Notes: generated by a model from the letters alone, not told the origin. A stretch of DNA of 64,000 nt from Bacteroidetes bacterium SB0662_bin_6 (GCA_009839485.1 VXPQ01000032.1:278982-342981); one strand, 5' to 3'; numbered from the stretch's first letter, positions 1 to 64,000 are shown. Program-made: numbers and translations.

Positions 1-501
1 ATCCATGTAGACCCGGATCCGGTCGCGAAACTTGCCGCCGAGGAGCTGATACACCGGCAGGCCCAGCGCCTTGCCGGCAAGGTCCCACAACGCGGTTTCG
101 ACCGCCGACAGCACGGCGACATACATGCCCGACTGGGCTCCCTCGAAAAAACCCGCCCTGCGAATGTCCTCGAACAGCCGGTGCACGTTCAGAGGATTCT
201 TTCCCTGAAGCCGCTGGCCGAACATTTTTACCAGGTGGTATGTGCCGGGCACCGCATCCACCCCCTCGCCGCAGCCCCAGATATCCTGGTTGGTGTATAT
301 CTTCACAAAAAGACCGTGGGCGTTCCGTATGTATCCGCATCTGATATCCGTAATCTCCAGGTCCGACGGAGAAGAAGCCAGATTGGCTCTCTCGACAGCG
401 GATTCCAGGCCGCGCCCGAATCCGGCGAGCGGCGTGGCGGCCCATGCGCCCGCAAGGGCGCTTCCGGCCAGAAAGGAACGTCGGGTGTGTCTCTTTTTCA
501 T
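1..501 (-). CDS. Tat-exported enolase-superfamily (mandelate racemase/muconate lactonizing type) enzyme, partial
   Basis: The reading frame starts at an ATG complementary to 499-501 and runs off the left edge; 167 codons are visible. The N-terminus carries a twin-arginine signal (KKRHTRRSFLAGSALAG). It is followed by an enolase-superfamily N-terminal capping domain: a GxxGWGE-like region is replaced by GCGEGVD, and SAVETALWDLAGKALGLPVYQLLGG is typical of the family at about residues 133-158. The metal-binding barrel lies outside the window. Members of this superfamily dehydrate or racemize sugar acids; the substrate cannot be told from this half. It lies 20 bp downstream of the RraA-like gene on the same strand, so the two are probably co-transcribed. 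The Tat signal implies a periplasmic enzyme, which is unusual because most relatives are cytoplasmic. Confidence 0.8.
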   Translation of the reverse strand, partial: MKKRHTRRSFLAGSALAGAWAATPLAGFGRGLESAVERANLASSPSDLEITDIRCGYIRNAHGLFVKIYTNQDIWGCGEGVDAVPGTYHLVKMFGQRLQGKNPLNVHRLFEDIRRAGFFEGAQSGMYVAVLSAVETALWDLAGKALGLPVYQLLGGKFRDRIRVYMD

Positions 502-521
502 GATTCTTTCAGGGTGTGGGC

Positions 522-1472
522 CTACCAGGTTCGGGTATCGAGGTAGTCCTGAATATTTTCTTTCGCCACCGGAAGTTCGTCGATGTGCGCTTCGAGCCAC
601 CGCGAAAAGTCGCGTTCGATTTCCGCGGACCATCGGGTATCGATCTGGCCGGGCGTATAGACCTGCTCGCGAAGACGCTGGTGCCCGAACATATCCCGCA
701 GCCGAACGATTTCCGAGGTGGTGACCACCTGCTCCGCCAGGTGAGGAGGTATAAAAATGACGCCGCCGTCTCGCCCCAGCACGACATCGCCGGGCATCAC
801 CGTCGCCTTGCCGATCCGCGTCGGCCGGTTAATCCCGACCAGGGTGGTGTTGAGTCTCCCGTCGGGATTGTTCAGGTGATGAGAGGGGTGATAACTCCGA
901 AAGAACGACGTGAACGAACCGATTTCCTTGAGGCCGTCGATATCCCGGATGGCGCCGTCATAGACGATCCCGTTGCCCGACTTCGCATAGATCGAGTTGC
1001 CCAGGTTGTCGCCGATGGTCGGTCCGTCTTCGTGGGCGCCGAATTGATCGACGACGTACACGTCCCCTTGCACGAGCAGGTCGATAGGCCACGAATTCTG
1101 CGATCCGATGCGCCCGTCTTCAGTATGTCCTTTTTCGTCGATCGCACGATGAATATCCGGCCGGCCCGGCATGAAAATCGCCGTAACGGCCCTGCCCACC
1201 AGCACGCTGTCCGGGTTAATCGTCATCCAGCCATCGTCATACTGATGGTTGAAGTTGCCTCCCCTCAATACCGCCCAGGCTTCTTCCAGAGTAACCTGTC
1301 GCATCCGATCCAGGATGTCGTCGGGTACGCGGGGCCGGCCGTCGGGAAACCGCTCGCCCTGCCATTCGGGCGTCAGAAAAACAAGGTCTTCTTTCGAGAT
1401 TTGCTGCGCAGAAACGGCCTGGACGAAAAAGAGCGGCAGCAGGATAAAAGGCAAGAATCGGCTGGCCGTCAT
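522..1472 (-). CDS. Exported RraA-like / HMG-CHA aldolase family protein
   Basis: The product is 316 aa and contains the RraA/dimethylmenaquinone-methyltransferase-like fold. Diagnostic segments are IVYDGAIRDIDGLKEIG in the centre and VMPGDVVLGRDGGVIFIPP towards the C-terminus. In the family the Arg-Asp pair of the first segment binds metal and oxo-acid substrate in 4-hydroxy-4-methyl-2-oxoglutarate or oxaloacetate cleavage. The start at 1472 gives a clean signal peptide (FLPFILLPLFFVQAVSAQ); the frame stays open upstream to 1697, but that extension looks non-coding. Together with the following exported enolase-superfamily gene it suggests dehydration plus retro-aldol cleavage of a sugar acid outside the cytoplasm, which is inference. 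A role as RNase E inhibitor is unlikely for an exported protein. Confidence 0.8.
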   Translation of the reverse strand: MTASRFLPFILLPLFFVQAVSAQQISKEDLVFLTPEWQGERFPDGRPRVPDDILDRMRQVTLEEAWAVLRGGNFNHQYDDGWMTINPDSVLVGRAVTAIFMPGRPDIHRAIDEKGHTEDGRIGSQNSWPIDLLVQGDVYVVDQFGAHEDGPTIGDNLGNSIYAKSGNGIVYDGAIRDIDGLKEIGSFTSFFRSYHPSHHLNNPDGRLNTTLVGINRPTRIGKATVMPGDVVLGRDGGVIFIPPHLAEQVVTTSEIVRLRDMFGHQRLREQVYTPGQIDTRWSAEIERDFSRWLEAHIDELPVAKENIQDYLDTRTW

Positions 1473-1682
1473 ACCTGAAAACGGGCGAGGGAGCAAAAGC
1501 AGCGAAACCATACGCAAAATATGCGTTGTTGCGATATAATCCCCCAAATTTGAATTTTCAAGGGAATTTTCGGCTATATTTTCTTGCGGTTTTTTCGCCT
1601 CCCTTTGTCGTTCAGGCGCTGGCCGGGGAGCGTCACGCTCCGGCGTCACACACACGCCATGAAACAAGCACAGGCTACTCAC

Positions 1683-4600
1683 ATGAGCAGACTTCAAATC
1701 CGTTCAAACCTGATCACTGCGCTGGCGGTATGCTGCGCCGCCGCAGTCCTGTCCGTAGGCCTGAGTACACCCAAACAGGAACGTGTCCTGGTGTTCTCGA
1801 AAACGGAGGGATTCCGGCACGCGTCGATCGAAGCGGGCGTGGAAAGCCTCCGCAAGCTTGGTGAGGAGCATGGCTTCGCGGTCGATGCGACCGAAGATGC
1901 GGCCGCGTTCACCGAGCACAATCTGAAGAACTATCGCGCCGTGATCTTTCTGAACACGACAGGGGATGTGCTCGACCCGGCGCAGCAGGACGAATTCGAG
2001 CGCTACATCCAGGCGGGCGGCGGCTACGTCGGCATCCACGCCGCCACCGATACGGAGTACGACTGGCCCTGGTACGGAAAACTCGCCGGCGCCTGGTTCG
2101 AGAGCCATCCCATCGACCCGAACGTGCGGAGCGGCGTCTTTCGGGTACTACGCAAGGACCACGTGTCGACGGAGGGGCTGCCGGACCGGTGGGAGCGCGA
2201 GGACGAGTTTTACAACTTCCACTCCATTAACCCCGACATCGAAGTCCTCATAGATATCGACGAAACCACGTACGAGGGCGGCACGAACGGCGAGTACCAT
2301 CCAATGAGCTGGTACCATGAATTCGATGGAGGGCGAGCATGGTACACCGCGATGGGACATACGGACGAAACGTTTTCGGAACCGCTCTTCCTGCAGCATC
2401 TTCTTGGCGGGATCCGTTACGCGATGGGGGACGGCGCGCTGGACTACAGCCGGGCCCGCCCGCAGGAAAACCGCTTCACCAAGGTCGTGCTTGCCGAAAA
2501 GCTCGACGAACCGCTGGATCTGACCGTGCTCCCGGACGAGCGGGTGCTCTTCATTGAACGCGGCGGCGCAGTGCATCTCTACCATCCCGCCACGGAACAG
2601 ATCACGCAGATTGCGACGATTCCTGTCAGCACCACGTACTTGAACGGGAATATCGCCGAGGACGGCCTGATCGGCGTCGCCGCCGATCCGGACTTCGCAC
2701 AAAACGGCTGGATATACCTTTTCTTCTCCCCGGCAGGAGACGAACCGAAAAACGTGCTTGCGCGCTATCGCATGCAGGGAGACGCGCTCGACCTGGACAC
2801 GGAACAGGTGATTCTGGAAGTGCCCGTGCAACGGGACGAGTGCTGTCACACGGGCGGCTCCATCGCCTTCGACGCCGACGGCAATCTGTATCTGTCCACG
2901 GGCGACAATACGAATCCGTACGGCATAGGCTATGCACCCATCGACGAGCGGCCCGGACGAGCACCCTGGGACGCACAGAAATCGTCCGCCAACACGAACG
3001 ACCTCCGGGGCAAGATCCTGCGCATTACGATGCAACCGGACGGAAGCTACACGATTCCCGAAGGCAACCTCTTCCCGCCGGGTACGGCAAACACGCGACC
3101 CGAGATCTACACGATGGGCCACCGGAATCCGTACCAGATCTCGGTAGACCGGCGAACGGGCTTCCTCTACTGGGGCGATATCGGTCCGGACGCCAGTCGC
3201 GATTCCGTAGACCGCGGCCCCTCCGGCCACGACGAGTTCAACCAGGCGCGGCAGGCCGGCAATTACGGCTGGCCGTACATCACCGCAGACAACAAGCCAT
3301 ACCACGACTTCGATTACGTTTCGCAAACGCCCGGCCCGGCCTTCGACCCGGACCACCTGATAAACGACTCGCCGAACAACACGGGGCTCACGGAACTCCC
3401 CCCGGCGCAGCCTGCTTTTCTGTGGTACCCGTCTGGACCCTCGCCGGAGTTCCCTCTTCTCGGAACCGGCGGCCGTTCGGCGATGGCCGGCCCCGTCTTC
3501 CACCGGGACGACTTCGCCAACGCCGAACGGCTGTTCCCGGCCTGGTACGACGGCAAGCTCTTTCTCTACGAATGGATGCGCGGCTGGATCATTGCTGTGA
3601 CGATGAACGAGGAGGGCGACTTCCTTTCGATGGAGCGGTTCATGCCGAACCACCGCTTCAGCAACCCCATCGACATGGAATTCGCACCGAGCGGCGACCT
3701 TTTCGTACTGGAGTACGGTACAGCCTGGTTTTCGGCCAATGACGACGCCCGGCTCGTCCGCATCGAGTACAACGCAGGGAACCGGAAACCGGCCCCCTCG
3801 CTCTCGGTGGACCAATCCGCCGGGGCCACCCCGCTCCGCGTCGCGCTCTCGTCGGAGGGAACAATAGACGCCGACGGCGACACACTCCGCTACGAATGGG
3901 CAATCACCAATCAGGATGGGACCGGTTTGGCCCGATTGAGCGAGCCGAACCCCACGTACACCTTCGACCAGCCGGGCCTGTATACGGCCACGCTGACCGT
4001 GACCGACACGCAGGGCGAGCGCGCCACAGTCGAGACGCAGATCGTGGCGGGTAACGAGCTGCCGGAAGTGGAAATCGACCTGATAGAGGGAAATCGCTCC
4101 TTCTTCTTTGCGGGAACCCCGATCCACTACGCGGTCCGTGTCCGAGATCATGAGGATGGCACTCTGCAAGACGGGCAGATCCCGGCGGAGCAGGTAACGG
4201 TCACAGCAGACTACCTGCCGGAAGGATACGACCAGGCAGCCATCGCGCAAGGGCATTTCACGCCCGGAGTTCCGATAGCACACGCGGCTGGCCAGGCCTT
4301 AGTGGAAGGGGCGACCTGCCTTGCCTGCCATCAGATCGACCAGTCCTCCATCGGCCCTTCCTACGTAGCTGTGGCGCAGAAGTACGAGGGCGACCCGGAA
4401 GCCACGCAGCATCTGGTGAAGAATATCCGCGAGGGCGGCTCCGGCGTCTGGGGCGAAATGATAATGCCGCCGCACCCGCAGTTTTCCGAAAGCGAGGCGC
4501 AGCAAATGGTGGCGTACATCCTCAGTCTGACCGAGGAGCCCCCGCTGCTGCCTGTCGAGGGAACATACATGCCGCCGGCTGTCGAAGCGGGCGGTACGGC

Positions 4601-5336
4601 GCAAGGTATCGTCGTGCTTCGTGCAGCATACACAGACCGGGGCGCCAACGGGTTGCCCGGCGCCTCGGCCAAAAAAACGCTTGTGCTCCGCGCCACGACC
4701 ATCCTGGCTGGCGACGGGGAACTGGCGGAAGGCGTCATGAGAATCGACGTGCCGCAATTCCCGACCCCGATGGCTATCGTATCGCAACCGGGTTCGTACA
4801 TCCGGTTCGAGCAACTCGACCTGACCGGGATATCGGAGGTGCGCTTGTTCGCACTCGCCCCGAGCCAGTTCCAGGCGATGGGAGGCAAGGTAGAAATCCG
4901 GCTGGATGCTCCGGACGGCCCGCTCCTGGGCGAAACCGACTTTATTCAGGATGTGGCGATGCCCACGCCGTTCCCGGTCGCGCTTGAGCCCACGGTCGGA
5001 ACGCGCGACGTGTACTTCACGTTCAGAAACGACGAGCATGACGGCCAGGGAATGCTCTTCGTTCTTACGACGGTCGAATTCACAGGCGCCGGGGAAAACA
5101 TGCAGCAGGTCGAACAAAGCACGTCCGGGGGGCTGGACACGCATAGCCCCATCAGGGACCTCCTTGCCAACGAACAGGCCAAGGCCGTGCTGGACAAGCA
5201 CGTCCCCGGCATGACGACGAATCCGCAGCTTGAGCAGGCAATGGACATGTCGCTCCGGCAGATCGCGCCCTTTGCGCCGCAGACCTTCACCGAACAACTA
5301 CTGGAGGCCATCGACAAGGACCTGGCCGAACTGTAA
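1683..5336 (+). CDS. Secreted multidomain protein: ThuA + PQQ-type sugar dehydrogenase + PKD + cytochrome c + CBM-like domain
   Basis: This 1217-aa protein starts with a signal peptide or lipoprotein-like leader (ITALAVCCAAAVLSVG). Domains in order: ThuA-like, about residues 35-255 (GGGYVGIHAATDTEYDWPWY); soluble glucose/sorbosone dehydrogenase beta-propeller, about 262-690 (DGLIGVAADPDF, MGHRNPYQISVD); PKD, about 705-790; class I cytochrome c with CLACH heme site near 879-883 and a Met ligand in MIMPPH; CBM6-like beta-sandwich, about 960-1110; and a short helical tail. ThuA and GSDH domains occur together in Bacteroidota secreted proteins, probably in periplasmic oxidation of sugars with electrons passed to the heme; the exact substrate is unknown. 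The frame is open upstream to 1584, but the ATG at 1683 gives the best leader. It is divergent from the RraA-like gene across about 210 bp. Confidence 0.88.
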   Translation: MSRLQIRSNLITALAVCCAAAVLSVGLSTPKQERVLVFSKTEGFRHASIEAGVESLRKLGEEHGFAVDATEDAAAFTEHNLKNYRAVIFLNTTGDVLDPAQQDEFERYIQAGGGYVGIHAATDTEYDWPWYGKLAGAWFESHPIDPNVRSGVFRVLRKDHVSTEGLPDRWEREDEFYNFHSINPDIEVLIDIDETTYEGGTNGEYHPMSWYHEFDGGRAWYTAMGHTDETFSEPLFLQHLLGGIRYAMGDGALDYSRARPQENRFTKVVLAEKLDEPLDLTVLPDERVLFIERGGAVHLYHPATEQITQIATIPVSTTYLNGNIAEDGLIGVAADPDFAQNGWIYLFFSPAGDEPKNVLARYRMQGDALDLDTEQVILEVPVQRDECCHTGGSIAFDADGNLYLSTGDNTNPYGIGYAPIDERPGRAPWDAQKSSANTNDLRGKILRITMQPDGSYTIPEGNLFPPGTANTRPEIYTMGHRNPYQISVDRRTGFLYWGDIGPDASRDSVDRGPSGHDEFNQARQAGNYGWPYITADNKPYHDFDYVSQTPGPAFDPDHLINDSPNNTGLTELPPAQPAFLWYPSGPSPEFPLLGTGGRSAMAGPVFHRDDFANAERLFPAWYDGKLFLYEWMRGWIIAVTMNEEGDFLSMERFMPNHRFSNPIDMEFAPSGDLFVLEYGTAWFSANDDARLVRIEYNAGNRKPAPSLSVDQSAGATPLRVALSSEGTIDADGDTLRYEWAITNQDGTGLARLSEPNPTYTFDQPGLYTATLTVTDTQGERATVETQIVAGNELPEVEIDLIEGNRSFFFAGTPIHYAVRVRDHEDGTLQDGQIPAEQVTVTADYLPEGYDQAAIAQGHFTPGVPIAHAAGQALVEGATCLACHQIDQSSIGPSYVAVAQKYEGDPEATQHLVKNIREGGSGVWGEMIMPPHPQFSESEAQQMVAYILSLTEEPPLLPVEGTYMPPAVEAGGTAQGIVVLRAAYTDRGANGLPGASAKKTLVLRATTILAGDGELAEGVMRIDVPQFPTPMAIVSQPGSYIRFEQLDLTGISEVRLFALAPSQFQAMGGKVEIRLDAPDGPLLGETDFIQDVAMPTPFPVALEPTVGTRDVYFTFRNDEHDGQGMLFVLTTVEFTGAGENMQQVEQSTSGGLDTHSPIRDLLANEQAKAVLDKHVPGMTTNPQLEQAMDMSLRQIAPFAPQTFTEQLLEAIDKDLAEL

Positions 5337-5369
5337 GGGGCTTCGGCGTACCCCGAAAGAATAGTTCCG

Positions 5370-5453
5370 TACCCGGGGTGGGACTCGAACCCACAAGACC
5401 CGAAGGCCATCGGATTTTGAGTCCGACGCGTCTACCAATTCCGCCACCCGGGC
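5370..5453 (-). tRNA. tRNA-Leu (anticodon CAA)
   Basis: On the minus strand the sequence folds as a class II tRNA of 84 nt. It has acceptor GCCCGGG paired to CCCGGGT, D-arm GTGGCGGAATTGGTAGAC, anticodon stem TCGGA/TCCGA around loop CTCAAAA, a variable arm containing GGCCTTCGGGTC, T-arm GTGGGTTCGAGTCCCAC and discriminator A. The anticodon is CAA, reading UUG. The CCA end is not encoded. It sits just after the ThuA-dehydrogenase gene in opposite orientation. Confidence 0.93.
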
Positions 5454-5555
5454 AGGGTCATGGACAGGCCGCGTTTTCGCCGAAGCTTTTACGTACCTCC
5501 GGAGCGTTTCCGCAAGCCTTTCCGTACAACGACCGTCGGGTGCACGGGATCCGCA

Positions 5556-5672
5556 GGGCAAGGACCTTGGGACGCGCATTCGAACAAAACATAGGGCCCG
5601 GGATATCCTGCAAACTCGCGGCCAACCGCACGTTTATGTTTTGAGAGAAGGCGCGTCCCAAGGTCCTCGCCC
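5556..5672. repeat. Long imperfect inverted repeat (38-bp arms) in the gap between tRNA-Leu and dgoD
   Basis: The left arm 5556-5593 and the right arm 5635-5672 are near-exact reverse complements. Both contain AGGACCTTGGGACGCGC and end at the inner side in AAAACATA, with a few mismatches in between and a 41-bp spacer. As RNA it would form a long hairpin. Because the arms are complementary, both strands can be read as the peptide ARTLGRAF-x-QNI, which explains overlapping spurious reading frames here. The rest of the 377-bp gap (5454-5830) shows no convincing gene. It probably belongs to a mobile or MITE-like repeat together with the adjacent end motif at 5677-5697. Confidence 0.7.
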
Positions 5673-5676
5673 ATGT

Positions 5677-5697
5677 GGATTTAATCAGAGGTTCCTT
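5677..5697 (-). repeat. Degenerate copy of dispersed end motif (AAGGAnnCTCTGATTAAnTCC)
   Basis: Read on the minus strand this site is AAGGAACCTCTGATTAAATCC. It differs at only three positions from AAGGATACTCTGATTAAGTCC found at 26751. It directly flanks the long inverted repeat, so it may be one terminus of that element. Confidence 0.55.
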
Positions 5698-5797
5698 AAC
5701 TTGATTCCATTCCGCCCGGCTTCGCCTGCCCGCTTGCAGTTCGGCGCCGCATTGTTCAATTTCAGGGGATGCTGTGCTCCCCATGCTCCGTAAGGCA

Positions 5798-5821
5798 TTT
5801 AGGGCCTGTTGACACTATTCC
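5798..5821 (+). repeat. Dispersed motif TTTAGGGCCTGTTGACACTA
   Basis: This short block just before dgoD recurs at 21457 as TTTAGGGCCTGTTCACACTA and in part at 53551 (TTAGGGCCTGTTACCACT). All copies are intergenic. The sequence resembles a transposon terminal inverted repeat, but no transposase gene is adjacent; that reading is inference. Confidence 0.5.
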
Positions 5822-5830
5822 ACGCATTCC

Positions 5831-7030
5831 ATGCCCGCTGAACCGGCTCCCCTCAGGTCTTTCGAGAAAGATATTGTCGTCGAATCCTTTGAGTTGTTCG
5901 ACGTACCTCCCCGCTGGCTTTTTCTGAAAGTCATCACAAAGGGAGGACTTGTCGGCTGGGGCGAACCGGTCGTCGAGGGGCGCAGCGGCGCCGTACGGGC
6001 TGCCGTCGAGGAACTGGGCGAATATGTGATCGGACGGCCCGCGAACCGCATCGAGGACATCTGGCAAGTCCTCCACCGGGGCGGATTCTATCGGGGCGGA
6101 CCGGTGCTGATGAGCGCCATAGCAGGCATCGATCAGGCATTGTGGGACATCAAGGGCAAAGCGCTGAACGCCCCTGTGTATGAACTGCTTGGCGGCGCGG
6201 TGCGGGGCAACATCGCGGTATACGGCTGGATAGGGGGCGACAGCCCGGACGGAGTGGCGGAAGCTGCACAGCACCGGGTGAAGCAAGGATTCAGCGCGGT
6301 CAAGATGAATGCATCGGGCCGGATGGCGTGGATCGACAGCCCGCAGCGCATCACAGAGATCGCGGAACGGATGCGGTTGGTGCGCGAAGCGGTGGGGCCG
6401 GATATCGACATCGGGGTGGATTTCCACGGGCGTATCCATCGCGGACTGGCCCGGCGGGCCATCGAGGCCCTGGAGCCGTATGCGCCGATGTTTGTGGAGG
6501 AACCGGTCGCACCGGGGCACGAAGACCTGCTGGCCGGCCTCGCCGCGGGGTTGCGCACCCCGCTGGCGACCGGGGAGCGGCTCTATTCCCGGTGGGATTT
6601 CAAGCACGTACTACCGCACATCGACGTGGCGCAGCCCGACGTCAGCCATGCCGGGGGCATCTCCGAAACCCGGCGGATTGCGTCCATGGCCGAGGCATAC
6701 GATGTGGCGCTGGCGCCGCATTGCCCGCTGGGTCCCCTTGCGCTGGCGGCTTCGCTACACGTGGATTTTGCGTCGATCAACGCCTTCATTCAGGAAACCA
6801 GCCTCGGCATGCATTATCACGATCAGTATGGCGTGGAATTGCTGGATTATGTGGCTAACCCGGAGGTGTTCGCGGTGCGGGAAGGGAAAATTTCGCTACC
6901 CGAAAAGCCGGGACTGGGGGTCGAAATCGATGAGGATATCGTGCGTAAAGAAGCGAGCCGTGCCGATGGAGAAAACGGCTGGAGAAATCCCGTGTGGCGC
7001 CTGAGCGACGGCTCGTTTGCGGAATGGTAG
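5831..7030 (+). CDS. dgoD: D-galactonate dehydratase
   Basis: This 399-aa protein belongs to the enolase superfamily and follows the DgoD pattern closely from end to end: PPRWLFLKV, GWGEPVVEGR, MSAIAGIDQALWDIKGK, VDFHGR, MAEAYDVALAPHCPLGP, KPGLGVEIDE and a final SFAEW. Expected metal ligands and bases are present: Asp197 and His199 (VDFHG), Glu223 (VEEP), Glu249 (TGERL) and His297 (PHCPLGP). It converts D-galactonate to 2-dehydro-3-deoxy-D-galactonate in the cytoplasm. No kinase, aldolase or transporter of the De Ley-Doudoroff route is beside it, so it appears to stand alone. A few N-terminal residues ahead of VVESFELF may be extra. Confidence 0.93.
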   Translation: MPAEPAPLRSFEKDIVVESFELFDVPPRWLFLKVITKGGLVGWGEPVVEGRSGAVRAAVEELGEYVIGRPANRIEDIWQVLHRGGFYRGGPVLMSAIAGIDQALWDIKGKALNAPVYELLGGAVRGNIAVYGWIGGDSPDGVAEAAQHRVKQGFSAVKMNASGRMAWIDSPQRITEIAERMRLVREAVGPDIDIGVDFHGRIHRGLARRAIEALEPYAPMFVEEPVAPGHEDLLAGLAAGLRTPLATGERLYSRWDFKHVLPHIDVAQPDVSHAGGISETRRIASMAEAYDVALAPHCPLGPLALAASLHVDFASINAFIQETSLGMHYHDQYGVELLDYVANPEVFAVREGKISLPEKPGLGVEIDEDIVRKEASRADGENGWRNPVWRLSDGSFAEW

Positions 7031-7052
7031 GCCGTTCCGTTACGTGCAAAGG

Positions 7053-8429
7053 CTATCCCGTGACGGCCAATTCCTTCATAAAGCGGATGGAAGAGGCAAT
7101 GCCCCGGCTGAAACGGTCGAGTCCGAAATGCTCGTTGGGCGAATGGATGGCGTCCGAGTCGAGTCCGAACCCCATCAGCACGGTATCGAGTCCCAGCGCT
7201 TCCTGAAAATCCGCCACGACCGGGATAGAGCCTCCCTCCCGGATAAACACCGGCTGGCGACCGAACTCATCACGCAGCGCCCGAAAGGCGGCCTGCATGG
7301 CCGGGATGGAGCGATCTACAAGAACCGGCATGCCGCCGTGCAGATCACGGAAGGTCACCTTCATGGTGGGCGGCGTTTCCCTTGTGAAATAGCGCCGGAG
7401 CATGGCTGCCACTTCGTTCGGACGCTGGTCCGGAACAAGCCGCACCGAAATTTTTGCACCGGCCCGGGACGGCAGCACCGTTTTGGCGCCCTCCCCCTGG
7501 TAGCCCCCTCCTATACCGTTTACATCCAGCGCCGGGCGCCCGCGTGTGGCTTCCAGTACCGAATACCCCGCTTCGGTACGCGCTGAGGAGATCCCTATAT
7601 CCCGTTTCCACGCCGCTTCATCGAAGGGCAGGCTGCGAAACGCTTCACGCTCCTCGTCGTCGAGCTCCCGGACTGCGTCGTAGAATCCCGGAAGCGTAAC
7701 CCGGCCTTGCTCGTCGTGTAATCCGGCAATCAGGCGGGTCAGCACATGAATCGGGTTTTCGACGGCGCCCCCGTACACCCCCGAGTGCAGATCCCTGTTC
7801 GGTCCATCCAGAATCACCTCTACGTAAGCCATGCCGCGCAGGCCATACCCGATAGAAGGAAGGCCTTCGGCGAAAAGCGCCGTGTCCGAGATCAATGCTA
7901 CGTCGGCCGCGAGGCGCTCCTGATGCGTTTCGAGAAAAGGACGCAGGTGCGCTGAGCCGCTTTCCTCTTCGCCTTCGATCAGAAATTTCAGGTTGACGGG
8001 CAGTTCGCCGGCGGTGCGCAGCCAGGACTCCGCAGCCTTGGCGTGCATAAAGAGTTGTCCCTTGTCGTCGCTGGCCCCCCGGGCGAACAACTGACCCCCG
8101 CGTTCCGTGGGCTCAAAGGGAGGCGTCTCCCACAAGTCGAGCGGGTCCGGCGGCTGCACATCGTAGTGACCGTACACCAGCACCGTCGGGCGCTGTGCAT
8201 CGTGCATGTGTGCAGCGGTGACAATGGGGTGCCCCTCCGTTGCGTGGATCTGTACTTCACCGATGCCGATTTCGTGGAGATGGTCGGCAATCCATACGGC
8301 AGCGCGACGCACCTCTCCCGCATAGGCCGGGTCGGTGCTGACGGACGGAATGCGCAGCAGGCTCTTCAGTTCGTCAACGAACCGGGGTTCGTGCTTCACA
8401 GCGTAGGCAAGCGCACTGGAAACAGACAT
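7053..8429 (-). CDS. M20-family dipeptidase / amidohydrolase
   Basis: The product is 458 aa. Zinc-peptidase landmarks of clan MH, family M20 are visible: VYGHYDVQPPDP near residue 88 with the first His and Asp, RGASDDKGQ with the bridging Asp, LIEGEEESGS with the catalytic Glu pair, a dimerization lid in the middle with DLHSGVYGG, and SDAIHSPNEHF near the C-terminus with the last His. It resembles the PepV/CNDP-like dipeptidases that cleave short peptides in the cytoplasm. The start at ATG 8429 (MSVSSALAYAV) matches the family; the frame is open upstream to 8510, but that would overlap the preceding lipoprotein gene. It ends the long minus-strand gene run that begins at clpX. Confidence 0.9.
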   Translation of the reverse strand: MSVSSALAYAVKHEPRFVDELKSLLRIPSVSTDPAYAGEVRRAAVWIADHLHEIGIGEVQIHATEGHPIVTAAHMHDAQRPTVLVYGHYDVQPPDPLDLWETPPFEPTERGGQLFARGASDDKGQLFMHAKAAESWLRTAGELPVNLKFLIEGEEESGSAHLRPFLETHQERLAADVALISDTALFAEGLPSIGYGLRGMAYVEVILDGPNRDLHSGVYGGAVENPIHVLTRLIAGLHDEQGRVTLPGFYDAVRELDDEEREAFRSLPFDEAAWKRDIGISSARTEAGYSVLEATRGRPALDVNGIGGGYQGEGAKTVLPSRAGAKISVRLVPDQRPNEVAAMLRRYFTRETPPTMKVTFRDLHGGMPVLVDRSIPAMQAAFRALRDEFGRQPVFIREGGSIPVVADFQEALGLDTVLMGFGLDSDAIHSPNEHFGLDRFSRGIASSIRFMKELAVTG

Positions 8430-8485
8430 AGGCCATCGCGGAAAGACCGGGTATATGCAGATGTCGGACAGGACTGATCGGGCGC

Positions 8486-9004
8486 CTATAATTCGCTTTC
8501 GTCCCGCCACCGGAGGAGCTTCCAGACAGCAGACGTATCTTCTCGAATAATAAGAAAATTCACATTGCCATCCCCCCGAAAGACATCGCCCCCTTCGAGC
8601 GAAATGGTCAGATTGAAAGGCCGCACGATCCGGGCGCGCAAATCCTCTTCAAAGAGGGTCTGAGAAAGGATCTGGTTCCAGCGCAGATTCACAAGCGTCG
8701 CATTTTCGAAGAGGCGCCGGGTGGTTTCGAGTTCCTGAGCAAATCCCCACTCGCGTTCAACCTGGGCATCGAAGTCATAGTAGATGAAAATGAAGGAGGA
8801 ATCCAGCAGCGATTCATAAAGCGTCAAGTCCCGGAGCTCGTAGGCATTCCGGAAATTGGTAAAGAAGCCGTCAATGGTGGTGGGATCGCCCAGCAGGTCA
8901 CCGAACGGACTGCCTTCTTCGAGTGCGGGGGCAAAGGGATTGCAGGCCGCAACGAGCACGACCGGCGTCAGGATCGCAAGCATGGCGCTCCAGCGTGTCC
9001 CCAT
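8486..9004 (-). CDS. Small lipoprotein, NTF2/SnoaL-like
   Basis: The product is 172 aa. A signal peptide ends in a lipobox (VVLVAAC at about residue 21), so a lipid-anchored envelope protein is expected. The mature part (IDGFFTNFRNAYELRDLTLYESLLDSSFIFIY and an end of VWKLLRWRDE) has the alternating helix/strand pattern of NTF2-like folds. No catalytic residues can be assigned. It is 12 bp downstream of another lipoprotein gene with similar architecture, perhaps an old duplication. Function unknown. Confidence 0.75.
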   Translation of the reverse strand: MGTRWSAMLAILTPVVLVAACNPFAPALEEGSPFGDLLGDPTTIDGFFTNFRNAYELRDLTLYESLLDSSFIFIYYDFDAQVEREWGFAQELETTRRLFENATLVNLRWNQILSQTLFEEDLRARIVRPFNLTISLEGGDVFRGDGNVNFLIIREDTSAVWKLLRWRDESEL

Positions 9005-9016
9005 CGGATCGTTTGC

Positions 9017-9619
9017 TTATTTGATAAAGGCCGCCTTCAGATCGCTCCAGGAAGCGGCGGTGCCGGTCGAGTTATCCGTCCAGGTTGCAATGTACCACAG
9101 GCCGTCCTGCCCCTTTTCGATCGACCAGGCGACACGGCCCTGCAGCCTGTTCGGCAATTCGGTGCTGCGATGGTTAAACACCAGCACATACGAGGCATCC
9201 ACCGTATAACGCTCAGGGCCCGCCGTTTGCTCTACGTCGGTCAAGCGCAACTCGTTGCCGCTGGTAAGGCGGGCCGCCTCCACCAGTGCCCGAAAATAAC
9301 TTTCTTCTTCCTGAACGCCCCATCCGTTCCAGATGGCGGGGTCATTCGCCTCTGCTTCCGCAGTGGGTTGGAAGTGCAAATCGTCCGAAAATGAACGCCG
9401 GTAATTCGGGGCATTCAATTCGGCAATGGCGAAGCGCAGATTTTCCAGCACCTGGTCGGGCGTATCCGGCTGGAGAAACGTGCCGGTCTCCGTGCCCGGC
9501 GGTTCCGGTGTGCGCGTCGCGAACAGGTCGCATCCCGTCGCACACACCAGCATGATCAGCACGCACGTCCGAATGGTCGAGCGCGGATCAACACGTGTCC
9601 GTCTCTGGCTTTTCGGCAT
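9017..9619 (-). CDS. Lipoprotein of unknown function
   Basis: The product is 200 aa when started at ATG 9619. A basic N-terminus precedes a hydrophobic segment and a lipobox (LIMLVCATGC). The mature region has PDTPDQVLENLRFAIAELN and ends in LWYIATWTDNSTG...SDLKAAFIK, a pattern like SnoaL/NTF2-type lipoproteins and like the next gene. The first 32 bp overlap the end of the methyltransferase gene, which suggests translational coupling. The frame stays open upstream to 9706, but inside the methyltransferase gene. Confidence 0.72.
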   Translation of the reverse strand: MPKSQRRTRVDPRSTIRTCVLIMLVCATGCDLFATRTPEPPGTETGTFLQPDTPDQVLENLRFAIAELNAPNYRRSFSDDLHFQPTAEAEANDPAIWNGWGVQEEESYFRALVEAARLTSGNELRLTDVEQTAGPERYTVDASYVLVFNHRSTELPNRLQGRVAWSIEKGQDGLWYIATWTDNSTGTAASWSDLKAAFIK

Positions 9620-10331
9620 ACAAAATGAGCCGGGGGCTGGCATTCGAATGAGGATTTCCTTCGTAATCGCCGTACGTATGCCGGATCTGCAGGTCTGCCG
9701 AGGCATACATCGCCCGAAAATCCTCCAGCGTATAGAGACGAACGGATTCGAGGAAGGACTGTTCGTTTTCGCCCGTGTGAATCGTAATCCGCTTGTTGAT
9801 TCGTCCGTTTTCTACCCATCGCCGCTGATGAATGGCCGATCCGGCCCGATCGAATCGGTCTTCCGGAACAAGATGATCGAGCACATAGGGGACATTGAAG
9901 AAATCCTGCACGAACCAGCCACCGGGACACAGGGACCGGTGCATGGCCCGCAGCGCACGCACATGGTCGTCGTCGTCCGCAAAATATCCGAATGCCGTAA
10001 ACACATTGATGACGCCGTCAAAACAACAATCGCATACCGGGTTGCGCATGTCGCCGCGTCGAAACAGGACCGTAAGCCCCTCTTTCGCAGCGCGCCGGGC
10101 GGCTTCTTCGATAGCGTATGTGGAAAGATCCACGCCGGTTACATGATACCCCCGCCGGGCAAGGGCCCGCGCATGCCGCCCGCGACCGCACCCCATATCC
10201 AGAATGGAAGCACCGGACACAGGCCGGACGATGCGTTCCAGGAAATCCACCATCCGTTCCGCTTCGTCCTCATCCCGGTCCTGGTACACGAGCTCGTACT
10301 CAGGATGATCGAACCATTCCTCGTACCACAT
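9588..10331 (-). CDS. SAM-dependent class I methyltransferase
   Basis: The product is 247 aa. Motif I (SILDMGCGRGRHARALA) and the acidic residue ending beta-2 (VTGVDLS) mark the AdoMet-binding Rossmann fold. RRGDMRNPVCDCCFDGVINVF and SLCPGGWFVQDFF match later family motifs. The substrate cannot be predicted. The start MWYEEWFDHPEYE is chosen because similar methyltransferases begin this way and because it leaves a 14-bp gap after ispH. The downstream lipoprotein overlaps its 3' end. Confidence 0.85.
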   Translation of the reverse strand: MWYEEWFDHPEYELVYQDRDEDEAERMVDFLERIVRPVSGASILDMGCGRGRHARALARRGYHVTGVDLSTYAIEEAARRAAKEGLTVLFRRGDMRNPVCDCCFDGVINVFTAFGYFADDDDHVRALRAMHRSLCPGGWFVQDFFNVPYVLDHLVPEDRFDRAGSAIHQRRWVENGRINKRITIHTGENEQSFLESVRLYTLEDFRAMYASADLQIRHTYGDYEGNPHSNASPRLILYAEKPETDTC

Positions 10332-10345
10332 GGAATCGACCGGAT

Positions 10346-11587
10346 TTATGCCGCCTTCCCGGAGGCAAAAGGAGCCAGGGCTTCGTCCAGGGTGCGGACA
10401 TCCTCCGTCCATGCGATCATCTTGCGAATAACCTCATCCAGCAACGCGTCAGGACAGGAAGCGCCTGCGGTGAGTACGACATTTAGAGGACGCAAGGCCG
10501 GAAGCCATTCGGTTGTAACCTTTACCGCCCCTTCCCCCGGGTCGAAATGCCGGATCATGTCCGGAGAGATGATTTCTTCGGCATCACGCACGAAATACGC
10601 AGGCATCTTCTCCGCGCAAAGATCGAACAGATGGCTGGTATTGGATGAGTTGTAGCCGCCCACGACAATGCCCAGATCGCCCCCCGACGCAATCAGTTCC
10701 AGGGTGGCGTTCTGGTTCTCGTTGGTAGCGTAGCACAGGGTGTCACTGGTGTCGGCAAAACGGTCAGGCAATTCCGCCTCGCCGTACCGCTCGAGAATAG
10801 CCTGCCGGAGCAAACGGGCAATGGCTTGCGTCTCGGTAGCAAGCATGGTGGTCTGATTTACCACACCGATACGTTGCAGGTCGCGGAGCGGGTCGAAACC
10901 GGTCGAGTATTTGTCGCGGAACCGATCGAAGAAAAAATCAGCGTCGGCTTCTCCGCGAACGATCCGGGCAATATCTTCCGCTTCGCGTATATCGCGTACG
11001 ATCACGGCAGGGGCATCCCGGCTGGCGCGGGAAAACGTAGCCCGCAATTCCTCGTGGTACTGTTTACCGTGTATGACCACGGTATACCCGCCCTGGCCGA
11101 TCCGCTTACTCTTGTTCCATACTTTCTCGACGAACGGGCAGGTCGTGTCATAGGTCAGGGTGTCGACGCCGCATTCGGCCAACTGGCGCTTGACATCGAG
11201 CGAAGTGCCAAAAGCCGGAATGATCACTATGTCATCGGGGGTGAGCTCCTCGAAAGGAATCAATTGCTTGCCGGTGGTTGTCCGCAGGAAACGCACGCCG
11301 GCTGCTCGCAAATCCCCATTCACGCGGGGGTTGTGAATCATCTCCGAGACCAGAAAAATGCGCCGTCCGGGATTCTCCTCCAATGCGCGCCAGGCAATGT
11401 CGATAGCATGTTCGACACCGAAGCAGAATCCGAAATGCCGTGCAATCTTGAAGCGTATCGGACCAAAGTCCAGTACGGACGGTGTGAGATCCCTTTTACG
11501 CGGATCGGCCGCGCCGCGCGCGGCCTTGACCGTCGATACGATCGAACTCGCGTAGGCGCTGGGAACGTTGAATTTTCGGGCGGCCAT
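10346..11587 (-). CDS. ispH: 4-hydroxy-3-methylbut-2-enyl diphosphate reductase
   Basis: The product is 413 aa, longer than the roughly 310-320 aa of enterobacterial IspH because of an N-terminal extension and an internal insertion, as in Bacteroidota homologues. The three Fe-S cluster cysteines are present: Cys55 (GFCFGVEHA), Cys150 (DTTCPFVEK) and Cys378 (GASCPDALL). The conserved HGKQYHEE and SSNTSHL segments are also there. It catalyses the last step of the MEP isoprenoid pathway. Start ATG 11587 (MAARKFNV) is preferred; the frame remains open to 11626. Confidence 0.93.
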   Translation of the reverse strand: MAARKFNVPSAYASSIVSTVKAARGAADPRKRDLTPSVLDFGPIRFKIARHFGFCFGVEHAIDIAWRALEENPGRRIFLVSEMIHNPRVNGDLRAAGVRFLRTTTGKQLIPFEELTPDDIVIIPAFGTSLDVKRQLAECGVDTLTYDTTCPFVEKVWNKSKRIGQGGYTVVIHGKQYHEELRATFSRASRDAPAVIVRDIREAEDIARIVRGEADADFFFDRFRDKYSTGFDPLRDLQRIGVVNQTTMLATETQAIARLLRQAILERYGEAELPDRFADTSDTLCYATNENQNATLELIASGGDLGIVVGGYNSSNTSHLFDLCAEKMPAYFVRDAEEIISPDMIRHFDPGEGAVKVTTEWLPALRPLNVVLTAGASCPDALLDEVIRKMIAWTEDVRTLDEALAPFASGKAA

Positions 11588-11702
11588 TGGGCAACGAGGT
11601 CTGGGGGCAGGCCCTGGCTGGTACAAGCCGGGGGTAAATCGTTAACGCCGGGAAAGGATTCAAGTTCGATAACGGGCTACGAAGGACAAGGCTGTTTTAC
11701 TA

Positions 11703-11779
11703 ATCACAGCCCGGGGTTGCAGGTTGACCTTTATCACAGCCTGCGGCTGCAGGTTGGTTTTGATCACAACCTTCGGCTG
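11703..11779. repeat. 30-bp tandem repeat, about 2.6 units, overlapping the 3' end of tgt
   Basis: ATCACA recurs at 11703, 11733 and 11763, each followed by a small C/G-rich hairpin (for example CAGCCTGCGGCTG) and, in the first two units, by GCAGGTTG. The period is exactly 30 bp. The third unit contains the complement of the tgt stop codon. The hairpins may act as mRNA 3'-end or processing structures between tgt and ispH. Confidence 0.65.
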
Positions 11780-12894
11780 ATGTGGGGGGCTATTTCCTTC
11801 TTCCAGGAAAAAAACGAACCGTCGAGGATGGTTGCGCGCGCCTTGCGCATCAGCCAGGTATACAGAGACAAGTTCTGTACGGATGCAATGTGCAGACCGA
11901 GAATTTCGTCCGCCATAAAAAGATGGCGCACATACGCTTTGGAGAAGGTCCGGGAAACATACCCGTCCAGACCGGAATCAAGCGGCGAAAAGTCGTCGCG
12001 CCACTTCCGGTTCCGGATGTTGACGATGCCCTCCGTCGTGAACAGCATACCGTTGCGCCCATTGCGCGTGGGCATGACGCAATCGAACATATCCACGCCC
12101 CGTGCTATGTTTTCCAGCAGATTTTCGGGAGTGCCCACGCCCATGAGGTAACGCGGCTTGTCCGCAGGCAGTATGTCGTTCACGACCTCGACCATGGCAT
12201 ACATCTCATGATCGGGTTCGCCCACCGAGAGACCACCGATGGCATACCCCGGAAAGTCCATGTCCACCAGCCGCCGGGCCGACTCCTGCCGGATATCCGG
12301 AAACACCGTACCCTGTACGATGGGGAAGAGCGTCTGATCATATTCGTACAGGGATTCCGTTTCTTCGAACCGTTTTTTGCAGCGGGCCGCCCAGCGCAGG
12401 GTCATCTCGTGCGAAGCCCGCGCATATTCCCGCGACACATCCGCCGCCGGACACTCGTCGAGGACCATCATGATATCCGCGCCGATGCTGCGCTGGATAT
12501 CCACCGCCGATTCGGGGGTAAGAAAATGGGAAGAGCCGTCGAGGTGACTGCGGAAGGCTACGCCCTCCTCGCTCAGCGTCCGGTGGCTGCCGAGCGAAAA
12601 GACCTGATATCCCCCGGAATCGGTCAGGATCGGACCGGGCCACGCCATGAGGCGGTGCAACCCGCCGGCTTGTTCGATCAGCTCCGGGCCGGGACGCAGG
12701 TACAAATGATAGGCGTTCCCCAGTACAATCTGTGCCCCTACGTCCTCGAGCAACGTGCGCGAATCAACCGCCTTGACGCTTCCGAGCGTACCCACCGGCA
12801 TGAATACCGGGGTTTCGATCGGACCGTGGTCGGTCTCGATCTGCCCGGCCCGCGCCTCGGTACGGGGATCCCTGCCGGATACGGAAAATCGCAT
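11764..12894 (-). CDS. tgt: Queuine tRNA-ribosyltransferase (zinc ligands absent)
   Basis: This 376-aa protein has the full TGT barrel. The catalytic aspartates are Asp92 (LTDSGGYQVFSL) and Asp271 (MFDCVMPTRNGRNG); MGVGTPENLLENIARGVDMFD is well conserved. It exchanges guanine-34 for a queuosine precursor in the anticodon of GUN tRNAs. The structural zinc site, normally C-x-C-x2-C plus a distal His, is absent: aligned residues are Leu309, Gly311, Ser314 and Gln340. Loss of the cysteines is known to me from Bacteroides Tgt, but the His-to-Gln change here is an extra difference. It begins 7 bp after the upstream transporter gene. Confidence 0.92.
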   Translation of the reverse strand: MRFSVSGRDPRTEARAGQIETDHGPIETPVFMPVGTLGSVKAVDSRTLLEDVGAQIVLGNAYHLYLRPGPELIEQAGGLHRLMAWPGPILTDSGGYQVFSLGSHRTLSEEGVAFRSHLDGSSHFLTPESAVDIQRSIGADIMMVLDECPAADVSREYARASHEMTLRWAARCKKRFEETESLYEYDQTLFPIVQGTVFPDIRQESARRLVDMDFPGYAIGGLSVGEPDHEMYAMVEVVNDILPADKPRYLMGVGTPENLLENIARGVDMFDCVMPTRNGRNGMLFTTEGIVNIRNRKWRDDFSPLDSGLDGYVSRTFSKAYVRHLFMADEILGLHIASVQNLSLYTWLMRKARATILDGSFFSWKKEIAPHISRRL

Positions 12895-12901
12895 GGCCGA
12901 A

Positions 12902-14161
12902 TCAGGGCATGACATCCACCTCTTCGTCCCTCAACTCGAACCGGATATGATCCCGGTAGGTCTTGTAGGCAGCCATGATCAGCGCAGTGACGGGAACCGC
13001 GATGATCAGCCCGACCCAACCCATGAAATGCGCGAAAATGAAGAGCGAAAGGATGATCAGAACAGGGTGGAGCCCCATCTGCTTGCTCATGATATTCGGG
13101 ACCAGCACCGTCGATTCAAGAATCGACTGGCCCATCAGAACAGCCACGATTTTGAGCACATCGACGTACCAGGGATCGCCGAGAAACAGCCCGATGCCTA
13201 TCCCGATGATATTCGTGACGATAATGCCGATGTTCGGGATAAGATTGAGGATACCCCCAAGAATACCGATCACGAGGGCGAACGGCACGTCGAGAAGGGT
13301 AAGAACCACCGACACATTGAAACCGGCGATGGCGCAAATGATGAGTTGGCCGCGCAGGTAGTTTCCGACCACCTCGCCGGTTCGGAACAGATAGTCGCGG
13401 CGGCCTCCGAGGGTTGGAAACAGTTCGACGATCCGCCTTTTGATGGGCGGGAAATCTTTCAACAGGTAGTAGTGCACGACCGGCAGCACAGCCACGAGCG
13501 CCACAGCGCCAAGCACCGTGCCGATCTGCGTCAGAACGGATTGCAGAAGGGTCGGAATCCTCGTCGCCAGATTCGTAGCCTGTTCCTGCAGGAAACTGGT
13601 AAGATCCCGTACGATTTGATCCCGGTCGACCCCCACCTCTTCGAGATTGTCGAGCAACGTGGCAGATTGCAGCCAGGCGCGAAAGTCGTCCATGGTGTCC
13701 ATCAAACGCAGAAACAGTTCTTCAAACTGGGTTAACAGCGTGGGAACGACCAGAAAGATGAAGGATGCGAAAACCCCGATCAGGGCAGCCGTCACAGCAA
13801 GGGAGGAGAAAGCGCGCCGGATGCCGAAACGGTCATGCAGCATGGTGACCAGCGGATCGAAGAGATACGCAAACAGATAGACCACCGCGAAGGGCATCAG
13901 AATGATGGCAAGGTCATTGAGCGCCCACAGAAACAGCATGACGGCGCCCGCTACCAGCAGGACCCGCACCGCGCGGATTTTCCGCAGAGGCCACAGCAGA
14001 ACAGCCCCGGCAAAGGCGACAAGCGGGGGGCCGATAAAATCCTCGCCCATCTGGTAGATCATCCCCAGAAAAAGAAGAACGCCCCCCACGAGAAGTGCAG
14101 TCCGGAATGGGGTCAGGCGTTGATCCGGTACGGGCAGGAGCTTCGGCGATTCGTCGGGCAT
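12902..14161 (-). CDS. AI-2E/PerM family membrane transporter
   Basis: The product is 419 aa with about eight predicted membrane segments in the family pattern. There are hydrophobic pairs at the N-terminus, a soluble amphipathic middle part (LLTQFEELFLRLMDTMDDF...), and then a C-terminal membrane block with GGILNLIPNIGIIV and PWYVDVLKIVAVLMGQSILESTVLVPNIM. PF01594 members export small molecules or act as Na+/H+ antiporters, so the label autoinducer exporter should not be taken literally. The ATG at 14161 is chosen over a TTG at 14176. It lies between clpX and tgt and is probably in their operon. Confidence 0.88.
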   Translation of the reverse strand: MPDESPKLLPVPDQRLTPFRTALLVGGVLLFLGMIYQMGEDFIGPPLVAFAGAVLLWPLRKIRAVRVLLVAGAVMLFLWALNDLAIILMPFAVVYLFAYLFDPLVTMLHDRFGIRRAFSSLAVTAALIGVFASFIFLVVPTLLTQFEELFLRLMDTMDDFRAWLQSATLLDNLEEVGVDRDQIVRDLTSFLQEQATNLATRIPTLLQSVLTQIGTVLGAVALVAVLPVVHYYLLKDFPPIKRRIVELFPTLGGRRDYLFRTGEVVGNYLRGQLIICAIAGFNVSVVLTLLDVPFALVIGILGGILNLIPNIGIIVTNIIGIGIGLFLGDPWYVDVLKIVAVLMGQSILESTVLVPNIMSKQMGLHPVLIILSLFIFAHFMGWVGLIIAVPVTALIMAAYKTYRDHIRFELRDEEVDVMP

Positions 14162-14197
14162 GCTGAATGGGGCCAATGCGGCTTCTATCTTCTACTT

Positions 14198-15457
14198 CTA
14201 TGCACTCGCCTTGCGCTTTTCGTAGACGGGCTCGGCGCCGTGCAGCACCGTATCCCGTGTCACCCGGCAGGTCGCGGCATGCGGTTGGGTGTGGAGATCG
14301 TACATGATTTCGAGCATGATCTGCTCCATTACGGAACGCAACCCGCGCGCGCCGGTGCCGAGTTTTTTCGCCCGCTGCACGATGAGTTCGATCGCATCGT
14401 CGTCGAAGGCGAGTTGCACGCCGTCCATAGCGAACAGCTTCTGGTATTGTTTCACCAGCGCATTCTTCGGTTCGAGCAGAATCTCCCGCATAGCCTCGTC
14501 GGTAAGCGGATCCAGGGCGGCTACGACCGGAACGCGACCCACCAGTTCGGGAATCAGTCCGAATTTCAGGAGATCGTCCGGCTCGACGCTTTTCAGGATC
14601 CCAGGATCGTTGCGATCGAACACTTTGCGGCGCTCCGACATGAACCCGATGGTATTGATAGACATCCTGTGCGCCACGATCTCCTGGAGACCGTCGAAGG
14701 CTCCCCCCACGATAAAGAGGATGTTCCGGGTGTCGATGTTTATCAGACTCTGTTCCGGATGCTTGCGCCCACCCTTCGGCGGCACTCCGGCCACGGTACC
14801 CTCAAGGATTTTAAGCAACGCCTGTTGTACACCTTCTCCGGACACGTCGCGCGTAATGGAAGCATTGTCGCTTTTCCGCGCAATCTTATCGATCTCGTCA
14901 ATGTAGATGATCCCCTGTTCTGCGCGTTCGACATTAAAATCGGAAGCGTGCAGGAGGTGGGTCAGAATGCTTTCGACATCTTCGCCGACATAGCCGGCTT
15001 CCGTCAGCGCCGTGGCGTCCGAAATGGAAAAAGGCACATCCAGAATGCGCGCCAGCGATCGGGCAAGCAGTGTTTTGCCGACCCCGGTGGGTCCGACCAG
15101 CAGCACGTTGGATTTTTCCAGTTCCACATGGTCGTACTCGTGCACATACCGGTCCGTGTCTATCCGCTTGTAGTGGTTATAGACCGCGACGGACAAAGCT
15201 TTCTTCGCATACTCCTGCCCGATTACGTATTCGTCGAGCGCTCCCTTGATTTCACGCGGGGCAAGCAGGCGCGGCTTGACGGGCGATGTCCGGGAAGCCG
15301 TCTGCGCCTCCGGAACGCTGCTGATCACGCTCGCCGCTTCACCGATACAACGGTCGCATATATATACGCCGGGTTCCCGAGCCTGCACCATGGACGCGGC
15401 ACTGTCCACCGATTGCCCGCAGAAAGAACACTGGATGATGTTATGTCTGGTACTCAT
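14198..15457 (-). CDS. clpX: ATP-dependent Clp protease ATP-binding subunit ClpX
   Basis: The product is 419 aa. An N-terminal C4 zinc-binding domain uses Cys10, Cys13, Cys34 and Cys37. The AAA+ core has Walker A at 123-130 (GPTGVGKT), the pore loop GYVGED, Walker B with IIYIDEIDK, an RKHPEQ loop and a sensor-2 region TGARGLR. It unfolds tagged substrates and feeds them to ClpP, which is not encoded nearby. It is the first gene of the minus-strand run to tgt and beyond; the 178-bp gap upstream likely contains its promoter. Confidence 0.96.
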   Translation of the reverse strand: MSTRHNIIQCSFCGQSVDSAASMVQAREPGVYICDRCIGEAASVISSVPEAQTASRTSPVKPRLLAPREIKGALDEYVIGQEYAKKALSVAVYNHYKRIDTDRYVHEYDHVELEKSNVLLVGPTGVGKTLLARSLARILDVPFSISDATALTEAGYVGEDVESILTHLLHASDFNVERAEQGIIYIDEIDKIARKSDNASITRDVSGEGVQQALLKILEGTVAGVPPKGGRKHPEQSLINIDTRNILFIVGGAFDGLQEIVAHRMSINTIGFMSERRKVFDRNDPGILKSVEPDDLLKFGLIPELVGRVPVVAALDPLTDEAMREILLEPKNALVKQYQKLFAMDGVQLAFDDDAIELIVQRAKKLGTGARGLRSVMEQIMLEIMYDLHTQPHAATCRVTRDTVLHGAEPVYEKRKASA

Positions 15458-15635
15458 ACAGGAAGAGAATGTATGCGTGTATGAGGAAGCGCCGGATCGC
15501 CGCCAGCCCGCTTTCGCTGCTTGTCTTCCGCTATAGATACCGCTGTTCGATTAGGCAGTGTACGCAAAACCTGTGTACACGCATAATTACGAATAAGGTA
15601 AGAGTTCCTGTGGAGCGATGCTGTCAAAAGACATA

Positions 15636-17672
15636 TTACCCCCATATCGGCCAGTGCACGCCGAAACGGAAACGGCCCGCAGGAAGCGGGTATACCGGCA
15701 CGAGCATGGTCCCTTCCACCAGCGATGCACCCGCCGGTACATGATCGTACACGAAAAAAAGACGGGCCGTGCGCACACGTACTTCCGCCACGATATTGCC
15801 TGTGTTCGAGGCGCCGAGCAATAGAGAAGACGCCTCCGGCACGGCAAGCAGCCCGGTGGGCGCATGGAGCGATCGACTGTGAAAAGCGGACCATGCCACG
15901 CCTTCCGCGTAAAGATCGAAGCGCAGATCGCCCTGGAAAAGCGCATACCGCACGCCAAGGCGCGCCCTTGCGAACCAGCGGGGAAGCGTACCGGCAAGAC
16001 GTTTATGCAAAGGCGAGCCGCTCTGTTCGACAATGTGCGTAAAGGTAGGACGCGCCATCGCATAGAACCCGCGCTGGGCATGACGGCGCCAGCCGATATC
16101 CGCGTAAACAGCCACCTGTCGGAGGGGTGACGGCGCCATGGTCGTAACGACTTCCTCAGCGGCAACAAACACATCGACCGGATCACGGGCCTGGTACCCG
16201 AATGCCCCAAGCGCTATGACAAAGGGGCCTTTCCGTACGGACCCCTCCGTATACATCGAAAAGGTTCGTCCCGGCCGTACGTCGCGTTGTCCGCGCAGGG
16301 TGCCGAAACCGGTATCGTATGCGACGGGGGTACGCGGTTTGCCGGTCGAGGCGCCGACGCGCCAGGAAGTTCGGATTCCGCGGCGCGCCAACCGGACCGA
16401 ACCGGCAAGGCCCCCGCTCCGGTGAAAAAACCAGCCTGCCGCCGGCTCCAGAGTCCATTTCCGTTCCTTTCCATCCTCACCGGGGCGCCCGAAACGCAGC
16501 GAATCGCGGGCCTCCACATACATGGCGAAGCGACGTACTGCGGATTCCCGGAATGTCCCTCGAGGCGCCATGTGCTCCGACCACCCCTCCATACGGATCG
16601 CAAGCCGGCTCCTGACAGTGCGCATCAGGGGCTGGTGGACACGCACCCCGGTACGCATCGAACGGGTACCGAGCGTGTCCAGGGCGTTGTGGTACCGGAA
16701 TGTTTCTGTAGAATGATACACCGTCGAAGAAGTGACGCCGGCAGGGAACAACCGGGCGCGCACGATGCCCGCCAAACCGTTGCGCACGATACGCCGCTCG
16801 GCTTCCGGCATATCGACCTGGGCGATATCGCTCCGGTAGATCGCGTCGGGATCACCGGGCAGAACCAGGACTCCCTCGTGCGCGCCGATCCGGCGGCGCT
16901 GGCTCATATACAGCACCTCTGCCGACCAGGCACGCTGCGTATACCGCACGCGCAAGGTGGTGCGTCGTCCGCGCGCCAGATTGCTGCCCGGATACGGGAC
17001 CTCTGTGGCCCGCCCGCCGTAGGCCCCGAGCACCTGCAGCAATCCGGGATGTCCCCTGAACGATCGCCGCCGTTGCTGGGCGTGCACTACATCTATGCTC
17101 TGGAGTCCCTCCCCATCGCGCCAGTAGGTGGCTTCGGTAAGGGGCGCCGGTCCTTCGTACGGCCGCAATTGGGCATGCACGCCGGCAGGATGCCCCCTCG
17201 CCCCGGCGGGGTCAAAACGGGGAGGCGCAACAAGAGCCAACGGAACCAGATCCCAGGCCGGGCGCCCGGTGAAAATGTCCGTAAACGGAATGCCGTCCAG
17301 AGTAAGCGGGCGCGTGTTGGGAGAAAGCCCGAACGGACTCCAGCCGTCGGGCCAGCCCGGACGATCGAAAAGGTAGGTGAAGCTGCCGGGCGCACCGGCA
17401 ACAAGTTCGACAAGACGGATATCGGGCCGGAGCGCCGGGATCGAATCGGAAAGGGCCCATACGCCCCTGGTCTCCTCATGCAATGCATCCCCGAATCCCA
17501 TCATATCAAGAGGCATCCGGGTAAGGGAATCCAAGGCGGCCGGCGCCGGGTCAATACCCAACGCCGTGGTATCCGGCTCTTGTGCGGCTACGGGAGCACA
17601 CAACAAGCACCCAACCAGAACGATATACCGGAGGCGCCCGGCCAGAACGATACACCGCAGGTACGCCGTCAT
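15636..17672 (-). CDS. Putative outer-membrane beta-barrel protein (TonB-plug-like N-terminus)
   Basis: The product is 678 aa with a signal peptide ending in CAPVAAQ. The region around residues 85-150 (APGSFTYLFDRPGWPDGWSPF, TLDGIPFTDIFTG) resembles the plug part of TonB-dependent receptors. The remainder is rich in alternating hydrophobic/aromatic strands separated by Arg-rich turns, as in 16-22 stranded barrels. No TonB box is obvious. The C-terminus FRFGVHWPIWG is strand-like but does not end in the usual aromatic residue. Its start overlaps the upstream epimerase-like gene by 4 bp (ATGA). Substrate and role unknown. Confidence 0.6.
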   Translation of the reverse strand: MTAYLRCIVLAGRLRYIVLVGCLLCAPVAAQEPDTTALGIDPAPAALDSLTRMPLDMMGFGDALHEETRGVWALSDSIPALRPDIRLVELVAGAPGSFTYLFDRPGWPDGWSPFGLSPNTRPLTLDGIPFTDIFTGRPAWDLVPLALVAPPRFDPAGARGHPAGVHAQLRPYEGPAPLTEATYWRDGEGLQSIDVVHAQQRRRSFRGHPGLLQVLGAYGGRATEVPYPGSNLARGRRTTLRVRYTQRAWSAEVLYMSQRRRIGAHEGVLVLPGDPDAIYRSDIAQVDMPEAERRIVRNGLAGIVRARLFPAGVTSSTVYHSTETFRYHNALDTLGTRSMRTGVRVHQPLMRTVRSRLAIRMEGWSEHMAPRGTFRESAVRRFAMYVEARDSLRFGRPGEDGKERKWTLEPAAGWFFHRSGGLAGSVRLARRGIRTSWRVGASTGKPRTPVAYDTGFGTLRGQRDVRPGRTFSMYTEGSVRKGPFVIALGAFGYQARDPVDVFVAAEEVVTTMAPSPLRQVAVYADIGWRRHAQRGFYAMARPTFTHIVEQSGSPLHKRLAGTLPRWFARARLGVRYALFQGDLRFDLYAEGVAWSAFHSRSLHAPTGLLAVPEASSLLLGASNTGNIVAEVRVRTARLFFVYDHVPAGASLVEGTMLVPVYPLPAGRFRFGVHWPIWG

Positions 17673-18595
17673 GCCGACCCCGATTTTCCGCGCCGTTTCA
17701 GGTAGGACAGGTTTTCCGGCGAAAACGGCTTGAATGCGAGGTCAAAATCCTGATAAAAAGCCGTGCTGTCGCAGGTGTTGCCCTCCATGAGCATGTCGAA
17801 CTGGTCCAGGGAAACAGGAAGGATGCCTGTGCCGTCCAGAAAACGGATCACCGGGCGCACAAGAACGGAAGGGTTCGGGATTTTCAGTTTCCGGGCGTGT
17901 CCGATCGCATCCGTTATGCGGTCGAGCAATTCAAGGAATGTGATGCGCTCCTGCCCCCCGGCATAATAGATCTTGCCATGCGCCGCATCCAGCGTGAGCG
18001 CCTGCACGAACGCCGCCGCAATTTCCTCGACAGACACCGGCTGCATCTCAAAGCGGCCGTTGCCGAAAACGGGCAGCACCGGCAAGGGACGCACCAGGGT
18101 GCGGGCCAACTCGGACGCAAATTCGAAACCGCCCGGTCCAGGGTCTCCGAAAATGAGCGAGGGACGGAAAATCGTCCAGTGGGCAAAACCTGCCTGCCGG
18201 ACATATTCTTCCGCATGCCACTTCGAGGTCTGATAGGCGGATACGCCATCGCGGCGGGCGCCATTCGCACTCATCTGGATAAATCGGGAAATGCCGGCCT
18301 TGCGGGCTTCGTCCACGACGGCTTTCGTGCCCCCAACGTGGATTGCATCGAAGGTAACGCCCCGTGCAGGATGTTCCTGAATAATCCCCACCAGATGAAT
18401 CACGGCATCGCAGCCGTCCATGACTCCGTGCAACGTATCCGGGGAAGTCACAGAGCCGGATACCTGCTCTACACGGTCCGGCATCGCATCGGCTTTGTTT
18501 CGAACCAGACCACGCACGGTGTGCCCCTGCCGGAGCAGTTCACGGAGGATATAGCCTCCCACGAAACCCGTACTCCCGGTAAGAAAAACGGTCAT
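17669..18595 (-). CDS. NAD(P)-binding extended-SDR protein, NDUFA9-like/epimerase family
   Basis: The product is 308 aa. The N-terminal Rossmann motif is GSTGFVGGYILRELL, followed by a VIHLVG strand. The usual Tyr-x3-Lys is present as AYQTSKWHAEEYV. The central RPSLIFGDPGPGGFE and VFGNGRFEMQPVSVEEIA segments match atypical SDRs annotated as complex I NDUFA9-like or YfcH/quinone-binding proteins. The exact reaction is uncertain. It overlaps the next gene by 4 bp and lies 48 bp downstream of pfkA, suggesting one transcript. Confidence 0.85.
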   Translation of the reverse strand: MTVFLTGSTGFVGGYILRELLRQGHTVRGLVRNKADAMPDRVEQVSGSVTSPDTLHGVMDGCDAVIHLVGIIQEHPARGVTFDAIHVGGTKAVVDEARKAGISRFIQMSANGARRDGVSAYQTSKWHAEEYVRQAGFAHWTIFRPSLIFGDPGPGGFEFASELARTLVRPLPVLPVFGNGRFEMQPVSVEEIAAAFVQALTLDAAHGKIYYAGGQERITFLELLDRITDAIGHARKLKIPNPSVLVRPVIRFLDGTGILPVSLDQFDMLMEGNTCDSTAFYQDFDLAFKPFSPENLSYLKRRGKSGSA

Positions 18596-18643
18596 AGTGT
18601 CACGAGTGGGGAATAATTCGGAGCCGGACGGACGCCGCTTGCG

Positions 18644-19771
18644 TCAGGTGACGACATCCTCCATATTGAAACTCTCGATGCGGCAATCGAAGTCGCGCGC
18701 ACCGAAGGAAGTCCCGGTAGCATGGGCCGTAGCAATCATCGGATGGTCGAGGGGAATCATGCGGGTCTTGTTGGCGACCTCTTCGAAGGGGACACTCGTA
18801 AGCCGGTTGTTTTGCAACGCGACCATGTGCCCGAACCGCCCCTCGGCAATCATGGCGGCCGCATAGACGCCGAAGACCGTCGCCAGATCGCGATCATACG
18901 CCGTCGGCGTACCGCCCCGCTGCATATGCCCCAGAATCGTGGTGCGCACCTCACTGTCGATCTGCGTACTCAACGCCTGTTCGAGCACCTTGCCAACTCC
19001 CCCGAGGCGCACGGGGTCCGGGCTGTTTTCCACGATCTGTTTAACGACCATGTCGCCTCCCTTGGCCCGGGCGCCCTCCGCAATCATGATAATCGTAAAG
19101 TGCTGCCCTCTGGCTTCCCGTTGCCGGCAGACCCATGCCACATCTTCCACCGTGTATTCGATTTCGGGGATCAGGATGATGTCGGCGCCGCCCGCCACCC
19201 CGGCGTAGAGTGCAATCCACCCGGCGTAGCGTCCCATCGTTTCAATGATCATCACCCGGTCGTGGCTCTGTGCAGTAGTATGAATACGGTCGATTACGTC
19301 CGTGACGATCGAAACGGCGGTGTCGAATCCGAACGTGCGCTCCGTCCCCACCAAATCGTTATCGATCGTCTTGGGCACCCCGACGATCTGCATGCCCATC
19401 TGCGCAAGACCATTCGCAATGGACATCGAACCATCCCCGCCAATGACCACCAGCGCATCGAGTCCGATCAGGCGGGCGTATTCGAAAACCTCTTCCGAGA
19501 CATCCGCATCGTCCCGTTTGTAGTACCTGAATGGATTGGCTATGTTACTGGTCCCGAGAATCGTGCCTCCGCGCGTGAGGATGCCGCTGGCGTCACGGTA
19601 GTGCAGGGGGCGGGTGCGCCGTTCGATCAGCCCGAGGAAGCCATCCTCGATGCCGATCACTTCAGCGCGATGCTGGAGAATGAGGCATTTCGTGACGCCC
19701 CGGATAACGGCGTTGAGCCCGGGGCAGTCTCCCCCGCCGGTAAGGACGCCGACTCGCATGGAAGCGGACAT
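18644..19771 (-). CDS. pfkA: 6-phosphofructokinase
   Basis: The product is 375 aa (363 if started at the second ATG, 19759, which gives MRVGVLTGGGDCPGLN). Phosphofructokinase motifs are GGGDCPGLNAVIR, GGDGS (111-115), PKTIDND (133-139), ETMGRYAGWIA and GHMQRGGTPTAYDR. Gly at the position corresponding to E. coli Gly104 argues for ATP as phosphoryl donor. Lys134 in PKTIDND is the residue found in PPi-type and group III/trypanosomatid enzymes. ATP use is therefore likely but not certain. It phosphorylates fructose-6-phosphate in glycolysis. It is divergent from gntK. Confidence 0.93.
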   Translation of the reverse strand: MSASMRVGVLTGGGDCPGLNAVIRGVTKCLILQHRAEVIGIEDGFLGLIERRTRPLHYRDASGILTRGGTILGTSNIANPFRYYKRDDADVSEEVFEYARLIGLDALVVIGGDGSMSIANGLAQMGMQIVGVPKTIDNDLVGTERTFGFDTAVSIVTDVIDRIHTTAQSHDRVMIIETMGRYAGWIALYAGVAGGADIILIPEIEYTVEDVAWVCRQREARGQHFTIIMIAEGARAKGGDMVVKQIVENSPDPVRLGGVGKVLEQALSTQIDSEVRTTILGHMQRGGTPTAYDRDLATVFGVYAAAMIAEGRFGHMVALQNNRLTSVPFEEVANKTRMIPLDHPMIATAHATGTSFGARDFDCRIESFNMEDVVT

Positions 19772-19911
19772 AATGTAAAAAAGAGATCGTGATGAAGGGT
19801 AGCGATGAACCCGATGTCCTGCTATAAAAAGAAGAAATGTCCCGTTACGTTCCGCCCCGGCGCATGCCACGGGGCAAACCGGGAAACGTCTCCCGAAAAC
19901 GCGTCGGAAAA

Positions 19912-20457
19912 ATGAATGCCCGGCAGGTTCCCGATACCCCGGCGCGGCACAGTGTGGTCGCGATTTTCATGGGGGTATCCGGTGTGGGAAAAACGACGGT
20001 CGGACAGGCTGCGGCAGAGCGCCTCGGGTGGTCCCTGTTTGACGGAGACCATTTTCATTCGCCGTCCAATATCGACAAAATGCGCCGGGGAATCGCGCTG
20101 AATGACGACGACCGTGCAGCATGGCTCGAAGCGTTGCGCACCCGGATCCGGCAATGTCTGGACGAAAAGGAACCGGCAATCATCACATGTTCGGCACTGA
20201 AAAAAAAGTACCGGGACCTCCTTCGAAGCGGCAATGAGGGGACGATCTTCGTCTACCTTCAGGCGAAGCGGGACATCGTTTGGAAAAGAATAAGCGCCCG
20301 CCGCGGCCATTATTTTGGAGAAGATCTGCTCGACAGCCAGTATGCGGCGCTCGAAGAACCGGAACATGCCTTCACGATCGATGCCGGAAAACCGCTTGAC
20401 CGGGTTGCTACCACCGTGATAACCCTTCTCGAAAACGCCCTGAAAAACGCCCGCTGA
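19912..20457 (+). CDS. gntK: Gluconokinase
   Basis: The product is 181 aa from ATG 19912; in-frame ATGs at 19837 and 19864 would add a basic extension that looks non-homologous. The P-loop is IFMGVSGVGKTTVG. The GntK family signature follows: FDGDHFHSPSNIDKMRRGIALNDDDRAAWL, then CSALKKKYRDLLR and RRGHYFGEDLLDSQYAALEEP. It phosphorylates gluconate to 6-phosphogluconate in the cytoplasm. It converges with gnd, encoding the next step, and is divergent from pfkA, so three sugar-phosphate genes cluster here. Confidence 0.92.
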   Translation: MNARQVPDTPARHSVVAIFMGVSGVGKTTVGQAAAERLGWSLFDGDHFHSPSNIDKMRRGIALNDDDRAAWLEALRTRIRQCLDEKEPAIITCSALKKKYRDLLRSGNEGTIFVYLQAKRDIVWKRISARRGHYFGEDLLDSQYAALEEPEHAFTIDAGKPLDRVATTVITLLENALKNAR

Positions 20458-20477
20458 AACGGCGCGGGAAACCGCCG

Positions 20478-20492
20478 GCCTGTTTTTCAGGC
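20478..20492. terminator. Possible bidirectional stem-loop between gntK and gnd
   Basis: GCCTG-TTTTT-CAGGC forms a perfect 5-bp stem in the 37-bp gap between the convergent stop codons. A strong U-tract is lacking, so this is only a weak terminator candidate. Confidence 0.35.
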
Positions 20493-20494
20493 AA

Positions 20495-21406
20495 TTAAGA
20501 GCCCCTCCTTTTTACGGAATGCCCCCCGAACCGGTTACGCATGGCCGAAAGAAGGCGGTATGCAAAAGACCGATCATCGCGGGACTGAATGCGCTGGAGC
20601 AGCGAGGCGGTAATGACCGGAGCTGGAACGTTGAGGTCAATCGCTTCACGAACGGTCCAGCGACCCTCGCCGGAATCGGGCACAAAGGGAGCGATGTCGT
20701 GCAACTCCGCATCCTCTTCGAGGGCGTCCGCCGTCAGGTCCAGCAGCCACGACCGGACCACGCTCCCATGCCGCCAGATCTGCGAGATGGCATGATTATC
20801 CAGATCGAAACGGTCGCTTTCCGCCATGATTGCGAATCCCTCGGCATAGGCCTGCATCATGCCGTACTCGATCCCGTTATGCACCATTTTCACGAAATGG
20901 CCGGCGCCGGCAGGTCCGACATGACCCCATCCCTCGCTGCCGTCGCACGCCAGCGCATCGAAAACCGGCACGAGCCGTTCGACAGCCTGCTCGTCCCCTC
21001 CCACCATCAGACAATATCCTTCCTCGAGGCCCCAAATGCCGCCACTGGTGCCTGCATCGACCAGCATGATCCCCTGATCGTTCAGTTCCCGGGCGCGGCG
21101 TATCGTGTTGCGATAATCGGAGTTGCCGCCGTCAATCAGCACATCCCCTTCCTCAAGCATCGGCGTAAGCGCGGCAATGGTGGCGTCCACTGCATCGCCT
21201 GCGGGCACCATCATCCAGATATGCCGGGGCAGGGTGCATTGCATCACCAACGTTTCCAGCGAATCGGCGCCGGTCATGCCGGATTGCTCGTATTCCGAAA
21301 CAACCTCTGCCGAAAGATCGAATCCAATCGCATTGTGGCCATGCCGGAGAAGCCGGAGCACCATGCTGCCCCCCATCTTTCCCAAACCAATCATTCCAAG
21401 TTCCAT
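20495..21406 (-). CDS. gnd: 6-phosphogluconate dehydrogenase (short, GndA-type)
   Basis: The product is 303 aa, the length of the short tetrameric/NAD-preferring type rather than the 470-aa dimeric enzyme. Features are the N-terminal dinucleotide fold MELGMIGLGKMGGSMVLRL, DVLIDGGNSDYRNTIRRA, DAGTSGGIWGLEEGYCLMVGG and the catalytic-lysine helix GHFVKMVHNGIEYGMMQAYAEG. It oxidatively decarboxylates 6-phosphogluconate to ribulose-5-phosphate. Residues after the first strand (IGFDLS) have an acidic residue, as expected for NAD preference; this is inference. It converges on gntK. Confidence 0.93.
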   Translation of the reverse strand: MELGMIGLGKMGGSMVLRLLRHGHNAIGFDLSAEVVSEYEQSGMTGADSLETLVMQCTLPRHIWMMVPAGDAVDATIAALTPMLEEGDVLIDGGNSDYRNTIRRARELNDQGIMLVDAGTSGGIWGLEEGYCLMVGGDEQAVERLVPVFDALACDGSEGWGHVGPAGAGHFVKMVHNGIEYGMMQAYAEGFAIMAESDRFDLDNHAISQIWRHGSVVRSWLLDLTADALEEDAELHDIAPFVPDSGEGRWTVREAIDLNVPAPVITASLLQRIQSRDDRSFAYRLLSAMRNRFGGHSVKRRGS

Positions 21407-21456
21407 CGTACCGATTATATGGTTGCGTAAGGAGCGCTCTTTGGAAGATAGGATCT

Positions 21457-21482
21457 TTTAGGGCCTGTTCACACTATGCAGC
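21457..21482 (+). repeat. Dispersed motif TTTAGGGCCTGTTCACACTA
   Basis: This is the second good copy of the motif seen at 5798. It lies in the 167-bp gap between gnd and the OPT transporter and continues as TGCAGC, as does the partial copy at 53551. Confidence 0.5.
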
Positions 21483-21573
21483 ATGGCCTGTTTGATTCTT
21501 CCGTCCCGCCTGCGCTATTTTCAGGCATTCGCTCTTCCGGACCGATCATCGGTCACACCTGTCGAGAATACGC

Positions 21574-23643
21574 ATGGATACCTCTTCTTCCGGAACGAAG
21601 TCCCCAACCTTTACGCCGTACATCCCGGCATCGCAATCCTTGCCCGAGATTACGCTCAAGGCAGTGATTCTCGGCTTTATCCTGTCGGCTGTGCTGGCCG
21701 GAGCGAATGCCTATCTGGGTCTCAAGGTTGGCCTGACCGTGTCCGCCTCCATTCCGGCGGCGGTCATTTCCATGGCGATCCTGCGCTTTTTCCGCACATC
21801 GAATATCCTCGAAAACAACATTGTGCAAACGGCGGCGTCGGCGGGCGAATCGCTGGCGGCAGGCGTGATCTTTACGCTGCCGGCCTTGCTGATGCTGCAA
21901 TACTGGCAGGGGTTCGACTTTCTGGCCACGATGTCGATCGCGCTCACAGGCGGCGTGCTTGGCGTGTTGTTCACGATCCCGTTACGCAGAGCGCTCATCA
22001 TCGAGGCCCAGCTGCACTTTCCGGAAGGCGTAGCCACGGGCGAAGTGCTGAAGGCAGGTTCGGAAGGGGGCGAAGGGGCCCGGTATATTGCTCTTGCAGG
22101 TGCGGCGGGCGCTGCGCTGAAACTGTGCCAGACGGGATTTCGCCTTGTGGCGGACTCGGCAGCGGGCGCGGTGCAGGCAGGCCGGGCGGTCTTCGGATAT
22201 GGCACCGAACTGGGCGTAGCCCTGCTCGGCGTAGGGTACATCGTCGGGTTGAACATCGCCATACTGGTGTTTGGGGGCGGCCTGATTTCCTGGCTGTTCG
22301 GCATTCCCATCTATACAGCGTTCGCCTCGCCGGAGGAACTGGCGGCGATTACGGGGGAAGCCACGGGATACGAGGCGGCGCTTGCGGTGTGGAGCGGACG
22401 CATCCGGTACCTCGGCGTCGGCGCCATGGCCATCGGAGGCATCTGGGCGCTGCTCTCGCTCGTCAAACCCATTAAGGACGGCATTCTGTCTTCGCTGGAC
22501 GCCGTCCGGCAGGCCCGATCGGGGCACCGTTCGGAAATGTTGCGGACCGACCGGGACACGCCGATTCATATCGTCCTGTGGGGCACCCTCGCCATGACCG
22601 TGCCGATTTTTCTCAGTTTCCTTTTCATTGTGGATCAGGAAGCGCTCGGCATCACAGCCGGTTTGTACGGGAGTACGCTTGCGCTCGGCCTGGTTTTCTC
22701 CCTCGTGGCCGGATTCGTTTTTGCTTCCGTAGCCGGATATATGGCCGGTCTTGTGGGGTCATCGAATAATCCCGTTTCCGGAGTCACGATCGCTACGATC
22801 CTGAGCACATCGCTGTTGCTCCTCTGGGTGCTCGGATCGCAAATCAATTTCGCCGTCGACGCGACGCAAGCCACCACGGCGGCAGCCACCGCCATTCTGG
22901 TCGGTGCGGTCGTATGCTGTGCGGCGGCGATCGCCGGAGATAACATGCAGGACCTGAAAGCGGGGTATCTCGTAGGCGCCACCCCGTTCAAGCAACAAAT
23001 CATGCAGGTGGTGGGCGTCGTGGCCGCCGCCTTGGTGCTGGCGCCTATTCTGGACCTGCTGTTCCAGGCATACGGCCTCGGCGATGTGTTCCCGAGAGAG
23101 GGTATGGACCCGTCGCAGGCGCTTCAGGCTCCGCAAGCCACGCTCATGAGTTCGGTCGCGGACGGCGTATTCCGGCAGGACCTGCCGTGGAACATGATCA
23201 TAGCCGGCGCGCTCATTGCCGCGATCATCATTGCCATGGACAAGTATCTGGAGCATCGCGGCGCCGAATTCCGCATGCCGGTGCTGGCCGTCGCCGTCGG
23301 CATTTATTTGCCGCTGGAGTTGACCGTCCCCATCTTCATCGGAGGACTGGTGGCCTTTTTCGCCAACCGTTCGTTGCGCCGGCGCAAGGATCAGATCGGC
23401 GGCGAGACCGCGTATGAGGAAGCCGTACAGCGGGCGGGCCGACGGGGATTGTTGTTCGCTTCCGGGCTTATCACGGGCGAGGCGCTCGTAGGCATCCTGC
23501 TGGCCATCCCGTTCGCTGCCGCGCAGAATACGTCTGTCCTCCAACTGGCGCCGGAGGGTTTCGAACCGGTAGCCAATGCCCTCGGACTGGTTGCGTTCGG
23601 CTGCTTCATTATATGGCTGTACCGCGTGGCCAAACGCGTCTGA
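21574..23643 (+). CDS. OPT-family oligopeptide/metal-chelate transporter
   Basis: The product is 689 aa with about 14-16 hydrophobic membrane segments. Typical OPT segments are ITLKAVILGFILSAVLAGANAYLGLKVG at the N-terminus, HFPEGVATGEVLKAGSEGG, GSSNNPVSGVTIATI in the middle and GDNMQDLKAGYLVGATPFKQQ. The bacterial OPT group moves oligopeptides or iron/metal chelates across the inner membrane using the proton gradient; the substrate is not predictable. It starts a plus-strand gene run. The repeat at 21457 lies in its upstream region. Confidence 0.92.
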   Translation: MDTSSSGTKSPTFTPYIPASQSLPEITLKAVILGFILSAVLAGANAYLGLKVGLTVSASIPAAVISMAILRFFRTSNILENNIVQTAASAGESLAAGVIFTLPALLMLQYWQGFDFLATMSIALTGGVLGVLFTIPLRRALIIEAQLHFPEGVATGEVLKAGSEGGEGARYIALAGAAGAALKLCQTGFRLVADSAAGAVQAGRAVFGYGTELGVALLGVGYIVGLNIAILVFGGGLISWLFGIPIYTAFASPEELAAITGEATGYEAALAVWSGRIRYLGVGAMAIGGIWALLSLVKPIKDGILSSLDAVRQARSGHRSEMLRTDRDTPIHIVLWGTLAMTVPIFLSFLFIVDQEALGITAGLYGSTLALGLVFSLVAGFVFASVAGYMAGLVGSSNNPVSGVTIATILSTSLLLLWVLGSQINFAVDATQATTAAATAILVGAVVCCAAAIAGDNMQDLKAGYLVGATPFKQQIMQVVGVVAAALVLAPILDLLFQAYGLGDVFPREGMDPSQALQAPQATLMSSVADGVFRQDLPWNMIIAGALIAAIIIAMDKYLEHRGAEFRMPVLAVAVGIYLPLELTVPIFIGGLVAFFANRSLRRRKDQIGGETAYEEAVQRAGRRGLLFASGLITGEALVGILLAIPFAAAQNTSVLQLAPEGFEPVANALGLVAFGCFIIWLYRVAKRV

Positions 23644-23716
23644 TCCCTAAACGCACCCACTGCACATCCAACCTTCATCAGGCGCTATCGGCCTTCATCA
23701 TCACCTGTTTGAACCT

Positions 23717-24403
23717 ATGAAACTCGTTTATTTCGGCCATTCCGCCTTCCAGCTCGAAACAATCGGCGCCACGCTTCTCGTGGACCCCTGGATCACCGGG
23801 AATCCGCGCGCAGAAGGCGTTGTATCCCCGGACGAACTGAACCCTGACGTCATCTTTCTTACGCATGCGCACGGGGATCATCTCGGGGATGCGCCGGAGA
23901 TCGCCAAACGATCGGGGGCGCTCGTGGTCAGCAATTTTGAAATCACCAGTTATTTTTCGAGGGAGCACGGGCACGACCACGTACTTGCCATGAATACGGG
24001 CGGAGCCTGGACCTTCGACTGGGGCAAGGTCCACCAAACCTATGCCCGCCATTCGTCGTCCTTTCCGGACGGGGGGTACGGGGGCAACCCCAACGGGTTT
24101 GTGTTCGAGGTCGAGGGCAAGTCGGTGTACGCCGCGGGAGATACCTGCGCTTTCGCCGAAATGGAATGGATCGGCGACGACTTCGAGCCGGATCTCGCGC
24201 TGCTGCCGATAGGCGATTGCTTTACCTCGGGTATTCGCGATGCAGTGCGCGCAGCCGGGTTGGTGCGTCCCGATCTCACCGTGCCGGTGCATTACAATAC
24301 GTTTCCGCCCATCGAGGTAGACGTGAGCGAATGGGAGCAACTTATGGACGAAGCGGGTTTCGCTACGCGGGTGCTCGAACCCGGAGATGTTCTCGAAATA
24401 TAG
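23717..24403 (+). CDS. UPF0173-type metal-dependent hydrolase (metallo-beta-lactamase fold)
   Basis: The product is 228 aa. The metal-binding motif is LTHAHGDHLGDA at about residues 51-62; further ligands are in ARHSSSFPDG, AAGDT and PVHYNTFPPI. This arrangement is characteristic of the UPF0173/YtkL-like hydrolases, whose substrate is not well defined. It is cytoplasmic, with no signal peptide. It precedes a phosphodiesterase by 46 bp on the same strand. Confidence 0.9.
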   Translation: MKLVYFGHSAFQLETIGATLLVDPWITGNPRAEGVVSPDELNPDVIFLTHAHGDHLGDAPEIAKRSGALVVSNFEITSYFSREHGHDHVLAMNTGGAWTFDWGKVHQTYARHSSSFPDGGYGGNPNGFVFEVEGKSVYAAGDTCAFAEMEWIGDDFEPDLALLPIGDCFTSGIRDAVRAAGLVRPDLTVPVHYNTFPPIEVDVSEWEQLMDEAGFATRVLEPGDVLEI

Positions 24404-24449
24404 GATACCCCGTCATTAGCCCGTCAATGCATTGTAACCGGACACGCCT

Positions 24450-24965
24450 GTGAAGCTTGGCATCATCTCGGACACGCACGGCTATTTTCATCCGGCGATT
24501 CCAACCTACTTCGATGGGGTGGACCGCATCCTGCATGCCGGGGATATCGGCGAAACAGACATCCTGGAACGACTCGAAGAGATCGCGCCCGTACAGGCCG
24601 TCTGGGGTAATATGGACGGGCCGGGCGTCCGTTACCGTACCGTAGAGGTGTTGCGAACCGAAGTGGAGGGCGTACGCATTTGCATGACACATATCGGGGG
24701 AAGTCCGGGGCGCTGGGACTCCCGGATCGCCAAAGCGCTCGCCGCCGACCCCCCGGATATCTTCATTTGCGGACACAGCCACATCCTGCGCATCGAACGG
24801 GTGAGCAATCCCCCGAATATGCTGTACCTCAACCCCGGGGCGGCCGGGCGCCAGGGATTGCACCGGGTCAAGACATGTGTGCTGCTGGAAGTAGCTGAGG
24901 GCAGCGCCCGGAAAGCGGATGTCGTGCACCTCGACGACAAACCGCCTCAGGATCCTTCCCGCTGA
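24450..24965 (+). CDS. YfcE/MJ0936-type calcineurin-like phosphodiesterase
   Basis: The product is 171 aa, starting with GTG. The metallophosphoesterase motifs are all present: IISDTHG, LHAGDIGE, VWGNMDG, THIGG and CGHSHILRIE, followed by LNPGAAG. Relatives hydrolyse phosphodiesters with Mn2+ or similar metals in vitro; the cellular substrate is unknown. Its stop overlaps the start of the next gene by one base (TGATG), indicating translational coupling with the signalling phosphatase. Confidence 0.9.
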   Translation: MKLGIISDTHGYFHPAIPTYFDGVDRILHAGDIGETDILERLEEIAPVQAVWGNMDGPGVRYRTVEVLRTEVEGVRICMTHIGGSPGRWDSRIAKALAADPPDIFICGHSHILRIERVSNPPNMLYLNPGAAGRQGLHRVKTCVLLEVAEGSARKADVVHLDDKPPQDPSR

Positions 24966-26752
24966 TGGGTACTGATTCGGACACATCTCCCATGCGAAGC
25001 GAACGGTTCGACCTGCGCGCGCTGTACGAGACGAGCCGCCTTTTGAGCACATCTCTCGATCTGCAGTTCGTGCTGAACAGTTTGCTCCTGACGGTCATGA
25101 GCAAATTGCTGACGACCCGGAGCGCTGTGCTGATGTACGATCCGATCGAAAACGGATACCGCGTAGCCGCCACACGCAACGTAAAGACCCTCGCAGAAGG
25201 AACCGTCCTCCATATGCCCGAAATGCCGGAGGATGCCGTGCTGACGGGAGATCAGGTACCGGCAGAATTGCTGGAACACGGTCTGGAACTGGCGGCGCCG
25301 ATACGTTTCGGGAGCCGGGAAATCGGCATCCTGACCGCCGGAAAAAAAGCGACAGGCGAGCCCTACACCCCGTTCGAATTGGAGTTTGTCCGATCGCTGG
25401 TGCATATGTCCTCCACGGCGGTGCACAACTCCCTGATGGTGGAAGAACTGCAATTGGCGAACCGCGACCTCGATGCAAAAATTCAGGAGTTGAACACCCT
25501 CTTCGATCTGTCGCAGGAATTCAATGCAACCATCGATCGGGAGCGTCTCGTCAAGCTGTTATCTTTTGCCCTGATGGGACAACTCCTGGTATCCCGCCAT
25601 CTGTTTCTGGTGCGCCGGGACCGGACCAACGAAGACAATCCGGGCCTGTTCGTAACCACCTCCGGAGGCCTGTCGGAGCAGATTGCGCCAGCGCTGGCCG
25701 AACAGCTCTGCACGCTGGAGCAACTCGTGCTTCTGGATAACGACTCGGCGGCGTCTGCCGACATCGCTTCTTCTCCTGAAACGGTTTCCGACGATACCTG
25801 CCAGGGACTTCGCGACCTCGGGTTGATGCTGGCGCTGCCCCTGAAGCACCAGGGGACGCCTTGCGGCGCATTATGCCTCGGGCCCAAGCGAAGCGGGCAG
25901 CCGTATACCTCTGCAGACATCGAATTCCTGTCCGCTCTGGGGAATCTCACCCTTGTTTCGGTGCAAAATTCCTTTCTGGTCGAAGAGCAGATCGAGAAAA
26001 AGCGGCTTGAGGAAGAAATGCGTATCGCGCGGCGCATCCAGGAACGGCTCCTGCCGCAACAAACGCCCGATATAGGACACTACGAGGTGGCCGCGCTGGC
26101 CAGACCAAGCCGCCTCGTAGGGGGCGACTACTACGATGTCGTTCGAGTCAAGGACGAACGGCTCCTGCTCGCTATTGCCGACGTGACAGGAAAAGGCATG
26201 CCTGCGGCCCTGCTCATGGCAAACCTGCAAGCCAGCCTGCATGTCGTGCTGCCCATGGAGATGACGATCGAGCAGGCTGTGGGACATATCAATCGTGTCA
26301 TATGCCAGAATACCGATACGGACCGGTTCATTACGTTCTTTCTGGCCATCCTGCACCTCGATTCCGGGGAAATGGAGTACGTGAACGCCGGACATAATCC
26401 ACCCATGGTCTTACGCCAAAACGGCTCCATAGAACTGCTGGACAAGGGGGGGCTGCTCCTGGGCGTGCTCGATCAGATCGGCTACGAGCGCGGCACGGTC
26501 AAACTGGATCCGGGCGACATCGCCGTACTGTTTACCGACGGCGTGACAGAGGCCATGGGAGATGCCGGCGAGGAGTACCACGAAGACCGCCTCGAAGCTG
26601 TGCTGAGGCGGGTGCAAACACAATCCGCGGCGGACATCGTAGATAGCGTCCATAAGGACATTGCCGAATTCACCGGAAACGTCGAGGAATTGTCCGATGA
26701 CCTCACCATGTTGATAGTCAAGCGGGTCGTGAAAACGGGGTCATCGGCATAA
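24965..26752 (+). CDS. GAF-GAF-PP2C (SpoIIE/RsbU-type) serine phosphatase
   Basis: The product is 595 aa. Two GAF-like sensor domains occupy about residues 17-160 and 175-340. A helical linker follows ([21 protein letters not shown]), then a PP2C-type SpoIIE domain at about 370-590 with [32 protein letters not shown] and LFTDGVTEA, the Asp residues expected to bind Mn2+. Such enzymes dephosphorylate anti-sigma-factor antagonists in partner-switching pathways. No STAS antagonist or anti-sigma kinase is encoded nearby. It is coupled to the upstream phosphodiesterase. An alternative start is ATG 24992. Confidence 0.9.
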
Positions 26753-26817
26753 GGATACTCTGATTAAGTCCGCGAAGTACGAAAAGGCTCGAATCCCAAC
26801 GCCCCGTTGCGTATCCT
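26751..26817. repeat. Short repeat element with ends AAGGATACTCTGATTAAGTCC / GTATCCT
   Basis: The left end AAGGATACTCTGATTAAGTCC overlaps the TAA stop of the phosphatase gene. A reverse copy of AGGATAC (GTATCCT) closes the element at 26811-26817. The interior is 40-50 bp without coding content. It matches elements at 35780 and 53540. Confidence 0.6.
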
Positions 26818-26867
26818 ATAGGGACAGCCCCTTCTCGTATCTTCTCCGCTCAAACCGTCGCTTGGTC

Positions 26868-27530
26868 ATGAAATTTTTTGTAGACACCGCGGATCTGGAG
26901 GAAATCCGCGAGGCCGCATCCATGGGGGTACTGGACGGCGTAACCACGAACCCGTCCCTCATGAAAAAGGCGGGCAACGTCAATTTTCACGAGCACATCT
27001 ACCGCATTTGCGAACTGGTGGATGGAGATGTCTCCGCCGAAGTTACCGCCGTCGATTACGCCGGGATCATGGAGCAGGCGCGGCAACTGGCCCCCATCCA
27101 CAAAAATGTGGTGGTGAAAATCCCGCTCATTCCCGATGGGATCAAGGCATTGAAAACCTGTTCGGAAGAAGGCATCCGGACGAACTGCACGCTTTGCTTC
27201 TCGCCCACGCAGGCACTTATCGCCGCGAAGGCAGGCGCCAATTACATCAGCCCTTTCATCGGACGCCTCGATGACATTTCCTCAAATGGCATGGAGCTTA
27301 TCGACCAGGTGGTCCGGATATACAGGCAGTACGGCTTCGCCACAGAAGTGCTGGCTGCATCCATTCGGCACCCGTTGCATGTGGTCGAAGCGGCCCTCAT
27401 GGGCGCCGACGTAGCCACAATGCCGCTCGGCGTGATCAAGAAGCTGCTCCATCACCCGCTGACAGACATCGGCCTGGAGCGGTTCCTGGCCGACTGGCGG
27501 GAGTACGAAGCCGCCTCCGTCACGCCGTAA
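26868..27530 (+). CDS. Transaldolase-like protein (fructose-6-phosphate aldolase/TalC type)
   Basis: The product is 220 aa, the size of the compact TalC/Fsa subfamily. Characteristic parts are [27 protein letters not shown], the Schiff-base lysine Lys84 in [27 protein letters not shown] and SPFIGRLDD. It either transfers dihydroxyacetone in the non-oxidative pentose phosphate pathway or acts as an F6P aldolase. The two activities are hard to tell apart from sequence alone; transaldolase is more common. It is followed 12 bp later by the beta-CASP protein. Confidence 0.9.
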
Positions 27531-27542
27531 CGCCGGGCACGG

Positions 27543-28940
27543 ATGCAATTCGTTTCTCTGGGGAAAACGGAAGCCATCGGCGCCAGTTGCTATCTTGCGC
27601 TGATCGGGAATACAGGCATCCTCATCGACGCGGGAGCCGACCCCGACGAGGAAGGACCGGCCTCGTTGCCGGATTTCGACCTGATCCACAAGCGGTCCGA
27701 CTGGCATGTGGATCATGTGCTGGTTACGCATGCCCACCATGATCACATCGGCTCGCTACCGGTGCTGGTGCGGCACTTTCCGCATGTGCGCGTCCACATG
27801 ACACGCGCTACGCGCGACCTGACGGATTTTGTGCTTCCCGCTTCCGCACGGTTGCAGCGGCGCAAACTCCAGGAAGGCAATTCGATCCATGCGCCCCTGT
27901 TCAAGGAGGAAGAACTGGAAGAACACCGTTTTCTGTACGCGCCCCACGACCTCAACGCGGATTTCGACGTAACCGGCCTTCGCGGCCAATGCGAAATCAC
28001 GGCGCGCTTTTACCATGCCGGGCATGTGCTGGGCGCAGCCGGGGTCCTTTTTTCCTGGGAATCGGAAGGAGAAATCCGGCGGGCGTTTTACACGAGCGAT
28101 ACCAATCAGCATCCTCAATCCATTGTCCCGGGGGGAAATTATCCGGAGCCCCCCGTAGATATATTGATTCTCGAATCCACCCTCGGGGCGGATTCCGACG
28201 CCGAGTTGACCACACGCAAGTCCGAGGAAAAGAAATTTGCCGACGCCCTGGCGAATGTACTGGCCCGCGGCGGCACGGTGCTCATTCCTTCGTTCGCTTT
28301 CGGACGTGCGCAGGAAATCCTTGCCCTTCTTCACCGCTTCAAGGAATTGGGGCGGATTCCTTTCGATATTCCGGTCTATACGGCAGGCTCCATGCGGGCC
28401 TTTGCGGATATCTACGACCGCACCCGCTTCAACACGCCGCGCCTCGACGAGGAATTCAGGGTGTTCGACGTAGAGCAGATGCGCCTCCCCAGGAAACCGG
28501 GTTCGCTCAACAATGCATTGCAGGGTCCGGCTATTCATCTGGCGGCCAGTGGCATGATGTTCGAACGCACCACATCCAATGACCTTGCTCGGCGGCTGAT
28601 CGAGGACGAAAAGAACGCGATCTTTCTGGTAGGATTCGCCAAGGAAGATTCTCCGGCGGCCCAACTTCTGGCTGCAGCGGAGGAGGGCGACGACGCCGAG
28701 GTGCAACTCGATCGGATGAAACCGGCGCAACCCGTCCGCTGCGAAGTCCGACGGTTCCGCTTCAGCGGACACAGCCACCGGCGCGATCTCATCAAACTGG
28801 TCGAACGATTGGCGCCGAAAACCGTCGTACTCGTGCACGGCGAAACGAACGCGAGAACGTGGATGGCCGAAAACATCCGCTTTTTTTATCCGGACATACG
28901 CGTTGTGGTCCCTGAAGAAGGGACGCCGGTCGACCTGTAA
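27543..28940 (+). CDS. Beta-CASP metallo-beta-lactamase exonuclease-like protein
   Basis: The product is 465 aa. The metallo-beta-lactamase core carries VTHAHHDHIGSLP (motif 2), FYHAGHVLGAAG (motif 3) and YTSDT (motif 4). The inserted beta-CASP region shows LILESTLG, VLIPSFAFGRAQEILALLH, LAASGMMFERTT, and the C-terminal FSGHSHRRDL and VLVHGE motifs. The family covers RNA-processing nucleases such as CPSF73 and RNase J relatives. Likely a cytoplasmic RNA exo/endonuclease; no KH domain is seen. Confidence 0.88.
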   Translation: MQFVSLGKTEAIGASCYLALIGNTGILIDAGADPDEEGPASLPDFDLIHKRSDWHVDHVLVTHAHHDHIGSLPVLVRHFPHVRVHMTRATRDLTDFVLPASARLQRRKLQEGNSIHAPLFKEEELEEHRFLYAPHDLNADFDVTGLRGQCEITARFYHAGHVLGAAGVLFSWESEGEIRRAFYTSDTNQHPQSIVPGGNYPEPPVDILILESTLGADSDAELTTRKSEEKKFADALANVLARGGTVLIPSFAFGRAQEILALLHRFKELGRIPFDIPVYTAGSMRAFADIYDRTRFNTPRLDEEFRVFDVEQMRLPRKPGSLNNALQGPAIHLAASGMMFERTTSNDLARRLIEDEKNAIFLVGFAKEDSPAAQLLAAAEEGDDAEVQLDRMKPAQPVRCEVRRFRFSGHSHRRDLIKLVERLAPKTVVLVHGETNARTWMAENIRFFYPDIRVVVPEEGTPVDL

Positions 28941-28982
28941 GATTTGTTCGCAAGGACCAGGGCCTAAATGGAGGGGACACGC

Positions 28983-31865
28983 ATGAACGATGCGTTGCAG
29001 GAATTTCGGCACGCACTCGCTCCCCGTATCGCCGGCGAGCTGCTTTTCGACGAGATGTCGCGCGCACTGTATGCGACCGACGCCAGCATATATCGCATGC
29101 AGCCGCATGCCGTGCTGGTTCCGCAAACGATGGACGATGTCCAGGCGGCGATCGAGGAAGCCGCCCGTTTCGCCATGCCGATCCTGCCGCGCGGCGGGGG
29201 ATCGTCGCTGGCCGGACAGACCGTGGCGGAAGCGCTGGTCATCGACTTTACGAAGCATCTCGACCACATCCTTGAGATAGATGAAGAAGCGCGTCTGGTG
29301 CGCGTACAACCCGGCCTGGTGTTGGACCGGCTCAACACGGCCCTGCTGCCTGCCGGGCTGATGGTGGGACCGGACCCCGCCAGCAGCAACCGGGCGACGC
29401 TGGGGGGCATGGTCGGCAACAATGCGACAGGCACCCATTCCATTCTGTACGGGAATATCGTCGATCATGTGCAGGCACTGGATGTGTTTCTCGACGACGG
29501 CGCCTCCGCCCGCTTCCAGGAAACCGGCGCCGAGCGCTGGAACCAGCATATCCGCTCCAAAGGACGCGAGGGAGCCATCTACCAGGGCCTGGACCGGCTC
29601 TTGCAGGCAGGGGCGGAAACGATCCGCCGGGACACGCCCCGGCACTGGCGCCGCAACAGCGGGTACCGCCTGGAACATCTGCTCGACAAAGCGGCCCGCA
29701 ATCCGGCGCGTCTCCTGTGCGGCAGCGAGGGGACCCTCGCGATCACGAAAGAAATCGTGTTGCAGGTGGTCGAGCGTCCGAAGAGGTCGGCGCTCGGCGT
29801 GGTCCACTTCAACTCATTACGGGAAGCGCTAGAATCCGTAACGACCATTCTCGAAACAGATCCTTCGGCGGTTGAACTGTTTGACGGCATCGCCATCGAA
29901 CAAACCCGGCGCGCACCGGGCTTTGCACCCCGCCTCACGTTCATCGAGGGAAATCCGGAGGCGGTGCTCATCACGGAATACTTCGGCGACAGCGAACAGC
30001 AGCTGACCGCCCGGCTGAACGACCTGAAGCGGGTGCTCGCACGAAGCAAAGCCGGCTACGCGGTCGTGCCGGCCCGCACGCCGGAAGAGATCGCCAATGT
30101 GTGGGCCGTGCGCAAGGAGGGTCTTGGCCTGATCATGGGGGTCGAAGGCGAACACAAGCCCATCGCCTTCATCGAGGACGCGTCCGTGCCGGTCGAGCAT
30201 CTGGCGGAGTACGTGGCAGCGCTCATGCTGCTTCTGAAAGACACCCGAACCGTTCTGTACGCCCACGCCTCCGCCGGCACTCTGCACATCCGTCCGTTCA
30301 TCAATACGAAGGACGCGGAAGACGTGGCGAAGATGCACGACATTGCGCAGGGATCGATGGAACTCGTGCGGCGGTTCGGCGGAACGGTCTCGTCCGAGCA
30401 TGGCGACGGACTGGCCCGCAGCGAATTTCTCGAACCGCTCCTCGGATCGGAACTGTACCGCGTCTACGAGGAAACGAAAAATCTCTTCGATCCGCGCGGC
30501 CTGCTCAATCCGGGCAAGATCGTCGGGGCGCCCCCCATGACCGAAAACCTGCGAATGGGGCCGGAATACGAAACGCTTCCGATCATGGAACAGCTGGATT
30601 TTTCCGACCAGGGCGGGTTTGCCCGATCCATCGAGTTGTGCAACGGCAGCGGAGCGTGCCGCAAACTCGACACCGGCACCATGTGCCCCCCGTTCATGGT
30701 AACGCGAAACGAGGAGGACAATACGCGGGGACGGGCCAATGCACTGCGCGAGGCATTATCGGGCGGGCTTCCCCGGGAAGCGCTGACCGGAAAACGCATG
30801 TATGAGGTGATGGACTTATGCATTCAGTGCAAAGGATGCAAAACGGAATGCCCCTCGAACGTGGATATGGCCCGGATCAAGTCCGAGTGGCTCGGCATGT
30901 ACTGGCAAAAACATGCTCCGTCGCTGCGTACGCGGCTTCTTGCGCACATGCCGCTGATGGCGCGGCGCATGAATGGAAGCGCAGCGCGCCTCGTCAACGG
31001 GTTGAACAGGCAGCGGGGCATCCGGCGGCTCCTCGAACGCACCATGGGGCTATCCCCGCATCGCACGCTGCCTTCCTTCGCCGCCGAGCCCTTTACGAAA
31101 CGGTTTGCGAAACAGGAGACGAAAAACGCTCCTGCGGACGGCCCGCTCGTGCTTCTTTTCGTCGATACGTTCAATAACTGGAATCATCCCGAGACGGCGC
31201 AAGCGGCAGCGGAATTTCTGCGCCGCGCCGGCTTCGCCGTACGCGTCGCATCGGAAACGCTCTGCTGCGGACGCCCCCTGTTCACCAAGGGCTTCCTGAA
31301 GGAAGCGCGCAAACAGGTCCGGCAGGCCGTGGACGCCCTGTATCCATGGGCCGAACAGGGTATCCCCGTGGTCGGACTCGAACCGAGTTGTATCCTTACG
31401 TTCCGCGACGAAGCCCGGGCGCTCCTGCCCGGAGATGCCCGCGTAGACACCCTCGCCGGGCAAGTGTTTACCTTCGAGGAATTCGTAATCGGGAAGGCGG
31501 ATTCTTTTACCGGAGCGGTGCAATGGACCGACGAAACCCGCGACGTGCTTCTGCACGAGCATTGCCACCAGAAGGCGCTTGCGGGAACGGCCGCAACCAC
31601 GGCATGCCTTGGCCTGCCGCCGAACTACAAGGTGCACACCGTCGATTCAGGATGCTGCGGGATGGCCGGCGCATTCGGCTACGAGGCGGAACACTACGAT
31701 CTGTCCATCGCCATGGCGGAGCGGCGTCTTGCGCCGGCTGTCCGGAAAACGCCGGAGGATACGCTGATCGCCGCTGCCGGCACATCGTGCCGCACCCAGA
31801 TTTTCGATACTACAGGGCGAAAGACATTCCACCCGGCGGAAATTCTGCTGGATGCGCTCCGGTAA
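28983..31865 (+). CDS. FAD-linked oxidase fused to Fe-S/CCG subunit (GlcD-GlcF fusion)
   Basis: The product is 960 aa. The N-terminal half is a VAO-type FAD-binding domain (RGGGSSLAGQT; GPDPASSNRATLGGMVGNNATG) with a FAD-oxidase C domain ending in LFDPRGLLNPGKIVG. A ferredoxin-like region follows with LCNGSGAC/MCPP and CIQCKGCKTECP. The last third has two CCG-type motifs (LCCGRPLF and DSGCCGMAGAFG) as in GlcF/HdrD. It probably oxidises a 2-hydroxyacid such as D-lactate or glycolate at the inner membrane and reduces quinone. GGAGGGG precedes the ATG at 28983 at suitable spacing, favouring it over ATG 28968. It converges tail to tail with the M1 peptidase gene, 4 bp apart. Confidence 0.92.
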   Translation: MNDALQEFRHALAPRIAGELLFDEMSRALYATDASIYRMQPHAVLVPQTMDDVQAAIEEAARFAMPILPRGGGSSLAGQTVAEALVIDFTKHLDHILEIDEEARLVRVQPGLVLDRLNTALLPAGLMVGPDPASSNRATLGGMVGNNATGTHSILYGNIVDHVQALDVFLDDGASARFQETGAERWNQHIRSKGREGAIYQGLDRLLQAGAETIRRDTPRHWRRNSGYRLEHLLDKAARNPARLLCGSEGTLAITKEIVLQVVERPKRSALGVVHFNSLREALESVTTILETDPSAVELFDGIAIEQTRRAPGFAPRLTFIEGNPEAVLITEYFGDSEQQLTARLNDLKRVLARSKAGYAVVPARTPEEIANVWAVRKEGLGLIMGVEGEHKPIAFIEDASVPVEHLAEYVAALMLLLKDTRTVLYAHASAGTLHIRPFINTKDAEDVAKMHDIAQGSMELVRRFGGTVSSEHGDGLARSEFLEPLLGSELYRVYEETKNLFDPRGLLNPGKIVGAPPMTENLRMGPEYETLPIMEQLDFSDQGGFARSIELCNGSGACRKLDTGTMCPPFMVTRNEEDNTRGRANALREALSGGLPREALTGKRMYEVMDLCIQCKGCKTECPSNVDMARIKSEWLGMYWQKHAPSLRTRLLAHMPLMARRMNGSAARLVNGLNRQRGIRRLLERTMGLSPHRTLPSFAAEPFTKRFAKQETKNAPADGPLVLLFVDTFNNWNHPETAQAAAEFLRRAGFAVRVASETLCCGRPLFTKGFLKEARKQVRQAVDALYPWAEQGIPVVGLEPSCILTFRDEARALLPGDARVDTLAGQVFTFEEFVIGKADSFTGAVQWTDETRDVLLHEHCHQKALAGTAATTACLGLPPNYKVHTVDSGCCGMAGAFGYEAEHYDLSIAMAERRLAPAVRKTPEDTLIAAAGTSCRTQIFDTTGRKTFHPAEILLDALR

Positions 31866-31869
31866 GGAG

Positions 31870-33876
31870 TCAATCGGCCTCTTCGTCCCGGAGCCAGTTA
31901 TTGTTTGAAATATCCACGTCCGGCAACAGGTTTTCCGGATCGATGACGACGCGCACCACAGGGCTGTCCGTGGCAAGCGTAAAAGAAGCGGTGGTCGCGC
32001 CATTCAGCCAGGACGTAACGGGAATCCGCCTCCCGATCACTTCGCCGGACTCCAACTCGATACCGAGGAAAACCGGCATAGGCGCCAGTCCGTTGTCACG
32101 CACCGTAATGGTCGTTTCGCCCCCCTCTATCTGCACTGCTTCAATAGCCTGGTCAAGCGTCCAGGTTTCGTAATACCATGGCCGCCAGAACCAGTCCAGA
32201 TCGCGCCCGGAAACCCACTCGAACGTATTGAAAAGGTCCCACGGGTACGGATGCTTGTACGCCCAGTCGGCGATGAACGCCCGGGTGGCTTCGTAAAACA
32301 CCTCGTCACCCAGCACCGCGCGCAAGGCGGCCAGCATCGTGGCAGGCTTCATGTAGGAAGCGATCGTAAAAGCAAGCGGCGTGGCGTGATAGCCGGAATG
32401 CCGCATGATCGCTCCCTCGATACGCTGCCGGGCTACCGTGGTGTAAATCTGCTGATCGGGGAGATAATGGTTGAGGCCCGGGTGATAGTCCATACGGGCA
32501 TCGTTCTCGTGGAAGGTCGTGAATCCCTCGTCTATCCAGCTGAATTGCCGCTCGTTCGTACTCACGATCATCGGAATCCACATATGGGCCAACTCATGCG
32601 CCGTGACGTTGTACAATGCACTGTCGCCGCGCGCGTTGTAATCCCCCATCAGCGTCATCATCGGATATTCCATCCCTCCGCCGATGATCTCCGCGCCTTC
32701 CACGGCAGTCATGTGCGGCCACGGATAGGCAAAGCCGGTATTCGCGGAGTGATACCGGATCGCATGCTGCTGATATTCCGTCACGTTCGCCCAAAGCGGC
32801 GCCTCTTCCCGATAGAACGTGTTGATCCTTGTAAAGTCCTCTTCCCCATCCCCGTCACGGTCCCCGACGGATGTGCGGCCTGCCTCCCAGATAGACTGCT
32901 TTGTCGCGCTGAACGCGGCATCGCGGACGTTTTCAGCCACAAAACGCCACCGCAGCAAACCATCGTCGGTCATGGCCGTACCCGCCTCGCCGAAATCTTC
33001 CGGCCCGATTACCTGCAGGACGCTATCGCTCTCCCATGCCGCATGCGCACGATTGAGGATGTGCGGCGCCAGCACCTCCTCAGGGTTCTGCAATTCGCCG
33101 GTCGAAGCCACGATCCACCCTTCGGGAATCTCGACCGTGATGTCGTAATCGGCGAAACCGTGGTAAAATTCGGATATGCCCGTAAACGCCTCGGTGTGCC
33201 AACCCGCCACATCGTCGTACACAGCCATGGTCGGATACCAGTAGGCGAGAAAGAGCAGATTATCCCGATCGCGCCCCAGGCGTCCTCCGGCGCCGACGCG
33301 CGGAATATCGAAGCGCCATTCGATATCGATCGTCACGGTTTCTCCCGGCGCCATCGGCTGCGGCAGCGTCAGAATCATATTGGTCCCGCTGATCCGGTAA
33401 TGCGGTCCTTCGGAAAAGGGATCGAACGGCAGTTCTTCTCCCTGTACGACCACGCGCCGGACAAGCATGCCCCCGGTGACCTCCGCCGCTTCGGCGCGGC
33501 GCACTCCGGGCAAATGAAAATTCTGCGTGATCTCCATGTAGAGCTGGGCAAGCGTGGCAGGCGAATGGTTCGTGTAGGTGATCGTGCCGCTCCCGTCAAG
33601 CACGCCGGACAGGGGAAAAACGCGGGCGTTCAACACATAGTCCGTCTCCTGCACCCAGTGATTCAGGCCGGGTTCTCCGGTAGGGGAACGCGTTCCCTGA
33701 AGAACAGCCTGCTGATAATTGATGGGAGGCGTAATCTCCCAGGGGATGGGCCGATTCGCCACCTGCTCGATATGGGTCGTTTGCGCCACCCCGGCAAGGT
33801 TGGGCGCCGCGCACCCTGCAAGAAACATGATACCGGCTGCCGCAAAAAATGGAGCGAATGAGAAGCGATAGGGCAT
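31870..33876 (-). CDS. M1-family zinc aminopeptidase-like lipoprotein
   Basis: The product is 668 aa. The leader ends in a lipobox (GIMFLAGC), so a periplasm-facing lipoprotein is expected. The gluzincin site is VTAHELAHMW, with the third zinc ligand Glu in SWIDEGFTTFHEND. The exopeptidase motif appears as GGGMEYP in place of GAMEN. The N-terminal beta domain contains AQLYMEITQNFH. It may remove N-terminal residues from imported peptides. It is 56 bp downstream of the S41 protease on the same strand, so both probably belong to one envelope-proteolysis operon. Confidence 0.9.
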   Translation of the reverse strand: MPYRFSFAPFFAAAGIMFLAGCAAPNLAGVAQTTHIEQVANRPIPWEITPPINYQQAVLQGTRSPTGEPGLNHWVQETDYVLNARVFPLSGVLDGSGTITYTNHSPATLAQLYMEITQNFHLPGVRRAEAAEVTGGMLVRRVVVQGEELPFDPFSEGPHYRISGTNMILTLPQPMAPGETVTIDIEWRFDIPRVGAGGRLGRDRDNLLFLAYWYPTMAVYDDVAGWHTEAFTGISEFYHGFADYDITVEIPEGWIVASTGELQNPEEVLAPHILNRAHAAWESDSVLQVIGPEDFGEAGTAMTDDGLLRWRFVAENVRDAAFSATKQSIWEAGRTSVGDRDGDGEEDFTRINTFYREEAPLWANVTEYQQHAIRYHSANTGFAYPWPHMTAVEGAEIIGGGMEYPMMTLMGDYNARGDSALYNVTAHELAHMWIPMIVSTNERQFSWIDEGFTTFHENDARMDYHPGLNHYLPDQQIYTTVARQRIEGAIMRHSGYHATPLAFTIASYMKPATMLAALRAVLGDEVFYEATRAFIADWAYKHPYPWDLFNTFEWVSGRDLDWFWRPWYYETWTLDQAIEAVQIEGGETTITVRDNGLAPMPVFLGIELESGEVIGRRIPVTSWLNGATTASFTLATDSPVVRVVIDPENLLPDVDISNNNWLRDEEAD

Positions 33877-33932
33877 AAAACGCGCTCCGGCGGCAGGTTG
33901 TATGGAACCGGGGAATGGGGAAATGAAGAACG

Positions 33933-35648
33933 CTATCGCCGATTTGCCGGACGATCGGTTTCCGGCGGGGGCGATTCCTGCCAGGACGCAAGTCCTTCGG
34001 CAAGGCCCCACAAGCCCAGCGCCGCCCTCAGTTCCGGATCGATTTCCTTATAGACGCCATACCACGCCTTGTACCCGAAAAGCTCCTGGGCGATACGTCC
34101 GCGCAGATACACCTCCAGTGTCTCGCGATGCGTATGCAATGCGTCCGCCGTAACCCCCCGCGTGCTGTCCGCTTCTTCGGAAGCCTCCGTCGGCGAATCA
34201 TCGGTATCGGTGGCGTGCGCTACAAAAGCCGCCCAGAGTTCTTCGGACACATCGAACGCGGAGGCGAATTCCGCTTCCCGGTCACGCCATCTTTCCCGTA
34301 CGGGCTGTTCGTTTTGCCGGAACCACTGCCGGGCAAAACTCCTTGCGAAACCACGTCCCAGTACCGCGCGCAGGGCCGGCGTGGTATCCGGCTTCACAAT
34401 GTAATCGGGAAGAATGCCGCCCCCGCCGAACACGTCGCGGCCATGAGCGGTTTTGAAACGCAGCGAATCGGGGATGCTGTCCGAATACTCGCCGGGACGA
34501 TAGGTCGCCTGCTCCAGCGAAGAAAACTTCTCTTCGTAATAATCTTCCTGGTCGCCGTCCTTGTACGGGGTCTGGATGAGTCGCCCTGAAGGCGTGTAAT
34601 AGCGCGCGACCGTCATTTGGAGAATACTCTGGTCGGGCAGGGAAAACTGGTGTTGAACGAGTCCCTTGCCGAACGTGCGTTGCCCCACGATGAGTGCGCG
34701 GTCATGATCCTGCAGGGCGCCGGCCACGATTTCGCTGGCCGAGGCCGAGTAGGCGTTCACCAGTACGATAACCGGTTCCTTTTCGAGAATGCCGGTGCGC
34801 CGCGTCCGGTAGGTACTGGTGGTTTCCGGCCGCCGGCCCCGGGTATAGACCACGGTCTTGCGCCCGGGCACCATCTCGTCGACAATCTTTATGGCCTCGC
34901 TCATATACCCGCCGGTATTGGACCGGAGGTCCAGCACCAGCCGCTCCATGCCCTCATCTTTCAACGCCCGCACATGCTCTATGAACTCGTTGTAGGTCTC
35001 CTGGGAAAAACGCGACACGCGAAGGTATCCCGTCACGGTATCCACCATGTACGAGGCATCCACCGTGTACAGCGGAATCGCATCCCGCGTAAGCGTGAAT
35101 TCCAGCGGCGCACGGGTTCCATGCCGCTGGATAGTGACCTCTACCTGCGTTCCGATCTCTCCCTTCAACTTCGAGGTAACCTCGTCTTCCGACAGGCCCA
35201 CCGCCGTGGAATCGTCAATGCGGATAATGCGGTCTCCAGCCATCAAACCGGCCCTTTCGCTGGGGCCGTCCCCGATGACCGACATCACCCGTACCGTGTC
35301 GTCACTCAGATCCTCGTCGTTACGGGAAATTTCAAACCAGATACCGATACCGCCGAACGAGCCCTGAAACCGCTCCTGCATATCCTGCGCATCTTCGGCG
35401 GAAACATAGACGGAATGCGGATCCAGTTCGTCCAGCATGCTCGTAATGGCTTCTTCCGCCAGGGTCGCCGCGTCGACAGGTTCGACATACTGCTTGTTGA
35501 TGAGCAGAAACGCCTCTTCGAGTTTGCGAAGTTGCGCCATGGTGTCCTCCCCGATACGTACGGAACTGATCGTGAGCCCGAGAAGCACGCCCGCCAGAAG
35601 AAGGGCCGCAACGGGAAAAATCCGAAATCGTTTTGGGGAAACGGACAT
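33933..35648 (-). CDS. S41-family C-terminal processing peptidase
   Basis: The product is 571 aa with an N-terminal signal anchor (FPVAALLLAGVLLGLTI). A helical N-terminal part (LRKLEEAFLLINKQYVEPV) precedes a PDZ domain at about residues 95-190 (GIGIWFEI, GPSERAGLMAGDRIIRID). The serine/lysine dyad follows: Ser303 in NAYSASASEIVAGAL and Lys328 in RTFGKGLVQ. The C-terminal 150 residues are charged. It is like CtpA and cuts periplasmic proteins from their C-termini. The start at 35648 is chosen because the upstream extension to 35723 lacks a leader. An MITE-like element at 35780 lies upstream. Confidence 0.93.
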   Translation of the reverse strand: MSVSPKRFRIFPVAALLLAGVLLGLTISSVRIGEDTMAQLRKLEEAFLLINKQYVEPVDAATLAEEAITSMLDELDPHSVYVSAEDAQDMQERFQGSFGGIGIWFEISRNDEDLSDDTVRVMSVIGDGPSERAGLMAGDRIIRIDDSTAVGLSEDEVTSKLKGEIGTQVEVTIQRHGTRAPLEFTLTRDAIPLYTVDASYMVDTVTGYLRVSRFSQETYNEFIEHVRALKDEGMERLVLDLRSNTGGYMSEAIKIVDEMVPGRKTVVYTRGRRPETTSTYRTRRTGILEKEPVIVLVNAYSASASEIVAGALQDHDRALIVGQRTFGKGLVQHQFSLPDQSILQMTVARYYTPSGRLIQTPYKDGDQEDYYEEKFSSLEQATYRPGEYSDSIPDSLRFKTAHGRDVFGGGGILPDYIVKPDTTPALRAVLGRGFARSFARQWFRQNEQPVRERWRDREAEFASAFDVSEELWAAFVAHATDTDDSPTEASEEADSTRGVTADALHTHRETLEVYLRGRIAQELFGYKAWYGVYKEIDPELRAALGLWGLAEGLASWQESPPPETDRPANRR

Positions 35649-35779
35649 AATGTCAAGCGTGCTGCGACAAGGCACTTCGCCTCGAATATACCCTGTACGA
35701 GACCATTTTCGTAAAGTGCCCATTCGGGCGGGAATAATTTATCATCGCAACTCCGACGGCGCCTTGTCGTACCTTTTTT

Positions 35780-35968
35780 AGGATACTCTGATCAAAACCG
35801 CTTCGATCAGCGCTTCACGTTCGTGCGTGAAGCGCCCTTCGGGAGACTGCGAGAAGCACGCTGACTGCGTCATTCCTCATTATGTGGGACCTGCCACATT
35901 GCTTCGTCATTTCTTGACAACGCACTTCTCGCAGCCTCTGAACTTTGCGGACTTAATCAGAGTATCCT
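35780..35968. repeat. 189-bp MITE-like element with terminal inverted repeats AGGATACTCTGAT
   Basis: The left end 35780-35792 is AGGATACTCTGAT and the right end 35956-35968 is its exact reverse complement. Inside, 35810-35835 is a perfect hairpin (GCGCTTCACG-TTCGTG-CGTGAAGCGC). The inner arms CTGCGAGAAG and CTTCTCGCAG enclose ATGTGG-GACCTG-CCACAT. No coding frame is seen. It occupies about half of the 383-bp gap between the S41 peptidase and lemA. Related ends occur at 5677, 26751 and 53540. Confidence 0.78.
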
Positions 35969-36031
35969 ATATCGCAGGAACACTCCGGCGTGCCTGCACT
36001 CTTTCCTTACCGATCATTAATTCGCAGTGCG

Positions 36032-36634
36032 ATGCGCAGCAAAGGAACGATTGCCCTTCTTCTTGTTCTTCTTATCGTGCTCTTCGGCGGATGCATGGGA
36101 TGCAATGCATACAATGGCATGGTCGAGAGCGAAGAGATCGTCGAGCAATCCTGGGCAAATGTCGAAACGCAGTACCAGCGACGCGCCGACCTGATTCCCA
36201 ATCTGGTCAGCACCGTACGCGGGGCCGCCGACTTCGAGCAGGAAACGCTCCAGGCGGTAACGCAGGCGCGGGCCGAGGCCACTTCGATCCGGCTGACCGT
36301 GGACGATCTGGAAGACCCCGCCCGCCTGCGCGAGTTCGAAGCCGCGCAAAGCCGACTGGGCGGCGCGCTGGGCCGACTGCTTGCCGTTTCCGAGAATTAT
36401 CCACAACTGCGCGCCACGGAATCTTTCCGGGATCTGCAGGCACAACTCGAAGGGACGGAGAACCGGATTAACGTGGCCCGGCGCGATTACAACGACTCGG
36501 TGCGCCGCTACAACACACAGGTACGCCGCTTTCCCGGCGCTGTGTTCGCCTCCATTTTCGGCTTCGGACGACGTACTCCCTTTGAGGCGGAAGCAGGAGC
36601 CGAAGAAGCGCCCACCGTCGACTTTTCCTCCTGA
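36032..36634 (+). CDS. lemA: LemA family protein
   Basis: The product is 200 aa. A single N-terminal membrane segment (GTIALLLVLLIVLFGGCMGCNAYN) is followed by the LemA signature SEEIVEQSWANVETQYQRRADLIPNLVSTVRG, then long helices and RINVARRDYNDSVRRYNTQVRRFPG and FGFGRRTPFEAEAGAEEAP. LemA proteins form a membrane-anchored four-helix bundle of unclear function. It is 5 bp upstream of the TPM gene, the usual LemA-TPM pairing. The ATG at 36032 places the membrane helix at the N-terminus. Confidence 0.94.
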   Translation: MRSKGTIALLLVLLIVLFGGCMGCNAYNGMVESEEIVEQSWANVETQYQRRADLIPNLVSTVRGAADFEQETLQAVTQARAEATSIRLTVDDLEDPARLREFEAAQSRLGGALGRLLAVSENYPQLRATESFRDLQAQLEGTENRINVARRDYNDSVRRYNTQVRRFPGAVFASIFGFGRRTPFEAEAGAEEAPTVDFSS

Positions 36635-36639
36635 ACCGG

Positions 36640-37518
36640 ATGCCCAGGCAGTGCAACACAGCGTGTGTGGAGCAGGGCATCGGGACATATCTCCCTGCCC
36701 GGCGCCTGACGCAAGTGCTTCCGCACATGCTGCTTCTTACGGGGTTGTTTCTGGCGGGGTTGTTCCCCCTCGGCGTAGCGCACGCCCAGGGGACCGTGGA
36801 CGTGATTCCTTCCACGAACCGCCTTGTGACGGATCAGGCTGACCTGCTTACTTCTTCCGAAGAGCAAAGGTTGACCGCCAAGCTGACCGCGTACGAGGAT
36901 ACCACCTCCACACAGATCGTTGTCGTTACGATCCCGTCGCTCGAAGGCGTGCCTGCCGCAGAATATGCGCTGGCTCTGGGCCGTAGTTGGGGCGTAGGGC
37001 AGGCGGGGCAGGATAACGGCGTGGTGATCCTCGTGGCCCGTGACGACCGGGAAGTGCGTATCGAAACAGGTTATGGTCTCGAGGGCGCCATTCCCGATGC
37101 GGTGGCGGCCCGGATTTATCGCAACGTCATGGTGCCGTACTTCCGCGAGGGACGGTTCTACGAGGGACTTTCCGGCGCTGCGGACCTGCTGATCGCTGCC
37201 GCGGCCGGTGAATTTACCGCAGAAGAGGCCGCGCCAAGACGCGCCGGGAGACCCCCGATCGATCCCTCCGCGCTGATGGGATTGTTCTTCCTTTTATGGT
37301 TCATCATCTCGTCCATCCGCCGGCGCAAGGGAGGAAACGATGGAGGCAAGCGCTACCGGCGCCATGGGTACGGCCCCCATTTCATTGTCTGGGGAGGAGG
37401 ATTCGGTGGAAGCGGCGGCGGATTTGGCGGCGGGCTGGGTGGAGGAGGCCTGGGAGGCGGCTTCGGCGGATTTGGCGGAGGAGGGTTCGGCGGCGGCGGC
37501 GCAGGAGGCGGATGGTAA
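36640..37518 (+). CDS. TPM-domain (YgcG-type) membrane protein with Gly-rich tail
   Basis: The product is 292 aa; a start at ATG 36727 would drop 29 residues and still keep the hydrophobic leader (LLLTGLFLAGLFPLGVAHAQ). The TPM domain, about residues 58-185, shows VTDQADLLTSSEEQRL, TQIVVVTIPSLEG, WGVGQAGQDNGVVILVARDDREVRIETGYGLEG. A second membrane helix (LMGLFFLLWFIISSI) is followed by a basic stretch and a C-terminal run of glycines with Phe. TPM domains have been linked to phosphatase activity and photosystem repair in plants. It forms a unit with lemA. Confidence 0.92.
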   Translation: MPRQCNTACVEQGIGTYLPARRLTQVLPHMLLLTGLFLAGLFPLGVAHAQGTVDVIPSTNRLVTDQADLLTSSEEQRLTAKLTAYEDTTSTQIVVVTIPSLEGVPAAEYALALGRSWGVGQAGQDNGVVILVARDDREVRIETGYGLEGAIPDAVAARIYRNVMVPYFREGRFYEGLSGAADLLIAAAAGEFTAEEAAPRRAGRPPIDPSALMGLFFLLWFIISSIRRRKGGNDGGKRYRRHGYGPHFIVWGGGFGGSGGGFGGGLGGGGLGGGFGGFGGGGFGGGGAGGGW

Positions 37519-37581
37519 ACCTGTCCGGTAATTTTTCAAGGCATGGTCGGCCCGGACCTGCCCGGCAAGATTTCTCCCGTC

Positions 37582-37917
37582 ATGATGCAGGCTGACCGGC
37601 TACAGGCGCTGCAAGCATTCCACGAAGAAGATCCCGACGATGCATTTGTCCGGTTCGCGCTGGCGCAGGAATATCTCAAGCGTGGAGACATCGAGGAGGC
37701 GCTTCGTTTTTTCGAGGGCCTCGTTTCCGAAGATCCCGAGTACGTGGGGACCTGGTACCATCTCGGGAAACTGTACCAGGAACTGGGCCGCAGGGAAGAC
37801 GCCGTACGGACCTATACGCAAGGCATCGAGGTCGCGGGGCGGCAACGCGACACCCACGCGCAGGCCGAACTCCGGGACGCCCTGATGCAGATAGAAGGAG
37901 TGGGGTTCGACGACTGA
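37582..37917 (+). CDS. Small TPR-repeat protein
   Basis: The product is 111 aa, with two tetratricopeptide-like units: ALQAFHEEDPDDAFVRFALAQEYLKRGDIEEALRFFEGLV, then PEYVGTWYHLGKLYQELGRREDAVRTYTQGIEVA. It lacks a signal peptide and is likely a cytoplasmic adaptor. The frame is open from 37543, but MMQADRLQAL fits relatives better. It lies between the TPM gene and the CPBP protease gene, 4 bp upstream of the latter. Confidence 0.82.
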   Translation: MMQADRLQALQAFHEEDPDDAFVRFALAQEYLKRGDIEEALRFFEGLVSEDPEYVGTWYHLGKLYQELGRREDAVRTYTQGIEVAGRQRDTHAQAELRDALMQIEGVGFDD

Positions 37918-37921
37918 AATC

Positions 37922-38668
37922 ATGACCGGTGAAGCCATATACCAACCCGGCGTCTGGAACAAGTATCACAACGCCTCCCGCTCGGCCACCTACGGGTTTC
38001 TGGCCGCGCTCCCCCTGCTGATTCTGTACGAATTCCTGATCGTTTTTGCGAACCGCAGCGCCGTGGCGCAGGTGCGCGTTTCGTCCGAGATGTGGCTCAA
38101 GCAGTTGCTGCTGGTGGTAGGGGACCACGGTCTGACGGCCTTCGGGATTGCCGTCCTGCTCGCCGGGATCGCCGTATTCTGGTACGACCGCAAGAAAAAG
38201 GTGCCCTTCAATCCCCGGTATTTCCTGTGGATGTTCCTCGAAAGTACGGTGTATGCGGTAGTGATCGCAGTCATCGTTTCCGGACTGGTCTCCGTGATCC
38301 TGCCGGCCCTGGCGCAATCCGGACCCGGGGAGGGACTCTCCATGAAACTGGCGCTTTCGGTCGGGGCGGGCCTGTACGAGGAGTTGCTGTTTCGCGTACT
38401 GCTGGTGGGCGCCTTATTCTGGGTGCTGCGCTGGTTCATGGGAGACCGGGTACTGGCCTATATTCTGGCCGCGGTCGCCGGGGCCTTTCTTTTCAGCCTG
38501 ATGCACTACATCGGGCCTCTGGGCGATGCGTTCCGCCTGAACTCGTTCCTTTTCCGGATGCTTTTCGGGCTGGCGCTGAACGTCCTGTTCCTCGTGCGGG
38601 GGTTCGGCATCGCCGCCTGGACGCACGCCCTCTACGATGTGATGGTCATGGTCGTGCTGGACGGGTAG
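37922..38668 (+). CDS. CPBP-family intramembrane glutamic/metalloprotease
   Basis: The product is 248 aa with about 6-8 membrane segments. The three CAAX-protease/bacteriocin-processing motifs are present: YEELLFRVLLVG (EExxxR), FSLMHYIG and AAWTHALYDVMVM. These residues form the intramembrane active site in Rce1-like enzymes. The substrate is unknown. It is the last gene of the lemA-TPM-TPR group and converges with the ZigA-like gene. Confidence 0.9.
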   Translation: MTGEAIYQPGVWNKYHNASRSATYGFLAALPLLILYEFLIVFANRSAVAQVRVSSEMWLKQLLLVVGDHGLTAFGIAVLLAGIAVFWYDRKKKVPFNPRYFLWMFLESTVYAVVIAVIVSGLVSVILPALAQSGPGEGLSMKLALSVGAGLYEELLFRVLLVGALFWVLRWFMGDRVLAYILAAVAGAFLFSLMHYIGPLGDAFRLNSFLFRMLFGLALNVLFLVRGFGIAAWTHALYDVMVMVVLDG

Positions 38669-38728
38669 GGTATCCAATAGACGGCGGGCGAGTTTAAGCC
38701 AATCATGGACGCATTCGCCAAAACGGAT

Positions 38729-38753
38729 GAGGCAGTTTCGGTCATACTGCCTC
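38729..38753 (-). terminator. Stem-loop at the 3' end of the ZigA-like gene
   Basis: GAGGCAGT and ACTGCCTC form a perfect 8-bp stem around a 9-nt loop. It overlaps the stop codon of the minus-strand GTPase gene. On that strand it is followed by ATCCGTTTTGG, a short T-run, so it could terminate the transcript. Confidence 0.45.
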
Positions 38754-39989
38754 TCCCTCCGTGTGAAGCTCTGGGAACGGGTTCGGGAGCACTGCCCAGG
38801 CTTTGCTGTCAGCGGCGGCGAGGCGCTCGTCGAGCAGGCACGCGTCTAGGCGAGCGCGCATCGCCGCCTCGTTCATCTGCTGGCCGATGAAGACGAGCTG
38901 CTGTGCGCGATCGCCGAAGCGGGGATGCCAGCCCGGCCGCTGATCAGGTCGCTGACCAGCAGGATACCTCCAGTGTTCGCGAGGCACGGCCGCCCACCAC
39001 ATCCCGACGGGGTTCACGTTGCTGACGCCACCGGCTTGAGCCCACTCGTAGGCGACCCGATGGTCAGCGGCGACCCAGAAGAAGCCCTTCGAGCGGAGCA
39101 CGCCGCGCCAGTTCTCGTCGTCGTGCAAAAACGCCCACAGCTTCTCGGCGTCGAAGGGCTGCGGCGTGCGGTAGGTGAAGCTCGATATCCCGTACTCTTC
39201 GGTCTCCGGCGTGTGCTCGCCCTGCAGTTCTCGAATCCAGCCGGCGGAGCTCGCCGCCTTCTCGTAGTCGAACAGGCCCGTGTCGAGCACGCGTTCGAGC
39301 GGGACCTGTCCGTGCGTTGTCCCGAGAATCTCCGCGCCGGGGTTGAGCGCCTTCACGATGGCCTCGACTTCGAGAGCCTGATCGTTGCTCGCGAGGTCGA
39401 GCTTGTTGAGCACGATGACGTCCGCGAACTCGATCTGGTCGATCAGCAAGTCGGTCACCGTCCGCTCATCTTCCTCGCCCAACGATTCGCCGCGGTCCTG
39501 GAGTGCTTCGGCGGCGTTGTAGTCCCGCAGGAAACTCGCCGTGTCCACGACCGTGACCATCGTGTCGAGGCGCGAGACCTGACTCAGGCTCACACCGTTC
39601 TCGTCCTCGAAGGTGAAGGTCTGTGCGACGGGAATGGGCTCCGAAATCCCCGTGGACTCGATGAGCAGATAGTCGAAGCGTTTCTCCCGCGCGAGTTGGG
39701 AGACCTCGGCGAGCAGGTCGTCTCGCAGTGTGCAGCAGATGCAGCCGTTCGACATCTCGACCAGCTTCTCCTCAGTCCGCGAGAGTTCCGCGCCGCCGCG
39801 CTCAATGAGCGCCGCGTCGATGTTGACCTCGCTCATGTCGTTCACGATCACCGCGACGCGACGGCCCTCCCGGTTGTTGAGTACCTGGTTGAGGAGTGTG
39901 GTCTTTCCCGCTCCGAGGAAGCCCGACAAGACGGTGACGGGGAGGCGTGAATGGTTGAAACTGGTCTCTTGGTTCAGGGGCATCGTCAT
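38742..39989 (-). CDS. CobW/ZigA-family zinc metallochaperone GTPase
   Basis: The product is 415 aa. GTPase motifs are [18 protein letters not shown] (Walker A), the metal-binding [12 protein letters not shown] and [10 protein letters not shown] (NKxD). The C-terminal CobW_C domain shows [22 protein letters not shown] and ends near [16 protein letters not shown]. Family members hand zinc or cobalt to client proteins, often under zinc starvation. I could not find a convincing Zur box in the AT-richer region upstream. It stands alone between unrelated operons and could have been acquired by transfer. Confidence 0.9.
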
Positions 39990-40313
39990 GTGGAACGACC
40001 GGGCTTGGTGTATTTCGATGACAAACCGCGAATATTACGGACTTTGTTCAGGGTGGGCCAAGGAATGTGGACAAGTTGTTGACAAGTAGGCCGCTTCGCG
40101 CAAGGTGGCCAATCGGATGCCCCTTGAGGTTTTCCACCCCAGTTATTTAATGCCAAATTCCTGTCGTTTTACAGCGGGGTGGGAAGATATCCGGTCAGAA
40201 GGTCATATTCTTCGCGTTTTCGTGTCTGAACAAGCAATCGCCTTTATGCGCACAGCGTGTAGCATATTTCAGGATCCGGAGCGGCCCGGTCGAGTTTCAG
40301 GAAGTCATAGCGG
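39990..40313. other. Gene-free spacer, 324 bp
   Basis: It separates the divergent ZigA-like gene from the toxin operon and must hold both promoters. It is somewhat AT-richer than its surroundings. CCACCCC at 40135 and GGGGTGG at 40176 form a distant inverted pair. A frame crossing its right half overlaps the toxin gene out of phase and shows no family likeness. No specific regulatory site is recognised. Confidence 0.4.
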
Positions 40314-40649
40314 ATGTTCGATATCCGGCATTACACCACCGAAGACGCCCGCGATCCGGTGCAGAGCTGGCTGGACGATCTGCGAGATCAGGAAGCAAGA
40401 CACCGAATTTCATCAAGGATTGGTCGCCTCCAAAGAGGTATTCTTGGCGACTCCAGAGCCGTAGGAGGTGCAATACGGGAACTGCGGATTCATTATGGCC
40501 CCGGATACCGGGTATATTTCGCTATGATGGATAAAGAAGTAATCCTTCTTCTGTGCGGCGGCGACAAGAAAACGCAGCGCGCCGACATCGCCCTGGCGCA
40601 GAAACGGCTCAGGGACTGGAAATCGAAACATCGAGAAACCAAACCATAA
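40314..40649 (+). CDS. RelE/HigB-superfamily addiction-module killer protein
   Basis: The product is 111 aa. The sequence follows the Gp49-like (PF05973-type) toxin pattern closely: VQSWLDDLRDQEARHRISSRIGRLQRGILGD, IRELRIHYGPGYRVYFAM and VILLLCGGDKKTQRADIALAQKRL. Such toxins cleave mRNA on the ribosome. Unlike classical modules, where relBE places the antitoxin first, here the toxin comes first, as in HigBA. It is 12 bp upstream of an antitoxin-like gene. Confidence 0.9.
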   Translation: MFDIRHYTTEDARDPVQSWLDDLRDQEARHRISSRIGRLQRGILGDSRAVGGAIRELRIHYGPGYRVYFAMMDKEVILLLCGGDKKTQRADIALAQKRLRDWKSKHRETKP

Positions 40650-40661
40650 CATCTCGGAATC

Positions 40662-41018
40662 ATGAACGACATGGGCGTAGACCACTTCGAATGGCTTCGG
40701 GGAGAATTCCGGAAAGATCCTTCACTGGCAATCGGATATCTGAAGGTGGCCACGGAAGAGGAACCTGTTATTCTTCTGGATGCGCTTAAGAACGTCGCCG
40801 ATGCATACCGGGAACAGCATCCGGATATAGCCAGGAAGGCAGACAATCTGCGGGAGCGTCTGAACGACATGCGGTGGCCGACACTTGCCGTGGGGTATCC
40901 GCTGCCGGAAACAGCAAAGAACCGCCGCATCTCCAAAGAGCCCGCTTCCACAAGCGTACGCCGTTCCCGTCGCCGGATGGATCAGGCCCGGACGCCGGCA
41001 ACGGAAACCGGGGGGTAA
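40662..41018 (+). CDS. Antitoxin-like protein with diverged C-terminus
   Basis: The product is 118 aa. The first 50 residues (FEWLRGEFRKDPSLAIGYLKVATEEEPVILLDALKNVADAY) resemble the N-terminal helices of HigA-type antidote proteins that pair with Gp49-like toxins. The expected Xre helix-turn-helix after this point is not visible. Instead there is a short helix (IARKADNLRERLND) and a basic, Ser/Arg-rich disordered tail (SVRRSRRRMDQART). I saw no other frame that restores an HTH. It may still neutralise the toxin directly. It ends 3 bp before the next ATG. Confidence 0.65.
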   Translation: MNDMGVDHFEWLRGEFRKDPSLAIGYLKVATEEEPVILLDALKNVADAYREQHPDIARKADNLRERLNDMRWPTLAVGYPLPETAKNRRISKEPASTSVRRSRRRMDQARTPATETGG

Positions 41019-41021
41019 GGC

Positions 41022-42314
41022 ATGGTCATTCGTTATCCGATCACGAATGAGGTCCGGAACGCTTTGCAGCGTTTCCCGCGCATTGCGGAGGAGATCAGGA
41101 GTAAACTGCCCGGATCCGGCCGGAGCGAACTGGAAATTGTCCGCCTGCTTGGCAACACGCATTACGAACATATCGAAGCGCTCCTGGCCTTCATAGACGA
41201 CAAACTTCCCACGTCCGGGAGTATTGGCAAGCGCGTTCTCGATGAGAAGGATTTATTGAAATTCCATCGAGCGCTGTCGGAATTCGATTTGCTTGTGCAT
41301 CTTCAGGATACCGCAGGAACGGCAAGCGCGTATGAAGATAAAGTTTCCCCCCGATCCAACGCCAAACGCTACGACATCGACCTCACCGCCGGCGGATCGC
41401 AAATACGCATCGAGGTCTATTGTCCTGCGGATTTTTTCGGCTACCAACTGGTCGGACGGTATCTCCCAATGATGTTCAAGTACCTCGAAGTCGATATGGG
41501 CTTCGAGGTAGCGCTTCGGCTCGAACACAAAAACGAAAACCACGGTTCATGGAATCCCTTCTTCGCCAACGATATAGGGGGCCAAACAGATGTCGACCCA
41601 TGGCTCGACAGTTTGAATGCGGAAGCAAAGCAATGGATAATGGAGGCGAAAGCGGGAGATCATCTTCAATTTCCGGGGCCCATCGAATCGCTTCTATTGT
41701 CCGTAACGCTTGAACACAGGGACGAAAATCCCGATTGGCGCCTGGTCAGCTTTCTTCCCCCCGGACAATCGTCCGACACCCGACTGTTTTTCGAGATGGA
41801 TACGCCAAAAAGCACAGCCGGGACCCAGTGGGGACCTAAACTGCTGGACAAGCTGCAAAAGCGCCAGTGCGGTCCACCCTCGCCCGATTATCTTCGCCTG
41901 CTTGTCGTCGACTTTTCGCTGGCCGATACGGGATGGCCGGATTTCATCTGCTGGCCCGATACGGCGAAGCGGCTTGCCGAAACGTTCGACTTGCTTGTCG
42001 AGGAAACCGGACCTCCGCTTCCCTATGACGCGGTGCTCCCCGCGCAACTCGGCCGGGAATGCGGCTTCGGGAGGGTCATTCCATTGGACAACCAACGCAC
42101 GAAGGAAATAGAAAGGGTGGTTCAAGCCGCATCGCTCGATCGTCCTTGCATACCTCACCCTGCAGGAGACCAGAAAAAAAAGATGGAAGAAATGCGGCGT
42201 TACGCGGCGTCACGCCAGCGGCCTGCTCCATCCGATCAGCACATCAAGAACGATCCCGACTTCCGGGAGTTGCTCGACAGCATTTCCGCCCTACAGCACG
42301 GACATTCCGGATAG
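41022..42314 (+). CDS. Orphan 430-aa protein, third gene of the toxin-antitoxin unit
   Basis: I do not recognise this family. It has no signal peptide or membrane helix. The N-terminal 90 residues look helical (EVRNALQRFPRIAEEIRSKL; HIEALLAFIDDKL). A core around residues 108-160 (KRYDIDLTAGGSQIRIEVYCP) has an Asp-strand-strand-Glu arrangement reminiscent of PD-(D/E)xK nucleases, but the Lys is replaced by Tyr; this is only a resemblance. Later segments include LLSVTLEHRD and YLRLLVVDFSLADTGWPDF. It starts 3 bp after the antitoxin-like gene, so co-transcription is very likely. A short hairpin CCGGA-TAG-TCCGG at 42306-42318 spans its stop. Confidence 0.75.
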   Translation: MVIRYPITNEVRNALQRFPRIAEEIRSKLPGSGRSELEIVRLLGNTHYEHIEALLAFIDDKLPTSGSIGKRVLDEKDLLKFHRALSEFDLLVHLQDTAGTASAYEDKVSPRSNAKRYDIDLTAGGSQIRIEVYCPADFFGYQLVGRYLPMMFKYLEVDMGFEVALRLEHKNENHGSWNPFFANDIGGQTDVDPWLDSLNAEAKQWIMEAKAGDHLQFPGPIESLLLSVTLEHRDENPDWRLVSFLPPGQSSDTRLFFEMDTPKSTAGTQWGPKLLDKLQKRQCGPPSPDYLRLLVVDFSLADTGWPDFICWPDTAKRLAETFDLLVEETGPPLPYDAVLPAQLGRECGFGRVIPLDNQRTKEIERVVQAASLDRPCIPHPAGDQKKKMEEMRRYAASRQRPAPSDQHIKNDPDFRELLDSISALQHGHSG

Positions 42315-42338
42315 TCCGGCAAGGCAAAAACCCCTCTC

Positions 42339-42779
42339 CTACTCCATTTCTTCCTCGGCCGCTTCCCCAGACGAACCAATCCGATTCCAGACCTCTTCGA
42401 GCCGGAAATCGAGAATGTGGCCTACGTGGTACCATGTATCCCCTTCGACGCGGGCTTCAAAAACGACGGACTGCCCCGCCAGCCCCGCAGAACTGTGCCA
42501 GGTGATGTGCTCGGTGTAGGTTTCCCCATCGAATGAATAGGTGCCCCCGCCGGCGAACACCTCCTCGTCCAGGATCTGCCGTCCGAAGGCGAAATGCGTG
42601 GAGTTGAGGATCTTGATGGTATACGGTATCTGATCGGTCCGGTCCACGGTGCTGTCCGGATACACAACATGCTGGGAAACCATTTCCCACGTTCCTTCGA
42701 GCGGGTTGGCCGGAAGCTGGCCCAGCGCTCCGGATACGGCGAACAGGGAAACTATACCGATAAATACTGCGCGTCTCAT
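42339..42779 (-). CDS. Exported lipocalin-like small protein
   Basis: The product is 146 aa with a signal peptide (RRAVFIGIVSLFAVSGALGQ). The mature part begins NPLEGTWEMVSQHVVYPDS and continues with THFAFGRQ, YSFDGETYTEHITWH and WYHVGHI, the strand pattern of small lipocalin-like domains found in Bacteroidota envelope proteins. The C-terminus is acidic. Ligand unknown. It converges with the orphan protein gene 24 bp away and is not part of that operon. Confidence 0.75.
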   Translation of the reverse strand: MRRAVFIGIVSLFAVSGALGQLPANPLEGTWEMVSQHVVYPDSTVDRTDQIPYTIKILNSTHFAFGRQILDEEVFAGGGTYSFDGETYTEHITWHSSAGLAGQSVVFEARVEGDTWYHVGHILDFRLEEVWNRIGSSGEAAEEEME

Positions 42780-42951
42780 ACAGAAACCTCCATGTCTTTG
42801 CGGGGGAGCATTGCAAAGACATATTACGCAAGCATTGCTTCAATAACAATTCACACGAAGGAAAATGGCGCGCTTTGCTATTTCCCGCAATGCAACGGAA
42901 TCACGAGCCCTGCGGATCGCCGCGGATGCATGACCCGCCGGCGGCTATCCC

Positions 42952-43722
42952 TTAAGAGTGCAGCGCGAAACGGGCGCCCTGCGGATCCACGCAATGGGCA
43001 ATCCAGCCCCCGCCGGGCACTTCCATCGGCCCCATGACCACCCTGCCGCCGTGTTCCGCGACATCTTCGACGCTCCGGTCAATGTCTTCCACCGAGATAT
43101 ATAACGCCCACCAGGGAGGCGGCGGACCGGGCATGCTGTCGAGTTTGGTGAATATGCCCCCGTAGACAAGATCGTTCTGACCGTACATGCGATAGATGCC
43201 TGAATCGCCCATATCCATTTCGCTCGTGATCTCCCAACCGAACAGGGCCTGGTAGAAATCGAAAGCGGCCTGGTAATCCGAGGTGGCCAGTTCGTGCCAG
43301 GAAAACTCGCCGACTCCCGGCTGCGCTTCCATGTCCGGCTCTCCCGTGGTCGATGCGAACACCGCAAAAACCCCGCCCTGCGGGTCGGTGGCTATGGCAA
43401 AACGGCCCGCGCCCGGAACGTCCTGCGGCGGAACGTGGATATTCCCGCCCAATTCCTGGATTTGTCCGACCGTCTCATCCACGTCCGGCGTGGAAATGTA
43501 GGGAAGCCAGTGGGGCGGAATCTCCCCCATTTCCGGTTCGATCTCCATGAGACCGCCGAAGGGCATCCCGTTATTGGTGAGCATCGTGTAGGGCCCGGGG
43601 CCGCCCTCGAATGCCTCGGTTCCCCAACCGATGATGTTTCCGTAAAATTCTATTGCCGCTTCAGTGTCGGTGGTGATCAGGTCGTACCATACGAAACGAC
43701 CCGACTGCTGGTGTTCTGCCAT
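42952..43722 (-). CDS. VOC-family (glyoxalase/bleomycin-resistance fold) protein, two domains
   Basis: The product is 256 aa with two tandem VOC modules: residues 9-125 (GRFVWYDLITTDTEAAIEFYGNIIGW) and 137-255 (GEFSWHELATSDYQAAFDFYQALFGWEI). Both have paired FYG/FYQ and DPQGGVFAVF / DPQGARFALH ends. Similar proteins are annotated as putative hydroxylases or enzymes of unknown substrate. The start ATG 43722 (MAEHQQSGRF) is preferred because the longer frame to 43806 would cross the terminator of tRNA-Ala. Confidence 0.88.
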   Translation of the reverse strand: MAEHQQSGRFVWYDLITTDTEAAIEFYGNIIGWGTEAFEGGPGPYTMLTNNGMPFGGLMEIEPEMGEIPPHWLPYISTPDVDETVGQIQELGGNIHVPPQDVPGAGRFAIATDPQGGVFAVFASTTGEPDMEAQPGVGEFSWHELATSDYQAAFDFYQALFGWEITSEMDMGDSGIYRMYGQNDLVYGGIFTKLDSMPGPPPPWWALYISVEDIDRSVEDVAEHGGRVVMGPMEVPGGGWIAHCVDPQGARFALHS

Positions 43723-43763
43723 AATTGCGGTGCCGGACAGCGTTTGGTGAAAGAAATACGGGA

Positions 43764-43796
43764 CAAAAAACAAACCGGACGGATACACCCGTCCGG
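43764..43796 (-). terminator. Rho-independent terminator of tRNA-Ala
   Basis: On the minus strand CCGGACGG and CCGTCCGG form a perfect 8-bp stem with a 6-nt loop (43775-43796). It is followed directly by TTTGTTTTTTG. It sits 15 bp downstream of the tRNA 3' end. Confidence 0.85.
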
Positions 43797-43810
43797 CTCG
43801 ACTCATTCCG

Positions 43811-43883
43811 TGGAGCTAAGCGGAGTCGAACCGCTGACCTCTGCAGTGCGATTGCAGCGCTCTACCAACTGAGCTATAGCCCC
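43811..43883 (-). tRNA. tRNA-Ala (anticodon CGC)
   Basis: On the minus strand a 73-nt cloverleaf forms: acceptor GGGGCTA/TAGCTCC with the alanine identity pair G3-U70, D-arm GCTCAGTTGGTAGAGC, anticodon stem CTGCA/TGCAG around ATCGCAC, T-arm AGCGGTTCGACTCCGCT and discriminator A. The anticodon is CGC, reading GCG. CCA is not encoded. Confidence 0.92.
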
Positions 43884-43942
43884 ATTGATTGTCGCTATCC
43901 GAACGAGATTCGCTGCGGTGCGGTTCCGGGGGGAGGGCTATT

Positions 43943-43971
43943 CTATTCTCCGCAAATTATGCGTAGAATAG
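43943..43971. promoter_or_regulatory. Operator-like palindrome 1 upstream of the DUF4143 ATPase
   Basis: CTATTCT-C-CGCA-AATTA-TGCG-T-AGAATAG is a near-perfect 29-bp palindrome. A second, very similar palindrome lies at 44015. The size, symmetry and location between tRNA-Ala and the ATPase gene suggest a dimeric regulator binding site. Confidence 0.6.
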
Positions 43972-44014
43972 GAATATGAGCGCATACCGGCTGCCTCTGA
44001 ACTGGAGTGTGCCC

Positions 44015-44044
44015 CTATTCACCGCATATATTGCGTAGAATAAG
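44015..44044. promoter_or_regulatory. Operator-like palindrome 2 upstream of the DUF4143 ATPase
   Basis: CTATTC-ACCGCA-TATAT-TGCGTA-GAATAAG repeats the core of palindrome 1 (CCGCA...TGCGTAGAATA) with imperfect outer symmetry. The centres are about 72 bp apart, close to seven helical turns. This would suit two protein dimers bound on the same DNA face. Confidence 0.58.
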
Positions 44045-44083
44045 GTGGTGATACGTAATTTCGATCCATAAATGCATTTTAAT

Positions 44084-44118
44084 CATGAAAATCCATAGTG
44101 ACATTTTAAATTTTCATG
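44084..44118. promoter_or_regulatory. Inverted repeat CATGAAAAT-N17-ATTTTCATG at the ATPase start
   Basis: Both 9-bp arms are perfect. The right arm ends in the upstream candidate start codon (ATG 44116) of the ATPase gene, so a bound regulator or a hairpin could block initiation. It favours ATG 44131 as the translation start. Confidence 0.5.
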
Positions 44119-44130
44119 TATATTCAGGGC

Positions 44131-45291
44131 ATGATACCACGCAACGAACACGAAACAGCCCTTCGCGGCCTCCTGCAGCAGTTTCCTGTCGTCGGCATCG
44201 TTGGCGCCAGACAAGTCGGCAAAACCACGCTCGCCCGGCGCCTTGTCAGCGACCGGAAGTCTCCGGTCCATTTTTTCGATCTGGAAGACCCAACGCACGA
44301 AGCGGCGCTCGCCGACCCGAAGCTCGCGCTCGAATCCTTGCGCGGGCTGGTCGTCATCGACGAAGTGCAACGCCGGCCCGGACTCTTTCCCCTGCTGCGG
44401 GTACTCGTAGACCGCCCCGGCAACGCCGCCCGCTTTCTCGTGCTCGGCAGTGCAAGCCCGGACCTGTTGCGCCAATCCTCGGAGACGCTTGCCGGACGCA
44501 TCGCGTACTATGAACTGCCGCCGTTTCGCATGGACGAGGTCGGCGAAAATATGGCGGAAAGACTCTGGTTGCGCGGAGGGTTTCCCAACTCGTTTCTTGC
44601 CGCAGACGACACGCAGAGCTTTGTCTGGCGCACCGCATTCGTCCGCACCTTTCTCGAACGCGACCTGCCGCAACTCGGATTTTCGGTTCCCGCCGAAACC
44701 ATGCGCCGCTTCTGGACCATGCTGGCGCACTATCACGGCAACCGCTGGAACAGCGCCGAACCCGGACGCGCCCTCGGCGCGACCAGCCCCACAATCAGCG
44801 CCTGGCTCGACATGCTCGTCGATGCGCTGATCGTGCGCAAATTGCCGCCGTGGTACGAAAATCTGAAAAAGAGACAGGTCAAGGCGCCCAAAATATATAT
44901 CGGCGATACCGGACTGCTCCATGCCTTGCTTGGAATCGACGCTAAAGAAATACTCATGGGGCATCCCAAGTCCGGCGCATCCTGGGAAGGATTCGCAATG
45001 CAGGAGATCGCCCGCATACTGGGTGTCGCCTGGGACCAGTGTTACTACTGGGCAACCCATCAGGGAGCGGAACTGGACCTTCTGATAATGAAGAACGGAC
45101 AGCGAATCGGCTTTGAATTCAAGCGCACAAGCGCGCCCGCCATGACGCGCTCCATGCATTCGGCCCTGGACGATCTCAAGCTCGACCGCCTCTTCGTCAT
45201 CTTCCCGGGAGATACCCGCTTTCCCCTGCACGAACGGGTAGAAGCGACAGGGCTGTCCCTTGCCTGCGCCGAAGGGCTTGGACCGTCTTGA
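44131..45291 (+). CDS. AAA_14/DUF4143 P-loop ATPase
   Basis: The product is 386 aa. The AAA_14 domain shows VVGIVGARQVGKTTLARRLV (Walker A), LRGLVVIDEVQRRPGLFPLLR (Walker B) and RFLVLGSASPDLL. The DUF4143 part has RTFLERDLPQLGF, KAPKIYIGDTGLLHALLGI and a PD-(D/E)xK-like end, ELDLLIMKNGQRIGFEFKRTSAP, with the E-x-K sequence intact. Such proteins are common, often sporadically distributed, and of unknown role. The gene is solitary and preceded by a set of palindromes, suggesting tight control. Confidence 0.9.
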   Translation: MIPRNEHETALRGLLQQFPVVGIVGARQVGKTTLARRLVSDRKSPVHFFDLEDPTHEAALADPKLALESLRGLVVIDEVQRRPGLFPLLRVLVDRPGNAARFLVLGSASPDLLRQSSETLAGRIAYYELPPFRMDEVGENMAERLWLRGGFPNSFLAADDTQSFVWRTAFVRTFLERDLPQLGFSVPAETMRRFWTMLAHYHGNRWNSAEPGRALGATSPTISAWLDMLVDALIVRKLPPWYENLKKRQVKAPKIYIGDTGLLHALLGIDAKEILMGHPKSGASWEGFAMQEIARILGVAWDQCYYWATHQGAELDLLIMKNGQRIGFEFKRTSAPAMTRSMHSALDDLKLDRLFVIFPGDTRFPLHERVEATGLSLACAEGLGPS

Positions 45292-45422
45292 TCCATCTTC
45301 TCCCCCGAACAATTCGGCCCTCTGGCGAGTATCTGTTTCCTGCGTTAGCATTTGCGGCATGACCGTCCGGAATACCCCCGAATCGCCTCACCCGCCGCTC
45401 CGATACCACCTGAAACGGAATT

Positions 45423-48143
<2,721 letters not shown>

Positions 48144-48148
48144 GGGGT

Positions 48149-48260
48149 GATCTTATCGGGGTCGGGCAGCGGCGGAACGATGCGGGCGTTCGCCGGTCAA
48201 CAGGCCCACGCGGTCCGCACGGATCTTATTGAGGTCAGGCAGCGGCGAAACGATGCGGGC
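48149..48260. repeat. Two 39-bp direct repeats after acnA
   Basis: Copies at 48149-48187 and 48222-48260 share GATCTTAT, GGTC, GGCAGCGGCG and AACGATGCGGGC with four mismatches. The period is 73 bp. They lie in the 161-bp gap between acnA and the convergent small exported protein gene. No function is assigned. Confidence 0.65.
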
Positions 48261-48304
48261 CCGCCTCTACAGAACATTCCGGGAATGTCTGGGGGGCTCC
48301 CCCC

Positions 48305-48859
48305 TCATATCCTGACATCCGGCGCGGCGCGTTCCGCATCCAATGCGGCGCGCCCCGTTTCCACTGCTTCCGTGGCGACCTCCTCCAGGTGCTCGAGTTC
48401 GGTCTGCCATTCGCCGTAGGCCCGCGAAGCCGACATCCATGCATGGGGAGCGTACAGCCCCCCCGCGGCTTTTCTGGCGCTTCGCTTCAGCCCCTTGACT
48501 TTCCGGGTACCCTCCCGGGCCAATTTCTGCAATTCCAGCATACGATCGGTCCATGCCCGCACGTGGTCCTCGGAACGGTATTGCATATCGGCCATGTTGG
48601 CGGTTTCCGAAGCAATGTTCGCGGAGAATTTGCGCGTGTTTTCGGCGGCGAGCCGGGCTATCCGCTGATGCTCTTCCGCCATACGGACATTGTTTTCATC
48701 TCTCAGTTGCGCAAGACCCTCAAGGTCCTCCATATACCGCGCCAACTGAGCTATCTGCACCTGTGTCGTATCCTCGACAAAAATATCCGGGGACTGCGCC
48801 CGGGTTTCAGGGGCCAGTGCGAAGACGGCAAGCACAGCGATGGCGATATGCCTCTTCAT
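48305..48859 (-). CDS. Exported coiled-coil protein of unknown function
   Basis: The product is 184 aa from ATG 48859, which gives a signal peptide (HIAIAVLAVFALAPETRAQ). The mature chain is almost wholly helical and charged, with heptad-like stretches (QIAQLARYMEDLEGLAQLRDENNVRMAEEHQRIARLAAENTRK, shown here only in part by family-free description) and Ala/Glu-rich C-terminus. It could be a periplasmic scaffold. No close family is recognised. A longer frame to 48937 lacks a leader. Confidence 0.6.
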   Translation of the reverse strand: MKRHIAIAVLAVFALAPETRAQSPDIFVEDTTQVQIAQLARYMEDLEGLAQLRDENNVRMAEEHQRIARLAAENTRKFSANIASETANMADMQYRSEDHVRAWTDRMLELQKLAREGTRKVKGLKRSARKAAGGLYAPHAWMSASRAYGEWQTELEHLEEVATEAVETGRAALDAERAAPDVRI

Positions 48860-49158
48860 TCGGATCTCGTACGGTTCCGTGAAAGAGCTTGGGGAGAAGC
48901 AGCCGGAAATCGTCCGTAAAAACCGGGAAGCGCTCATAAAAAACCGGCCAGGGCATCATCCTGTTTATTGGATGTCCATGCGCGACAGCGGTTCCGGTTG
49001 AAGGCCCCATTGCCCAAAGGATACGCGATTACATCCTCGAACATCCGCGCTCCGGACCCGGCGCTGCCTCCATGTTCGCCACATCCACAATCTCCTTTAC
49101 GCACCCTGTGTATAGTAGCACCATCGGGGCGCCTGCGCAACACTCTATAGACTATTTT
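48860..49158. other. Gene-free spacer, 299 bp
   Basis: It separates the small coiled-coil gene from the end of the hydantoinase B gene, both on the minus strand. No gene or clear terminator is seen; TTTTCATTCC-like T-rich DNA lies just after the hyuB stop in the complementary strand direction. It likely holds the promoter of the coiled-coil gene. Confidence 0.35.
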
Positions 49159-50727
49159 TCATTCCCTGCCCCAACCCCCGCCGCCCGGCGTTTCGATCCG
49201 CAGCACATCGCCGGCTTCGAGCCGCCGGCTGAACTTCGCGGGCAGCGTTTCTTCCCCGCCGCCGGGCCGTACGAGCGTATTGCGTCCGCAGGCGCCGGGC
49301 GCACCGCCCTGCAACCCCCACGGAGGCGTCTCCCGCCGTTCGCTGATTACCGTAACGGTGGCGGGCCGGAGCAACCGGTAGGCGCGAATCAGACCATCTC
49401 CGCCCCGTCGCTCGCCCGCCCCGCCGCTCCCCCGGCGCAGCGCATAGGTCTCGATGCGAAACGGAAACGTCATCTCCAGCGCTTCGACCGGCGTGTTCAG
49501 CGTGTTGCTCATGTGTACGTGTACGCCGCTCAGACCGTCCGCCCCGGCGGAAGCGCCCATGCCTCCCCCGATGGTTTCGTAGTACGCATAGGGCGACCCG
49601 TCGGCGCGGGAGCCCCCGATGGTCAGGTTGTTCATCGTGCCCTGCCCGGCTGCCGACACGCGCGCCGGCATGGCCTGTGCGAGGGCGCCGAAAACCGCAT
49701 CCACGATGCGTTGCGAGGTTTCGACGTTGCCGGCGGACACCGCATGGGGCGGATCGGCGTGCACGAGGCACCCCGGCGGAGCCGTAACCCGCACGGGCGC
49801 AAAACATCCCGCATTCATGGGAATGTCGGAGGCGGCCAGACAGCGCACCGCATAGTAACAGGCGGACTCCGTGATAGGGAGCACCGCGTTCAGCGAACCG
49901 GTCACGGCGGGGGAAGTCCCCTCAAAATCGAACGTGACGCCGTCCCCCTCGATACGGGCCGCCACCCGGATAATCGCCTCTTCCCCGTTCGGCGCTTCGC
50001 CGGGAGCGATTTCCAAGGTATCCTCGAACCGGAAAACCCCGTCCGGCCATTGCCGGATATGCTCGCGAAGCAGGCGTTCGCTCCAGACCGACAAATGCGC
50101 CGCATACGCTTCGACCTCAGCCGCGCCGTGGCGGTCGATCAATGCCGCAAGCCGCGTCTCGGCCACCGAGTGCGCCGCCTGTTGCGCAGCCAGATCGCCG
50201 CGCCGCTCTTCCGGCGTGCGGACATTACGCAATACGAGTTTCTCCAGGTCGGCTGCGAGCCTGCCCTCGTTGCGCCATTTCACGGGGGGGATAATGACGC
50301 CTTCCTGGTACAATTCGCCCGAAAGCGGAAGCGACCCGGGACTCATGCCCCCCACGTCGGCGTGGTGGGCCCGGCTGGCGGCAAAGAACACGAGGCGGTC
50401 GGCCACGAACACCGGGGAGATCATGGTGATGTCCGGCAAGTGCGTGCCGCCTGCATAGGGATCGTTCAGAATGACCGTGTCGCCGGGGCGCCATACATCG
50501 ATGGCGTCCAGCGCGGCTTCGAGGCTGCGCGGCATGGCGCCGAGATGTACCGGAATGTGCGCCGCCTGGGCCACCATCCCGCCGCGGCTGTCGAACACGG
50601 CGCACGAGAAATCCAGCCGCTCCTTGATATTGGGCGAATAGGACGTGCGCTGCAGCGTAACGCCCATTTCCTCAGCGACCCCTGAGAAACGATGCCGGTA
50701 GAGTTCGAGGAGAATCGGGTCCATCAC
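49159..50727 (-). CDS. hyuB: Hydantoinase B / oxoprolinase subunit B-like protein
   Basis: The product is 522 aa. Family motifs: [44 protein letters not shown] at the start, [54 protein letters not shown] and the Gly-rich [10 protein letters not shown] at the end. With HyuA-type partners these proteins hydrolyse hydantoins, 5-oxoproline or N-methylhydantoin, or carboxylate ketones (acetone/acetophenone carboxylases). The substrate is not clear. It overlaps the upstream hyuA gene by 4 bp. Confidence 0.92.
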
Positions 50728-52715
50728 ATTCTCGAGAAATGCAGATTACGCCAGGCATCCACTTCGACATGCCACGAGGGAGGAACGAAAACGGTCGCAT
50801 CGTACTGGGCCACTACGGCGGGACCGTCGAACGCATGTCCGCAGCGCAACCGGTCGCGGTCGTACAGCGCCGCCATGACCTCCTCGCCGCTATCCAGCAC
50901 GACCGGGGTCTCTCCGACCTGCGCGGCTTCGGAGGTCTCCGACGCCCCGGCCCGATCCGTGTCCTGCGGCAGAACAACCTCGGCCCCTGCCGCCGTTCCC
51001 CGCACGCGCAGCGTCACGATCTCCACGACGGCGTCCCGCATCGCGTACCCGTACCGGCGGGCGTGTTGTTCATGAAAACGCTCCCGGGCACGCTCAGGGC
51101 TCGCGGGGTCCATCGGTACGGTCAATTCGTAGCTCTGCCCCCGGTACCGCATATCCGCAAGGGTTTCGATGGCGGGCGTCCCGCCATCCTCCCCGGCAAA
51201 GACATTCAGAATTCGTTCGGTTTCCTGCGCATAGAGGGCTTCGAGGCCGGTCGTGTCGTCGGGAGCCGAAACGGACGTATCGTACACGATATCCGCCATC
51301 AACAGGCCCAGCGCGCTCAGTACGCCCGGCTGCGGAGGAAGCAGAATGCGACGGATCGAGAGCGCATCCGCCAGTTCGCAGGCATGCAGCGGGCCGGCGC
51401 CCCCGAACGGGACCAGCGTATAGTCCTTCGGATCGTACCCGCGCTCCACGGATACGCGGCGCAAGGCGCGCTCCATCGACGCATTCGCGATCCGGACGAT
51501 GCCCAGCGCCGTCTGGTGGAGGGACAGCCCCAGCGAACGGCCCAGTTTTTCCACGGCATCCCGCGCCGTGCCGGCGTCAAGGGCGAAATCGCCCCCGAGA
51601 AACCGGTCGGGCAGGATCCGGCCCAGCGTCACATTCGCATCCGTGACGGTAGGCGCATCGCCGCCCCGCCCGTAGCATGCCGGGCCCGGTACGGCGCCGG
51701 CGCTCTCGGGGCCGACATGAAGCGCTCCCGCTGCGTCGGCATGGGCAATGCTCCCCCCGCCGGCGCCCACCGTATGGATATCGACGGATGGAAGGCGCAG
51801 CGGCAATCCCGCAATGGCGCTTTCGGCGGTGCGCGGTATTTCGCCGGGACACAACGCCACGTCCGTACTGGTGCCTCCCATGTCGAGGGTGAGAATCTTC
51901 GGAGCCTTTTCGCCGAGCGCGGTTCCGGCAAGCCGGAAGGCCCCCACGACCCCGCCGGCCGGCCCGCTGAGCACCAGGCGGGCGGAACGGCGAGCCGCCT
52001 GTTTCGTGCCGATGACGCCCCCGTTCGATTGCATGATGCGCACCCGCCTGGGCGCCACGGCGCGTTCGAGCCGGTCCAGATACCGCGCCACGATGGGCTG
52101 CACATAAACATTCACGACCGTGGCGGCCGTCCGTTCGTATTCCCGGTATTCCGGCAGAATATCCGCGCTCAGCGAAAATCGCGCATCGGGAAGGTATCCC
52201 TTCAGAATCTCCGCCGCTTTGCGTTCATGTTCCGGATACAGAAACGAGAAGAGAAACACGATGGCCACACCGGCCACGTCAAGATGTTGCAGCGTTTCCC
52301 CCAGTTCGGCCACTTCGCGCTCGTCCAGAGGGGTCAGGATCGAGCCGTCGGCGGCCACCCGCTCCGTGACTTCAAACCGGAGGTCCTCCGGCACGAGCGG
52401 GGGCGGACGGCGCTGGGAAAGCGCATACAGTGCGGGACGATTCTGGCGTCCGATCGCCAGGACATCGCGGAAACCTCTGGTCGTCACGAGGGCGCACCGC
52501 GCGCCGCGATGTTCGAGAAGCGCATTCGTGGCCGTGGTGGTGCCATGCGCAATCGCCGCCGCTTCGCCGGCCCCGAGCAACCGTACGCCTTCCCCCACGG
52601 CGCGGCTCTGGTCATCCGGTGTGGTGGCCGTCTTGCGAATGACGGGCGCCCCATCCTTGAGGTGCACGAAATCCGTGAACGTCCCGCCCGTGTCGATCCC
52701 GATGCGTTCCGTCAT
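50724..52715 (-). CDS. hyuA: Hydantoinase A / oxoprolinase subunit A-like ATPase
   Basis: The product is 663 aa. The actin-like ATPase motifs are IGIDTGGTFTDFVHL at the N-terminus and LTLDMGGTSTDVALC in the middle. AHGTTTATNALLEHRGARCALVTTRGFRDVL and PFGGAGPLHACELA are also typical. It provides ATP-dependent activation for the reaction completed with HyuB. Its ATG overlaps the lexA stop (ATGA) and its stop overlaps the hyuB start (ATGA), so all three are translationally coupled. Confidence 0.93.
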   Translation of the reverse strand: MTERIGIDTGGTFTDFVHLKDGAPVIRKTATTPDDQSRAVGEGVRLLGAGEAAAIAHGTTTATNALLEHRGARCALVTTRGFRDVLAIGRQNRPALYALSQRRPPPLVPEDLRFEVTERVAADGSILTPLDEREVAELGETLQHLDVAGVAIVFLFSFLYPEHERKAAEILKGYLPDARFSLSADILPEYREYERTAATVVNVYVQPIVARYLDRLERAVAPRRVRIMQSNGGVIGTKQAARRSARLVLSGPAGGVVGAFRLAGTALGEKAPKILTLDMGGTSTDVALCPGEIPRTAESAIAGLPLRLPSVDIHTVGAGGGSIAHADAAGALHVGPESAGAVPGPACYGRGGDAPTVTDANVTLGRILPDRFLGGDFALDAGTARDAVEKLGRSLGLSLHQTALGIVRIANASMERALRRVSVERGYDPKDYTLVPFGGAGPLHACELADALSIRRILLPPQPGVLSALGLLMADIVYDTSVSAPDDTTGLEALYAQETERILNVFAGEDGGTPAIETLADMRYRGQSYELTVPMDPASPERARERFHEQHARRYGYAMRDAVVEIVTLRVRGTAAGAEVVLPQDTDRAGASETSEAAQVGETPVVLDSGEEVMAALYDRDRLRCGHAFDGPAVVAQYDATVFVPPSWHVEVDAWRNLHFSRM

Positions 52716-53365
52716 GCCGGATAACTGCGAGGCGGGCCGTACGTATGGTGAATGCCGCTATGGTTCACATGCCCTACGTATCGTCCCAGCACCCGGACTT
52801 CCTCGAAAATATCCGGTTTGATGCGGATGTCCTCGTATTCCTCGTTGGCCGGTTCGAGGCGCAACCCGTGCTCATCGTAGTATACCCGCTTCAGAGACGT
52901 CTCGCCATTGTAGAGAATGGCGCCGATGCCTCCGTTGGGAATATCGTCGTCTACCAGCAGCACATAATCGCCGTCATGAATGTCGGCGCCGATCATCGAT
53001 TGCCCCGATACGCGGATCGCAAAAATGCGATCGAGATTGGGAAAGAGCGTCTCGAGCGTAATAGTCCCCAGATCCGCATCGACGGCTTCCTGCAACTGTC
53101 CCGCCGATATAATGCCGCGCACGGGAATGCCCGCCGCGCTTGTCAGAAAGTCGTCTTCGTTGATGAGGCGGTATCCCCGGCTACCCCTCGTGAGAAATTC
53201 CTTCTTCCAGAGGGCTTCGAGGTTCTGGGTGACGCTGTTGGGGGACCGGAACCCGAAATGCGCGGCAATCTGACGGTAGGTGGGCCACACCCGGTGGACA
53301 CGCACGTACCCCGAGATATAACGGAGAAATTCGTATTGCTTCGATGTCAGCTTTTTACGGCTCAT
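52712..53365 (-). CDS. lexA: LexA repressor
   Basis: The product is 217 aa. The winged HTH is about residues 1-65 (KQYEFLRYISGYVRVHRVWPTYRQIAAHFGF; NSVTQNLEALWKKEFL). The self-cleavage site is Ala88-Gly89 (IISAGQL), with the catalytic dyad Ser123 (VSGQSMIGA) and Lys159 (ETSLKRVY). It represses the SOS regulon until RecA-triggered autoproteolysis. A candidate operator lies about 90 bp upstream. It is the first gene of an apparent lexA-hyuA-hyuB operon, an unusual arrangement. Confidence 0.94.
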   Translation of the reverse strand: MSRKKLTSKQYEFLRYISGYVRVHRVWPTYRQIAAHFGFRSPNSVTQNLEALWKKEFLTRGSRGYRLINEDDFLTSAAGIPVRGIISAGQLQEAVDADLGTITLETLFPNLDRIFAIRVSGQSMIGADIHDGDYVLLVDDDIPNGGIGAILYNGETSLKRVYYDEHGLRLEPANEEYEDIRIKPDIFEEVRVLGRYVGHVNHSGIHHTYGPPRSYPA

Positions 53366-53454
53366 GACGGTTTGACGCGCCGGTTTTTATGACACGAAGA
53401 GGAGTATGGAGACGCCGCGACAGGGGCGATTATACGGCGGAATACCCGACATCT

Positions 53455-53471
53455 TGTACATATAACGTACA
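53455..53471. promoter_or_regulatory. Candidate LexA operator upstream of lexA
   Basis: TGTAC-N7-GTACA is a perfect 5-bp-arm palindrome in an AT-rich stretch, extended to TTGTACATATAACGTACAGT. It resembles the CTGT-N8-ACAG-type LexA boxes. Location 90 bp upstream of the lexA start fits autoregulation. Confidence 0.5.
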
Positions 53472-53539
53472 GTATATGATTGTTTCCTTGCAACGTCAAG
53501 AGAAACGACAAAAAAAATCTTCCGAATGCGGGGCGCTTT

Positions 53540-53647
53540 AAGGATACGCTGATTAGGGCCTGTTACCACTGTGCAGCGGCGCTTTGCGGGGCCTGTTTTC
53601 CTGCCAGGCCAGGCGCTACGAGGGGTGGTTTTGATCAGCGTATCCTT
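53540..53647. repeat. 108-bp MITE-like element with ends AAGGATACGCTGAT
   Basis: The left end 53540-53553 is AAGGATACGCTGAT and the right end 53634-53647 is its reverse complement. TTAGGGCCTGTTACCACTGT follows inside the left end, linking the AAGGATAC and GGGCCTGTT repeat motifs in one element. It lies between lexA and recO and touches the recO stop region. No coding content. Confidence 0.72.
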
Positions 53648-53648
53648 A

Positions 53649-54407
53649 TTACCTGGGGTTGAGGAGTTGCTTCACCACGCGGCTGCCGCGGGTTGGCCAG
53701 GTGTCCTCGACGTGGTATCGCAGAAAATCCTCGATAAGCCGGCCCAGCTCCGCAGCCGTGCGCTCGTCCATGCGCATCTGCATGATCGTATCGGGATCGG
53801 CGCAGGCGACGATGGCGAACGCGCGCAGGGTCCGGCGCGTGGCAAAGCGCATGGTTTCGCGGTTCCGGCGCCCCTCGGACGGCTCCACCGAGCCGGTTTC
53901 CAGCAGGAGCGCGCCGCCGGATTCAGGGATGCGCTCGACGGCTTCCCGGTCGATGTGCGGCGCAAAACCAAGGATTCCCGCCAGCCGCAACTGAAAAAAA
54001 TAGAACAGGTGCTCGGCTCGGTCCGCATGACGATTCAGCCGGTCCAGCACATCGATCAGAAGCTGAAACACAAGCAGGTTTTCGTCTTCGTCCTGCATCA
54101 GCGCCTGCACGAGTTCGACCACGCGCTGGCCGTACGCAAGCGCCGCAAGATCCTTGTGCAGGTCCCCGAATGTCCGGATGTGGCTGCTTTCGGAAAGGGT
54201 CTGCACATGCCGGGTATCCTTCCAGTACAGCACGGCCTGCACATACGACATGGGTTGCAGGGTCGATCCGAATCGGCTTTTGGGCCGCAGCGCGCCCCGG
54301 GCCATAACGGCCACCTTGCCCTTCTCCCTGGTGAAAAGCGTGACGATCCGGCTGGTCTCGCCGTACTGGATGCTTCGGAGCACGATGGCCTCAGTACGAA
54401 TAATCAT
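53649..54407 (-). CDS. recO: DNA repair protein RecO
   Basis: The product is 252 aa. The N-terminal OB fold is recognisable: IIRTEAIVLRSIQYGETSRIVTLFTREKGKVAVMARGAL, followed by RPKSRFGSTLQPMSYVQAVLYWKDTRHVQTLSESSHI. The C-terminal helical region has LFYFFQLRLAGILGFAPHI. The four zinc cysteines found in some RecO proteins are absent, as in many Bacteroidota. It loads RecA with RecR during gap repair. It neighbours lexA, another DNA-damage gene. The start ATG 54407 is preferred to one 9 bp upstream. Confidence 0.92.
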   Translation of the reverse strand: MIIRTEAIVLRSIQYGETSRIVTLFTREKGKVAVMARGALRPKSRFGSTLQPMSYVQAVLYWKDTRHVQTLSESSHIRTFGDLHKDLAALAYGQRVVELVQALMQDEDENLLVFQLLIDVLDRLNRHADRAEHLFYFFQLRLAGILGFAPHIDREAVERIPESGGALLLETGSVEPSEGRRNRETMRFATRRTLRAFAIVACADPDTIMQMRMDERTAAELGRLIEDFLRYHVEDTWPTRGSRVVKQLLNPR

Positions 54408-54476
54408 CACGAACAATCATTTTGAGGGGCCGAAGTTATATTCGCGGCTTCCTTGTGTCTGTGTCAGGAAAAAACC

Positions 54477-55046
54477 ATGCGACTGCTTCATCGCTTGCAG
54501 CAACGGCTGAGCCTGACGAGACACGAGGCCATGGCGCTCTCGTGTCTGTCCGGATTGCTCATTATCGGCATTATTGTACGTCAAGTCCAGCAACAGGCCA
54601 TATTGCTGCCGCCGGATGCCTACGACGAACTGGACCGCATCTTTTTCGAGCGGTCGGGGATGCAAATCGGCGGCGCGGCGGATACGACTTCGCCGGCGCT
54701 TGCAGCCTCCGCCAGCGAAGCGGATTCCGGCAAGTACGAGGCCGCAGCGACGGCCTCCTCGACCCGCGAACCCCCCGGCGAGCCATCCGGTTCGGGAGCG
54801 CTGCACATCGACATAAACCGGGCGGGCGCATCGGAACTCGAAAAACTGCCCCGTATCGGACCGAAGACGGCCGAACGCATTCTTGCGTTTCGCGACGCCT
54901 ATGGAGCGTTTCGCTCGGCAGACGATCTGCAACAGGTGAAGGGTATCGGACCAAAAACCCTCGAACTCCTGCGGCCCCATGTTTACGCAGGAGCGCATCC
55001 CCCATCCGTCGACTCGTCTTCCGGCGATTCATCGGCCGAACCATAG
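54477..55046 (+). CDS. ComEA-like membrane-anchored helix-hairpin-helix protein
   Basis: The product is 189 aa. One N-terminal membrane helix (AMALSCLSGLLIIGIIVRQ) precedes a low-complexity Ala/Ser/Pro linker. A double HhH DNA-binding domain lies at about residues 102-165: IDINRAGASELEKLPRIGPKTAERILAFRDAYGAF and QQVKGIGPKTLELLRPHV. ComEA relatives bind and pull incoming DNA during natural transformation. Its last 64 bp overlap a convergent small membrane protein gene. Confidence 0.9.
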   Translation: MRLLHRLQQRLSLTRHEAMALSCLSGLLIIGIIVRQVQQQAILLPPDAYDELDRIFFERSGMQIGGAADTTSPALAASASEADSGKYEAAATASSTREPPGEPSGSGALHIDINRAGASELEKLPRIGPKTAERILAFRDAYGAFRSADDLQQVKGIGPKTLELLRPHVYAGAHPPSVDSSSGDSSAEP

Positions 55047-55177
55047 GGGTCTTCCGTCCAGGCTTCGGCAACCTTTTCCTCGCGCTTCAGAAACCGGTAT
55101 ACCGGCACCAGCAGCAACGCGGCCAGCGCCGCAAAACCGACCAGTGCAAGGAGAATGACCCCGTTATACTCATTCAT
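54983..55177 (-). CDS. Small single-span membrane protein
   Basis: The product is 64 aa: MNEYNGVILLALVGFAALA starts a single transmembrane helix, followed by VYRFLKREEKV and an acidic tail (WTEDPYGSADESPEDEST). The hydrophobic/charged pattern is typical of real small membrane proteins, although no family is known to me. It overlaps the 3' end of the comEA-like gene on the other strand. An in-frame ATG at 55189 is possible. Confidence 0.6.
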   Translation of the reverse strand: MNEYNGVILLALVGFAALAALLLVPVYRFLKREEKVAEAWTEDPYGSADESPEDESTDGGCAPA

Positions 55178-55218
55178 GGAATCATGCAAAAAGTCATCGA
55201 AACAGGAGGTTCGCCCCT

Positions 55219-55992
55219 ATGAATAACGCCTCTGCGCGCATGTTGATCGTCGACGGCGACGTAAAAACGTCTATGAACCTGTGCAGCATCTTCGAACGGC
55301 AGGGATATGCCGTAACCGGGGTCCGGGACGGTGAGCAGGGCCTCGATCTCCTGACCGGGACCCCTTCATACGACATCGTACTGCTCGAAACCGCGATGCC
55401 GCGAAGGAACGGGTTCGATGTCTTGCGCCAGGCCCGGCTCGCCGGCGTCACCACTCCGATCATCATGCTGACGTTTCGGTCAAACGCCAACGACAAGCTG
55501 CGGGCGTTCGATATCGGCGCAGACGATTACGTCACGAAACCGTTTCACATGGAGGAGCTCGCGGCCCGGGTAAAGGCCATGCTCCGGCGCAGCAGCCTGC
55601 CGGCCGAACACCCGTTGGATATCTACGATTTCGGGGAGCTGCATGTGAATTTCAGCAGTCACACGGCCCACCGCAACGGCGATGTCGTTCGACTCACCGC
55701 CAAAGAGTTCGATATACTCCGGTATTTTATCGAACACCGGGGCCGGACCGTCAGCCGGGGACAGATTTTGCGCAACGTATGGGGCATTCCGTTCGACGTG
55801 TCGACGCGGACCATCGACCGGCATGTTTCGGCGCTCCGCAAGAAAATCGAACCCGACCCCGAAGACCCGACGTGGATCAAGACCGTGTACGGCATAGGGT
55901 ACCGGTTCGTGCAGCGCCCGCGCCATGCGGAAAACGTGAAACAGAACGCCGAAAACGGTATACTAACCTTAAGCCACCCGAAAACGCCATGA
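55219..55992 (+). CDS. OmpR/PhoB-type response regulator with Glu at the phosphoacceptor site
   Basis: The product is 257 aa. The receiver domain is about residues 7-122, with ML-T (IIMLTFR) and the invariant lysine (YVTKPFHMEELAARVKAML). The expected phosphoacceptor Asp is Glu57 (DIVLLETAMPRRNG), and the acidic pocket reads VDGDV instead of VDDD. The C-terminal winged helix is about 140-235 (RLTAKEFDILRYFIEHRGRTVSRGQILRNVWG; RTIDRHVSALRKKIE). No histidine kinase is adjacent. The protein may be phosphorylation-independent or locked active. It overlaps the next gene by 4 bp. Confidence 0.9.
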   Translation: MNNASARMLIVDGDVKTSMNLCSIFERQGYAVTGVRDGEQGLDLLTGTPSYDIVLLETAMPRRNGFDVLRQARLAGVTTPIIMLTFRSNANDKLRAFDIGADDYVTKPFHMEELAARVKAMLRRSSLPAEHPLDIYDFGELHVNFSSHTAHRNGDVVRLTAKEFDILRYFIEHRGRTVSRGQILRNVWGIPFDVSTRTIDRHVSALRKKIEPDPEDPTWIKTVYGIGYRFVQRPRHAENVKQNAENGILTLSHPKTP

Positions 55993-56216
55993 TCAACACC
56001 CTTTCCATCGCCCGCGATCTTTCCGAAGCAGGCATCGAAAGGTCCCACGCCGAAGCGATTGCACACGCTATGGGAACCCGACAAGGAGACGTTGCCACGA
56101 AAGATTTTGTGCACGCTGAAATAAGCACGCTCGAAGCCCGCCTTGTGCGCTGGATAGTCGGAACGGTTTTCGCAGCCTCCGGCATGCTGTTCGCCGCCCT
56201 GCGGTTCATACCGTAA
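55989..56216 (+). CDS. Small coiled-coil membrane protein (DUF1640/CCDC90-like)
   Basis: The product is 75 aa: an N-terminal helical part (SIARDLSEAGIERSHAEAIAHAM), a short charged helix (ATKDFVHAEISTLEARLVRW) and a C-terminal membrane helix (IVGTVFAASGMLFAALRF). This layout is typical of bacterial DUF1640-like proteins related to mitochondrial calcium uniporter regulators. Its ATG overlaps the TGA of the response regulator gene, indicating translational coupling. Function unknown. Confidence 0.75.
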   Translation: MINTLSIARDLSEAGIERSHAEAIAHAMGTRQGDVATKDFVHAEISTLEARLVRWIVGTVFAASGMLFAALRFIP

Positions 56217-56362
56217 ACCCGCCGTTACCCCGGACTTCCGTGCGGCAGCCGAGGTCCGGAAATTCATGCCGGGCGATCCCGCCGTCCTCCCTGCGGAAAC
56301 CGTACTCCGTATGGCCGCTATGGATTTGCGAGATCAGCGTTCAGCGCGTCCCGCACGACATT

Positions 56363-57121
56363 TCATAGCACCCCCGGAATCAGCGCCTTGCGATCGGCGG
56401 GGTAGTCGTCGAACCGGTCCCGGTACCACTGGTGGTTGCTGAACGCGCGCGGGCCGAGGTTGGCCACCGCATACACGAAGAACGCGAGCCCGGCTGTGGA
56501 CCACGTGGCCAGCGCCCAGCCGCCCCATTCAAGAATTTCGCCGAGGTAATTCGGGCAGGAGACGTAGCGGAAGCCGCCGCCCCGGGGGATTGCGTAGCCC
56601 CCGCCGTCCTTTCGCAGCCTCAGGAGGATGTTGTCAGATTGGAGGTTGAGGGCGAATCCGCCCAAGAAGATCACGATGCCGGCGACGAACCGGGGGTCGG
56701 TGAGCCACTCGGCGCCGTACTCGCCAAGGTGTGAGATGAACCGGGCGTTGATGTACGCATTGAGCACGTTGAATACGAACCCGCTCAGTACGACGATCAC
56801 CGGCATCCTCTTGCCGGAAGTTCGCGTGCGAAGGGGATACACGAAGGTCCGATTCAGATAGTGGCACTGCCATATGCCGAGCAGTATCAGGGGAATCGTC
56901 TTGCCCGCGGCCTGTCCCAATGCGTAGATGCAGGCGAAAAGCACCGGAGCCGGAAATTCCATCACGATCCAGCCGAGCTTGTTCGGAACGGCCGGTCCCC
57001 AGCCCTTGCCGTCATAGTGGCGTCCGTAGGGGGCCCTGAAGCGCAGGAGGCTCGCGAAGGTCAGGACCGCCAGGGCGAAAACGGCCCACACGAGCGTGTT
57101 GTGCAGTGTTGCCTCGGTCAT
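56363..57121 (-). CDS. 3-oxo-5-alpha-steroid 4-dehydrogenase-like membrane protein
   Basis: The product is 252 aa with about six membrane segments. The C-terminal steroid-reductase signature is clear: CHYLNRTFVYPLRTR, GGFRYVSCPNYLGEILEW, and NHQWYRDRFDDYPADRKALIP. The same fold covers SRD5A enzymes, DUF1295 and isoprenylcysteine carboxyl methyltransferases. It may reduce a double bond in a lipid or terpenoid, using NADPH. The exact substrate in bacteria is not known. It lies alone between the response regulator pair and nagB. Confidence 0.85.
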   Translation of the reverse strand: MTEATLHNTLVWAVFALAVLTFASLLRFRAPYGRHYDGKGWGPAVPNKLGWIVMEFPAPVLFACIYALGQAAGKTIPLILLGIWQCHYLNRTFVYPLRTRTSGKRMPVIVVLSGFVFNVLNAYINARFISHLGEYGAEWLTDPRFVAGIVIFLGGFALNLQSDNILLRLRKDGGGYAIPRGGGFRYVSCPNYLGEILEWGGWALATWSTAGLAFFVYAVANLGPRAFSNHQWYRDRFDDYPADRKALIPGVL

Positions 57122-57218
57122 TCGTTACGATGCCTCCCGACTTGCTATTCACGCCGGCTTCCATGAGGCCGGAGCACGAAGGCCCCGGAAATCCTGTCGT
57201 TGGCCTGCCCCGCCCTTC

Positions 57219-57995
57219 TTACTGCTTCGGCTCGGCGATGCCGTCGCGATGCCGGTATGCAAGCGCGGAGGCAGCCGCTTCGTCCAGCAGAATGTGGGCA
57301 TGGGGGTGCATCTGCAGCACGGAAGCCGGACACAGGGCGGTCACGGGACCCTCCAAGGCATCGCGGACGGCGGCGGCCTTGCCCGTTCCGCTCGCCAGCA
57401 TCAGGAGTTTGCGCGCCTCCATGATGGTGCCGAGTCCCATCGTGACGGCCGTGCGGGGCTGCGTTTCCCCCTCGCCGAAAAAACGGGCATTGTCGGCCAG
57501 CGTTTTCGCGGTCAGCGTCTGGACGCGCGTGCGGGATCCGAGCGAGGAGCCCGGCTCATTGAACGCAAGGTGTGCATTGGACCCGATACCGAGAATCTGC
57601 AGATCGATGCCCCCGGCCTCCTCGATACTTTGCTCGTACGCGGCGCAGGCGGCGTCCAGATCGTCGGCCATTCCGTCCGGAATATGAATCCGGTCGTCGG
57701 CGATGCCTACGTGATCGAAAAGATGCTCCCGCATGAAACGCCAGTAGCTCTGCGGGTGCTCGCGAGACAGCCCCACGTACTCGTCGAGATTGAACGTGGT
57801 GACCCTGGAGAAATCCGGGCCTTCTTCCCCATCGCCTGCAACCAGGCGCTGGTACAGACCGATCGGCGTACTCCCCGTCGCGCAGCCGAGAACCGCGCGC
57901 CCTGTACGTAACGAGCAACGGCGTATCTCTTCGGAGACAAGCCGGGCCGCCCGCTCGCTGAGGGCGTCATAATCCGGAAGTATTTCGACCAGCAT
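57219..57995 (-). CDS. nagB: Glucosamine-6-phosphate deaminase
   Basis: The product is 258 aa. NagB motifs: LGCATGSTPIGLYQRLV (phosphate-binding loop), FNLDEYVGLSREHPQSY with catalytic Asp71, and ILGIGSNAHLAFNEPGSS with His142 and Glu147. The usual NGH triplet reads NAH. It converts glucosamine-6-phosphate to fructose-6-phosphate and ammonia, feeding pfkA. No nagA or transporter is beside it. The 97-bp gap to the steroid-reductase gene shows no obvious signal. Confidence 0.92.
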   Translation of the reverse strand: MLVEILPDYDALSERAARLVSEEIRRCSLRTGRAVLGCATGSTPIGLYQRLVAGDGEEGPDFSRVTTFNLDEYVGLSREHPQSYWRFMREHLFDHVGIADDRIHIPDGMADDLDAACAAYEQSIEEAGGIDLQILGIGSNAHLAFNEPGSSLGSRTRVQTLTAKTLADNARFFGEGETQPRTAVTMGLGTIMEARKLLMLASGTGKAAAVRDALEGPVTALCPASVLQMHPHAHILLDEAAASALAYRHRDGIAEPKQ

Positions 57996-58009
57996 GGGAG
58001 CCTGAAAAC

Positions 58010-58034
58010 GTCGTTAAGACCCCGTTAAAACGAC
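58010..58034 (-). terminator. Possible terminator after the M16 gene pair
   Basis: GTCGTT and AACGAC form a 6-bp stem around the stop codon of the downstream M16 gene, followed on the minus strand by GTTTTC. The stem is short, so this is weak. Confidence 0.3.
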
Positions 58035-60157
58035 CCGGTGGACGCCTCGAGTTCAAAGAGGTGATCCGGGAGCTCGACGTTGATCTCGGTCTCCAGTTCC
58101 GTAGAACCTGCCGGAGCGCCATCCATATAGGTTTCAAGCCTGCTTGGAAGCCGGACGCCCCCGACCTCCTGCATTTCTGTGATGAGCGCGAGCGCCTGCA
58201 CGGGCCCCTCGCTATACCGCACCCCGACCGGTTCGTGCGTATCCGGATCAAGCAGCAACTGGATGGGATTCGCCATGCCGGGTACCGTAATGGAAAGCAC
58301 ATCCACTGTCTGCCCCCCCTCGAGTTCTTCCAGCCCCAGATGCTGCACCGTGAGATCGTCGCGGCCCAGTATGGAAATGATGTCGCGATCTATTTGCGCT
58401 TTGATCGGTTCGCTTACCATTGGCGGCGCAGGCATCACGCCCTGGGGCGTATCAAGCATTATGTCGTCCCCGTTCACCACGATAGTGATCGGTCCCAGGC
58501 CCGGCTGGTTCATTTCCAAGCGCACCCGATCCGGATAGGCCACATACTGCATCATCTCCACCTCGAACTGCTGGCCATCAGGGGTGGACCCTGCCGTCGT
58601 AAGAGCCTGACGCAAGGTTTTGATGGCCGCAAAGGCTTCTCGCCCGCCGAGCGTATCCACGGCTTTCTCAAAGAGTTCCTGCCCTTCCGAAAGGGTTTCC
58701 TCGGTGGCCTCGGGGGCCGGCTCCAGACCTGTAGGAATGGTAATGTCTATCGTTTCCACCTCGCCGAGATCGGTAAGCGGGCGCCCGAAATCATCCCCGT
58801 TGCCGACGGCGATGATCTTCATATCGTCCGGACGGAGGTACTTCTGCGCCACGCGGTGCACCTCGCTCGCATCAACGGCCTGCACGCCTTCCCGCACCTG
58901 ATTCAGAAAATCCAGCGGATAATCGTAGTACGCATAGGTCATCATGCGATTCACGATCTCCTGGCGCGTATCGAAATTGAAGACGAAACTGTTCAGGTAG
59001 TTGTCCTTCGCCAGTTGGAGTTCTTCCTCGGACGGAGGCGCGGCGCGCATCTTTTCGATTTCCTCGCGCACGGCTTCCGTCCCGTCCACCGTCGATTCCG
59101 ACTTGGTCATGATGCCCGCATAGAACTGCCCGGGCCGCTCGAAATTGGCGGTGTAGGCGCCGAAGACCGCGTAGGCGAGGCCCTTGTCGTCGCGCACGTT
59201 CTGGAACAAGCGCCCGGTAAACCCGCTCAGCACCTGGTTCATCACCGTGACCGCAAAATAGTCCGGGTGATTCATGGTGATCTCGCCCGGGTGCCCCATC
59301 AGTATGGTGCTCTGCGTCACATCCGCCTTGGGCGCATAGTACACCCCGTACTCGGACCCCGTATCGGGGATCGGCTGCGTCGGACGCACGAAATCCTCCT
59401 GCGCTTGCCATGCGGCAAAGGCGCTTTCGAGCTTCGCCACCATCTCGGCCGTATCGAAATCCCCCCATACGCCGAGAATAGTGTTGTTCGGGAGGAAATA
59501 CTCTCCGTGAAAATCGATCAGATCCTGGCGTTCGATGGCGTCGATGGTCGCGTACTCGGTATGCCGCGCGTACGGGGAATCGGCTCCGTACACCAACTTG
59601 TCGAATTCGCGGTTCACGATGGACTGGGCCTCGTCGTTGCGCCGTGAAATGCCTGATTTCGCCTGGGTTTTCGCCAGGTCTATCTTGTCCTGGGGAAACG
59701 CGGGATGCATGACCACATCGGCGAAAAGCGGCAGCACCTCATCCACCGTCTCGGTCAGGGAGGACATGAACACCTGGCCCGAAACCGTCCCGATCGAAGC
59801 TTCGATCTGGGCGCCCATGTTTTCCAGCCGGAGGTTCAGGGCGTCGGCGTCCACGTTTTCCGTGCCGCCGGTGCGCATGACCTGGCCGGCGATGGAGGCC
59901 AGACCGACCTTGCCGGCCGGTTCGTAGACCGCGCCCGCGCCCACGCGCGCCGACATGGAGATGAGCGGCAATTCATGATTCTCGATGAGAAAGACGATCA
60001 TGCCGTTGGGAAGCGTTACCTGCTCCGGTTCCGGAATGTCGAATTCGGGAAGCGGCGGCGTGTCGATATCCGCATAATGGGATTGCGCGAAGGCGGGCAG
60101 CGTGCACAGGGCGGCAACGATGCAGGCGGTCAGAATCCGATACACAGAGCGTGTCAT
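58025..60157 (-). CDS. M16-family peptidase-like protein, inactive, with LolA-like C-terminal domain
   Basis: The product is 710 aa with a signal peptide (ILTACIVAALCTLPAFAQ). Two M16 half-domains span about residues 30-490 (ARVGAGAVYEPAGKVGLASIAGQVMRTGGTE; FTGRLFQNVRDDKGLAYAVFGAY). The zinc motif HxxEH is absent where it should occur after Gly-Leu, so this is a regulatory or scaffolding subunit. The last 190 residues (TPDGQQFEVEMMQYVAYPDRVRLEM...) look like a LolA/LppX-type half barrel. It follows an active M16 gene by 76 bp; the two likely form a heterodimer in the periplasm. Confidence 0.88.
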   Translation of the reverse strand: MTRSVYRILTACIVAALCTLPAFAQSHYADIDTPPLPEFDIPEPEQVTLPNGMIVFLIENHELPLISMSARVGAGAVYEPAGKVGLASIAGQVMRTGGTENVDADALNLRLENMGAQIEASIGTVSGQVFMSSLTETVDEVLPLFADVVMHPAFPQDKIDLAKTQAKSGISRRNDEAQSIVNREFDKLVYGADSPYARHTEYATIDAIERQDLIDFHGEYFLPNNTILGVWGDFDTAEMVAKLESAFAAWQAQEDFVRPTQPIPDTGSEYGVYYAPKADVTQSTILMGHPGEITMNHPDYFAVTVMNQVLSGFTGRLFQNVRDDKGLAYAVFGAYTANFERPGQFYAGIMTKSESTVDGTEAVREEIEKMRAAPPSEEELQLAKDNYLNSFVFNFDTRQEIVNRMMTYAYYDYPLDFLNQVREGVQAVDASEVHRVAQKYLRPDDMKIIAVGNGDDFGRPLTDLGEVETIDITIPTGLEPAPEATEETLSEGQELFEKAVDTLGGREAFAAIKTLRQALTTAGSTPDGQQFEVEMMQYVAYPDRVRLEMNQPGLGPITIVVNGDDIMLDTPQGVMPAPPMVSEPIKAQIDRDIISILGRDDLTVQHLGLEELEGGQTVDVLSITVPGMANPIQLLLDPDTHEPVGVRYSEGPVQALALITEMQEVGGVRLPSRLETYMDGAPAGSTELETEINVELPDHLFELEASTGSF

Positions 60158-60233
60158 GGCGTCACGGGATTGGGTGCTTGAAACGGGGGTTCCGGGAAAG
60201 GGTGTGGTCGGGTGATTCGTGTGCAGTCGCATG

Positions 60234-61817
60234 TCAGTTCGAGGCCTCCTCGTCCATGTCTTCTTCCATAGCCTCTTCGTCTTCCATTTCCTCCATATCG
60301 GGCGTCGTGGTGCTGATCATCGCAACGGTCCGGTTGGACTTCGTAAAGGTTTCTCCAATTACGCGCTGGATATCCTCGCCGGAGACCTGCTCGATCTCAT
60401 CGAGATAGGTGAAAATGTCGCTCCAGTCGCCGGTCACCGCCTCGTGATAGGAAAAGAGCACGGTCAGCCCGGTGTTCGACTGCAACTGGCGCACCAACTG
60501 GGCGCGGGCCTGCGTTTTCGCCCGTTCGATTTCTTCCTCCGTGACACCGTGCTCCCCGATGTCCTCGAGGATCGCATACGCCGCCTCTTCGAACGCTTCC
60601 GGCGTATGCCCCTGATTGATCACTGCGTAGATCAGGAACAGGTGCGGATACTTGTTCATGCCGGGGAAACCGTTCAGCGCCTGCGCCTGCAGGGCGATCT
60701 GTTTGTCTTCGACGACCTCCCGGTACAGACGGCTGGTCCGCCCGTCGCTGAGGATGCGTTCCAGGATGTCGTACACGGCCTGATCGGGATGATTCACGCT
60801 GCCCTTGTGCCATCCGGCGATGACGATCGGCTGGCTCTGCTCCTCGATCACGACGCGCCGTTCGGCAATCTGCGGGGGTTCGACCGTTTCCACGGGATCG
60901 GGCCGGTCGCCTTCGGGAAGCCTCCCGAAATAGATTTCGGCCAGCGTACGGATTTCGTCCGGATTCACATCTCCGGCGATCGCCACGATCAGGTTGGCGG
61001 GGTTGTAGAATTTATGGAAGAAATCTATGGCCTCGGCCCGCGTGTAGGACTGGATATCCGACATATGGCCGATGCCGGGCTCGCCGTACGGATGGGCCTT
61101 GAACGCGGTGGTCCAGAACTCTTCGAGCAGACGTCCGAAGGGATTGCTCTCGGTGCGCATGCGGCGCTCCTCGGCCACCACGTCGCGTTCGATGTAGAAC
61201 TCCCGCAGGACAGGGTCCAGAAAGCGTTCCGACTCCAGAGAAAACCAGAGTTCGGTCTGATTGACCGGCAGGCTCACGAAATAATCCGTGCGGTCGTTCG
61301 CGGTGGTTGCGTTGAGCCCCGTGCCTCCGTTGCGCTCAAGCGCCTCCTCGAATTCGGGGGTGCTGTAGGTCTGCGCTTCGTCGCGGGCCGCAGCGAATGC
61401 CGCTTCCAGCTCGGCGATTTTGTCGGGGTCGGCGTGGAGGCCCTTGTGCTGCTCGGTCTTGAGCATGTCGTAGGCGGCATCCACCTTGTCGAGGGCGACC
61501 TGTTCCGCGGCATAATCCGTCGAGCCGATGGTGGAGGTCCCCTTGAAGGCCATGTGCTCGAACATGTGCGCAAGCCCCGTAATGCCCTTGACCTCATCCA
61601 CCGACCCTACGTCGGCATAGGTATAGAACGTGGCGACGGGGGCGTCGTGGCGTTCGATCACGATGAAGCGCAACCCGTTGTCGAGGGTAAACTCCGTGAC
61701 GCGCTCTTCGAAGCGGGCGAGCAGGTCCGATTCCTGCTCTTGCGCGGGCGCCATGTACACGGGGAGCATACAGGCGAGAATAAGGAAAAAGATGACCAGA
61801 ATGGTACGGGCGCTCAT
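60234..61817 (-). CDS. M16-family zinc peptidase (catalytic subunit)
   Basis: The product is 527 aa with a signal peptide (TILVIFFLILACMLPVYMAPAQ). The inverted zinc motif is His84-x2-Glu87-His88 (LAHMFEHMAFKGT), with the distal Glu in RDVVAEERRMRTE. The second half has the Arg/Tyr pair region SDGRTSRLYREVVEDKQIAL. It ends with a long acidic tail (EEMEDEEAMEEDMDEE). It probably degrades peptides in the periplasm together with the inactive partner encoded downstream. Confidence 0.92.
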   Translation of the reverse strand: MSARTILVIFFLILACMLPVYMAPAQEQESDLLARFEERVTEFTLDNGLRFIVIERHDAPVATFYTYADVGSVDEVKGITGLAHMFEHMAFKGTSTIGSTDYAAEQVALDKVDAAYDMLKTEQHKGLHADPDKIAELEAAFAAARDEAQTYSTPEFEEALERNGGTGLNATTANDRTDYFVSLPVNQTELWFSLESERFLDPVLREFYIERDVVAEERRMRTESNPFGRLLEEFWTTAFKAHPYGEPGIGHMSDIQSYTRAEAIDFFHKFYNPANLIVAIAGDVNPDEIRTLAEIYFGRLPEGDRPDPVETVEPPQIAERRVVIEEQSQPIVIAGWHKGSVNHPDQAVYDILERILSDGRTSRLYREVVEDKQIALQAQALNGFPGMNKYPHLFLIYAVINQGHTPEAFEEAAYAILEDIGEHGVTEEEIERAKTQARAQLVRQLQSNTGLTVLFSYHEAVTGDWSDIFTYLDEIEQVSGEDIQRVIGETFTKSNRTVAMISTTTPDMEEMEDEEAMEEDMDEEASN

Positions 61818-62097
61818 AGGTAATGGCGGATGAATGATGGAGGCGTGGGTGGGTGGTTCGCGTTGATCCGGATCCCCGGCGGGGGATAGAACTGCTCAGA
61901 ACGCCGGACAGTGCGGACACAATAATATGGGGCATACGGTACGATTTCGTCAAAGTTTGGGTTTCCGGGTGAATTCGGAGGGGAGAAATCGCGTCCTGAC
62001 AGGCGGCAAGGGATGCGGGCGCAGCACCCCCCTGTTTCATTTTTCAGGTTCTGCCCACCGCGCGAACCGCACCGCCCGCAAGGACGTACCAAGGCGC

Positions 62098-63897
62098 ATG
62101 GGTCCGCTCGCCGATCTAAATAAGTACTACTGGAAGTACAAGCATCTCTTCATTCCGGGATTGCTGTGCGCCATCGTATCCGCCGGGTTTTCCGTCACGG
62201 TGCCTATCGTGGTGCGCATCGCGGTCGATAGCATTCCGCGCCTGGTGAACCTGTACCACGTGTACGAGGGGACGCCGGTCCGGGGTTACCTGTATGCGAG
62301 CTTCTTCGTGGGATTGCTGGCGTTCGGTCTGATCATCATTGCGTTGAGCCTGCTGAGCGGCACCTTCTCGTTCCTGCAGCGGCAGACGGTGGTCGTGGCC
62401 TCGCGGCATATCGAGTTCGATCTGCGCAATGCGCTGTACGATCAGTTGCAGCGGCTGTCGCAGGGATTCTATCACACCTATTCGACGGGAGACGTGATGG
62501 CCCGCGCCACGAGCGACATCGAGAGCGTGCGGCGCTACATCGGCCCGGCCATCATGTATATCGTGCGCGCGGGGGTGGTCATTGTCACGGCCATGACGGT
62601 GATGTTCATTATTTCGCCGACGCTCACCCTGTATGCGCTGATTCCCATGCCTTTCCTGGCGGTGGCGGTCTTCTTCATGGCAAGCATGCAGCACCGCCGC
62701 AGCGATGCGCTCCAGGCGCAGTATTCCCGGCTCACCAGCCGGGTGCAGGAGGCGCTCGCGGGAATCCGCGTCCTGAAAGCCTATACGCGGGAAGACTCCG
62801 AGGCCAAAGCGTTCGAAGAGGAAAGCGCGGCCTACCGCCAGCGGAATCTCGATCTGGCCGTGGTCGATGCGGGATTCCGGCCCGTGTTTCTGCTGCTGGT
62901 GGGGATGGCGGGCATCATCGTGATCTGGCTGGGCGGGCGGCTGGTCGCCGAGGGTTCCATCACCATCGGCAACATCGCCGAATACATGATCTATGTGGCG
63001 TATATGACCTGGCCGGTGGCCTCGATGGGCTTCGTGGTTACGATGATCCAGCGGGCATCCGCTTCGATGATCCGGCTGAACCGCATTTTCGACACGGAGC
63101 CGGACATCGCCGATACGGAAGAAATGGTCGCGTCCGTTCGGGAGATTCGCGGCACGATCCGGTTCGACAATGTCTCTTTCCGCTACGGAGAAGAGGGACC
63201 CTGGGTGCTGCGGGACGTGTCGTTCGATGCGCCCGCCGGCACCACGCTGGCCGTGGTGGGGCGCACGGGTTCCGGGAAGACGACGCTCATCGAGATGATT
63301 CCCCGGCTGCTGGAAGCCACGCGGGGGACGGTGCGCATCGACGACCGGCCTATCCGGCACATTCCGCTGGATGTGGTTCGTTCATCAATCGGGTATGTCC
63401 CCCAGGATGTGTTCCTTTTCAGCGACACGGTAGGAAACAACATCGCCTTCGGGGCGCAGGGCGCGGGTGAAGAGCGCATCGAAGAAGCCGCCAGAGAAGC
63501 GGCGCTGCTGGAGAATGTGCGCGACTTCCCGGAAGGATTCGAAACGCTCGTGGGGGAACGGGGCATCACGCTTTCCGGCGGGCAGAAACAGCGGGCTTCC
63601 ATTGCGCGGGCGCTCATTCGCCGGCCCGCCATTCTGATTCTGGACGATGCGCTTTCGGCAGTGGATACGAACACGGAGAGCGAATTGCTGGGGCATTTGC
63701 GCCGGTACTACGGCTCCTGCACGGTCGTCATCGTGAGTCACCGTATTTCTTCGGTGATGGACGCCGATCTCATTCTGGTGCTGGAAGACGGGATTATTTC
63801 CGAGCGGGGATCGCACGAAGAACTGCTGCGCCGCGAAGGGTTGTATGCGGACCTGTACCGGAAGCAGTTGCTGGAGCAGGAGATTGCGGAGTTGTAG
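62098..63897 (+). CDS. ABC exporter half-transporter (permease-ATPase), degenerate Walker B glutamate
   Basis: The product is 599 aa from ATG 62098; the upstream frame from 61927 looks non-homologous. A six-helix membrane domain covers residues 15-310. The ATPase domain has Walker A VVGRTGSGKTTL (about 386-397), signature LSGGQKQRASIARAL and Walker B ILILDDALSAVD, where Asp517 replaces the catalytic Glu. This substitution is typical of the degenerate site in heterodimeric exporters such as BmrC/TM287. No partner half-transporter is present in the window. The substrate may be a drug or lipid. Confidence 0.93.
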   Translation: MGPLADLNKYYWKYKHLFIPGLLCAIVSAGFSVTVPIVVRIAVDSIPRLVNLYHVYEGTPVRGYLYASFFVGLLAFGLIIIALSLLSGTFSFLQRQTVVVASRHIEFDLRNALYDQLQRLSQGFYHTYSTGDVMARATSDIESVRRYIGPAIMYIVRAGVVIVTAMTVMFIISPTLTLYALIPMPFLAVAVFFMASMQHRRSDALQAQYSRLTSRVQEALAGIRVLKAYTREDSEAKAFEEESAAYRQRNLDLAVVDAGFRPVFLLLVGMAGIIVIWLGGRLVAEGSITIGNIAEYMIYVAYMTWPVASMGFVVTMIQRASASMIRLNRIFDTEPDIADTEEMVASVREIRGTIRFDNVSFRYGEEGPWVLRDVSFDAPAGTTLAVVGRTGSGKTTLIEMIPRLLEATRGTVRIDDRPIRHIPLDVVRSSIGYVPQDVFLFSDTVGNNIAFGAQGAGEERIEEAAREAALLENVRDFPEGFETLVGERGITLSGGQKQRASIARALIRRPAILILDDALSAVDTNTESELLGHLRRYYGSCTVVIVSHRISSVMDADLILVLEDGIISERGSHEELLRREGLYADLYRKQLLEQEIAEL

Positions 63898-63943
63898 GGG
63901 GCGGCGCCTTACGCTTGCGGGCAAACATTGGCCGTTTTACAGG

Positions 63944-64000
63944 CTATTCCACGATAGCGGCAACCGCCGGGCGATACATCAGGGTTTCCGTGCAAGCGTT
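63944..64000 (-). CDS. Possible C-terminal end of a minus-strand gene, cut by the window edge
   Basis: A frame of 19 codons enters from the right edge and ends at TAG (complement of 63944-63946); it reads NACTETLMYRPAVAAIVE. This is too short to identify, and it may not be coding. Confidence 0.25.
   Translation of the reverse strand, partial: NACTETLMYRPAVAAIVE

Follow-up and report, generated by a model that had tools for sequence, protein, structure and literature searches.

A lexA-hyuA-hyuB unit predicted to be under LexA control in an uncultured Rhodothermales genus, most likely formed by loss of intervening genes

The gene for the SOS repressor LexA is joined, with no intergenic space, to the genes for a two-subunit enzyme, HyuAB, in an uncultured genus of Rhodothermales known from metagenomes (JANQSQ, OX638295, OX638293, JAJDWX, and JAJECT). 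We consider it likely that lexA-hyuAB is one LexA-autoregulated unit restricted to this genus, that it was created by the loss of spacer genes, and that a rise of HyuAB upon DNA damage would be a passenger effect. In the proposed model, transcription would start at a single promoter before lexA and cover lexA, hyuA, and hyuB, with hyuA and hyuB translated by stop/start coupling at both joints. LexA would repress the unit by binding next to the -10 element, at a direct-repeat box of the form TGTAC-N6-TGTAC, RecA-stimulated self-cleavage of LexA would release the whole lexA-hyuAB unit, and expression of hyuAB would rise with that of lexA upon DNA damage. The window, that is, the whole stretch of DNA analyzed, comprises 64,000 nucleotides from Bacteroidetes bacterium SB0662_bin_6 (GCA_009839485.1; VXPQ01000032.1:278982-342981) and contains the following genes.

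52712..53365, minus strand: lexA, encoding the 217-aa SOS repressor, in which A88-G89, S123, and K159 are the S24 self-cleavage residues
50724..52715, minus strand: hyuA, 663 aa, ATP-binding subunit of a lactamase-family (hydantoinase/oxoprolinase) enzyme that depends on ATP, its start falling in the lexA stop (ATGA overlap)
49159..50727, minus strand: hyuB, 522 aa, subunit that holds the metal site of this enzyme, with a GTG start and an alternative ATG at 50724
53649..54416, minus strand: recO, upstream neighbor of lexA, from family scans

The lexA, hyuA, and hyuB reading frames were confirmed, and profile family scans agreed with the names given in an earlier note on this DNA (LexA, hydantoinase A, and hydantoinase B). 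That note had also described both junctions as ATGA overlaps, which is correct for the first and incorrect for the second. The lexA/hyuA junction (...CCGGCATGACGG...) is a genuine ATGA overlap of the lexA stop and the hyuA start. At the hyuA/hyuB junction (...AGAATGTGATGGACCC), hyuA ends in ATG-TGA and hyuB begins with GTG-ATG-GAC, the overlap being GTGA with the GTG start or TGATG if hyuB starts from its second codon, ATG. Four-nucleotide overlaps are ordinary by chance, and another one occurs in the window (15636-17672 and 17669-18595, minus strand); what is above chance is the conservation of the lexA/hyuA ATGA between species whose LexA proteins are just 83% identical. The second overlap in the window (15636-18595) is an odd pairing in its own right, of an NAD-dependent epimerase-like gene with a 678-aa open reading frame that has a weak porin match. 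No structured RNA was found at the junctions, Rfam giving only two tRNAs across the window.

Upstream of lexA, two putative regulatory elements were located.

53471..53499, minus strand: predicted lexA promoter TTGACG-17-TATACT, the sole promoter-like site on either strand within 48100-54500
53454..53471, minus strand: putative LexA operator (SOS box) TGTACGTTATATGTACAA, adjoining the -10 element and built as a direct repeat, TGTAC-N6-TGTAC, with period 11

The scan of 48.1 to 54.5 kb covered sigma-70-type promoters, and one match is within chance for such a scan; the same promoter layout is also present in five other genomes of the genus. The earlier note had proposed a single operon and had named an internal promoter or terminator separating hyuAB as the observation that would speak against it. 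Neither a promoter-like nor a terminator-like site was seen in the window at the lexA/hyuA or hyuA/hyuB junction, and the proposal is favored by the overlapping genes lying behind the predicted lexA promoter. Judged from this sequence layout, lexA-hyuA-hyuB most likely form one LexA-controlled transcript, and hyuAB are probably made under DNA-damage control. Alternatively, hyuAB may be transcribed mainly from a promoter of their own, hidden in lexA or hyuA, in which case the overlap would have little regulatory meaning. A promoter of a non-sigma-70 type would be invisible to the scan used, and in two genus genomes (G003 and G004) hyuAB lie 260 bp away from lexA with selection still acting. However, the junctions are empty of promoter-like and terminator-like sites, and both stop-start overlaps leave no intergenic room, such that we regard this alternative as unlikely.

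LexA matched PF01726 (LexA_DNA_bind) and PF00717 (Peptidase_S24) above cut-off and TIGR00498 (1e-28, 100 bits) slightly below the cut-off of 110.95; it was the sole LexA-type match in the source genome. Its Ala-Gly cleavage site (A88-G89) and Ser-Lys dyad (S123/K159) are invariant in 15 LexA sequences, and the cleavage residues align with those of solved LexA repressors. Elsewhere, in family f4 (G022:C59:168133-169444, G008:C28, and G032:C39), a tandem pair of lexA-like genes lies side by side; in two of these genomes, one of the matches is interrupted by a stop.

Across the order, a TGTRY-N6-TGTRY direct repeat is enriched upstream of lexA (z 9.9 versus shuffles; 21 upstream regions), occurring at 9/10 or better in 15 of the 21 regions compared with 1.85 in shuffles. 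A palindromic LexA box was considered and rejected, inverted spacings scoring lower (best z 8.1, versus 9.9 for the direct repeat with spacing 6), and it should be kept in mind that alternating TG/CA sequence gives several box spacings good scores. In the sister group Balneolaeota, LexA binds the direct repeat TTACACATATTTTWTACATA in gel shifts, and its regulon includes recA, a radical SAM gene, and translesion polymerases (PMC7739468). The reverse complement of TTACACATATTTTWTACATA is TATGT-N6-TATGTGTAA, with the same layout and 11-bp period as the box before lexA, which conforms to the Balneolaeota type, a (T)ATGT-N6-TATGT direct repeat with an 11-bp period.

A pattern built from the Rhodothermales and Balneolaeota boxes, TGTAYNNNNTATGTRYAA, was used to scan the six genus genomes (G000 to G005). 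It is exact at lexA in four of them (G000, G003, G004, and G005); in G001 and G002 the lexA site deviates, lying within one mismatch on the other strand and allowing a palindrome reading as well. In five of the six genomes, a site also lies at least 46 bp before a radical SAM gene, and recA is preceded by a one-mismatch site in three.

G000:C60:8652 (L193), L192, L203, L189, and L200: PA0069-family radical SAM gene with a conserved box upstream

Genome-wide, the one-mismatch count is equal to that of a reversed-pattern control (6 versus 6 in G000), and weight was therefore placed on exactness, position, and conservation; a genome scan with a looser box, TGTRY-N6-TGTAC, gave no clear excess (21 versus 12 in the reversed control). 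In one species only, a box-like TGTACAAAATATGTACAT was seen ~65 bp before a cysteine-desulfurase-like gene (G004:C1:134826, L204). The earlier note had raised the prospect of an operator upstream of lexA, and the putative box lends substance to it. Since this box sits at the promoter, matches the gel-shift box of Balneolaeota, and recurs at recA and the radical SAM gene, the predicted SOS control of lexA-hyuAB is well supported at the sequence level, for hyuAB through the box and the gene overlap. LexA may also regulate itself through the predicted box in its own promoter, which is present and conserved. Of the SOS genes sought in the six genus genomes, lexA and recA are present and a Y-family DNA polymerase (Pfam IMS) was not found in any. 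The genus may thus have an SOS set that does not include translesion synthesis, which would be unusual if real.

Within the genus, hyuA follows lexA in all six genomes and hyuB comes next in five; in the sixth (G005), the contig ends inside hyuA and hyuB is off-contig. The order, which the earlier note had allowed might be found only in this genome, is therefore kept across the genus (n = 6), although the tight unit is confined to the genus. The ATGA overlap is kept in four of the six genomes (G000, G001, G002, and G005). In G003 and G004, a MITE-like element of ~260 bp, a full family member, lies between lexA and hyuA; trees place these two genomes inside the genus beside G000, with G001 and G002 outside, indicating that the genus inherited the overlap from its common ancestor and that the MITE arrived later. 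G001 and G002 carry a lone 16-bp MITE end between hyuA and hyuB, which supplies the hyuA stop codon. Members of this family were located as follows.

53539..53648, no strand: MITE-like unit separating recO from the lexA promoter, its 15-bp inverted ends, TAAGGATACGCTGAT, being perfect
35779..35969, 26751, and 31755: further MITE-like family sites in the window
L033 (at the lexA-hyuA junction) and L234-L241: additional MITE-like family sites

The family has inverted ends GGATACTCTGATYA and units of ~254, 187, and 63 bp; its end motifs number 80 to 239 per genus genome, with none in a reversed control. Tens of copies are present per genus genome, often in intergenic gaps, and a MITE end can give an adjoining gene a stop codon (TAAGGATAC). 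Purifying selection is similar on lexA, hyuA, and hyuB with or without the MITE (dN/dS 0.07-0.14).

Beyond the genus, recO-lexA adjacency is conserved over much of the order Rhodothermales, and the region after lexA behaves as a loose block in which a methyltransferase (MT), GH13, or photolyase (phr) gene comes next. Among 80 named loci, the orders recO-lexA-GH13-acnA (n = 12) and recO-lexA-MT-phr (n = 8) were found, and three rarer orders occurred once each: recO-lexA-MT-hyuA-GH13-hyuB, the arrangement of family f12; lexA-MT-hyuA, that of f6; and recO-lexA-MT-phr-hyuA, seen in one f7 genome at a contig end. Direct lexA-hyuA adjacency was present only in the window's genus, which retains recO-lexA at one flank and acnA at the opposite flank but has no GH13 gene at this place. 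In three f14 genomes (G018, G028, and G049), the hyuA and hyuB orthologues are ~100 kb to 1 Mb apart. No orthologue of the methyltransferase was left in the genus genomes, only superfamily matches of 31-34%. Furthermore, LexA of the genus runs ~10 residues past the usual C-terminus, as expected of a deletion junction. Given the spacer genes in relatives, the methyltransferase loss, and this extension, deletion is the simplest account, and the tight lexA-hyuAB coupling most likely came from loss of intervening genes. The ancestor of the genus, whose genomes are small, would have lost the methyltransferase and the amylase-like GH13 gene, fusing lexA in transcription to hyuAB. hyuA may have lain near lexA since the origin of the order or may have been gained there later in some families; the HyuA and HyuB trees both have a weak backbone.

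This neighborhood history argues that HyuAB under SOS control is most likely a passenger effect of gene loss, not a matter of DNA repair. The earlier note had floated a tie between SOS and hydantoin lesions or 5-oxoproline, for which we found no support beyond the enzyme family name. HyuAB might nonetheless have been recruited to SOS for a benefit upon damage, its targets being, for instance, free hydantoins released from oxidized bases, or 5-oxoproline or other cyclic amides after stress proteolysis. Such a role would fit the long retention of the coupling in the genus (dS ~0.7 between G000 and G001), the purifying selection on hyuA and hyuB (w ~0.14), and the position of hyuA one or two genes after lexA in f6, f12, and f7. 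However, in most other families with hyuAB the genes are away from lexA (f3, f8, f9, f14, and f15), where they are near it unrelated genes lie between, and the surrounding genes include metabolic ones that have no part in repair. In addition, in the two genus members whose junction is broken by a MITE, selection on hyuAB is not relaxed (w ~0.1). A literature search for a tie of LexA or mitomycin C to hydantoinase returned none. We therefore view recruitment as quite improbable. Bolder still, and in our view very improbable, is a rewired SOS response of the genus, with no Y-family polymerase found, made up of recA, a repair-type radical SAM enzyme, and an ATP-dependent hydrolase of cyclic amides, driven by the lexA unit, whose task would be to remove a product of damage (free hydantoins from oxidized bases, or 5-oxoproline from stress proteolysis).

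In the passenger reading that we prefer, HyuAB would be an ATP-dependent enzyme of the oxoprolinase/hydantoinase (lactamase) family that hydrolyzes cyclic amides and serves a housekeeping or catabolic purpose. HyuA contains the Hydant_A_N, Hydantoinase_A, and Hydant_A_C domains, and HyuB is a full-length Hydantoinase_B. The three ATP motifs of HyuA (DxGGTxTD, DxGGT, and GxxPGP) read DTGGTFTD at 8, DMGGTSTDV at 278, and GAVPGP at 340, and the metal ligands D39, H96, D99, and H121 of HyuB align with D41, H99, D102, and H124 of CapB. With these three motifs and four ligands in place, HyuAB is expected to be catalytically active as an ATP-dependent member of the lactamase family. The family scores of the pair fall far below every equivalog cut-off, including that for acetophenone carboxylase and those for caprolactamase (NF050156/NF050157; 482 and 239 bits versus cut-offs of 1000); it is thus not the caprolactamase equivalog. 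The nearest solved proteins by sequence are N-methylhydantoinase and caprolactamase.

HyuAB may instead be specifically the 5-oxoprolinase of these bacteria in place of PxpABC; its position would then be a matter of housekeeping, which agrees with the passenger reading. None of the six genus genomes carries PxpA, which is likewise missing from 58 of 60 genomes of the order, and 5-oxoproline formation is expected in all cells (PMC13274462). However, about half of the order lacks both PxpA and a close HyuAB, and across the 60 genomes, nearly all without PxpA, no mutual exclusion or anticorrelation was seen; the lack of PxpA thus gives no particular reason to take HyuAB for the oxoprolinase, and replacement of PxpA was not adopted. 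Since the low equivalog scores and the best solved matches also speak against it, we hold a 5-oxoprolinase assignment to be possible but doubtful.

Taken together, lexA-hyuAB would offer a clear case of a metabolic enzyme brought under SOS control when the genes that had separated it from lexA were lost; the genomes whose unit is interrupted by a mobile element serve as natural counter-examples. With the predicted boxes, the direct-repeat LexA box of Balneolaeota would now reach into Rhodothermales, and the genus survey suggests that this uncultured genus mounts its SOS response without translesion polymerases.

Among known systems, Escherichia coli lexA-dinF is a lexA operon with a damage-inducible partner. 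The likeness is that lexA comes first in a co-transcribed unit that its own product represses, as predicted here; the difference is that the partners here are subunits of a metabolic ring-opening enzyme with no repair role known. For the enzyme, N-methylhydantoinase (PDB 7hk5) is the best solved-structure sequence match (HyuA 1e-140, HyuB 1e-81), but it is one fused chain of 1288 aa, and no histidine of its HyuB half falls at the position of H121. CapAB caprolactamase of Pseudomonas jessenii (PMC8453981; PDB 6yra) has two separate subunits with the ATP motifs and the Asp-His-Asp-His metal set, as HyuA (DxGGTxTD, DMGGT, and GxxPGP) and HyuB do, whereas HyuB is ~60 residues shorter and the pair scores 482 and 239 bits versus 1000. 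For the regulation, the Balneolaeota LexA regulon (PMC7739468) differs in including translesion polymerases, where the genus has no Y-family member found and a lexA unit with hyuAB instead. It is otherwise alike: LexA is ~60% identical in Balneolales loci, the lexA promoter carries a direct-repeat box with an 11-bp period, and in both groups recA and a radical SAM protein gene also have the box.
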